This document shows positions 1 to 37,503 of a stretch of DNA of 37,503 nucleotides, piece by piece. Location of the stretch: NCBI GenBank assembly GCA_005880875.1, contig VBJI01000077.1:1-37503 (forward strand), read 5' to 3'. The number at the start of each line of letters is the position of its first letter. Positions within the stretch are counted from its first letter, which is position 1. Below the pieces are notes generated by a model. It was not told the origin of the DNA. It ran no database searches and saw nothing but the letters and a program-made list of their open reading frames with translations. Position numbers and translations under genes: made by a program. Source of the DNA: Chloroflexota bacterium (GTDB lineage Bacteria > Chloroflexota > Dormibacteria > CF-121).

Positions 1-694
1 TCGGGCCGACCGCATTGGGTAGCAGATGACGGAAGATGATCCGGCGGTTGGGCACGCCCAGCGCCCGGGCCGCCTCCGCGAACTGCATCTCGCGCAACGA
101 GAGAAACGAGCTGCGCACGATACGCGATATTGAGGGCCAGCTGAGCAGTCCGAAGATCAGGGCGATCTTCCAGGGTGAGGCCTCTCCGAAGACCCTGGCG
201 GCCAGCGGCACCAGCAGCAGCGCCGGGATGGTGAGAAAGACATCCGTGACGCGCATCAGGACGGCGTCCAGGGCATGGCCAAAGTACCCGGCCGTCGCCC
301 CCCAGCTGACACCAATAAGGGCGGCGATGGTCATCGATCCGATGCCGATGAACAGCGACAGGCGGCCCCCGTACAGGATCAGGCTGAAGATGTCGTGGCC
401 GTTGTACGAGTCGGTCCCGAACAGGTGACGAAGAGAGGGGCCCTGGCCGGCGTCTAGAAGCGAGTACTGGTCAGGAGCCTGGATGAATTTGGGTGCGATC
501 AGGTGCCAGATCGGCGCGCCATAGCAGGCTACGATGATGATCACGAGCGTGAGTGCGGCCCATTTTGCCGTGGGGTGGTACATGAACCGCCGGTAGGTCA
601 GCTCGCGGAAGCTGAACTGTTTGATGGCGACGTCCTCGCCCGCGTGGGCGACTTCCGCTAAAGATTCGCCCCCGATCTGCCGGGTGTCAAGCAT
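1..694 (-). CDS. Dipeptide/oligopeptide ABC transporter permease, DppC-like (partial)
   Basis: This is the inner-membrane permease subunit of a peptide-family ABC importer, and it continues past the left edge of the window, so its C-terminus is missing. Translating the minus strand from the ATG at 694 gives a cytoplasmic N-terminal arm, a first membrane helix (about residues 45-62), a periplasmic segment containing GTDSYNGHDIFS, which resembles the DppC/OppC signature, and further helices. The EAA loop that contacts the ATPase is visible near the end (EAARALGVPNRRIIF). The start overlaps the stop of the DppB gene by 8 bases (ATGCTTGA), implying translational coupling. The substrate cannot be read from the sequence; peptides are the family default, but nickel, opines or glycosides are possible. 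Confidence 0.93.
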   Translation of the reverse strand, partial: MLDTRQIGGESLAEVAHAGEDVAIKQFSFRELTYRRFMYHPTAKWAALTLVIIIVACYGAPIWHLIAPKFIQAPDQYSLLDAGQGPSLRHLFGTDSYNGHDIFSLILYGGRLSLFIGIGSMTIAALIGVSWGATAGYFGHALDAVLMRVTDVFLTIPALLLVPLAARVFGEASPWKIALIFGLLSWPSISRIVRSSFLSLREMQFAEAARALGVPNRRIIFRHLLPNAVGP

Positions 695-1694
695 AGGAGA
701 TCCTCGGGTCGATGTACGCATACGCGATGTCGGCGAACAGGTTGAAGAGCACGATGAGAATCGCCGACACAGAAAGGATGCCCAGCAACAACGGATAGTC
801 GAACGCTTCGAGCGCCTGGAAGAACAGCTGCCCCATCCCGGGCCAGCTGTATATAGCTTCGGTGACTACCGCCCCCGAAAAGAGCAGCGGTAGCTCAATG
901 GCGATGTTCGTCACCACCGGGAGGAGCGCGTTGCGCAGCGCGTGCTTGAGGACCACCACTCGCTCGCTCAGCCCTTTGGCTCGGGCGGTCCGGACGTAGT
1001 CCTGGTGGATGGCGTCGAGCATCGATGAGCGCATGAAGCGCGAGTCGCCGGCAATGGTGACGATGGCGATGGTGGTGGCTGGCAGGACGATGTGGCTGGC
1101 AATGTCGATCAGGCCGGTGATGGGATTCTGTAAGAACCAGACGTTGTAGTCGTGGGTCAGGAACGGGGCGCCGGAAAGGCGGACGTTGACGATTCCACCA
1201 ACCGGGAGAATCGGCACGAAGACGGCGAAGAGCAGCAGCAGCATCAGGCCGAGCCAGAAGGTTGGCATCGAGTAGCCGACGTAGGAGAAGAAGGTGACCG
1301 CCTGGTCGAAGAACGAATACCGGCGTAGGGCCGCCACGATTCCTGCCGGGAGGGCGATCGCTTGCGCGATGAGGTAGGCGGTGATCATCAGGATCAAGGT
1401 GGCCGGCAGCCGCTGGAAGATCACCTCGCGCACGGACCGGTGCATGAAGAAGGAGAATTGCCAGTTGCCGGTCAACATCGACTGCAGCCACTTGAGGTAC
1501 TGGATGTAGAGCGGCTGGTCCAGGCCCCACTGGTGGATGACGGACTGGCGGGCGGCCTCGCTCATCCCGGCGCGGAACGCGAAAGCCTGCTCCGGTCCCC
1601 CGGGGACCAGCTGCATGCCAAAGAAGAGCAGGGCGGATATAAGGAACAGCGTCGGGATCGCCTGTAGGATGCGGCGTCCAATGAAGCCCAGCAT
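687..1694 (-). CDS. Dipeptide/oligopeptide ABC transporter permease, DppB-like
   Basis: This 335-residue membrane subunit pairs with the DppC-like permease. It begins with the usual first helix of the DppB family (FIGRRILQAIPTLFLISALL), followed by a periplasmic domain with GLDQPLYIQYLKW and about five more helices. An EAA loop (RTARAKGLSERVVVLKHALR, about residues 215-235) is the ATPase docking site. The length is normal for the family. It lies 100 bases downstream of the binding-protein gene, separated by a strong hairpin, and overlaps the next permease by 8 bases. The assignment to the peptide family is firm; the solute is not known. Confidence 0.95.
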   Translation of the reverse strand: MLGFIGRRILQAIPTLFLISALLFFGMQLVPGGPEQAFAFRAGMSEAARQSVIHQWGLDQPLYIQYLKWLQSMLTGNWQFSFFMHRSVREVIFQRLPATLILMITAYLIAQAIALPAGIVAALRRYSFFDQAVTFFSYVGYSMPTFWLGLMLLLLFAVFVPILPVGGIVNVRLSGAPFLTHDYNVWFLQNPITGLIDIASHIVLPATTIAIVTIAGDSRFMRSSMLDAIHQDYVRTARAKGLSERVVVLKHALRNALLPVVTNIAIELPLLFSGAVVTEAIYSWPGMGQLFFQALEAFDYPLLLGILSVSAILIVLFNLFADIAYAYIDPRISYA

Positions 1695-1748
1695 CTGACT
1701 TGAATACTACTCCGGGTGAGCGACAATCCGATAAAACGTGGCGGTCAT

Positions 1749-1782
1749 GAGAAGGGGGCGGCCGCCGGGCCACCCCCTTCTC
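1749..1782 (-). terminator. Hairpin between binding-protein and permease genes
   Basis: GAGAAGGGGG (1749-1758) and CCCCCTTCTC (1773-1782) form a perfect 10-bp stem around a 14-base GC-rich loop. It lies just downstream of the lipoprotein stop codon on the minus strand and has no clear U-tract. In peptide importers such a hairpin often stabilises the upstream message or partly stops transcription, so that the binding protein is made in excess over the permeases. That role is inferred here. Confidence 0.6.
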
Positions 1783-1794
1783 CTCCGGTCGATA

Positions 1795-3654
1795 CTAGGA
1801 GGCTCCCTTGTGGAACCAGTCGTCGGCGTTGCAGACCGCAAGGCAGGTATTCACCGTCGGGAAGAAGTTCCCGAAAGTGTTGCTGACGGCGAACACGTCG
1901 GGGCGTTCGTAGAGTTCGATCGTCGGCAGGAAGTCCCGCCACTCCGTCTGAACGTCCTTGTAGATGCCGGTCCGCTTGGTGATGTCGATTTCGTTCTCAC
2001 CGGCGGTCAGCAGCTGGTCCAGCTTGGGATCGTTGACGCGGTTCCAGTTCTGGCCGGTCGGGCTTGCCGCCGTGGGGATCTGGCCGCTCAGCGCGGTGAC
2101 CGCCCACGCGTCGGGATCCGGCGACCAGTTGTTCGCGTAGAGCGCCATGTCGAACTGGCCGGTGGCGTTGATCCCACCCGCCTTGAAGCCGTTGAAGAAC
2201 TTGCCAGCCGGGAAGTTGCTGGTTTTGACCGTGGCGCCGATGTCCTTCCAATTGCTGATGAGGAGCTCTTCCTCTGCCGCCCGCTGCGGGTTGCCTGAGG
2301 TCGTGCTGATCACCCAGGACAGCTTGGTGCCATTCTTGCTCCGGGTGCCATCGGCGCCCTTGACCCAACCGTCCGAGTCGAGCATCGAATTCGCCTTGGC
2401 GATGTCCCGGCTGAACTTCGGGATGCTGGTGTCGAAATAGGGCGAAAGGGTCGACGGGATGGGCCCGTTCATCGTCTTCCCGATTCCGCCTACCAGCTGG
2501 GAGTTCATGGTGTCCTTGTCGATCGCCAGCGCGATGGCCTGGCGCAGGATCTTGTCACCCTTCCATGGGGTTGGCTTGCCGCACGTCTGCGCGAAGCCCT
2601 GGGCTTCGCATCCGGTGGTGTTGTTCCCCTGGTTGAGGTTGAGGAACTCGTCCAGAAGCCCGTTGGCGTAGACGGCTTTGCCGTTGCTGAGCCCCTGCAG
2701 TGAGGGAAGGTCCTTGGCGATCATGTCGAGGCCCAGATCGGTGTCGCCAGACTTGACGCCGGCCACCTGGGACGACTTGTCGCCGTAGATCTTGTAGGTC
2801 AGCTTGTTGAGGTAGGGAGCGTGACCGAAGAACTTTCCCCCGCTCCGGCCGGCGGCGTAATTCGGGTTGGGGACCAGGGTCACGATGGCCGCCGGGCCAG
2901 GCGTGAAGTCCTGGACCATGTACGGACCGCTGGTCACCGTCGGCTTCTTGGTGAAGTAATCGTTGGTAGCGAAGTTTTTGTGGGGAACGCTACCTAGGAC
3001 CGACTTGGGGATCCCCACGGTCGTCGGCCCGAGAATCAGGTACGGCGCGTAGATGCCGCTGGTGAGGTCCGAGGATAGCCCGCAGGTGCCGGACTTGTTG
3101 GGCCCGAAGTGCCAGATCAGCGTCTGGTCATCCTTGATCTCCTGGGAGGCGATGTGGTCGTACCCCAGGGTGCTGATGGCACCGGTATCCGGATCGCAGA
3201 TGGCGTCCGTGACGAACTTGATATCGGCGCTCGTTAGCGGCGAGCCGTCCGAAAACTTCAAGCCCTTCTTCAGTTTGATGGTGACATCCATGTGCGTGCT
3301 GTCGACCTTCTTGACCATCCCGTTGTCAGTGGTCGGGACATCGCTGACCAGGTCGGGAATAGGCTTGTTCTGCGCGTCAAACACCCACAACGCGGCCCAG
3401 ATGGGACCGGAGGCAACCTCCTGGGTTGTCGCTGCGGACGTGGAGAGGACGTTCAGATCATCCACTGACTCCCAGTCCGAAAAGACCAGCTGGCCTCCCT
3501 GGGTCCCCTTCTGTGGGTTGTAGGCGGACAGAATCGACGGACCTGAGGTCGTAGCGCTCGAGCCCCCGCAGGCGGCGAGCAAGAGGCTCCCGATGACTCC
3601 CCCGGCGAAAGCGACACTCGGTCGCCTCCACCATCGTCGGTTCGATACTTCCAT
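1795..3654 (-). CDS. Peptide-family ABC transporter substrate-binding lipoprotein (SBP family 5)
   Basis: This is the extracellular binding protein of the importer whose permeases lie downstream. The chosen start at 3654 is preceded by AAGGAGGGAAAGA and gives a 619-residue precursor; the frame is open 18 codons further upstream, but without a ribosome site. The N-terminus is a lipoprotein signal: RRWWRR, a hydrophobic stretch, then the lipobox LLLAAC, so the mature protein would be lipid-anchored at the cysteine. The body matches the DppA/OppA class, with motifs such as LKKGLKFSDGSPLTSADIKF, LRQAIALAIDK and ARANSMLDSDGW-type segments. At about 600 residues it is slightly longer than E. coli DppA. 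The ligand is unknown. Confidence 0.93.
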   Translation of the reverse strand: MEVSNRRWWRRPSVAFAGGVIGSLLLAACGGSSATTSGPSILSAYNPQKGTQGGQLVFSDWESVDDLNVLSTSAATTQEVASGPIWAALWVFDAQNKPIPDLVSDVPTTDNGMVKKVDSTHMDVTIKLKKGLKFSDGSPLTSADIKFVTDAICDPDTGAISTLGYDHIASQEIKDDQTLIWHFGPNKSGTCGLSSDLTSGIYAPYLILGPTTVGIPKSVLGSVPHKNFATNDYFTKKPTVTSGPYMVQDFTPGPAAIVTLVPNPNYAAGRSGGKFFGHAPYLNKLTYKIYGDKSSQVAGVKSGDTDLGLDMIAKDLPSLQGLSNGKAVYANGLLDEFLNLNQGNNTTGCEAQGFAQTCGKPTPWKGDKILRQAIALAIDKDTMNSQLVGGIGKTMNGPIPSTLSPYFDTSIPKFSRDIAKANSMLDSDGWVKGADGTRSKNGTKLSWVISTTSGNPQRAAEEELLISNWKDIGATVKTSNFPAGKFFNGFKAGGINATGQFDMALYANNWSPDPDAWAVTALSGQIPTAASPTGQNWNRVNDPKLDQLLTAGENEIDITKRTGIYKDVQTEWRDFLPTIELYERPDVFAVSNTFGNFFPTVNTCLAVCNADDWFHKGAS

Positions 3655-3838
3655 TCTTTCCCTCCTTAGGTTTTCGAGTCGAAATCCGGTCGCGCGGCAT
3701 CCCCACAACGGAGGAGTGGTGGGGCAGAGTCTACGAATCAGTTATTAGATTGTTGTTAGAAGGTTTCTCCCCCGTCGACAGCCCGTAAGTATAGCTTTGG
3801 GCGGTCGAGTCCGTACTCACCTCGAACTCGGCGTCTGA

Positions 3839-4702
3839 CTAGCGGGCGGTGGTGCGGCGATAGCGGAGGACAGAGATGGGGATGAAGACCAGCAGAATCC
3901 CCAGGATCCAGGCTACCGATTGGATTAGCGCCCAGCGGGTGTCGGCGGTGGTGAGTGCCGGGTTCACGTGGAAGAGGCCGCGCAGGGCGTCGGCCAGAAC
4001 GGACACCGGGTTGTGCCGGGCGAAGGCCTGCAGCCAGCTCGGCATCGTCGCCACCGGGACGAAGGCACTCGACGCAAACGTCAGCGGAAAGATCCAGATG
4101 AACCCGAACGACTGGGCGGCTTCGACGCTGCGGACCACCAGCCCCACGAACGCCGAGATCCAGGAGAAGGCAAAGCTGAAGCCCATAAGGACCAGGATCC
4201 CGAGCAGAAACTCGAAAACGGTTCCACCGGGTCGGAAGCCAACGATGAAGCCGACGATCAGCATGATGATCACGGTGAACAGGTTGCGTGCCAGGTCGGC
4301 GACGGTACGGCCGGTCAGCACCGCGGACGACGACATCGGCAAAGACCGGAACCGATCGATCAGGCCACGCTGCATGTCCTGGGCGAGGCTGATGCCGGTG
4401 GTGACCCCGCCGAAGGCGACCGTCTGGACGAAGATGCCGGGCATCAGGAAATTGACGTACTGCCCGCCGGGCACCTGGATCGCGCCGCCGAAGACGTAGC
4501 GGAAAAGCAGCACGAACATGATCGGCTGAATCGCGACGAACACGATTAGCTCCGGCAGCCGGATGGTTTCGAGAATGCTGCGCCTGGCCAGCACCATGGC
4601 GTCGAGGAAGGCCCACACGATGGCAGGCCGCCCCATGATGGGTCGATAGCGGGTGCCGGCTACGGCGAAGCCGCTCGCCACTAGCTGGCTCTCCTGGCCC
4701 AT
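3839..4702 (-). CDS. ABC-2 type exporter permease, DrrB-like
   Basis: This 287-residue membrane protein has about six helices and the ABC-2 layout: a cytoplasmic N-terminus, a first helix (LIVFVAIQPIMFVLLFRYVF), a short loop with YVNFLMPGIFVQT, and the motif DMQRGLIDRFRSLPMSSSAVL that is typical of DrrB/daunorubicin-resistance permeases. It overlaps the 3' end of the DrrA-like ATPase gene by 22 bases, so the pair is coupled and should form one exporter. The family exports drugs, lipids or polysaccharide precursors; the substrate cannot be told here. It ends about 185 bases before the start of the peptide importer operon on the same strand, so co-transcription is possible but not shown. Confidence 0.92.
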   Translation of the reverse strand: MGQESQLVASGFAVAGTRYRPIMGRPAIVWAFLDAMVLARRSILETIRLPELIVFVAIQPIMFVLLFRYVFGGAIQVPGGQYVNFLMPGIFVQTVAFGGVTTGISLAQDMQRGLIDRFRSLPMSSSAVLTGRTVADLARNLFTVIIMLIVGFIVGFRPGGTVFEFLLGILVLMGFSFAFSWISAFVGLVVRSVEAAQSFGFIWIFPLTFASSAFVPVATMPSWLQAFARHNPVSVLADALRGLFHVNPALTTADTRWALIQSVAWILGILLVFIPISVLRYRRTTAR

Positions 4703-5676
4703 CGCCGGTTGAGCTCGGTGGTCTTCTCCTCCTCGGCCTGGTGCCCCGTCAGGGTGAGGAAGACGTCGTCCAGGCTGGGCCGGTGCAGTTGCAGGTCCGT
4801 GATTTCGATTCCAGCGGCGTCGAACTCGCGCACCAGGGTGGCCAGCTGGCGGGTGCCCTCACGTGACGGGCCGGACAGACGGCGTTGATGCGGGTCGATG
4901 GTCACGTCGCTCGAAAGGTGCCGGCGTGCCACCTCCGCGGCGCGGGCGAGGTCGCCGTCCCGGGCCACCGCGACCTCGATGCGGTCGCCGCCGACTCGAA
5001 GCTTCAGCTCGTCCGATGTGCCCTCGGCGATCACCCGGCCCGCATCCACCACCGCGATCCGGTTGGCAAGCTCATCCGCCTCCTCGAGGTATTGCGTCGT
5101 CAGCAGGATCGTCGAGCCTTCGCTGACGAGGGAGCTGATGATGCCCCACATCTGGCGCCGGCTTCGCGGGTCGAGACCGGTAGTTGGCTCGTCGAGGAAG
5201 AGCACCGGCGGCAGGATCACGAGCGAGGCAGCCAGGTCGAGTCGCCGCCTCATGCCGCCCGAGTAGGTTTTGGCGATTCGGTGGGCGGCATCGGTCAGAT
5301 CGAACTGGACGAGCAGTTCCAATGAGCGGCGTTTGGCGTCTTTCCCGGACAGATGGTAGAGGCGACCGATCATTTCCAGGTTCTCCTGGCCGGTCATGAA
5401 TTCGTCGATGGCGACGGTTTGACCCGCAAGTCCGATGTGGGCCTTGATCCGGTCGGGCTCCTTGAGCACATCGAACCCGGCGACCTGGGCACTACCCGCG
5501 TCGGGCTTGAGCAGCGTCGTGAAGATTCGCACCGCGGTGGTCTTGCCGGCGCCGTTCGGCCCCAGCAGAGCCAGCAGGCTTCCCTCATCGACGTGAAGAT
5601 TGAGCCCGTCGAGCGCCCGCACGCGCCCGTAGTTTTTTACCAGTCCCTCGGCGTGAACGGCGCGGTCGGTGGCCAT
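4681..5676 (-). CDS. ABC exporter ATP-binding protein, DrrA-like
   Basis: This is the 331-residue ATPase of the two-gene exporter. Walker A is GPNGAGKTT (residues 39-47), the signature is YSGGMRRRLDLA (from 138) and Walker B is VLFLDEPTTGLD (from 158). Residues after about 225 form the C-terminal extension seen in DrrA proteins, ending with a PSLDDVFLTLTG motif. The start at 5676 lies only 48 bases from the divergent dioxygenase gene, so both promoters must share that short interval. There is no clear Shine-Dalgarno sequence. The class is certain; the transported compound is unknown. Confidence 0.94.
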   Translation of the reverse strand: MATDRAVHAEGLVKNYGRVRALDGLNLHVDEGSLLALLGPNGAGKTTAVRIFTTLLKPDAGSAQVAGFDVLKEPDRIKAHIGLAGQTVAIDEFMTGQENLEMIGRLYHLSGKDAKRRSLELLVQFDLTDAAHRIAKTYSGGMRRRLDLAASLVILPPVLFLDEPTTGLDPRSRRQMWGIISSLVSEGSTILLTTQYLEEADELANRIAVVDAGRVIAEGTSDELKLRVGGDRIEVAVARDGDLARAAEVARRHLSSDVTIDPHQRRLSGPSREGTRQLATLVREFDAAGIEITDLQLHRPSLDDVFLTLTGHQAEEEKTTELNRRWARRAS

Positions 5677-5724
5677 CGAACACAGATTAATGGCTGCTTT
5701 TGGTGAATCAGGTAAAACCTATTC

Positions 5725-6594
5725 ATGGACGAGGAGCTGAAGCCTCAGTCACCGAGCCCGACCGCTGCCCCGGAAGGGGCGGCCACATCGGTGGCCGAAC
5801 GCGCGCGAACGGCGCAGGATGCCGGTCGCATGCCTGCCATCTACATCGGGCACGGCGCGCCGCCCCTGGTCGATGATGCGCTCTGGGTGGCTCAGCTGGC
5901 GGCCTGGGCGCAAGCGCTTCCACGCCCGTCGTCGGTCTTGATGGTCTCGGCACACTGGGAGAATGCGCCCCTGACAATTGGGTCAACCCGCACCGGCACG
6001 CCGCTGGTGTACGACTTCGGCGGATTTCCGGAGCGCTATTACCGTGCCCAGTATCGATCGCCCGGCGCCCCCGAGCTGGCGGCAGACGTTCGGCGACTGC
6101 TGTCGGATCAAGAGGTAGCCGAGGAGCCAGATCGGGGCCTCGACCACGGCGCCTACGTCCCGCTGACCGTGATGTACCCGACCGCCGACGTACCGGTCTT
6201 GCAGATGTCGATGCCCAGTCTCGATCCCCATCGGCTCTTCCAGATCGGCCGGCGCCTTCGGCCGCTACGCGACCAGGGGGTTCTCATCGTTGGGAGCGGG
6301 TTCCTTACGCACGGCTTGCCGTTTCTCCGCGATTTTCGTTTCGACGCCAACCCGCCTGCCTGGTCGACGGAGTTCGACGCCTGGGCGCACGAAGCCCTCG
6401 AGCATGGCGATCTCGACGAACTCTCCGACTTCGTCCACCGAGCTCCGGCGGTGAGGTATGCGCATCCACGAACCGAGCACCTGGCGCCGCTCTTCGTTAC
6501 CCTCGGCGCCGGCGAACGTGCGGGCGAGAGCCTGCCCAGCATCATCGAGGGCTACTGGATGGGACTGTCGAAGCGCTCGATCCAGGTTCCCTGA
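5725..6594 (+). CDS. Class III extradiol ring-cleavage dioxygenase, DODA/YgiD type
   Basis: This belongs to the LigB-fold family that includes plant DOPA 4,5-dioxygenase and E. coli YgiD. Motifs in order are YIGHGAPP (His43), VSAHWE (His77), LDHGAYVPL (His141), GSGFLTHGL (His196) and YAHPRTEHLAPL (His252). The histidines at about 43, 77 and 252 are the expected metal ligands and His196 is likely catalytic. The first 35 residues are proline/alanine-rich and lie outside the domain. An internal ATG at 5830 would give about 254 residues, close to the family length, so the true start is uncertain. The gene sits 11 bases before the pirin gene. The substrate is probably a catechol-type aromatic, but cannot be specified. 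Confidence 0.9.
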   Translation: MDEELKPQSPSPTAAPEGAATSVAERARTAQDAGRMPAIYIGHGAPPLVDDALWVAQLAAWAQALPRPSSVLMVSAHWENAPLTIGSTRTGTPLVYDFGGFPERYYRAQYRSPGAPELAADVRRLLSDQEVAEEPDRGLDHGAYVPLTVMYPTADVPVLQMSMPSLDPHRLFQIGRRLRPLRDQGVLIVGSGFLTHGLPFLRDFRFDANPPAWSTEFDAWAHEALEHGDLDELSDFVHRAPAVRYAHPRTEHLAPLFVTLGAGERAGESLPSIIEGYWMGLSKRSIQVP

Positions 6595-6605
6595 CCGGCA
6601 CCCAG

Positions 6606-7334
6606 ATGCTGGAGGTTCGCCGCGATCGAGAGGTCCACCAGGAGGAGGGTGGCTGGTTCCACGCCCGCTGGCACTTTTCCTTCGATCGCTACCGGGACCC
6701 CAAGCAGATGGGGCTTGGCCCGCTGCGGGTGTTCAATCACGATCGCCTGGCACCTGGAGCCATCTGGCCCATGCACCCGCACGCCGACGTCGAAGGCATC
6801 ACCTACGTCTGGAAGGGAACATTCCGACATGCCGACAGCCTGGGCAACGACGGCACCCTGCAGCCTGGCGGCGTTCAACTGATGACGCTTGGCTCCGGCG
6901 CCGAGCATTCGGAGCAAAACGGTTCCAAGAACGAGCCCATGGAGTTCTTGCAGCTGTGGATCCTGCCCGATACTGCCGGTCTGCCCCCATCGGTCCAACA
7001 GCATCAGTTCGCCGAAGCCGAGCGCAGCGACCAGCTGCTGCGGGTGATCGGGCCAGAAAGCACCGACGTGATCAAGATTCACCAGGACGCCACCGTGTAC
7101 GTGTCGTCCATGACCGCTGGCCGCGAAGTGTCACACAACTTCGGTCCCGGCCGGGGCGGCTACCTCTATCTGATCGAAGGCAGCCTGCGGCTCGGAAACG
7201 AGCGACTCTCCACCGGTGACGCGGTCAAAGTCTTCGAGGAGCGCGACCTTCCCATCCAGGCCGACCACGCCAGTGAACTGCTGCTGGTCGACGTCCCTTT
7301 GCGGTTCACCCCGGTCGGCGTCTGGGCCCGCTGA
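6606..7334 (+). CDS. Pirin family bicupin protein (YhhW/YhaK-like)
   Basis: This 242-residue protein has the pirin layout. The N-terminal cupin carries all four expected metal ligands: His57 and His59 in MHPHADVEGITYV, and His101 and Glu103 in GAEHSEQN. These sit at the positions described for E. coli YhhW, which has quercetin 2,3-dioxygenase activity in vitro. The C-terminal cupin (GYLYLIEGSLRLGNERL) lacks an obvious metal set, as is usual. The gene follows the extradiol dioxygenase by 11 bases and probably shares its transcript, which hints at handling of aromatic or flavonoid-like compounds. The physiological substrate is unknown. Confidence 0.92.
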   Translation: MLEVRRDREVHQEEGGWFHARWHFSFDRYRDPKQMGLGPLRVFNHDRLAPGAIWPMHPHADVEGITYVWKGTFRHADSLGNDGTLQPGGVQLMTLGSGAEHSEQNGSKNEPMEFLQLWILPDTAGLPPSVQQHQFAEAERSDQLLRVIGPESTDVIKIHQDATVYVSSMTAGREVSHNFGPGRGGYLYLIEGSLRLGNERLSTGDAVKVFEERDLPIQADHASELLLVDVPLRFTPVGVWAR

Positions 7335-7337
7335 TAC

Positions 7338-7423
7338 GGTAACCTTATCGTTACCAACGCTCGAACACCAGCCAAGGAACAATCGAATGCGAGCGCGCTA
7401 GCGCGGCCGGAGAAAAGTCCGGC
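7338..7423 (+). promoter_or_regulatory. Cluster of three inverted repeats upstream of the rhodanese gene
   Basis: The 102-base gap holds three separate dyads. GGTAAC-CTTATC-GTTACC spans 7338-7355, just after the pirin stop. CGCGCTAGCGCG is a perfect 12-base palindrome at 7394-7405. GCCGGA-GAAAAG-TCCGGC is a 6-bp stem with a 6-base loop at 7406-7423. The first could end the pirin transcript or bind a regulator; the other two lie 13-42 bases before the rhodanese ATG and could be an operator or a leader hairpin. No known riboswitch was recognised. Confidence 0.4.
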
Positions 7424-7436
7424 GTAAATTAGGCGC

Positions 7437-8150
7437 ATGCCTTCGCAGGTGTTTTCCACGGCGGACGTCAGGCGACTACTGGAACAAGGCGCACAGTTGC
7501 TCGACGTCCTGGGGGCCGACGAATTCGCGCACGACCACCTGCCGGGGGCGATCAACATACCCCTGAAGCAGCTGGATGCGAGCTCCGCCGCCCGCTTGGA
7601 CCGCAACCGGCCAGTGCTCGTCTACTGCAACGATTTCGGTTGAGATCTCTCGCCCCGGGCCGCGTCGCGGCTCGAGTCGCTGGGGTTCACGCAGGTGTTC
7701 GACTACGTACCGGGCAAGGAGGGTTGGTACGAAGACAACGGGCCTCGCGAAGGCCAGGCAACGGACGAGATCTGGATCGGCGACGTCGCCGACAGCACTG
7801 TCCCGACCTGCCACTTGAAAGAGCGTGTCGGCGAGCTGCGTGATCGCGTTCGGGCCGATGGACGCGACACCTGCGTGGCGATCGACCCGCAGGGCATCGT
7901 GCTGGGGCTGCTCCGCAACAGGGCGCTGGAGGCGAGTCCCCAGGCGACTGCTGAGGAGGTCATGGCTCCGGGGCCGAAGACCTTCCGGCCGAATGTGACG
8001 TTGCAGGAATTGCTCAAGTCGATGCGTGACCACGACATCCAGACCAACAGCCTGGTGACGGCGGCGGACGGCCGCCTGCTGGGCGTCATCTCGCGTGCCG
8101 ACGCGGAAGCCACGTTTGCCCACGAGGGGACCGTCGAAGCGGCGCCCTAG
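7437..8150 (+). CDS. Rhodanese-CBS protein interrupted by one in-frame TGA (selenoprotein candidate or pseudogene)
   Basis: One reading frame runs from the ATG at 7437 to the TAG at 8150 with a single TGA at codon 69 (7641-7643). Codons 1-68 encode a rhodanese N-terminal half ending in the active-site loop LVYCNDFG, with Cys64 as the expected sulfur-accepting residue. Directly after the TGA the same frame continues as DLSPRAASRLESLGFTQVFD, the expected helix and strand of the same domain, so the break is a single codon and not a frameshift. From about residue 105 there are two CBS motifs (VAIDPQGIVLGLLRNRAL and SLVTAADGRLLGVISRADA). Read through, the product is 237 residues. The TGA falls five residues after Cys64, at the edge of the loop. 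It may encode selenocysteine, replace a Cys or Trp by mutation, or be a sequencing error. If it acts as a stop, only a truncated half-domain is made. Confidence 0.75.
7641..7673 (+). other. In-frame TGA followed by SECIS-like hairpin
   Basis: Directly after the TGA at 7641-7643, GGGCCGC (7657-7663) can pair with GCGGCTC (7667-7673), including one G-U pair. The three-base apical loop is GUC. The loop begins about 20 bases after the TGA and has a G at its first position. This agrees with the usual description of bacterial SECIS elements: a small loop with an early G, about 16-37 bases downstream. GC-rich coding DNA often folds by chance, so this is suggestive only. Confidence 0.35.
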
Positions 8151-8247
8151 GACCCGGTTCATTCAGGGCGGCTGCGAGCAAAAAACCCTCCACCACCCGC
8201 CGATAGGCCGCCGATTCATCGCTGTTGCCAGCCTCCGATTAGACGTG

Positions 8248-8263
8248 TTAGGTTAGCGCCTAA
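8248..8263 (+). promoter_or_regulatory. Inverted repeat before the APC permease ribosome site
   Basis: TTAGG-TTAGCG-CCTAA is a short dyad that abuts the AAAGGAGGG ribosome site of the permease gene. It could be an operator or a leader hairpin that masks the ribosome site. The rest of the 8151-8276 gap shows only a weak promoter candidate, TTGCCA at 8225 with a TAGGTT-like -10. Confidence 0.25.
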
Positions 8264-8276
8264 AGGAGGGAAAGAC

Positions 8277-9779
8277 ATGAGCACATCCGTCGACACGCAT
8301 CGGCTCCAGCGCAACGCCGTGGGCCTGGCCCCTACCCTGTTCCAATCGATCACCCACATGGCTCCCGCGGCGGCCGTGGCGTTCTCGATCATCGTCGGGG
8401 TTCCGTATGCCGGAGGGAGTATTTCGCTCGCCGTCCTGCTTGCCCTTATCGCATGCCTGCTCTGCGCCATCAGTATTGGCCAGCTCGCCAAGCACCTTCC
8501 GTCAGCCGGCGGCCTCTATACCTTTAGTTCGCGGGGCCTGGGCGCTCCCGTCGGCTTCCTGGTCGCCTGGGGCTTCATGATGGCGGAGCCGATCGTGGCG
8601 CCGCTCCTCTACTTGATCTTCGGTAACGAGCTCGCCGCCAACCTCAACTCGCATTTTGGCTGGCCGCTCTGGCTGTGGGCGCCATTCGCGGTGGCGGCGG
8701 GACTGATCGTCTGGTTTCTGACCTACCGCGGCATCCGGCTGTCGACCCGCACCGGCGTGGTGCTGGGCGCCTTTGAGATCCTCGTCTTCACGGCGCTGGC
8801 GCTGACGTTGATCATCGCCGCCGGAAACCACAACACCCTATCGGTCTTCGCGCCGAACACCGGCAACGCCAAAGGACTCGGGTCGGTCTTTCCCGGAATG
8901 ATCTTCGCCATCCTGGCCTTCATTGGTTTCGAGGCGTCGGCGCCGCTGGGAGAGGAGGCGAAAGAGCCCCGCAAGACGATTCCCCGGGCGGTCATCCTCT
9001 CCGCCCTGCTGATCGGTCTGTTCTATCTGCTGTGTTACTACGCCGCCACGGTGTACTTCGGCCCCGGCAAGATGGCCCCCGATCCCAAGCACGGCTTCGT
9101 CTTTTTCAATGGCGGTGACCCCTGGTCCGGCCTGGCGCAGGCGGTATGGGGCCCTGGGATCGTGATCGTCATCCTTGCCGTCCTCAACAGCGCCATCGCC
9201 AACTCCAACGCGGGCGTCAACGCGGCAACCAGGGTGGGATACGCGTTGGCCCGGATTGGCCTGCTGCCGCGGATGCTTGGGAAAATCCATCCCACCTTTT
9301 CCACGCCCTACATCGCGGTCAACGTTCAGTCGGCCGGCGGCATCGTTCTGGCCGTCGCGCTCGGCATCGTCGCCGGCGGACCGCTGCCTGCCTTTGCCCT
9401 GCTGGGGACGGTGGCCACCATCATCGTGGTCGCGATCTACATCCTGACCAACCTCAGCAACCTCGTCTTTTACCTGCGCGAGCGGCGAGCGGAGTTCAAC
9501 GTGTTGCTCAACGGCATCGTGCCGATCGTCGGGACATTGGTTTTCCTTCCCGCCCTGGTGGCGGCCTTCGGCATCGATTTTGCCGGCCTTGGCATCGGCG
9601 CCCTCACGCCGCCGGCCAACCTGGCGCCGATCATCATCGGCATCTGGATGGTGATCGGACTGGCGCTGCTGATCTACTTCGCCGTCCGAGATCCAGGTCG
9701 AATCACACAAACCGGGCGGGTCTTCGTCGACGAAGCTGAGCCGGTTGTAGATCGGGAGGGGGCATCGGTCCGACCATAG
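8277..9779 (+). CDS. APC superfamily amino acid permease
   Basis: This 500-residue integral membrane protein has about 12 helices. The N-terminal segment LAPTLFQSITHMAPAAAVAF and the following VGVPYAGGSISLAVLLALIA match the first helix and unwound glycine region of APC amino acid transporters. FIGFEASAPLGEEAKEPRKT is the conserved helix 6 and loop region. The start is fixed by AAAGGAGGGAAAGAC just before the ATG. The gene stands alone between the rhodanese-CBS gene and the VOC gene, with its own leader. The likely role is proton- or cation-coupled uptake of an amino acid or amine. The substrate cannot be assigned. Confidence 0.93.
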   Translation: MSTSVDTHRLQRNAVGLAPTLFQSITHMAPAAAVAFSIIVGVPYAGGSISLAVLLALIACLLCAISIGQLAKHLPSAGGLYTFSSRGLGAPVGFLVAWGFMMAEPIVAPLLYLIFGNELAANLNSHFGWPLWLWAPFAVAAGLIVWFLTYRGIRLSTRTGVVLGAFEILVFTALALTLIIAAGNHNTLSVFAPNTGNAKGLGSVFPGMIFAILAFIGFEASAPLGEEAKEPRKTIPRAVILSALLIGLFYLLCYYAATVYFGPGKMAPDPKHGFVFFNGGDPWSGLAQAVWGPGIVIVILAVLNSAIANSNAGVNAATRVGYALARIGLLPRMLGKIHPTFSTPYIAVNVQSAGGIVLAVALGIVAGGPLPAFALLGTVATIIVVAIYILTNLSNLVFYLRERRAEFNVLLNGIVPIVGTLVFLPALVAAFGIDFAGLGIGALTPPANLAPIIIGIWMVIGLALLIYFAVRDPGRITQTGRVFVDEAEPVVDREGASVRP

Positions 9780-9789
9780 TATTCGCGGG

Positions 9790-9819
9790 TTGAAAGTGAA
9801 GAGCCTCGCGGACTACTAT
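9790..9819 (+). promoter_or_regulatory. Sigma-70-type promoter for the VOC gene
   Basis: TTGAAA (9790-9795) and TACTAT (9814-9819) are separated by 18 bases, matching five of six and four of six consensus positions. Transcription would begin near 9826, about 30 bases before the ATG at 9855. Confidence 0.55.
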
Positions 9820-9825
9820 CGTCTT

Positions 9826-9841
9826 CTGCCCGGACGGGCAG
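9826..9841 (+). promoter_or_regulatory. Inverted repeat at the VOC transcript start and ribosome site
   Basis: CTGCCCG-GA-CGGGCAG is a 7-bp dyad placed between the predicted transcription start and the GGAGGAGG ribosome site. Its position fits an operator overlapping the start of transcription. A two-base loop makes an RNA hairpin of full length unlikely. Confidence 0.35.
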
Positions 9842-9854
9842 GAGGAGGAGTTAC

Positions 9855-10631
9855 ATGCCAGAAACCGCGGTTTTCGCACCCGGCACGGTCGCCTGGGTCG
9901 ATATCTCGAGCAAGGACGTGGAGGCGTCCAAAGGCTTTTACTCGAAGCTCTTCAATTGGCAGCCGCAAACGATCCCCGATCCGCAGGCTGGTGGGTACAC
10001 GTTCTGGATGCTGAACGGGAAAATGGTCGGGGCTCTTGGGCCCACCATGAGCGAGCAGCAGCCGCCCTCGGCATGGGCGGTGTACTTTGCGACCGAAGAC
10101 GCCGATGCCACGGCGAAGAAAGTCAAAGAGGCGGGCGGCAAAGTGATCGCCGAACCCTTTGACGTCATGGACCAGGGGCGGATGGCCACCTTCCAGGATC
10201 CGAGTGGTGCGATCTTTTCCGTTTGGCAGCCGAAAGAGGGCGTCAAAGGCCTCGAGGTGACCAACCAGCCGAATGCCTACGCCTGGGTCGAATTGCACGC
10301 GCGTGGCATCGACAAGGCCAGGCCGTTTTACCAGAAGCTCTTTGGCTGGGGCACCAAGACCAGCCCGATGGGTGAGGGGCAGCCGGATTACACCGAGTTT
10401 CAGGTCAAAGGCAACAGCATCGCCGGCGGCATGGAGAGCATGCAGCCTCAGCCGGTCCCGTCGTTCTGGCTGCTCTATTTCGCGACGACCGATGTCGATG
10501 GCACGGCGAAGAAGGCGGCGCAACTGGGCGGCAAGGTGATGGCCGAGCCGCAGGATTTCCCAGGCGGCCGCTTCGCGGTCATCACCGATCCGCAGGGTGG
10601 CTCGTTCGGCCTCCTGCGCATGAGTCAGTAG
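9855..10631 (+). CDS. Tandem VOC (glyoxalase/bleomycin-resistance fold) protein
   Basis: This 258-residue protein is made of two vicinal-oxygen-chelate domains. The first (residues about 7-125) runs from AWVDISSKDVEASKGFYSKL to FQDPSGAIFSVWQP. The second (about 137-256) runs from AYAWVELHARGIDKARPFYQ to ITDPQGGSFGLLRMSQ. The repeats are clearly homologous, including the AVYFATEDADATAKK and LLYFATTDVDGTAKK segments. The classical glyoxalase His/Glu ligands are not all evident, so glyoxalase I activity should not be assumed. The start is supported by GGAGGAGG. The family also covers antibiotic-binding and dioxygenase members; the exact function is unknown. Confidence 0.9.
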   Translation: MPETAVFAPGTVAWVDISSKDVEASKGFYSKLFNWQPQTIPDPQAGGYTFWMLNGKMVGALGPTMSEQQPPSAWAVYFATEDADATAKKVKEAGGKVIAEPFDVMDQGRMATFQDPSGAIFSVWQPKEGVKGLEVTNQPNAYAWVELHARGIDKARPFYQKLFGWGTKTSPMGEGQPDYTEFQVKGNSIAGGMESMQPQPVPSFWLLYFATTDVDGTAKKAAQLGGKVMAEPQDFPGGRFAVITDPQGGSFGLLRMSQ

Positions 10632-10647
10632 AGCAACCCGCGCGTCA

Positions 10648-10674
10648 AGGCAGGGGTCAGCGTGACCCCTGCCT
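10648..10674. terminator. Perfect 12-bp palindrome between convergent genes
   Basis: AGGCAGGGGTCA (10648-10659) and TGACCCCTGCCT (10663-10674) pair perfectly around a GCG loop. The element lies 16 bases after the VOC stop and covers the last five codons and the stop of the convergent mutY-like gene. The stem is strong enough to end transcription from either side, but there is no U-tract. Its sharp symmetry also resembles dispersed palindromic repeats. Confidence 0.6.
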
Positions 10675-11319
10675 CGTCCACTTTCGGAACCGGCAGCTGC
10701 GCCGTAGTGGGCAGAGGTCACAGCGCGGCGAGCGCGACCGGCAGATCATCGCGCCAAGATCCATCAGCGCCTGGTTGATCAGAGAGCCCTTTCCTTTCGG
10801 AATCATGGTCGCCGCCAGCATCCAGAGTTCGGCAGTTCCTGCTCGAGCGGTCGCGGCGACGCCGAAATGCCGGCGCAGGAGGCGGGCGACGTTCGTGTCC
10901 AGCATCGGGGCGTCCCGGTGGTGGGCAAAGTTCATCAGCGCGCCGGCCGTGTAGCGTCCGATTCCGGGAAGTCGCCGCAGTTCCTCGAGCGTGTCCGGGA
11001 ATCTCCCGTCCGCGCGGTCCGCCACCTGGAGCGCGGCCGCGTGCAGCCAGCGCCCACGGATCTTGTAGCCGAGCGGGTCGGTGATGGCCTTGACTTCCGC
11101 CAGCGGGGCGCGGGCCATCGCGTGCACGGTTGGGTAACGGTGCAAGACGCGTTCATAGACTGGCACGACCCGCGAGATCTGCGTCTGGTGCGACAGGATC
11201 TCGCAGATCAGGATGGCGTACGGATCGCGGGTCTTCCGCCAGGGCAGGTCGCGACCATGCGCGGCGTACCAGGCGAGCACGCGGCGTTGGAACGAGCGGC
11301 GCCGCCCTGGAGCGATCAT
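10657..11319 (-). CDS. mutY: MutY-like adenine DNA glycosylase lacking the C-terminal domain
   Basis: This is a 220-residue HhH-GPD base-excision glycosylase. Visible elements are the first catalytic Glu40 in CEILSHQTQISRVV, the helix-hairpin-helix LPGIGRYTAGAL with Tyr123, the catalytic Asp141 in APMLDTNVARLL, and a [4Fe-4S] loop Cys193-X6-Cys200-X2-Cys203-X5-Cys209. The Glu40/Asp141 pair and the QTQ motif favour MutY (removal of A opposite 8-oxoG) over endonuclease III, which has Lys at the hairpin. Usual MutY proteins add a NUDIX-like 8-oxoG recognition domain and reach about 290-350 residues. That domain is absent here, and the frame ends inside a palindrome. A MIG-type thymine glycosylase of similar size is the alternative. 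Confidence 0.82.
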   Translation of the reverse strand: MIAPGRRRSFQRRVLAWYAAHGRDLPWRKTRDPYAILICEILSHQTQISRVVPVYERVLHRYPTVHAMARAPLAEVKAITDPLGYKIRGRWLHAAALQVADRADGRFPDTLEELRRLPGIGRYTAGALMNFAHHRDAPMLDTNVARLLRRHFGVAATARAGTAELWMLAATMIPKGKGSLINQALMDLGAMICRSRSPRCDLCPLRRSCRFRKWTRQGSR

Positions 11320-11376
11320 CGAAGCCGGATTCTAGAGTGGCGAGCTCCATCCGGGCGACCGGTTATACCGAACACT

Positions 11377-12315
11377 GTGCGCAACCGAACGCGCCTACTG
11401 CTCGCCGTTGCGGTCACCGCTGCGGTGAACCTGACGATCCAGGTAACCGCGCTGGCCCGCGCCGGAGGCGGCCACAGCAGTGGCGGCAGCAGCGGCGGGA
11501 GCCATAGGAGCGGCGGCTACAGCAGCGGGGGGAGTCATAGCGGCGGCGGCGGGTATTTCTTCGGCGGGGGCAGCGGTTCTGGCAGCTCGAGCGGCGGGTC
11601 GCCCGTGATCTTCTTCCTGGTGCTGGGTGTCGTGGCTGCCTTCCTGATCTACCGCTGGTGGGCGAGCCGGCAGTCGAGCCCCAACTCCGGAAGCAGTGAC
11701 GTGACGTCGGCACCGGTCGCGGAGATCGATGCGGCGGCCGTCCAGAACGGACTGAGTGCGTTACAGACCCGCGATCCGAACTTCAACCAGCAGGTTTTCC
11801 TCGACCGGGCCCAGACCACGTTTCTCGTGTTGCAAAACGCCTGGATGGCCCGCAACCTCGAGCCAGCGCGTGTCTATCTCTCCGACGGGATCTACAACCG
11901 CTGGAAGCTGCAGATCGACCAGATGGTGGCCATGCACAAGCGCAACGTGCTCGAGGACCTGGCCATCAATGGCTGCACCATCGCGCGAGTGGTCGGCGAC
12001 CCGAACTTTGACAGCATCACGGTTCGCATCGATGCCTGGGCCGCTGATTATGAGGTGGATGACCAGAACAAGATGGTGAGCGGCGACCGGAAGGCTGCGC
12101 CGTTCACCGAGTACTGGACCTTGATCCGCAGCCGGGCGGCGAGGAGCCGGGTGGGAGAGACGGCGCAAATCACGCAGTGTCCGAACTGCGGGGCGCCGGT
12201 TTCGCTCAACGAGTCAGGCATCTGCGCCTACTGCAAGGCCACCGTCACCACCGGCCAGTTCGGCTGGGTGCTCGACAACATCACCCAGGCCGATCAGTGG
12301 TCAGTCGCCGCCTGA
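11377..12315 (+). CDS. Membrane protein with Gly/Ser-rich loop, TIM44-like domain and zinc ribbon
   Basis: Using the GTG at 11377 the product has 312 residues; the frame is open further upstream only as a shadow of the divergent mutY-like gene. Residues 5-28 form a signal or first helix ending ALARAGGG. Residues 29-75 are almost only Gly, Ser, His and Tyr in GGSS/GGSH repeats. Residues 77-93 form a second helix (VIFFLVLGVVAAFLIYR). Residues about 120-260 match the TIM44-like fold in order and character (FLDRAQTTFLVLQNAWMARN, then LSDGIYNRW). A C-terminal zinc ribbon has Cys268-X2-Cys271 and Cys283-X2-Cys286. The topology suggests a cytoplasmic C-terminus. The stop lies one base from the stop of the convergent aldehyde dehydrogenase. 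The function is unknown. Confidence 0.78.
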   Translation: MRNRTRLLLAVAVTAAVNLTIQVTALARAGGGHSSGGSSGGSHRSGGYSSGGSHSGGGGYFFGGGSGSGSSSGGSPVIFFLVLGVVAAFLIYRWWASRQSSPNSGSSDVTSAPVAEIDAAAVQNGLSALQTRDPNFNQQVFLDRAQTTFLVLQNAWMARNLEPARVYLSDGIYNRWKLQIDQMVAMHKRNVLEDLAINGCTIARVVGDPNFDSITVRIDAWAADYEVDDQNKMVSGDRKAAPFTEYWTLIRSRAARSRVGETAQITQCPNCGAPVSLNESGICAYCKATVTTGQFGWVLDNITQADQWSVAA

Positions 12316-12316
12316 C

Positions 12317-13762
12317 CTAGACGCCACCCATGACGACGCTTTTCTCTTCCGTGTAGAAGTCCAGCACCTCGACGCCATGTTCCTTACCGAACCCGCTGTG
12401 TTTGGTGCCCCCGAACGGGAGCTCGTCGTAGGCAACGAGGTTGACCTGGTTGATCCAGCTGTAGCCGGCGTCGAGTCGATCGATCGTCTGTTGCGCCTTC
12501 TTGATATCGCGGGTGAAGACCGAGGATCCAAGTCCGAATTCGGAGTCGTTCGCGCGCTCGATCGCCTCGTCGAGGCTCTTCACCCGGGCGATCGGCAGCA
12601 GCGGCCCAAAGGTCTCCTCGCGCCAGACCCGCGCATCGGGCGGGACGTCGGTGATGACGGTCGGCTCGAAAAAGAAGCCACGATCGAACGGTTCGCCGCG
12701 CAGCCGGTTGCCGCCGGCCAGCACGCGGGCGCCGCGATCGACGGCATCCTTCAACTGCGCCTCGATCGTCTCCCGTCCACCGGCGGTGTGCATCGGTCCC
12801 ATCTGCGCGGATGGATCGGTCCCGGGAGCCACCTTCAAGCGCTTGGCGCGGGCGGTGACTTTTTCGATCACCTGGTCCGCAACCGCTTCGTGAACAAAGA
12901 CGCGCTTCACCGCCAGGCAGGCCTGGCCACAATTGAAGAAGCGCCCAATGGCGATCGCTTTGCTCGCCATCTCGACGTCGGCGTCGTCGCAGACGATCGC
13001 CGGGTCGCTGCCGCCCAGCTCCAGGGTCACGTGCTTCAAATCGGAGGCGGCTTCCGCCATCACCTGCTTGCCGGTCTGGGTCTCCCCGGTAAAGCCAATC
13101 TTGCGGACTTTCGAGTTCTTGATCAGTTCCTGGCCCACCACGGCGCCGGGCCCGACGACGACGTTGAGCACGCCCGGCGGCAGTCCGCCTTCGTTCATCA
13201 GCTCGACCAGGCGGATCGTCGAGAGCGGCGTGGAGCTGGCCGGCTTGGCCACGACGGTGTTGCCGACCGCCAGTGCGGGCGCGATCTTGTTCGCCAGCAG
13301 CGTCAACGGAAAGTTCCAGGGGATGATGGCGCCCACCACGCCGAGCGGCCGGCGGACCACCAGCCCGAAGGCGCCGGGCACCGAGAGCGGGACCTGCTTC
13401 CCGCGGATCGCCCCCGACGCGGCGATCGCGGCGTAGAACTCGATGTTCTCGACGAAGCGCTGGGCCTCGATCTTCGAGTCGCGCAGGGGCTTGCCCTGCT
13501 CGCGTGTCAGCAGCGACGCCACCTCGTCGAGATGCTGTCGAGCGAGAGCCGCTCCCTTCATCAGCACCTGGAAGCGCTGGTGAGGCAGCAGGTCCGCCCA
13601 GGCGCGAAAGGCTTTGTGCGCCGCGTCGATCGCCTGCCGGGTCTCCTCGACGCCGGCCTGCGGAACCCGGTCAACCAGCTCTCCGGTTGCGGGATCATGA
13701 ATCTCGACCGTCGCGCCGGAGCGCGCCGCCGCCGGCTTGCCGTCGATCACCATCGTGCTCAT
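12317..13762 (-). CDS. NAD(P)-dependent aldehyde dehydrogenase
   Basis: This 481-residue ALDH-superfamily enzyme oxidises an aldehyde to its acid. It shows IIPWNFPL (Asn150), VAKPASSTP (Lys173), the nucleotide-binding FTGETQTGK (224-232), the general base Glu248 in LELGG and the nucleophile Cys282 in FFNCGQACLAVKRV. The overall pattern is closest to the succinate-semialdehyde dehydrogenase group, but the substrate is not fixed. The start at 13762 has GGAGGA about 10 bases upstream; an in-frame GTG at 13783 would include that ribosome site and is less likely. The gene is divergent from the enoyl-CoA hydratase, with an inverted repeat between them. Confidence 0.93.
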   Translation of the reverse strand: MSTMVIDGKPAAARSGATVEIHDPATGELVDRVPQAGVEETRQAIDAAHKAFRAWADLLPHQRFQVLMKGAALARQHLDEVASLLTREQGKPLRDSKIEAQRFVENIEFYAAIAASGAIRGKQVPLSVPGAFGLVVRRPLGVVGAIIPWNFPLTLLANKIAPALAVGNTVVAKPASSTPLSTIRLVELMNEGGLPPGVLNVVVGPGAVVGQELIKNSKVRKIGFTGETQTGKQVMAEAASDLKHVTLELGGSDPAIVCDDADVEMASKAIAIGRFFNCGQACLAVKRVFVHEAVADQVIEKVTARAKRLKVAPGTDPSAQMGPMHTAGGRETIEAQLKDAVDRGARVLAGGNRLRGEPFDRGFFFEPTVITDVPPDARVWREETFGPLLPIARVKSLDEAIERANDSEFGLGSSVFTRDIKKAQQTIDRLDAGYSWINQVNLVAYDELPFGGTKHSGFGKEHGVEVLDFYTEEKSVVMGGV

Positions 13763-13782
13763 AAGCTGATCGTCCTCCAACA

Positions 13783-13798
13783 CGCGGGAAATCCCGCG
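13783..13798. promoter_or_regulatory. Inverted repeat in the ALDH / enoyl-CoA hydratase divergent region
   Basis: CGCGGGA-AA-TCCCGCG is a 7-bp perfect dyad in the 85-base gap between the two divergent genes, just upstream of the ALDH ribosome site. It is a candidate operator for co-regulation of the pair, or a leader hairpin for ALDH. No clear -35/-10 pair was found beside it. Confidence 0.4.
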
Positions 13799-13847
13799 AC
13801 CCTCATGTGCGCGCCAACTAGACTCAGACTACACAAAGGAGGGTTTG

Positions 13848-14648
13848 ATGGAGCAAGCCACCACCTCGGCAAAGGTTGTGTCAGTCACCAGGGAAACGAA
13901 TGGCGTTGCCCTGATTCATCTGAACCGGCCGCCGGCGAATTCGTATGACCGGGGATTCATCGATGATCTGAACGCCGCGATCGACGAGATCCGTTTCGAT
14001 GAGTCGATTGGCGCGGCCGTGCTGACCTCCGATAACCCGAAATTCTTCAGCGCCGGCGCCGACATCGGTATGTTCCGGAGCGTCACCTCCAAGGTGCGGG
14101 CGATGACCATCCTCCACATGCACGAGGTGCTCTTGAAGTTGGAGCACACGCCGAAGATCTTCATCGCCGCGATCGGCGGCCACTGCCTCGGCGGCGGGCT
14201 GGAGATCGCGCTCGCCACCGACTTTCGGTTTGCCGCCGAGGGCGAGTACCGGCTCGGCGTGCCCGAGGTGACGCTGGGTCTCCTGCCCGGCAACGGTGGC
14301 ACCCAGCGGCTCCCACGTCTGATCGGCCGGCAGAAGGCGATGGAGCTGCTGCTGACCGGTAGGCCGCTCGACCCGAAGACGGCGGCCGCGTTCGGGATCG
14401 TCGATCGGCTGCTCCCTCCGGACCGGCTGTTACCGGAAGCGATCAGTTTTGCCGCGACCATGGCCGCCGGGCCGACGGTCGCGATCGGAGAGATCAAGCT
14501 GGTCGCGAAGCAGGGCCTCGAGATGTCGCTGGAAAGCGCGCTCGCCCTGGAACGGGGCGGAATCTTCCGCCTCTTCGAGACTGAAGACGCCAAAGAGGGT
14601 CTCAGCGCCTTTTCCGAGAAGCGCAAGCCGAGCTGGAAGGGCGAATAA
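13848..14648 (+). CDS. Enoyl-CoA hydratase/isomerase (crotonase family)
   Basis: This 266-residue crotonase-fold enzyme would hydrate 2-enoyl-CoA. The oxyanion-hole segments are FSAGADIGMF (from residue 68) and GGHCLGGGLEIAL. Both catalytic glutamates of true hydratases are present: Glu119 in GGGLEIAL and Glu140 in VPEVTLGLLPGNGGTQRL. This supports hydratase activity over isomerase-only relatives. The start is the ATG at 13848, with AAAGGAGGG six bases upstream; the preceding in-frame TTG is not needed. It is divergent from an aldehyde dehydrogenase and may act with it in a fatty or branched acid pathway, which is inference. The chain length preference is unknown. Confidence 0.93.
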   Translation: MEQATTSAKVVSVTRETNGVALIHLNRPPANSYDRGFIDDLNAAIDEIRFDESIGAAVLTSDNPKFFSAGADIGMFRSVTSKVRAMTILHMHEVLLKLEHTPKIFIAAIGGHCLGGGLEIALATDFRFAAEGEYRLGVPEVTLGLLPGNGGTQRLPRLIGRQKAMELLLTGRPLDPKTAAAFGIVDRLLPPDRLLPEAISFAATMAAGPTVAIGEIKLVAKQGLEMSLESALALERGGIFRLFETEDAKEGLSAFSEKRKPSWKGE

Positions 14649-14753
14649 GTCAATCGCGAAGGAAGCTCCAAGCTCGCGGCCTTGACGTAGCCCGGCCCTG
14701 TCCAGAAGATGGAGGCGGAGCCGTCTCTCGTACCGCCGGAGGGAACCAGTCAC

Positions 14754-16787
14754 ATGCGACGCCGCGCCATCCTGCCAGCTGTCGTTCTGTGTGCAGTATC
14801 ACTCGGCCCGGCCATGCCGGGGCACGCGGCCGGGGCGGTCGCTGGCCTGAACGATTGTCCGGTCTCGTCGCCCTCTGGCCCCTACGGCGATGTTCACATT
14901 TGCTCCGGGGAGGTCGCGAGCTGGGACACCACCTCCCTGGACGTGGACCTGACTCTCCCGCAACCGGGAACCGGCGACCGGCACCCGCTCATCGTGATGC
15001 TTCACGGCTTCGCCAACAACAAGCACGAGTGGGAATCCAGGACTGACGAAGGGAACAACGCCGACAAATGGCACTGGAACAACCACTGGTTCGCCGAGCA
15101 TGGTTTCTACGTTCTGACCTACACGGCGCGCGGCTTTTACGACGACGGCCCAGACCGGGCCGATGAGCCGCCAACGCCGGCCGGGAAACCGGTGACCTGC
15201 GCCGGCGGTCGTCCCGGCTCCGCATGCCTGCCGAATGGAACCATCCATCTCAAGAGCCGCGAGTTCGAAATTCGAGACACCCAGTGGCTGGCGGCCCTGG
15301 TCGCCCAGGCGTATCCCGACCTGGACGTCAATCAGGTCGCCGTCACCGGTGGTTCGTACGGCGGTGGCGAATCATGGCTGCAGGCGACACAGCCGGTCTG
15401 GGATGCCAACATCTTTCCAACGCCATTCCCCCATTCGCCGCTGCCAGTGTTGCATCTGCAAGTCGCCGTGCCGAAATATCCATGGACCGATCTCGCCTAC
15501 AGCCTGGCACCCAACGGGCATCCTGGGCCCTTCGACTCAACCATCTATTCGTCGTCGCAGGGCAATCCCGGCGACCCGACGGATACCGGCCAGGGCAGTC
15601 CGTTTGGCAGCCCCAAGTTCAGCTACGTGTTTGGCTTCTTCGACTTGGGAGTGATCGACGGGATCTTCGAAAGCGGCACGACGGTCACACCATCGGAAGA
15701 AGGCCCGATCAGCCTGCCGACCTGGGCCGGGCGGGCCCTATCCGGCGACCCCTACGACGCAGCGGGCGTCGAGGATTCAATTGTCGCTCAGATTCGTCGC
15801 GGGCTCACTGAATTCCGCGGCGCTTTCTACCAGGACGAGAATTGGTTGGCCGAGTCTCAGAGCCGGGAAGTAGCGATCTTCTCGATTTCGGGATGGACGG
15901 ATGACCTCTTTCCGCCGGTGGAGGCTTTCCGGCAGTTCAAGTATCTGAAGTCGATCGACCGGCTCTGGCCGGTGGAGGTGGCGGTGGCCGACATCGGGCA
16001 TCCGCGCGCCCAGAACTCTGACTCGGAATGGCATCACCTGAACGTCCAGGCCTGGGGTTTTCTCCATGAACAGATTCATGGCAGTCACCGGCAGCAGACC
16101 GAGGTCCTGAGCCTGCCCACGATCTGCGGCACGCCGTCGTCGGACGAAACGGGAACCATCCAGCGCCTTACCGGAAGAACGCCGGAAGAGCTGTCGAACG
16201 GAACGTTGACCGTCCATTACGACTCAGCCGGGCATCTGCTGAATCGCAAGGTGCCGGTCAACCCGCTCAACCCCGACCTGGCCGATCCCGATGATCTGCA
16301 AACGGATCCGGCGTTCGGGTTCGCCATTCTGGGACTGCCGGGCTGCCGGCGGTCGGTCGCGCCCGTCACCCTCTCCACCGCTCGCTATACCGGACTCTCC
16401 GCCCCGCTGGACGTGCCCCGGATCTACGTCGGCCTCGGACATGTCGATCTGACCTACACCCTCACGGGTGCGTCCACGGCAACGCTCAACGCCCGGGTCT
16501 GGGATGTGGCGCCTGACAACTCAGCGCTGCTGGTGACCAGAGGCACCTATCGCATCGATAGTCCCCGGTACGACACGCTGGTCGAGACCATCCAGTTGCC
16601 GCTCTTCGGCAACCAGTGGATGCTGCAAACCGGTCACCGGATTCGTCTCGACCTGACGCAGGTCGACTATCCGACCTTCCTGCAAAGCAATTCGGCGAGT
16701 GCCGTGATCACCTTTCCCGACGCCCAACTCGTGTTGCCGACCAGGGAGGCGACCGATATCACGGTGCCCGGCGCGGCGCTACCGTAG
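14754..16787 (+). CDS. Secreted S15/CocE-type alpha/beta hydrolase
   Basis: This 677-residue exported hydrolase is related to X-Pro dipeptidyl peptidase and cocaine esterase. The start at 14754 has GGAGGG upstream. Residues 1-25 form a signal peptide (MRRR, a hydrophobic core, then GHA-AGA as likely cleavage site). The hydrolase core shows LIVMLHGFANN, the nucleophile elbow GGSYGGG with Ser201, Asp383/Asp384 in SGWTDDLFPP and His416 in ADIGHPRAQ. This gives a complete Ser-Asp-His triad. The C-terminal part after about residue 480 looks like the jelly-roll domain of CocE/NonD proteins. The stop overlaps the stop of the convergent MmpL gene by nine bases. Peptidase or esterase action on an external substrate is likely, but the substrate is open. 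Confidence 0.88.
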   Translation: MRRRAILPAVVLCAVSLGPAMPGHAAGAVAGLNDCPVSSPSGPYGDVHICSGEVASWDTTSLDVDLTLPQPGTGDRHPLIVMLHGFANNKHEWESRTDEGNNADKWHWNNHWFAEHGFYVLTYTARGFYDDGPDRADEPPTPAGKPVTCAGGRPGSACLPNGTIHLKSREFEIRDTQWLAALVAQAYPDLDVNQVAVTGGSYGGGESWLQATQPVWDANIFPTPFPHSPLPVLHLQVAVPKYPWTDLAYSLAPNGHPGPFDSTIYSSSQGNPGDPTDTGQGSPFGSPKFSYVFGFFDLGVIDGIFESGTTVTPSEEGPISLPTWAGRALSGDPYDAAGVEDSIVAQIRRGLTEFRGAFYQDENWLAESQSREVAIFSISGWTDDLFPPVEAFRQFKYLKSIDRLWPVEVAVADIGHPRAQNSDSEWHHLNVQAWGFLHEQIHGSHRQQTEVLSLPTICGTPSSDETGTIQRLTGRTPEELSNGTLTVHYDSAGHLLNRKVPVNPLNPDLADPDDLQTDPAFGFAILGLPGCRRSVAPVTLSTARYTGLSAPLDVPRIYVGLGHVDLTYTLTGASTATLNARVWDVAPDNSALLVTRGTYRIDSPRYDTLVETIQLPLFGNQWMLQTGHRIRLDLTQVDYPTFLQSNSASAVITFPDAQLVLPTREATDITVPGAALP

Positions 16788-19241
16788 CCAGGATCGTGAC
16801 AGTGGTGGTAAGAGGACGAGCACGGCCGCGGTGGCGAGCAGCATGTCGAAGGCGCTCCAGATGCCAAAGTCGCGCACCGTCGGCACCGGACTGAGCGCGA
16901 GCACGGCAAAGCCGGCGGTCAAGGCCAGCGCCGACGCGGCGATCGCCGGGCCGACGCGGACCGACGCGAGGTGGGCGGCCTCCCCGGGATCGATCCCATT
17001 TTCCAGCTCGCCGCGATAGCGGGCGAGCCACAGGACGCTGAACTCGGTGGCGAAGGCGATCACGACGCCGCCGAGAAGGATCGTGATCGGACTGGAGCGC
17101 GCGTTGAAGATGCTGCCATAGAGGAACAGCAACCCGGTCGCGGCGCCCGCCGCCACTACCGTCGGCAGTAAGGCGAGGATCGCCGGCCGAATCCTCCGAT
17201 AGCCGAGCAGCAACACCACCAGGATCAGCGCGATGGCGAGCAGCGTCAATCGCAGCTGGTCTGCCTGGAGCCCGGCCAGCGCCTGGTCCGCGATCACGGC
17301 CAGCCCGGCGGGGAAGACGCGAAACCCTGACGGCGGCGCCCCGCCGGCGTTCCGCAAGGTCGAGACCAGGGTCCGGTCGCGGTCGACCGACGTCACGTGC
17401 GTCAGCCCGAAGATGGAAAGGGCCAGCCCGTGCTGGTTGTCGTACACGGCGCCCGTGAAATAGCCCGGGATCCGGTCGAGAATCAGCGCCGTCATCTTCG
17501 AGTCGGGCAGCTTTCCCTGGTTGAAGCCGGCCAGAAATCCGGGGAGGCTCTCGAGCGCCTTGAGGTCGCCACCCGACTGCGCGCTCGCCTGGTTGCCGGC
17601 CTGGTCGAGCCAGTGCACGGCCGTGGTAGACGTCGGATCGTGTCCCTGGACGACGAGATCGATCTCGCCCGCCAGCCCGACGGCCCTGCGCACCTGCTCC
17701 GCCTGGGCGAGCGCGCTGTCTCCCGGCGGCACGAGTTGAGCCGGATCGGTTTCGATCTTGATCGCCGGCAAGGCCGCCCATCCGACGAGCCCCACCACGA
17801 CGACCGCGACGGCAACCCCCGGCGCTAAGCCGGCGATTCTGGCGATCCGACGCCCGGCCGCGGTCCGCATGCGGGTCGCGTTGAAAACACTGGGAAATCT
17901 TCGGCCCAGCAACAGCAGAGACGGAAGACCGACCAGGTAGTTCGCGACATAGGCCATCGCCACGCCGAGCGCCATGAACAGCCCGAACTGGCGCACCAGG
18001 GGAATGCCCGACACCACGAAGGCGAGCATGCCCGCGGCGGTGGCGGCCGCCGCCAGCCCGGTGGAGGGAAGGATGCGGCGAGAAGCGAGCGTCACCCGCT
18101 CCTCCAGGGTCCCGTCGGCATCCATCACCCGGTTGATCGACTGGATGAAGTAGTCGGTGGCGAGTCCCAGCACTACCGGGAGGACGACCAGCGTGGCCGG
18201 CGTCACCGGCAGTCCGGCAAAGCCCGCGATCCCCGCGGTCCACAGTGCCCCGAGGGCGGCGACGGCGATCGTCAGCAGCGTCGAGGTGCCGAGCGCCAGG
18301 ACCGCGACGACCAGCACCCCCACCAAGGCGAGCGGCAGCAGGAACTTCAGCGCGTTGAAGACCGAATCCGCCACCGATAGGGTCAGCGCGGGGGAGCCGG
18401 AAGCGGTGAAGCGCAGGTCGTGCAATTCCTGGAGGTCGCTCGCGCTCGACGCGCTCCTGATGATGTCCATGATGTGCCGGACCTGGTCGAGTGAGGCGTT
18501 GCGGTTGAGCCGTACTGTGATGATCGCGTGCTGCATGTCGGGGAGGGCCCAGGTCCAGAAGGGTCGTACGTGTTGCCCGTCCGGTTCCAGCAGGACCCCC
18601 TGGATGAAGGTCGGGTTGTTGACCGCCGGCACGCCCAGGGTCGGCAGGGCTTTCGCGTAGCGCTGGGCGCAGGCACCGACCGCTTGCTGGAAGGCCTGCT
18701 GCGCGGCGGCATCCTGCTGCGACTGCGACTTGCCGGCGGCGACCGCCTGCTGGCGGGCGGCGGTCTCGGCGCTCTTTCCCTCCTGGGCGCAGACCTGGAG
18801 CAGGATGGTGGTGGTGCTGATCGCCAGGGTGTTGACCAGCGTGCCGGGGCCGTACACCTTCTTGACGCCGGGCGCCTGGTGAAGCTTCCCCTCGAGATGG
18901 GACAGGCCGACAATGTGGTCGGGCGTGATCAGGTTGGCGCCGGCGACCGGCTGCGCCATCACCACCACCGGGTCGGCGCCGAATGTGTCGGCAAAGAGCG
19001 CCTGGTCCTTGAAGGCACTCGCACCGGTGTCGACCAGCAGATCGACACGCGCGTCCGGATGAAGGCGCATCAACCCGAGCAGGCTGCCGGCTGAGACAAG
19101 CAGTGCCAGCAGCAGCAGGAGGAGAGGCCAGCGAGAGGGCGCCGCGAACAGCAGGCTCGATGAGGCCGCCCGGCGTCGCACCGGCGCGGTCGGAGCGGCG
19201 TCCCTAGTTGCCAAGGAAGAGCGAAATAAGGTCTTGATCAT
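16779..19241 (-). CDS. MmpL/RND-family (HAE3-like) membrane transporter, last gene of the mce operon
   Basis: This 820-residue protein has the MmpL layout: a first helix (about 35-57), a large extracytoplasmic domain, five clustered helices, a second extracytoplasmic domain and a second set of helices. The first cluster carries the proton-relay type motif LGLATDYFIQSINR; the second has FATEFSVLWLARYR, with Glu-Phe in place of Asp-Tyr. Extracytoplasmic domain 1 has an unusual Gln/Ala-rich stretch (about 150-190, SQSQQDAAAQQAFQQAV), probably a coiled coil. The gene starts 38 bases inside the last mce gene, so it is translationally coupled and part of the same operon. The probable role is lipid or hydrophobic compound transport with the Mce complex. 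The cargo is unknown. Confidence 0.9.
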   Translation of the reverse strand: MIKTLFRSSLATRDAAPTAPVRRRAASSSLLFAAPSRWPLLLLLLALLVSAGSLLGLMRLHPDARVDLLVDTGASAFKDQALFADTFGADPVVVMAQPVAGANLITPDHIVGLSHLEGKLHQAPGVKKVYGPGTLVNTLAISTTTILLQVCAQEGKSAETAARQQAVAAGKSQSQQDAAAQQAFQQAVGACAQRYAKALPTLGVPAVNNPTFIQGVLLEPDGQHVRPFWTWALPDMQHAIITVRLNRNASLDQVRHIMDIIRSASSASDLQELHDLRFTASGSPALTLSVADSVFNALKFLLPLALVGVLVVAVLALGTSTLLTIAVAALGALWTAGIAGFAGLPVTPATLVVLPVVLGLATDYFIQSINRVMDADGTLEERVTLASRRILPSTGLAAAATAAGMLAFVVSGIPLVRQFGLFMALGVAMAYVANYLVGLPSLLLLGRRFPSVFNATRMRTAAGRRIARIAGLAPGVAVAVVVVGLVGWAALPAIKIETDPAQLVPPGDSALAQAEQVRRAVGLAGEIDLVVQGHDPTSTTAVHWLDQAGNQASAQSGGDLKALESLPGFLAGFNQGKLPDSKMTALILDRIPGYFTGAVYDNQHGLALSIFGLTHVTSVDRDRTLVSTLRNAGGAPPSGFRVFPAGLAVIADQALAGLQADQLRLTLLAIALILVVLLLGYRRIRPAILALLPTVVAAGAATGLLFLYGSIFNARSSPITILLGGVVIAFATEFSVLWLARYRGELENGIDPGEAAHLASVRVGPAIAASALALTAGFAVLALSPVPTVRDFGIWSAFDMLLATAAVLVLLPPLSRSWLR

Positions 19242-20286
19242 GGACCGGTGGCGCCTGCGACGAAGGTGATGCGGTACCGCAGGGCGGCGAAGGCGCGTGG
19301 CCGTTGCCGGTCGGCACCACCTGGACCCGGACGTAGTGGCCGTTGCCGTCCTGGCCGCCGAAGGCGGACTTGGTCTCCAGCACCGCCTGCATCAGGCAGG
19401 GGAGTGCCGGGTTGACGCCCACGATGACCGCATCGAGTTCGCCGGCCACCACCCGCAACTGGTCGACGGTGGCCGGGCCCTTCGACAGGATATGGGCCAG
19501 GTTCGCCGAGTTGCCCTGCAGCGCGGTATCGAGCTCCTGCGTCACCGCCGCCGTGTGGTCGATCCCGGACCCGATCGAGTCCTCCACTTGCACCAGGCCG
19601 CTCAGCACCAGGTCGGTATCGGCGATCTGGCGGTCGATCGGCGCGTTTTGCAGGTCGCGATCGAGTTGCTCGCTGGCGATGATCAGGCCGGCGAGGTCGT
19701 CGGCGCGATTGTGCAACACCGTGGTGGTGGACGACACGTCAGCCGAGGATTGACCCAGCGCCTGGAACGCGGTATTCATTTGGGCGCCGCGTCCGTCGGC
19801 CGCCTTGCCAAGCTCGACAAAGATGGTCTTGAGGTTGGCTCGGACGTCGGGCTGCAACTCGTTCAGCACCTGGTCGAAATCCGTCGACACGGTGGTGCGG
19901 GAGAGTGGTATCGAGGCCCCGTCGCGCAGCCGGCCGTTGCTGCCGCCTTGCAGATAAACGAACTTCGGACCGAGCAATCCATGCGGGCGGATCGCCGCCG
20001 TCGTATCGGCATGCAGCTGACTCGCGTAGCGCGGGTCGATGGACACGCCGATGAGGGCGTAGCCGTTGCTGTAGCGGACCCGATCGACCGACCCGACCCG
20101 CGCTCCACTCAACTCCACCCAGGCGCCCGGACTGAGCTCGCCGTAGGCGCCCGCCTGCAGCTGCAGGTGAAGCGGCTGGTTCCAGGGGAGAGAGAACGGG
20201 GTGAAGACCAGGATCGCGAACGCGCAGGCCGCGACCGCCACCACCAGTCCGACCAGGCGCGAGCCCGCCAGGCGTCTCCGCTTCAC
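19204..20286 (-). CDS. Mce family protein (sixth mce gene of the operon)
   Basis: The true start is the GTG at 20286, which overlaps the stop of the previous gene (GTGA), giving 360 residues; the open frame further upstream is noise from the neighbouring proline-rich tail. An N-terminal helix (about 8-28) anchors the protein. The MCE domain follows (LQAGAYGELSPGAWVELSGARVG, broken as positions about 42-64, then AAIRPHGLLGPKFVYLQGG). After this comes a long helical region (SADVSSTTTVLHNRADDLAG) that would form the tunnel. The C-terminal part holds QAVLETKSAFGGQDGNGHYV, echoing the AQDGQGYATR and YRDGNGNLLR segments of the sister proteins. It is coupled to the MmpL gene by a 38-base overlap. 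Confidence 0.9.
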   Translation of the reverse strand: MKRRRLAGSRLVGLVVAVAACAFAILVFTPFSLPWNQPLHLQLQAGAYGELSPGAWVELSGARVGSVDRVRYSNGYALIGVSIDPRYASQLHADTTAAIRPHGLLGPKFVYLQGGSNGRLRDGASIPLSRTTVSTDFDQVLNELQPDVRANLKTIFVELGKAADGRGAQMNTAFQALGQSSADVSSTTTVLHNRADDLAGLIIASEQLDRDLQNAPIDRQIADTDLVLSGLVQVEDSIGSGIDHTAAVTQELDTALQGNSANLAHILSKGPATVDQLRVVAGELDAVIVGVNPALPCLMQAVLETKSAFGGQDGNGHYVRVQVVPTGNGHAPSPPCGTASPSSQAPPVHDQDLISLFLGN

Positions 20287-21710
20287 GAGGGCGCTCCGAA
20301 AAGAAGCAGAGTCAGCCAGTCGGGAAGAAGGCCCAGCGGCGGCAGCGTGACCCCCGGCAGGGATGGGCACAGCGAGGGGCTGGGACTCGGGGTGGGAACT
20401 TTGGGTGGCGTCGGCGTGGGGGGCATGCAGGGGACACTGGGAGTTGGGACCGCGGAGATCGATGGACAGGGCAACGGCGAGAGCGTCGGCGTGGGGAGTT
20501 TCGGGGGCGTTGGGGTGGGCAAACACTTTGGCAGCGGCAGCGTCGGCAGCGAAGGCAACGCCGGCAGAGCGGCCGCCGGCGCCTGGCCGACGCCGGTCTG
20601 GCACTGCGGGTTGGCCTGCGGGTTGACCTGGTCGCAGGCCGGGTTGACGACGTAGTACTGGCGGAGCAGGTGATTGCCGGCGGCATCGGTCTGCGAGACC
20701 GCACTGACGAGCTCGGGTTGCAGCACCCGGTTGTTGGTGTTGATGGCCCCGATGCTGCTGTGAGTATCGGCCGCCACGATCGCGAGCGTTCCGTTCAGCT
20801 GCGTCAGTAACGGGTCCAGGGTGACGATCGTGGTGTGGAAGTTCTGCTCATTGCCGGCGAGCGTCGCATCGAAGTCACCCATCACGTTGCCCAGGTGGGT
20901 GATCAAAGAGGCGAGGGCCCGGTCATTGCTGGCCAGCGTGCCGGTGACATCACTCATGCCGCCCACCAGGTCTCCGAGCTGCTGATGGCTCTGCGCCAAC
21001 CGGTCACTGACGATCGCCAGGTTGGCGACGATTCGGTCGATGTCAGGGTCATGCTGATGAAAGGTGCCGAGCGGTGTGAGCGATTCCTGCGACAGGCCGT
21101 TGAGCTGGGTCAGCAGGTCGTTGATGGTTTCTTGCTGGCCTTGCAGGCCGCCGCCCGTCTGCTGGATCAGGGTTTGCAGTCGCGCGCGGGTCTGTGGGTC
21201 GAGAGCGCTGAGGAACTGATCGAAGTCGACCGGGCTCAGCGTGTTGTCGCTTTGAATGGTGCCGCCGCTCTGCAACTCGGCGCCGCCATTGACCGGAGTG
21301 ATCTCGATGTACTTCTGCGCCAGCAGCGTGGAGTATCGGATCCGGGCGGAGGTGAACTGGTGCAGCGGCGCATAGTGCGGCGAGATCCGCATGGTGACCA
21401 GCGCCCGCGTTCCGGAGACCTCGACGCCGCTGACCTGGCCGACGGAGTGGCCGGCGATCACGACATCCGCCCCACGGCTGACGCCGTTGGCATCGATGAA
21501 TGCGGCCCTGACCGAATAGTCCTGCCCGGGTGGGGCCAGGCTGAGGTTGAAGGGAAGCCCGAAGCTGATGTTGATCGCGATCGCCAGCAGGGCGATGATC
21601 AGGACCGCAACCAGGGTGATCACGCCCGCCCTGAAGGGATTGCCCGGGCCCGCCGGCCCACGCGAGCGGCGCTTTAGTGCCAGGCGAGCGTTTGAGGCGT
21701 TCAGGTTCAT
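20283..21710 (-). CDS. Mce family protein with proline-rich C-terminal tail (fifth mce gene)
   Basis: This 475-residue protein is the longest Mce protein here. The N-terminus is basic (RLALKRRSRGPAG), followed by one helix (about 29-51). The MCE domain spans about 62-140, with GADVVIAGHSVGQVSGVEVS and STLLAQKYIEITPVNGG. A helical region reaches residue about 340. Residues 382-462 are dominated by proline with threonine, serine and regularly spaced cysteines, then a hydrophobic end (LTLLLFGAPS). It starts at the ATG overlapping the previous stop (ATGA). The proline-rich tail is an extension not shared with the other five Mce proteins in this operon and may span the cell wall. Confidence 0.9.
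   Translation of the reverse strand: MNLNASNARLALKRRSRGPAGPGNPFRAGVITLVAVLIIALLAIAINISFGLPFNLSLAPPGQDYSVRAAFIDANGVSRGADVVIAGHSVGQVSGVEVSGTRALVTMRISPHYAPLHQFTSARIRYSTLLAQKYIEITPVNGGAELQSGGTIQSDNTLSPVDFDQFLSALDPQTRARLQTLIQQTGGGLQGQQETINDLLTQLNGLSQESLTPLGTFHQHDPDIDRIVANLAIVSDRLAQSHQQLGDLVGGMSDVTGTLASNDRALASLITHLGNVMGDFDATLAGNEQNFHTTIVTLDPLLTQLNGTLAIVAADTHSSIGAINTNNRVLQPELVSAVSQTDAAGNHLLRQYYVVNPACDQVNPQANPQCQTGVGQAPAAALPALPSLPTLPLPKCLPTPTPPKLPTPTLSPLPCPSISAVPTPSVPCMPPTPTPPKVPTPSPSPSLCPSLPGVTLPPLGLLPDWLTLLLFGAPS
20325..20567 (-). repeat. Proline-rich low-complexity tail with an imperfect repeat
   Basis: The coding segment for residues 382-462 of the fifth Mce protein contains two copies of a degenerate unit of the form C-[LM]-P-P/T-PTPPK-[LV]-PTP, each followed by an SP-rich run and a Cys-Pro-Ser. 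On the other strand it reads as a glycine/valine repeat, which is only its mirror. Confidence 0.7.
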
Positions 21711-22732
21711 CCGCCGCCTCCGCTGCAGGCGATTCGCGTCGGGTTGACCGGCTCGCTTCCCGTAAAGACATACGGATGGACCCGCAACAGGTTGCCATTG
21801 CCGTCGCGGTAGGAGGTAGCACTCCGCATTTCGGCGAGCGTCTGGACGATGTCGGCCATGCAGGGGTCGATGATCGCCAGCGAGGTGGCGGAGTGGTCGG
21901 AGAGTTTTTGCAGCTCGTCGAGCACGGCCGGCAACTGCTTGAGCATCTTGTTGAGATCGCCTTCGTGTCCCTTGAGACCCGCGGCCAGCTCACCGAGCGC
22001 GCGATCCGCGTAGACCAGCTCCGCCTGGAGTTGCGCCTCGTGGGCCGCGGTCACGTCCAGCAGGCTGGCGCCGTTGGCGATGTCGCGCCGGAAGGCCTGG
22101 TCCTCGGTCGCCATCATCTGGGCGATCCGGTCGAACTCGACGTCCAGGGCGCTGAGCTGCTGGTCCTGTTGCGCGATCTTTCCGGTAACGACCGACGTGT
22201 CCTGCATGATCCCCGGCAACGCCGCCAGAAAGACATTCAGGTCGGCGCCGCGGCCTGCCAATGCCGCGCCGCCCTCACGGGTGAGGGTCTGGATGCGTGC
22301 CCGCGTCTGCGGGTCGAAGAGGTCCATGACCTGGTCGAGGTCCACGGGAGAGGCCGTGTCCTGCAGCGGCAGGGTGCCGCCGGACGGGATCGTCTGTGCG
22401 CTCGGCGGTCCGGCGGTGAGCTCCACGAAGGGATTTCCGAGCAGGCCCTTCGTCCGGATGGTGGCGCGAGTGCCGCGGTGAAGCGGTGCGGAGCCGGAGT
22501 CGATTTCCATCACGACCTGCGCGCCGCCGACGCTCGGACCATTGTCCGCCGCGATGCCGACCGAGGTCACCCGGCCGACGCGGCTGCCGTTCACGACGAC
22601 ATCGTTCTCCTGGGTCAGCCCTTCGGCGCTCAGGAAGTAGGCGGTCACGGTGTACGGATGGTTGCCGAAAAGGGTGGCGGTGAGGCCGCCCAGCAGGCCG
22701 GCGGCGGCAAGTAACGCGACCAGCAGCTTCAT
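21707..22732 (-). CDS. Mce family protein (fourth mce gene)
   Basis: The start is the ATG at 22732, overlapping the previous stop as ATGA, and gives 341 residues. The N-terminal helix is MKLLVALLAAAGLLGGLTA. The MCE domain follows, with YTVTAYFLSAEGLTQENDVV, then GSRVGRVTSVGIAADNG and IRTKGLLGNPFVELTAG. The rest is mainly helical (LNKMLKQLPAVLDELQKLS) with a C-terminal SATSYRDGNGNLLRVHPYVF segment shared with sisters. It ends with a glycine tail (CSGGGG). As a subunit of the Mce complex it is expected to be anchored in the cytoplasmic membrane and to contribute to a hexameric MCE ring and helical channel. Confidence 0.9.
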   Translation of the reverse strand: MKLLVALLAAAGLLGGLTATLFGNHPYTVTAYFLSAEGLTQENDVVVNGSRVGRVTSVGIAADNGPSVGGAQVVMEIDSGSAPLHRGTRATIRTKGLLGNPFVELTAGPPSAQTIPSGGTLPLQDTASPVDLDQVMDLFDPQTRARIQTLTREGGAALAGRGADLNVFLAALPGIMQDTSVVTGKIAQQDQQLSALDVEFDRIAQMMATEDQAFRRDIANGASLLDVTAAHEAQLQAELVYADRALGELAAGLKGHEGDLNKMLKQLPAVLDELQKLSDHSATSLAIIDPCMADIVQTLAEMRSATSYRDGNGNLLRVHPYVFTGSEPVNPTRIACSGGGG

Positions 22733-23886
22733 CGGCCGTTCCCCAGCTGCATCAGCAGCAGATCGGCGAGGTCCTGCGGCACCGCCGGTCCGCCGTTCGG
22801 GATGCCGACGCCGGGCAGCGCGCTGCCGGTGGTCTGCTTCGAAGGTGTCAGCCCGGTGATCCGCAGCGAGTGGATCCCGGCCGCGTCGGCGTGGGAGAAA
22901 GCGGAGATCCATTCCGCGGCCAGCGTCAGCGATTCCGAATCGCTGATATTCAGCTGGTCGTTGGGATAGGTGATCTGTCCCAGCAGCAGCTCGGGCAGGA
23001 GCTGATCGACCTGCGCGTTGGTCAAGCTCAGGGTGCGACGTCCGGCCGCGATCGTCGACGGGCTCTTCTGCAATGAGGCACGGTCGGCCGCGGTCACGCC
23101 GCTGAAGGCCTGGTCGAGCGAGCCGAAGGCGGCGGCCCCATTTCGCACCGTACCCGCGAGCGCCTGGTCGCGTGCGGCGATCCCGCTCATCACGGTGTCG
23201 CCGCTGTCGACCAGGTGGCCGAGCTGATCCTGTTCGTCCGCCAGCGCCTGCATGATGGTGTTCAGGTTCGTCAGGATTCGGTCCAGCTCTTTGGCGCGAC
23301 TTTCACCGACGCGCGCCAGCGGCCGAAGATTGGTCATCGTGCTGTCCAGCGGCCCCAGCGCGGCGCTGAGGTCCTGCTGCCGGCCGTCGAGCGCGACCCC
23401 CAGCTGCCGAAACGATTCGGACATCGCCTGACGGGTTGGCGCATCCATGGCATTGAGGATGTCGTCGATCTCGATCGCCTGACCGGTCTGGGCTTTGGGG
23501 ATGGTGGCCTCGCTCTGCAGATAGGGCTCAGCACTCGACTGGGGCCGAACCAGCTCGACGAACTTCTCGCCCAGCAGGGTTTTCGGCCGGATCACCGCGC
23601 GGGTATCCTGGCGCAGCCGGATGTTGGGCTGAAGCGCCATCTTGACCAGCGCCCCGCCATCGCTGGAATCCGTGATGGTCAGCACGGTGCCGACGTGTAC
23701 ACCGCTGACCCGCACCTCGGCCTGCGGGACGAGGCCGTTCGCGCTGGCGAACTCGGCGTTGAGCGCGAACTCGTTGCTCCAGGGCCCGTGTAAGCCCATG
23801 TTCAGGGCGATCCATCCGAGCCCGAACAGGCAGGCCGCGGCAAAGACCACCACCATCGCGACGCTGATGAAGGTGCGGCGCGCCAT
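22729..23886 (-). CDS. Mce family protein (third mce gene)
   Basis: The start is the ATG at 23886, sharing one base with the previous stop (TAATG), and gives 385 residues. The N-terminal helix is FISVAMVVVFAAACLFGLGW. The MCE domain includes FASANGLVPQAEVRVSGVHV, GTVLTITDSSDGGALVKMAL and IRPKTLLGEKFVELVRPQ, which is a complete set and a useful reference for the damaged first mce gene. Helical segments follow (LNTIMQALADEQDQLGHLVD). The C-terminus (ALPGVGIPNGGPAVPQDLAD) is short and proline/glycine-rich. It overlaps the next gene by four bases. Confidence 0.9.
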   Translation of the reverse strand: MARRTFISVAMVVVFAAACLFGLGWIALNMGLHGPWSNEFALNAEFASANGLVPQAEVRVSGVHVGTVLTITDSSDGGALVKMALQPNIRLRQDTRAVIRPKTLLGEKFVELVRPQSSAEPYLQSEATIPKAQTGQAIEIDDILNAMDAPTRQAMSESFRQLGVALDGRQQDLSAALGPLDSTMTNLRPLARVGESRAKELDRILTNLNTIMQALADEQDQLGHLVDSGDTVMSGIAARDQALAGTVRNGAAAFGSLDQAFSGVTAADRASLQKSPSTIAAGRRTLSLTNAQVDQLLPELLLGQITYPNDQLNISDSESLTLAAEWISAFSHADAAGIHSLRITGLTPSKQTTGSALPGVGIPNGGPAVPQDLADLLLMQLGNGR

Positions 23887-24923
23887 TACGGGACCCCCGG
23901 CTGGAAGCACTGATCGGCGCAATTGACGCGCCACATGTGCACCCAATCGTTGGGATTGCTGCCGGCTTCGTCGGGGTGGCCGATTCCGCTCATCACCGAG
24001 GCCAGCTCCCGGAAGAGCTGCTGGATGCCTGGCGTATCGTTCTGAACCGCGCCGAAAACGGTGGCGGCGCCGCTCAGGTAGTGGTTGGCATTGTCGATCG
24101 TCGCCGGGCCCTCGGCGAGGGCGCCGTGCAGCTGTTGGGCGGCGCCGCCACTCAACCCCTGGTCGAAGATGGCCATCACCCGATCCTGTTCGACAATCGT
24201 GCCCTGCAGGTTTTGCTCGCGGGAGGCGAGCGTGGCCATCACGTTGTCCCAGTCCGCGATCATCGCCCTGAAGTCCGCATGCCAGGCGGCCAGGGTTTCC
24301 ATCACCTTGCGCAGGTCGCTGATCAGGGCGTCGAGATGATCCGAATTATTCGCCAGCGTCTGGGCCAGTACCCGCAGGTCGACGGCCACGGACGACAGGT
24401 CGGCGGCGGACGCATTCATGTCCTGGCCGCGGCCGGCGGTGGCCTGGCCCAGGGTGTTGATGACGATGTCGAGCTGATCGCGAACCTGCGGGTCGAGCGC
24501 GTTCAGGACCTGGTCGATTTCGACCGGCGTGAGGGTGTGGTCTTGGGCAATCGTGCCGCCATCCGGGATGGCACCCTGCGACGCGTTGCCACGGTTGACC
24601 TCGATGTACGTCTCGCCCAGCAGGTTCTTCTGCCGGATGACGGCCCGAGCGTCCTTGAAGACGGGGGTCAAGTCCCGATGAAGCAGCATGGTGACCTGCG
24701 TGGCCCCCGCCATCGGCGTGAGGCTCTCCACCTTGCCCACCCGGAGTCCCGACATGGTGACGTCGTCGCCGGCCACGAGGTCGGCGCCGGTGTTGAACAC
24801 GGCATTGAGCCGGTAACCCCCGAAGACGAACTCGCCACCCATTTGCGCGGCAAGGAACGTGGTTGCTAGCAAGCCGAGGAGCAGGTAGGCGATGAACACC
24901 GGGAGGTTGGCGCGGCTTCTCAT
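23886..24923 (-). CDS. Mce family protein (second mce gene)
   Basis: This 345-residue Mce subunit starts at the ATG at 24923, overlapping the previous stop by four bases. The N-terminal helix is LPVFIAYLLLGLLATTFLAA. The MCE domain is intact: FGGYRLNAVFNTGADLVAGD, VTMSGLRVGKVESLTPMAGA and IRQKNLLGETYIEVNRGN. A helical domain follows, including LDALISDLRKVMETLAAWHA. The end has a Cys pair (NCADQC). There is nothing unusual in codon use or length. It belongs to the same transcript as the other mce genes. Confidence 0.92.
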   Translation of the reverse strand: MRSRANLPVFIAYLLLGLLATTFLAAQMGGEFVFGGYRLNAVFNTGADLVAGDDVTMSGLRVGKVESLTPMAGATQVTMLLHRDLTPVFKDARAVIRQKNLLGETYIEVNRGNASQGAIPDGGTIAQDHTLTPVEIDQVLNALDPQVRDQLDIVINTLGQATAGRGQDMNASAADLSSVAVDLRVLAQTLANNSDHLDALISDLRKVMETLAAWHADFRAMIADWDNVMATLASREQNLQGTIVEQDRVMAIFDQGLSGGAAQQLHGALAEGPATIDNANHYLSGAATVFGAVQNDTPGIQQLFRELASVMSGIGHPDEAGSNPNDWVHMWRVNCADQCFQPGVP

Positions 24924-25878
24924 CGGCCGCCTCTAAGCAGGACACCGACCACGGCGTCGAACGAATCAGGGATCGGAGCCTGGCCGGCCCCGGCATTCAG
25001 GGGCAGGGTGCAGGGATTGACGCCGGGGCTGCAGCCGCCCACCAACACACTGATTCGGGTGGCGTAACCCTGACCGTCCTGCGCACCGAAAACATCAGGA
25101 CCGTACTTCTCGCCGCGGGTGAAGGTCCCCATGTCCGCCACGAGCAAGTCCGTGTTGCTGGCGAAGTCCCGGGTCAGCCCGTTGAGCAGGTCGACGGTCC
25201 GGGGCGCCTGCTGCAGAATGCTGTTCAGCTGGGTGGCGGTCCCCGACAGCGACGTGTCGGTGCGGCCCAGCGCCGCATTGGCGTTGGCGAGCGTGAGCTT
25301 GATCTGGGCGTCCTGCTGCGAGAGCGAATGGAGGAGCGTCTGCGAATTCTTGATCAGTGCTCCCAGCTCCTGCCGCCGGTCGCTCTTCGCCAGTTCGGCG
25401 GTCACCTGGTCCAGGCCCTGGATCACCTGTTGCAGGTCCTGGTCGCGCGCCGCCAGCGTGTCGGTGATCGCCGCCAGGTGGTCGAGGTCCTGGCGCCCAT
25501 AGCTGATCGTCTGGTTGGTGTTCAGCCCCTGGCCCGCCAGCCCGCCGCCCAGGGAGATCAACAGGGTGCGCAGCTTTTCCCGGGTCGGCTGATCCAGGCT
25601 GTTGACCACGTCCTGCAGCTCGACCGCTCGGGCGACCTGCGTGTTGGGCAGTTGCGACCCGGACGGGAGCGTATCCGAGCGGCCGGGATCGAGCGCCACG
25701 TATTTCTCACCCAGCAGGCTCTTCGGTCGGACCGTCACGGTGGCGTCCGCGTGCGGACGACCAGTCGATACTCCGTGAGTCCGTTGACGATTCGTGAAGA
25801 CACGATGGCCAGCAGCACGATCACGGCCACGACCAGGAGGGGGCCATACCTGGTCACCCAGGCGCGGATCGCGTCCAC
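24920..25878 (-). pseudogene. First mce gene, disrupted: N-terminal helix and MCE body out of frame
   Basis: The expected start is the GTG at 25878, directly after the ATPase stop (TAGGTG). That frame encodes a typical Mce N-terminus (VDAIRAWVTRYGPLLVVAVI, then VLLAIVSSRIVNGLTEYRLV) but hits TGA at 25735-25737 after 47 codons. The rest of an Mce protein, from HADATVTVRPKSLLGEKYVA (H codon at 25753) to the stop at 24920, lies in another frame. In the sister proteins about 45-50 residues (the first strands and the V-x-G-V-x-V-G turn) separate the two parts; here they are missing. So the gene seems to carry a deletion of about 140 bases that also shifts the frame. The body keeps helical segments and a normal tail (AQDGQGYATRISVLVGG). 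An assembly error is the main alternative. Confidence 0.75.
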
Positions 25879-26652
25879 CTACTCCATGCCAAGGGGCCCA
25901 TCGATGGCGCCCTTGATGAACTGCTGGGTAAAGGGGTTGCGCGACTGCTGCAACTCTTCCTTGGAGCCCTGGTCGACCACCTTGCCGCCGTGCAACAGGA
26001 TGATGTGGTCGCCGATGTTGAAGCACGATTTGATGTCATGGCTGATCACGACGCCGGTCGACTTGTACTTCTGCTGAATCTGCTTGATCAGGTCGCAGAG
26101 CAAGGCGGTGCGAACCGGGTCGAGCCCTGAGTCCGGCTCATCGAAGAGGAGGATCTCGGGCTCGAGCACGAGGGCGCGCGCGAAGCCGGCGCGCTTGCGC
26201 ATCCCGCCGGAGAGCTCGTTCGGCATCTTCTTGACCGCCTCGGTCAAGCCGACCTCCTCCAGCCGCTGGATCACGATCTCTTTGATCTCCGCCTCGGATT
26301 TCCGCGTGTGCTGCCGGAGGGGAAAGGCGACATTGTCGTAGAGGTTCATCGAGCTGAACAGGGCGCCGTCCTGGAACAGCATGCCGACGTTCCGACGTAG
26401 CTCGAGCAGCTCTTCCTCGCCCAGGCTGGGGACGCTCTTGCCGGCCACCCGTACGTCGCCCTTGTCCGGGTAAAGCAGGCCCACGAGATGGCGGAGCAGC
26501 ACGCTCTTGCCGGTTCCGGAAGGTCCCATCACGACGGAGATCTTGCCCGCGGGAATCTGGCAGGTGACGCCCTCCAGCACCTGCTTGCCTTCGAAGGCCT
26601 TGTACAGGTCCTCCACCTCGACCATCGCCTCGCCGTTTTTAGTCATGCTCAT
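25879..26652 (-). CDS. Mce/Mla-type ABC transporter ATP-binding protein (MlaF/MceG-like)
   Basis: This 257-residue ATPase is expected to power the MlaE permeases and Mce proteins. Walker A is GPSGTGKS (43-50), the signature LSGGMRKRAGFARAL (from 147) and Walker B EILLFDEPDSGLDP (from 166). The DSGLDP wording and the GALFSSMNLYDNVAFPL segment are typical of MlaF/MceG/Mkl proteins. It starts one base after the second MlaE stop and ends directly against the GTG of the first mce gene. In mycobacteria the corresponding ATPase gene (mceG) is encoded away from the mce operons; here it sits inside. Confidence 0.94.
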   Translation of the reverse strand: MSMTKNGEAMVEVEDLYKAFEGKQVLEGVTCQIPAGKISVVMGPSGTGKSVLLRHLVGLLYPDKGDVRVAGKSVPSLGEEELLELRRNVGMLFQDGALFSSMNLYDNVAFPLRQHTRKSEAEIKEIVIQRLEEVGLTEAVKKMPNELSGGMRKRAGFARALVLEPEILLFDEPDSGLDPVRTALLCDLIKQIQQKYKSTGVVISHDIKSCFNIGDHIILLHGGKVVDQGSKEELQQSRNPFTQQFIKGAIDGPLGME

Positions 26653-26653
26653 C

Positions 26654-27496
26654 TCAGGATGGGATCGGCAGGTTGGGGTTCTGCCCCCAGAAGATCTGAG
26701 TCAGGATGGCGTTGACGACCACCGTCAGCACCAGGCTGACCGCCATCGTCTTGGCGACGGCGCGGCCGATCCCGACGGCGCCGCCTTTCACGTGGTAGCC
26801 GTAATAGACCCCGACGCAGATCACCAGGAAGGCGAAGATCACCGCCTTGATCAGCGAGTAGCCGAAGTCGGTCAGGTTGGTGAAGCGCCAGAAATAGGAG
26901 AAATACACGCCGTTGGATACCAGCCCGATCTGAAAGCGCTGCACCACCCAGCTGGCGAAAAAGCTGGTGGCGAGCGCGAGCACGTACATCACGGGAAGCA
27001 CGAGGAGGGCGGCCACCATCCGGGTCGTGACCAGGAAGGGAACCGACGGAACACCCATCGTCTCCAGCGCGTCGATCTCTTCGTTGATCCGCATGGTGCC
27101 AAGCTCGGCCACCAGGCCGCAGCCGACCTTGGCCCCGATCGCAAACCCGAAGAACAGGGGCGTGATCTCGCGCATGTCGCAGAGCGCATTGAAGACTCCG
27201 GCAAGACTCTCGGCCCCGCCCAGCTGATGGAGCGAGTAGTACGCCTCAACCGAGCACTCCGAGCCGCTGAAGTAGGTCATCACCAGCGCGACCGGGGTGG
27301 AGCCGATGGCGAGAAAGGCCGCGTACCACCAGATCTCACGGCGGTAGCGCAGGGCTCGCGGGATCGATCGCAACGCGGCAACGGCGAACAGGATGATCTC
27401 GCCGAGGACCTCGAACAGGCCGAAGCCCCGGGCCCAAAACTGCCGTGGAACCGGTCCGAAATCCTGCGCCGGTGGGCGCATCGTGCTGGTGGCCAT
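26654..27496 (-). CDS. MlaE/YrbE family permease (second)
   Basis: This is a 280-residue membrane permease of the Mce transporter. The start is the ATG at 27496, which overlaps the stop of the first permease by one base (TGATG); the longer open frame upstream is noise. The protein shows the MlaE core: SGSECSVEAYYSLHQLGG, GFAIGAKVGCGLVAELGTMR, INEEIDALETMGVPSVPFLV and about five helices. The E-E-I-D-A-L-E-T-M-G motif is the ATPase-coupling helix typical of the family. It is the YrbEB-like partner of the upstream gene. Confidence 0.93.
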   Translation of the reverse strand: MATSTMRPPAQDFGPVPRQFWARGFGLFEVLGEIILFAVAALRSIPRALRYRREIWWYAAFLAIGSTPVALVMTYFSGSECSVEAYYSLHQLGGAESLAGVFNALCDMREITPLFFGFAIGAKVGCGLVAELGTMRINEEIDALETMGVPSVPFLVTTRMVAALLVLPVMYVLALATSFFASWVVQRFQIGLVSNGVYFSYFWRFTNLTDFGYSLIKAVIFAFLVICVGVYYGYHVKGGAVGIGRAVAKTMAVSLVLTVVVNAILTQIFWGQNPNLPIPS

Positions 27497-28308
27497 CAGC
27501 GCAGCACGTTCTGGTTGTGGAACAGGGCCAGCACCGTCGGGGTGTAGAGGTATTCGAGGGCCTGGATGCCGACGAAACACCAGACGACCCCCGAATGGAC
27601 TGCGCGCGCCACACCTTCGGCGCCCCCTTTAGCGCTTATACCTTTATATATGCAGATGGCGGCTACCAGCGCCCCGAAGAGAATGCACTTGATCTCCCCG
27701 CCGAACAGGTCAACCAGCGTGCCCTGGGTGAAGAAGCTCGCCAGGAAAGCGCCCGGGTTGACGCCGACCACCGCCACCGCGATGAAGAAGCCCGACAATG
27801 TGGTGAAGACGATCATCGGCACGTTGTAGAGCGCGGTCATCACCATCAGCGCCAGGGCCCTGGGCACCACGATGAAAAGGACATTCGAGAGACCCATGAC
27901 GCTCAGGGCTTCCAGTTCCTGTCGGACCTGGCGGGCCCCCAGGTCGGCGACGATCGCCGTGCCGCTGACCGCCGCGATCATCAGCCCGGTGGCGACTGGT
28001 GAAAATTCGCGGACGTTGGCCATCACCGTGAACCCGCCCAGCCGCCACTCGCTGCTGGCGGCCGCGAAGAAATGGCCGGCCTCGAGGGAGACGATAACCC
28101 CCCAGCCGACGCCGGTAAGCAACAGCGGAACGAAGTTCGCGCCGAGGATGAAGCGGCATTGATCGAAGAACTCCTTCCAGTAGAAGGGCCGCCGGACGGC
28201 GCCCTGAAGGGCGGCGACGAACAGCAAGCTGAGCTCGCCGACGCCGCTCACGGAGCGTCGCGCCCGGCCGATCACCGGGTTATCACCGCGAACACCCCAA
28301 AGCGCCAC
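27496..28308 (-). CDS. MlaE/YrbE family permease (first gene of the mce operon)
   Basis: This 270-residue MlaE permease has GVGWGVIVSLEAGHFFAAAS, GLMIAAVSGTAIVADLGARQ and VRQELEALSVMGLSNVLFIV, the last being the family's coupling helix. About five helices are visible. It begins with a GTG at 28308 that has only a weak AGG upstream, so the start is not certain; no better in-frame start lies close by. It is divergent from the ECF sigma factor gene, and it heads a run of ten closely spaced genes down to the MmpL gene at 16779. Confidence 0.9.
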   Translation of the reverse strand: MALWGVRGDNPVIGRARRSVSGVGELSLLFVAALQGAVRRPFYWKEFFDQCRFILGANFVPLLLTGVGWGVIVSLEAGHFFAAASSEWRLGGFTVMANVREFSPVATGLMIAAVSGTAIVADLGARQVRQELEALSVMGLSNVLFIVVPRALALMVMTALYNVPMIVFTTLSGFFIAVAVVGVNPGAFLASFFTQGTLVDLFGGEIKCILFGALVAAICIYKGISAKGGAEGVARAVHSGVVWCFVGIQALEYLYTPTVLALFHNQNVLR

Positions 28309-28434
28309 CCTACCAGTGGCGACTCACCCATCCTTATATCATTGTATACGCTCTTTGCCACAGAGCTTTGACACCTGATCACTCTATCCGGGGCACCTGT
28401 CACATTCAGCGGACCGGCGGTGCTGACCAGGTGA
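28309..28434. promoter_or_regulatory. Divergent intergenic region between the mce operon and the sigma factor operon
   Basis: This is the only visible place for the mce operon promoter. It holds an AT-rich patch unusual for this DNA. On the minus strand TACAAT (28341-28346) could serve as a -10 about 33 bases before the first start codon, but no good -35 pairs with it. On the plus strand TTGACA (28368-28373) is a perfect -35, yet no matching -10 lies 16-19 bases further. Regulation by the adjacent ECF sigma factor cannot be read from the sequence. Confidence 0.35.
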
Positions 28435-28998
28435 ATGCTTTACGCGCGGGCCTGGCGCCCTATGGTCGTCCGCGTGCCACTGAGCGCCGCTAGCCGGCCG
28501 GTGCCGGACCCGTTCGAACGGCTGTTCCTGCAGGAATACCCCAAGGTGGTCGCCATCGCCTATCGGGTCCTCGCTGATCGGTCGGCGGCCGAGGATGTCG
28601 CCCAGGAAGTCTTTATGAAGTTTCACCGGAGTGTCTCCCCCGACTCTGAGCAAGCCTCCGGTTGGTTACACGCGGCTGCCGTCCACTCGGCGCTGAACGT
28701 CATCCGCGGCGAGCGGCGCCGCGCGCGACGCGAGTCGACGCACGCCCTGGATCCCTCAACGCCGGCGGCCGTCGACCCGCAACACCTGGTCGAAGCGGCG
28801 GAGCAGCGGCGGGAGGTGCGGCGGGCTTTGAGCCACCTCCCGGAGCGAACCGCGGCGATCTTGATGTTGCGGTACAGCGGATTGAGCTACGCCGAGGTGG
28901 CCACGGCCCTTCGGATCAGGGTGGGGAACGTTGGAACGCTGCTGCGCCGGGCCGAAGGCGCTCTGCGCAAGGAGGTCAACCGTGCGACATCTGACTGA
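28435..28998 (+). CDS. ECF-type RNA polymerase sigma factor
   Basis: This sigma-70-family protein of up to 187 residues has region 2 (FERLFLQEYPKVVAIAYRVL, then DRSAAEDVAQEVFMKFHR) and region 4 (LSHLPERTAAILMLRYSGLS, then YAEVATALRIRVGNVGTLLR, a helix-turn-helix). The linker is short, as expected for ECF factors lacking region 3. Starts at 28435, 28462 or 28474 (GTG) are all possible; the domain begins near residue 24 of the longest form. The stop lies 17 bases inside the anti-sigma gene, so both are coupled, the usual arrangement for a membrane-signalled ECF system. Confidence 0.92.
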   Translation: MLYARAWRPMVVRVPLSAASRPVPDPFERLFLQEYPKVVAIAYRVLADRSAAEDVAQEVFMKFHRSVSPDSEQASGWLHAAAVHSALNVIRGERRRARRESTHALDPSTPAAVDPQHLVEAAEQRREVRRALSHLPERTAAILMLRYSGLSYAEVATALRIRVGNVGTLLRRAEGALRKEVNRATSD

Positions 28999-30094
28999 TG
29001 GAACGTTGCGGCGAATCGTCGATGAGCCGCTGGCCGTGACGGCGGCCGACCAAGCGCATCTCCACGGGTGCCTCGAATGCAAATCTCGCTCCAACGGCAT
29101 CGCCGGCGACGCCCGGGCAACTTTGACGCTGCTGATGGTGCCGGCATTTGATCCGGATCCTGCCAGGGCGCTCATCGCGGTCCAGGCCAGGATCACGCGC
29201 GACGAGGCGGCTCGCCCGCGGCGCTGGTACGAGCGGTGGATCGATCGGAGCACGCCCCGCTTGCGGCCACTGGCGACGCCGGCGATCGCGGTCGTCCTGG
29301 CGGCGGTCCTGATCAGCGGCGTCGCCGTCAGTGGCGCCGCCGGCCAGCTGGTGCGCATTTTCCAACCGAGTACGATCGTCGCCGTCCCGGTATCACCATC
29401 GAGCGTGCCCGGCCGGAACGTGCTGCTCGATTACGGCCAGGTCAAGTGGTTGCCCGAAGCGCCCAACGCGCAGCCGGTCACCGATCCCGCGAGGGCGCAC
29501 GAACTCTCGGGACTCCCGCTGCTCGTGCCGGCATCCTTGCCCAGCGGGGTCAGCGGGCCCGTCAGCTACGGCGTCGTTTCGCACGCGACCGGTTCCCTCA
29601 CTTTTGATGCGGCCCGGTTGAAAGCCTCCGCGGCGAAGGCCGGCGTTCGGGTGAGCCCGATGCCGGCGGCGATCGACGGCAGCACCCTGATCGTCAGTGG
29701 CGGTCCAGCCCTGATCGAGGCCTGGGGTTTGTCGGGAGCCGAAGGCCAAACCCAGGTGCCGACGCTGGTGATCGCGCAGACTCGCGTGCCGACGGTCGAC
29801 TCGAGCGGTGCGACAAACGCGCAGCTCGAGGACTACCTGCTGTCCCAGCCGGGTGTGCCGCCGGACTTCGCGGCGCAGGTGAAGGCCATCAAGGATCCGA
29901 GCACCACGCTTCCGATTCCCATTCCAAAGGGCTTTGCCACCACCGAGACCAAAACGGTCAATGGCATCCAGTACCTGGTCATCAAGACCGCCCTGGGGGC
30001 CGGCGTGGTCTGGGTGAAGAATGGCGTAATCTACGCCGTCGGAGGTCAACTGACTCCCGACCAGGTGCTCGCCATTGCAACGTCCCTTCACTGA
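28982..30094 (+). CDS. Membrane anti-sigma factor with HX3CX2C motif and extracellular sensor domain
   Basis: The start is the GTG at 28982, with AAGGAGG eight bases upstream, giving 370 residues. Near the N-terminus His26-X3-Cys30-X2-Cys33 (HLHGCLEC) matches the zinc-anti-sigma (ZAS) motif that binds an ECF sigma factor. One transmembrane helix (about 98-118, AIAVVLAAVLISGVAVSG) follows. The outer part of about 250 residues ends with VVWVKNGVIYAVGGQLTPDQ and LAIATSLH, resembling the DUF4367 type. The sigma factor would be held inactive until the outer domain senses a signal or is cleaved. The signal is unknown. The ABC exporter genes just downstream are likely under the same control. Confidence 0.85.
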   Translation: MRHLTDGTLRRIVDEPLAVTAADQAHLHGCLECKSRSNGIAGDARATLTLLMVPAFDPDPARALIAVQARITRDEAARPRRWYERWIDRSTPRLRPLATPAIAVVLAAVLISGVAVSGAAGQLVRIFQPSTIVAVPVSPSSVPGRNVLLDYGQVKWLPEAPNAQPVTDPARAHELSGLPLLVPASLPSGVSGPVSYGVVSHATGSLTFDAARLKASAAKAGVRVSPMPAAIDGSTLIVSGGPALIEAWGLSGAEGQTQVPTLVIAQTRVPTVDSSGATNAQLEDYLLSQPGVPPDFAAQVKAIKDPSTTLPIPIPKGFATTETKTVNGIQYLVIKTALGAGVVWVKNGVIYAVGGQLTPDQVLAIATSLH

Positions 30095-30113
30095 TCGCAC
30101 AGATCTGAATTCG

Positions 30114-31040
30114 ATGGAGGCGGCCGACGCCGCCTCCCTTGCCGTCCATACGCAGGACCTGGCGAAGCGCTACGGAAAGACTGTCGCGCTCAGTGGTTTG
30201 ACGATGAGTGTGCGCCGTTCCGAGGTCTTCGGGTTCCTCGGACCGAACGGCGCCGGGAAGACCACCGCCGTGAAGCTACTGGTCGGGCTGGCGCTGCCCA
30301 CCGCGGGTCAAGGCTGGGTACTCGGCGCCCCAATCGGCGATCTCGCAACCCGGCGCCATCTCGGCTACTTACCGGAGCTGTTCCGCTACCAGGGCTGGAT
30401 GAAAGCCCGCGAGGTGCTCGGACTGCACTGCGAGCTGTCCGGCATGGCGCGATCCGACTGGAAGAAGGAAATCGAGCTCGCGCTCGACCTCGTCGGCCTG
30501 GCTGAGCGCGCGGACGACAAGGTGGAAGGTTTCTCCAAAGGGATGCAGCAGCGGCTCGGGCTTGGGGTGGCGTTGCTCGGCCGGCCTGAGCTGGTGCTGC
30601 TCGACGAGCCGACCTCAGCTCTCGACCCGGTAGGGCGCCACGACGTCCGGGAGATCATCCGGCAGCTCAAGGCGCGCGGGACGGCGGTCTTTCTCAACTC
30701 GCATCTGCTCAGCGAGGTGGAACAGGTCTGCGACCGCCTCGCCGTCGTCGATCACGGCCGGGTGATCGCGACCGGCACCATGGGGCAGATTCTTGGTCAG
30801 GACGGGGCCGTTCGCGTCCGGGTCACCGGGCTGACGCCGGCAACCCGGCTTGGCCTGCAAGGCTATGGAAGTCTCGAGGACGAAGGCGAGTGGCTGACCT
30901 TTCGCGGCCTCGCACCCGAGCGCGTTCCGGAGCTGGTGGGCGACATCGTCCGCCAGGGCGGCCGGGTCTATGCCGTCGAGCCCCGCCACGAGACGCTCGA
31001 GGACCGGTTCCTGCAGCTCCTGAAGGAGCAGGGCGACTGA
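30114..31040 (+). CDS. ABC exporter ATP-binding protein
   Basis: This is a 308-residue ATPase with Walker A FLGPNGAGKTT (from 41), signature FSKGMQQRLGLGVALLGR and Walker B LVLLDEPTSALDPVGRHD. The order and spacing match two-component ABC-2 exporters of the NatA/CcmA group, with a C-terminal regulatory stretch ending in TLEDRFLQLLKEQGD. The ATG at 30114 follows the anti-sigma stop by 19 bases but lacks a clear ribosome site; a TTG at 30075 inside the previous gene is the alternative. The stop overlaps the permease start as TGATG. The substrate is unknown. Confidence 0.9.
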   Translation: MEAADAASLAVHTQDLAKRYGKTVALSGLTMSVRRSEVFGFLGPNGAGKTTAVKLLVGLALPTAGQGWVLGAPIGDLATRRHLGYLPELFRYQGWMKAREVLGLHCELSGMARSDWKKEIELALDLVGLAERADDKVEGFSKGMQQRLGLGVALLGRPELVLLDEPTSALDPVGRHDVREIIRQLKARGTAVFLNSHLLSEVEQVCDRLAVVDHGRVIATGTMGQILGQDGAVRVRVTGLTPATRLGLQGYGSLEDEGEWLTFRGLAPERVPELVGDIVRQGGRVYAVEPRHETLEDRFLQLLKEQGD

Positions 31041-31885
31041 TGCGGGTGCTGACGATCGCCCGGCTGACCATCCTCGAGGCCTCCCGCCGCAAGCTGCTCA
31101 TCGCTCTCGGCGTGCTGACCCTCGCGGTGGTGGTGCTCACCAGCTGGGGCTTCAGCCGGCTCCCCACCATGAAAGATGTCACGCCCGCGGAGGTGCGGCT
31201 GGCGTCCTCACAGCTCACCATCCTCGTCGCCTTCATGTTCAGTGGCGTGCTGGCGCTTGGCTCAACCCTGGTCGCCGCGCCTAGCATTGCCAGCGACATC
31301 GAATCGGGGATCGCACTGGCCATCCTGCCGCGCCCGATCCGTCGGAGCGAGCTGCTGATGGGCAAGTGGCTCGGCCTGGCCCTGCTGGTCGCGCTCTATG
31401 CGGCGCTGAGCGGCCTGCTGGAGATGGTGGGGATCTGGCTGGGGACCGGCTACCTTCCGCCGAATCCGGTCGCCGCCCTCGCGTTTGTCGCCGCCGAGGG
31501 CATCGTGTTGATGACGCTCGCCCTCCTTTTGAGCACCCGGCTCGCGCCGATGACGGGCGGCGTGGTCGCGCTGGTCCTCTTCTTCGTCGCCTGGATCGGC
31601 GGCATCGCCCTGGCCATCGGACTGGCGTTTGCCAACGACACCATTACCAGCATCGGCATCGGCAGCCGGCTCTTGATTCCGACGGATGGGCTCTGGCACG
31701 GGGCCATCTACTACCTGGAGCCGTCGGAGATCCTGGCGGCGGCTCGGGCCGCCGGACGGGCCCGAGCCGGGAATCCATTCTTTGCCGATGCGCCGTTACC
31801 GTTCGCCTACCTCGCCTGGGTCGTCGCCTGGCTCCTCGCGGTGCTCGGATTGGCAAACTGGAGCTTCGCCAGGCGGGGACTGTAG
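31040..31885 (+). CDS. ABC-2 exporter permease
   Basis: This 281-residue membrane protein starts at the ATG overlapping the ATPase stop (TGATG). Six helices are apparent, starting with LLIALGVLTLAVVVLTSWGF. The SDIESGIALAILPRPIRRSE segment is typical of NatB/CcmB-like ABC-2 permeases, where it lies between helices 2 and 3 on the cytoplasmic side. The remaining helices include GGVVALVLFFVAWIGGIALA and LAWVVAWLLAVLGLANW. It is the last gene of the sigma/anti-sigma operon and converges with the AraC-type gene 10 bases on. It probably works in envelope stress relief or export of an antimicrobial, which is inference. Confidence 0.88.
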   Translation: MRVLTIARLTILEASRRKLLIALGVLTLAVVVLTSWGFSRLPTMKDVTPAEVRLASSQLTILVAFMFSGVLALGSTLVAAPSIASDIESGIALAILPRPIRRSELLMGKWLGLALLVALYAALSGLLEMVGIWLGTGYLPPNPVAALAFVAAEGIVLMTLALLLSTRLAPMTGGVVALVLFFVAWIGGIALAIGLAFANDTITSIGIGSRLLIPTDGLWHGAIYYLEPSEILAAARAAGRARAGNPFFADAPLPFAYLAWVVAWLLAVLGLANWSFARRGL

Positions 31886-31895
31886 CTCGCGGCGC

Positions 31896-32810
31896 TTAAA
31901 GGCCCACGACTGGAATGCAGATCTGACACTCGAACACGCCGGTTTGCGGGTCGAACGCCGCATCGGTCGAATAGAACTCGAAGAACGGTCGTGCGTCGAG
32001 CTGCATCCCGCTACCGGGCAGCCACTCGCGCAGCATCGACTCCCATGCCGAGCCAAGCTCGGATGCGTCGCCCTTGAAATGACCCGAGGCGTACCTGCCG
32101 CCCGGAATCACCGTCTTCATGTAGGACCCGCTGCCGGTAAAGTCCGCCGGGACCTCGACGCCGGCGTCGTAGCGCAGCTTGTCGGACGCCGTGATGCCCG
32201 GATCGTCCTGACTGATCCCATAGCGCGGCCTTCCGAGGAGATTGTTGGTGGCCATCCACGGAGCTACGCTCTTTGTCCAGAAGTCCACGAGACCCGGGCC
32301 GTAAGGCCCGACGTAGCGAAGATAGGCGACGGTGGTCGGCCGGCGGTCGACGAGCTTCACGTTGAGGGTGGTTGCGATCGTGTCTTTTTTCATATTTCCA
32401 TCATCAGCTCGCTCGGTCACCGTCGCCTGACCGGGCTTGCCTTTGGCCTGATCGCGCTTGCGGTGTTCGATTGACCTCCACGCGGTGGGCGTTTCTCCGA
32501 AGCGGACCTTGAACGCCCGCGCAAAGGCCTCGGCGGAGCCAAAGCCGACCGATAAGGCGACCTGAAGGACCGGCAACCGTGGCTGCGTCACCAATCGCAG
32601 CGCGCCGACCTCGATTCTTCGGCGGCGCAGATACTCACCGAGGGTTTCGTCCATCCAGGCGGCGAACAGGCGATGGAAGTGAAACGACGAAAAGTTCGCC
32701 ACTTGGGCCAGCGATTCGAGCTCGAGTCGCTCGTCGAGATGGCGGTCGATGTGCTCCAGCACGCGGTGCATCCGTCGCGCGTACTCCGAGCGGCTGTCCT
32801 GAGCGGGCAT
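31896..32810 (-). CDS. AraC-family regulator with GyrI-like effector domain
   Basis: This 304-residue protein is built from an N-terminal AraC DNA-binding domain with two helix-turn-helix units (about 10-115: LESLAQVANFSSFHFHRLFA, then LQVALSVGFGSAEAFARAFK and RFGETPTAWR) and a C-terminal GyrI-like/effector domain (about 145-300: VKLVDRRPTTVAYLRYVGPY, GRYASGHFKGDASELGSAWE). This is the Rob/SoxS-with-GyrI layout, also seen in BmrR-like multidrug sensors. It lies four bases after a membrane protein gene and is probably co-transcribed with it. It may sense small hydrophobic compounds. Targets are unknown. Confidence 0.92.
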   Translation of the reverse strand: MPAQDSRSEYARRMHRVLEHIDRHLDERLELESLAQVANFSSFHFHRLFAAWMDETLGEYLRRRRIEVGALRLVTQPRLPVLQVALSVGFGSAEAFARAFKVRFGETPTAWRSIEHRKRDQAKGKPGQATVTERADDGNMKKDTIATTLNVKLVDRRPTTVAYLRYVGPYGPGLVDFWTKSVAPWMATNNLLGRPRYGISQDDPGITASDKLRYDAGVEVPADFTGSGSYMKTVIPGGRYASGHFKGDASELGSAWESMLREWLPGSGMQLDARPFFEFYSTDAAFDPQTGVFECQICIPVVGL

Positions 32811-32814
32811 CCGT

Positions 32815-33585
32815 CTAGTGTGCCGACAGGCGCGTGGCCCGAAGCGTCAGTCCCTGGATCAACAAGGCGACCACGGTCGCGCCGAGAAAGGCAGCACCGA
32901 TGCCCAAGCGGCTGAGCCCGCCGGCGATGACCACGAAGAACGCGCCGAACGAAAGGAGCCCGAAGAGCAGGCCGGTGAGCACGTCGTTGGCCGCGGCGCC
33001 TCCACCCTGGCGGTGGGCGAAGATCGCCAGCACCCCAGCGTAGACCGGAAACGGCGAGAGCAGGCCGCTCAGGTGGGGACCGATCGTCGGGGCAATTCCG
33101 GTTAGCAGCAACACGAGTCCGGTGGCGACCACGATCCGAAGGGGAAGGTCCCATCGTGGTGGTGTTGCGGCAACCGGGCGTTGGGACTTACGGCGTGGCA
33201 TCAGGAGGGCGGCCAGGATCAGCGATGCCGTGACCAGAGCGAAGGCCGGCAAGGCGGGCAGGCTGATCTGCTGGAAGCCCACCGTCGCTAGCGCGAAGAC
33301 GACACCGCCGGCTGCCGTGGCGGCCGCCCAGCCGCTGCGAACGGCCACCCGCGCGTAGGCCACCGCGAACGCCGCCTGGGAGATCGTCCCCAGCAGGACA
33401 GCGAGCGCCGCTTCGGTCGCAAAGCGACCGCCTTGATCGAGGGCGAGGAAGAACACCACCGGCCCGGAGGTCAGCGGAAGACCCACGAGCCAACCGCTCA
33501 AACGGTCGCCCCAGCGCCGTCCAGCCAGGGTGGCGGCGGTGATCAGCGCCGGAGTGACAACCACCTTAAGCAGCAGGCTGGGCAA
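32815..33585 (-). CDS. Polytopic membrane protein of unknown function
   Basis: The product has about 256 residues when started at the TTG at 33585; the frame stays open to a TTG at 33684, but that would overlap the promoter of the divergent transporter gene, and neither site has a ribosome-binding sequence. About eight hydrophobic segments are seen, with helix-rich text such as LGTISQAAFAVAYARVAVRS and GLLFGLLSFGAFFVVIAGGL. A conserved-looking patch is GWLVGLPLTSGPVVFFLALD. I recall similar unnamed membrane proteins in other high-GC bacteria but know no function. Its close coupling to the AraC/GyrI-like regulator hints at an exporter or sensor role, without proof. Confidence 0.65.
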   Translation of the reverse strand: MPSLLLKVVVTPALITAATLAGRRWGDRLSGWLVGLPLTSGPVVFFLALDQGGRFATEAALAVLLGTISQAAFAVAYARVAVRSGWAAATAAGGVVFALATVGFQQISLPALPAFALVTASLILAALLMPRRKSQRPVAATPPRWDLPLRIVVATGLVLLLTGIAPTIGPHLSGLLSPFPVYAGVLAIFAHRQGGGAAANDVLTGLLFGLLSFGAFFVVIAGGLSRLGIGAAFLGATVVALLIQGLTLRATRLSAH

Positions 33586-33645
33586 CGGCCCGTAGTGTAG
33601 GCCGCTGCCGCTACCATCCCACCCTGAGCGGCCTCCGAACGACCA

Positions 33646-33674
33646 TTGACTTAGGCGTTCGCCGAACGTACATT
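33646..33674 (+). promoter_or_regulatory. Sigma-70-type promoter of the NCS1 transporter gene
   Basis: TTGACT (33646-33651) and TACATT (33669-33674) are separated by exactly 17 bases, matching five of six and four of six consensus positions. Transcription would start near 33681, about 40 bases before the ATG at 33720. The site is preceded by the end of the divergent membrane protein gene. Confidence 0.65.
33656..33668. promoter_or_regulatory. Perfect palindrome inside the promoter spacer (candidate operator)
   Basis: CGTTCG-C-CGAACG fills the 3' part of the spacer and ends directly at the -10 hexamer of the NCS1 promoter. A dimeric repressor bound here would block RNA polymerase; a MerR-like activator is less likely because the spacer length is already ideal. 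Confidence 0.5.
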
Positions 33675-33719
33675 TAGCACGCAAAACCGCGACTCGGAAC
33701 TCATTTTTGGAGGGGAAAC

Positions 33720-35309
<1,590 letters not shown>

Positions 35310-35327
35310 CCTCGGCGTACTAACGTA

Positions 35328-35361
35328 ACTGGAGCCCCGACCTCGCGGCCGGGGCTCCAGT
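35328..35361 (+). terminator. Rho-independent-like terminator after the NCS1 gene
   Basis: ACTGGAGCCCCG (35328-35339) and CGGGGCTCCAGT (35350-35361) form a perfect 12-bp stem with a 10-base loop, followed by CCTTTC. The T-run is poor, so it may only reduce read-through into the catabolic genes, which have no other visible promoter. Confidence 0.75.
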
Positions 35362-35376
35362 CCTTTCAGGAAATCA

Positions 35377-36375
35377 TTGGCACGAATCAGCTTCGGCGTT
35401 TGCTTCGCTCCCGATCCTCCCCCCAGCCGGTGGGTGGACCTGACGAAGCTTGCCGAGGCCCAGGGCTTCGAGTACGCGTGGTTGTTCGATTCGCATGTCC
35501 TCTGGCAGGAGGTCTACCCGATCTTCACCTTGATGGCGGCTAACACGAAGACCATCAAGATCGGGCCGTGCGTCACCAACCCGGGAACCCGCGATCCCAC
35601 CGTGACCGCGAGCGCCCTCGCGACGCTGAACGAGATCTCGGGCGGCCGGATGGTGATGGGCATTGGTCGCGGCGATAGCGCCCGGCGGGTGCTGGGCCAG
35701 AAACCGATTTCCGTCGAGCACATGGAAGCTGATTGCCGGCTGATCCGCGACCTGGCCGCCGGCCGCGAGGTCAGCTATGACGGCGTCAAGATCCGGCTCA
35801 AATGGGCCGAGCACGAGCTGCCGATCTGGGTCGCTGGCTATGGACCCAAGGCGCTCCGCGCGGCGGGGCGGGTGGCGGACGGCGTCATCATTCAGCTGGC
35901 GGACCCGGCCATCATCAAGTGGTGCCTGCAGTTCGTCCGGGAAGGGGCGCAGGAAGCGGGCCGCTCGTTCGACGACATCAAGATCCAGGCGGCGGCCCCC
36001 GCGTTCATCTCCGATGACCTGGAGACGGCGCGAGAGCAGGTCCGTTGGTTCCCGGCCCTCGTCTCGAACCACGTGGTCGACCTGCTCAAGCGCTACGACG
36101 CGCAGGACCTCCCCAAAGCCCTCACCGACTACATCAAGGCGAGGGACCACTATGACTATTCGGAGCACGCCAAGCGCGGTGCGGCCCACGCGGACTTCGT
36201 GCCGGACGACGTCATCGACCGGTTCTGCGTCATCGGTACCGTGGAGCAAAGCCGGCGACGGATCGAGGAGCTGATCGAGGTCGGCGTCAACCAATTCAAC
36301 CTCTATTTGATGGTGGAGAAACCGGAGGCGGTCATCAGAAAATACGGCGAGGCGATCATTCCGACGTTCAATTAG
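35377..36375 (+). CDS. LLM-class flavin/F420-dependent oxidoreductase
   Basis: This 332-residue TIM-barrel enzyme of the luciferase-like monooxygenase superfamily shows AEAQGFEYAWLFDSHVLWQE, the ISGGRMVMGIGRGDSARRVL phosphate-binding region and ELPIWVAGYGPKALRAAGRV, then ADGVIIQLADP. The layout is that of the F420-type subgroup often annotated TIGR03842/CPS_4043, which I recall as a neighbour of dihydropyrimidinase genes. The TTG start at 35377 has an AGGA eight bases upstream. The next gene follows by 19 bases. The reaction is unknown: oxidation or ring modification of a pyrimidine or hydantoin-like compound fits the context. Whether it uses F420 or FMN cannot be told from sequence. Confidence 0.9.
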   Translation: MARISFGVCFAPDPPPSRWVDLTKLAEAQGFEYAWLFDSHVLWQEVYPIFTLMAANTKTIKIGPCVTNPGTRDPTVTASALATLNEISGGRMVMGIGRGDSARRVLGQKPISVEHMEADCRLIRDLAAGREVSYDGVKIRLKWAEHELPIWVAGYGPKALRAAGRVADGVIIQLADPAIIKWCLQFVREGAQEAGRSFDDIKIQAAAPAFISDDLETAREQVRWFPALVSNHVVDLLKRYDAQDLPKALTDYIKARDHYDYSEHAKRGAAHADFVPDDVIDRFCVIGTVEQSRRRIEELIEVGVNQFNLYLMVEKPEAVIRKYGEAIIPTFN

Positions 36376-36394
36376 GGAGGAGGAGACAAGGCGA

Positions 36395-37240
36395 ATGGCA
36401 AAGGTACGGGCGGCGCTGATCCAGGCGCACGCGAACATGCCCAAAGAAGAAGCGATCCTAAAGCACGAGGCGCTGATCGGCCAGGCGGCCGAGAAAGGTG
36501 CGCAGATCACCTGCCTGCAGGAGATCTTTTTCGGTCCCTACTTCTGCGCCGAGCAGGATCCCAAGTGGTACGCCACCGCCGAGCGGGACGACGGGCCGAC
36601 CGTCAGGCGGATGCAGACGCTAGCGAAGAAGCACAAGATGGCGCTGGTCGTACCTTTCTACGAGGAGGCTCAAACCGGCGTCTACTACAACACCGCGGTG
36701 CTGATCGAGAACGACGGCGCCGTATTGGGTAAGTACCGCAAGACGCACATCCCGCACGTCGGCCCATGTTTCTGGGAGAAGTTCTATTTCAAGCCCGGCA
36801 ACCTCGGCTACCCGGTGTGGGACACATCGGTCGGTCGGGTCGGCATCTTGATCTGCTACGACCGGCACTTTCCGGAGCCGGCGCGAGAGCTCGGCCTGAA
36901 GGGTGCCGAGCTGGTCTTCAATCCTTCGGCGACCGTCAAGTCGCTCTCGCGCTATCTCTGGGAGCTGGAGCAGCCCGCTCACGCGGTCGCCAATGGCTAC
37001 TGGATCGGCGCGATCAACCGGGTCGGCGTGGAGAAGCCGCTCAACGACGCCCAGTTCTACGGCTCGAGCTACTTCTGTGACCCGCGCGGGCGGATCATCG
37101 GCAAAGCCTCCGAGACGGAGGACGAGGTGCTGGTCTGCGACCTCGACCTGGACATGAATCGAGAGGTGCGCAACACCTGGCAGTTCCTCCGCGACCGCCG
37201 GCCGGAGACCTACGACGACCTGGTCAAGGCGCTGCCGTGA
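36395..37240 (+). CDS. Nitrilase-superfamily N-carbamoyl amidohydrolase (beta-ureidopropionase-like)
   Basis: This 281-residue carbon-nitrogen hydrolase shows the full triad: Glu43 in CLQEIFFGPYF, Lys116 in YRKTHIPH and Cys154 in GILICYDRHFPEPA, plus the auxiliary Glu128 in CFWEKFYF. ICYDRHFPE and NRVGVEKP-type segments match beta-ureidopropionase/N-carbamoyl amino acid hydrolases. The family converts N-carbamoyl-beta-alanine to beta-alanine, carbon dioxide and ammonia. The start has GGGAGGAGGAG upstream. Its stop overlaps the start of the dihydropyrimidinase gene (GTGA), so the two successive hydrolases of pyrimidine breakdown are translationally coupled. Confidence 0.93.
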   Translation: MAKVRAALIQAHANMPKEEAILKHEALIGQAAEKGAQITCLQEIFFGPYFCAEQDPKWYATAERDDGPTVRRMQTLAKKHKMALVVPFYEEAQTGVYYNTAVLIENDGAVLGKYRKTHIPHVGPCFWEKFYFKPGNLGYPVWDTSVGRVGILICYDRHFPEPARELGLKGAELVFNPSATVKSLSRYLWELEQPAHAVANGYWIGAINRVGVEKPLNDAQFYGSSYFCDPRGRIIGKASETEDEVLVCDLDLDMNREVRNTWQFLRDRRPETYDDLVKALP

Positions 37241-37503
37241 AGACCCTGATCAAGAACGGGACGGTGGTGACCGCCACCGATACCGCCAGGACCGACGTCC
37301 TGATCGACGGCGAGAAGATTGCGGCGATCGGTAACGGCCTCGAGGCGCGAGCCGAGCAGGTGATCGATGCGCAGGATCGCTACGTCATGCCGGGCGCCCT
37401 CGATGTGCACACTCACATGGAACTCCCCTTCGGCGGCACCTTTGCCTCCGACGACTTCGCCACCGGCACGGCGGCGGCCGCCTGGGGCGGAACCACCACC
37501 ATC
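37237..37503 (+). CDS. Dihydropyrimidinase/hydantoinase (partial, N-terminus)
   Basis: The gene starts at the GTG at 37237, overlapping the previous stop by four bases, and runs off the right edge after 89 codons. The visible part has the amidohydrolase N-terminal strand domain (TLIKNGTVVTATDTARTDVL), then YVMPGALDVHTHMELPFGG with the metal-binding pair His58 and His60. The EL(P/F)FGGTFASDDFATGTAAA region is typical of dihydropyrimidinase and D-hydantoinase. It would open the dihydropyrimidine ring to give the N-carbamoyl compound used by the neighbouring amidohydrolase. Later metal ligands, including the carboxylated lysine, lie outside the window. Confidence 0.9.
   Translation, partial: MKTLIKNGTVVTATDTARTDVLIDGEKIAAIGNGLEARAEQVIDAQDRYVMPGALDVHTHMELPFGGTFASDDFATGTAAAAWGGTTTI

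Follow-up and report, generated by a model that had tools for sequence, protein, structure and literature searches.

A rhodanese-like gene interrupted by a single in-frame TGA raises the question of how this codon is read. Such a gene lies in a stretch of 37,503 nucleotides (contig VBJI01000077.1, assembly GCA_005880875.1) from a Chloroflexota bacterium, here called the window, and an earlier note on this DNA had proposed the TGA at 7641-7643 as a selenocysteine (Sec) candidate. The proposal is supported by the same TGA in 42 of 42 related genes, by Cys counterparts, by a hairpin of the bacterial SECIS type and by the genome's own selA, selB and selD. Judged from sequence comparison, UGA codon 69 is very probably decoded as selenocysteine, and the gene would then encode a selenoprotein. 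The features of the locus are as follows.

6606..7334, forward strand: pirin/quercetinase-like gene, upstream neighbour (PF02678, PF17954; recurs within the genus)
7437..8150, forward strand: predicted rhodanese-CBS selenoprotein gene, ATG to TAG, 237 residues, Sec at residue 69 (one-TGA frame, domains, family)
7458..7733, forward strand: rhodanese domain, residues 8-99 (Pfam PF00581, E 4e-14)
7626..7628, forward strand: codon of Cys64, the presumed rhodanese nucleophile (Cys in 42 of 42 homologues)
7641..7643, forward strand: TGA read as selenocysteine (predicted), residue 69 (TGA in all 42 aligned homologues, Cys in non-TGA homologues)
7656..7674, forward strand: bacterial SECIS-type hairpin with an 8-bp stem and a GUC loop at 7664-7666 (-13.1 kcal/mol; codons 75, 76, 78 and 79 invariant)
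7797..8102, forward strand: CBS pair (PF00571; family profile aligned to two-CBS regions in solved structures)
7809..7811, forward strand: codon of Cys125 in a VPTC motif, nearly invariant (at least 90% of sequences)

Reading frame and domains

Translation of 7437-8150 gave 238 codons with a terminal TAG and the TGA at codon 69 as the sole internal stop, in agreement with the earlier description of a frame open on both sides. The protein starts with MPSQVF, passes through LVYCNDFG-TGA-DLSPRAASRLE and ends with EAAP-TAG. With 53 bits against a curated Pfam cut-off of 22 and with the catalytic loop Cys in place, the N-terminal half is a rhodanese domain, and this domain runs across the TGA. Cys64 is presumed to be the nucleophile by analogy with the rhodanese family, and the TGA follows five residues on, at the distance already noted (YCNDFG-TGA-DLSPRAA), which would make the active-site loop C-x4-U if the codon is read as Sec.

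The second CBS repeat was found at residues 173-222 (Pfam PF00571, E 9e-9). Because the family profile matches two-CBS regions in solved proteins at residues 111-226, we infer that the C-terminal half is a CBS pair with a divergent first repeat. A structure prediction from five sequences reached a mean pLDDT of 48, too poor to judge the distance between Cys64 and Sec69.

Conservation of the TGA and its cysteine counterparts

In a codon-level alignment of 42 related genes, with a mean pairwise protein identity of 50% and a lowest value of 37%, codon 69 is TGA throughout, and Cys64, Asp70 and Arg74 are invariant. Four close relatives (GTDB genomes, metagenome assemblies) carry TGA at the same codon, and in the close relatives read no additional stops or decay appeared and the TGA was kept in all. 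The fusion was found in about half of 60 relatives searched, with a TGA within each strong match; a search of the class (110 genomes) gave strong matches in 50, all with a TGA, and a 400-genome sample of the phylum repeated the pattern in several further families, strong matches again all containing TGA. A second, divergent Sec gene (L172 3587-4283), with 44% identity to the window gene, accompanies the close copy in one genome (G001). In another (G200, 99% complete), the copy (L174 6366-7100) is frameshifted just past its TGA.

The earlier note had named, with reservation, a conserved Cys near this position in relatives, and this proved correct: the Cys forms have a C-x4-C loop where the window protein has C-x4-Sec. 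The sole full-length Cys version found, in Nonomuraea gerenzanensis (L181), has TGC at codon 69. Standalone rhodaneses of the phylum have Cys at the aligned site, in loops such as CHNARC, CQNARC, CANAPC and CWSPGC, and so does the solved protein BH2092 (PDB 3nhv). An in-frame UGA that is conserved among homologues and aligned with Cys in others is what a selenoprotein is recognised by. As for TGA matches among the short rhodaneses examined, one set has a C-x-TGA form and the rest are ordinary C-terminal stops.

The hairpin downstream of the TGA

A hairpin with a G-first three-base loop about 20 bases past the TGA had been noticed before, and it was recovered at 7656-7674 with 20 nt between UGA and loop and a 3-nt GUC loop. 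Published rules for bacterial SECIS elements ask for a loop of 3-9 nt with G in one of its first two positions, an upper stem of 4-16 bp, a spacing of 16-37 nt and a minimum free energy of -7.5 kcal/mol or lower (PMC13188914), and the hairpin satisfies every one of these constraints. Compared with shuffled sequences, the 19-nt hairpin reached a z of -3.2; folding of the complete 50-nt stretch gave nothing unusual (z -0.6), and only the 19-nt hairpin stands out.

The strongest evidence for a SECIS element comes from synonymous sites. Among the 28 conserved columns that are at least four-fold degenerate in the 42 sequences, a single codon is used in 42 of 42 only at Ala75 (GCC), Ala76 (GCG), Arg78 (CGG) and Leu79 (CTC), whereas in the other 24 the commonest codon averages 54% and never exceeds 73%. 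The four synonymously invariant codons are exactly those of the hairpin. In the alignment, stem pairing is 96% in register as against 25-56% when slid. Two-sided covariation was sought in the hairpin and none was found, because the stem hardly varies (six of its eight pairs never do). The Pseudonocardia copies retain the hairpin with a CGUGC loop, the Nonomuraea Cys gene retains part of its sequence, and in the standalone Cys homologues read it is not kept.

Selenocysteine machinery

The earlier note had asked for a search of the genome for selA, selB, selD and selC. The first three are all in the genome, as expected for an organism that makes selenoproteins: selA and selB overlap on one contig (C243), and selD lies on another (L081, G000:C130:8221-9150; 399 bits). 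This selD carries its own TGA at its Sec site (SHGAG-U-ACKIGPEDL) and is of the Sec type. The fourth, selC, was not found in the assembly, but it is present in most genomes of the genus. Both a covariance model and the DNA of a sister tRNA were used for this search, and at an assembly completeness of 75% the missing tRNA-Sec is weak counter-evidence. A full or partial match to tRNA-Sec was obtained in 12 of 15 genomes of the genus, and ARAGORN confirmed the anticodon TCA in the genus tRNA-Sec sequences fetched.

Partial copies that hold the 68 bases at the 3' end of tRNA-Sec occur repeatedly in G003 (G003:C29:132316-132383, 146579-146646 and 155218-155317) and also in G010, G011 and G014, and in several genomes the partial copies sit on the same contig. 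The pattern is as left by integrative elements that insert at tRNA-Sec, and may be a reason for its loss from assemblies.

Across the 60 relatives, the fusion was found in none of the six without selD above the cut-off (G018, G024, G028, G038, G050 and G056). This co-occurrence agrees with the Sec reading, weakly so because most relatives have selD.

Other readings of the UGA

A genome-wide reassignment of TGA was considered and rejected, as TGA terminates 13 of the 30 clear genes of the window. An unusual tRNA might still decode this UGA as Cys or another residue through the SelB/SECIS route, giving a protein without selenium. The Cys at the aligned site of homologues and the failure to find tRNA-Sec in this assembly would fit such decoding; against it, the genome keeps selA and a Sec-type selD together with selB, and sister genomes carry an ordinary tRNA-Sec, and we regard it as very unlikely. 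That the gene is degenerate or mis-sequenced, with a TGA that arose by nonsense mutation or from a wrong base call, would fit a lone in-frame stop in a metagenome draft and the frameshifted G200 copy, yet it is scarcely credible and is refuted by the conservation of the TGA: the codon recurs in 42 separate genes from different families and phyla, on complete plasmids of isolates as well, and the rest of the protein is conserved.

These plasmids also bear on a reading as two genes, a short rhodanese piece with the TGA as its stop and, downstream, a restarted CBS protein. A plasmid search found TGA versions in Pseudonocardia broussonetiae, P. autotrophica and Rubrobacter marinus; both Pseudonocardia records are annotated in exactly this way in RefSeq (a rhodanese-like protein ending at TGA plus a CBS protein), and in the Rubrobacter record the CBS part alone is annotated. 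However, the rhodanese domain spans the TGA, with conserved residues of one domain on either side, and in Nonomuraea the gene is one and uninterrupted, which makes the split reading highly improbable. Selenocysteine remains the preferred reading of codon 69. Its use in Rubrobacter is plausible, because a published survey lists five selenoproteins for R. xylanophilus (PMC1794560).

Comparison with known rhodanese selenoproteins

A 2026 review describes five forms of rhodanese selenoproteins, with the motifs UxxS, UxxG, CxU, UxxG and UxxxxU, the last being TsoB, and neither a CxxxxU motif nor a CBS fusion is among them (PMC13188914). NCBIfam release 20 holds no specific model for the window protein, and its scores were far below the cut-offs. 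Among the closest known forms is rhodanese-like form 3 (NF041203, CxU; PMC13188914), which shares the rhodanese domain, the retained catalytic Cys and a Sec in the active-site loop. There, however, Sec stands two residues after Cys and here five, so the CxU motif is lacking, and NF041203 was absent from the NCBIfam hits of the window protein. Short rhodaneses of other Chloroflexota (L159, L160, L161, L162, L163 and L169) have a C-x-TGA loop, YCT-TGA-PSEESSARAA, with an N-terminal hydrophobic stretch and without CBS, and from this motif they would belong to the NF041203/CxU form. The C-x-TGA and C-x4-TGA arrangements coexist in Chloroflexota.

TsoB (NF045694, rhodanese/DsbD fusion-like; PMC13188914) likewise has two redox residues five apart, possibly at the same two loop positions as Cys64 and Sec69. 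It contains two Sec and a DsbD-like part, whereas the window protein has one Sec, from a single TGA, and a CBS pair, and scored 23 bits where the cut-off is 805. Forms 1, 2 and 4 (UxxS, UxxG; PMC13188914) also combine a rhodanese domain with Sec, but their descriptions set them apart, with motifs that lack Cys-x4-Sec and no CBS fusion mentioned. Among Cys proteins, standalone C-x4-C rhodaneses such as BH2092 share the loop, Cys standing where the window protein has Sec; they differ in having no CBS pair and, in those read, no SECIS hairpin. The Nonomuraea protein has the same full-length architecture at 39.5% identity, with Cys in place of Sec.

By sequence, the proteins make up an apparently undescribed family of Cys-x4-Sec rhodanese-CBS selenoproteins, present in Chloroflexota of soil and on certain plasmids of actinobacteria. 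It would be of a known kind, the bacterial selenoproteins; neither its Sec position nor its fusion of domains appears in the published lists found. A literature search for selenocysteine, rhodanese and CBS domain together returned no paper; an earlier description is possible, the 2025 literature being incompletely covered. The family would add a Sec position in the rhodanese loop that the 2026 review does not contain, and few selenoproteins of soil Chloroflexota are described in the literature found. In current records the gene is annotated as two, or part of it is missed. With Pseudonocardia autotrophica, P. broussonetiae and Rubrobacter marinus as carriers, and with the natural Cys version of Nonomuraea gerenzanensis, the role of Sec as against Cys can be tested directly.

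Possible function and genomic neighbours

SelB and tRNA-Sec very probably insert selenocysteine at UGA codon 69, aided by the hairpin 20 nt downstream. The mechanism proposed for the protein draws on rhodanese and selenol chemistry in general. Cys64 would accept sulfane sulfur or an oxidant, Sec69 would attack the species bound to Cys64 and release the reduced product, and the Cys-Sec bond so formed would be re-reduced by a thioredoxin-like partner. By analogy this is the most likely chemistry, although as a whole it has somewhat less than an even chance of being right. Because CBS domains in general respond in this manner, the CBS pair probably tunes the activity in response to an adenine nucleotide.

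Another proposal is metal detoxification in place of sulfur or peroxide chemistry, with mercury or another soft metal bound by Cys64 and Sec69. About 10 to 95 bases separate the end of merA from the gene downstream of it in three genera of a single Chloroflexota family, in G200 merA and merB lie downstream of the frameshifted copy, and on the P. autotrophica plasmid MerR, an alkylmercury lyase and a DF-family (seleno)protein are encoded upstream. Such neighbours in several lineages offer a concrete functional hypothesis. Against it, the window's genus gave no MerA match, most MerA carriers of the class are without the gene, and mer genes were not seen near most of its loci, so that metal binding as the function appears rather unlikely. 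A mercury role was not adopted for the window copy, as its genus has no MerA match. Mercury handling may be one use of the family, the common denominator being the Cys-x4-Sec loop and the CBS pair. In its widest form, the idea of a Sec-dominated enzyme family that places a Cys-x4-Sec rhodanese loop under a nucleotide-sensing CBS pair, links selenium-based handling of persulfide or mercury to the energy state of the cell and travels on plasmids with mercury-resistance genes is tentative and, taken whole, doubtful.

Mercury genes beside the gene were recorded at L194 9016-10980, L190 6344-8370, L185 1467-3370, L174 6366-9554 and L179 1466-3648. On a Pseudonocardia plasmid the DF-family (seleno)protein gene lies between the mercury genes and the rhodanese-CBS gene.

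In the window, and often elsewhere in the genus, the upstream neighbour is the pirin/quercetinase-like gene, which is common to close relatives only and is probably not a fixed partner. A fixed operon was rejected, as the pirin neighbour recurs only in the genus and neighbours differ in other lineages. Between the two genes lies a perfect inverted repeat, GGTAAC-N6-GTTACC (7338-7355), of which none is expected by chance in the window and which was not seen in the relatives inspected. Farther downstream, at 19204-28308, a run of genes resembles mce-type lipid transport (permease, ATPase and several MCE-like proteins), as judged by eye from the translations.
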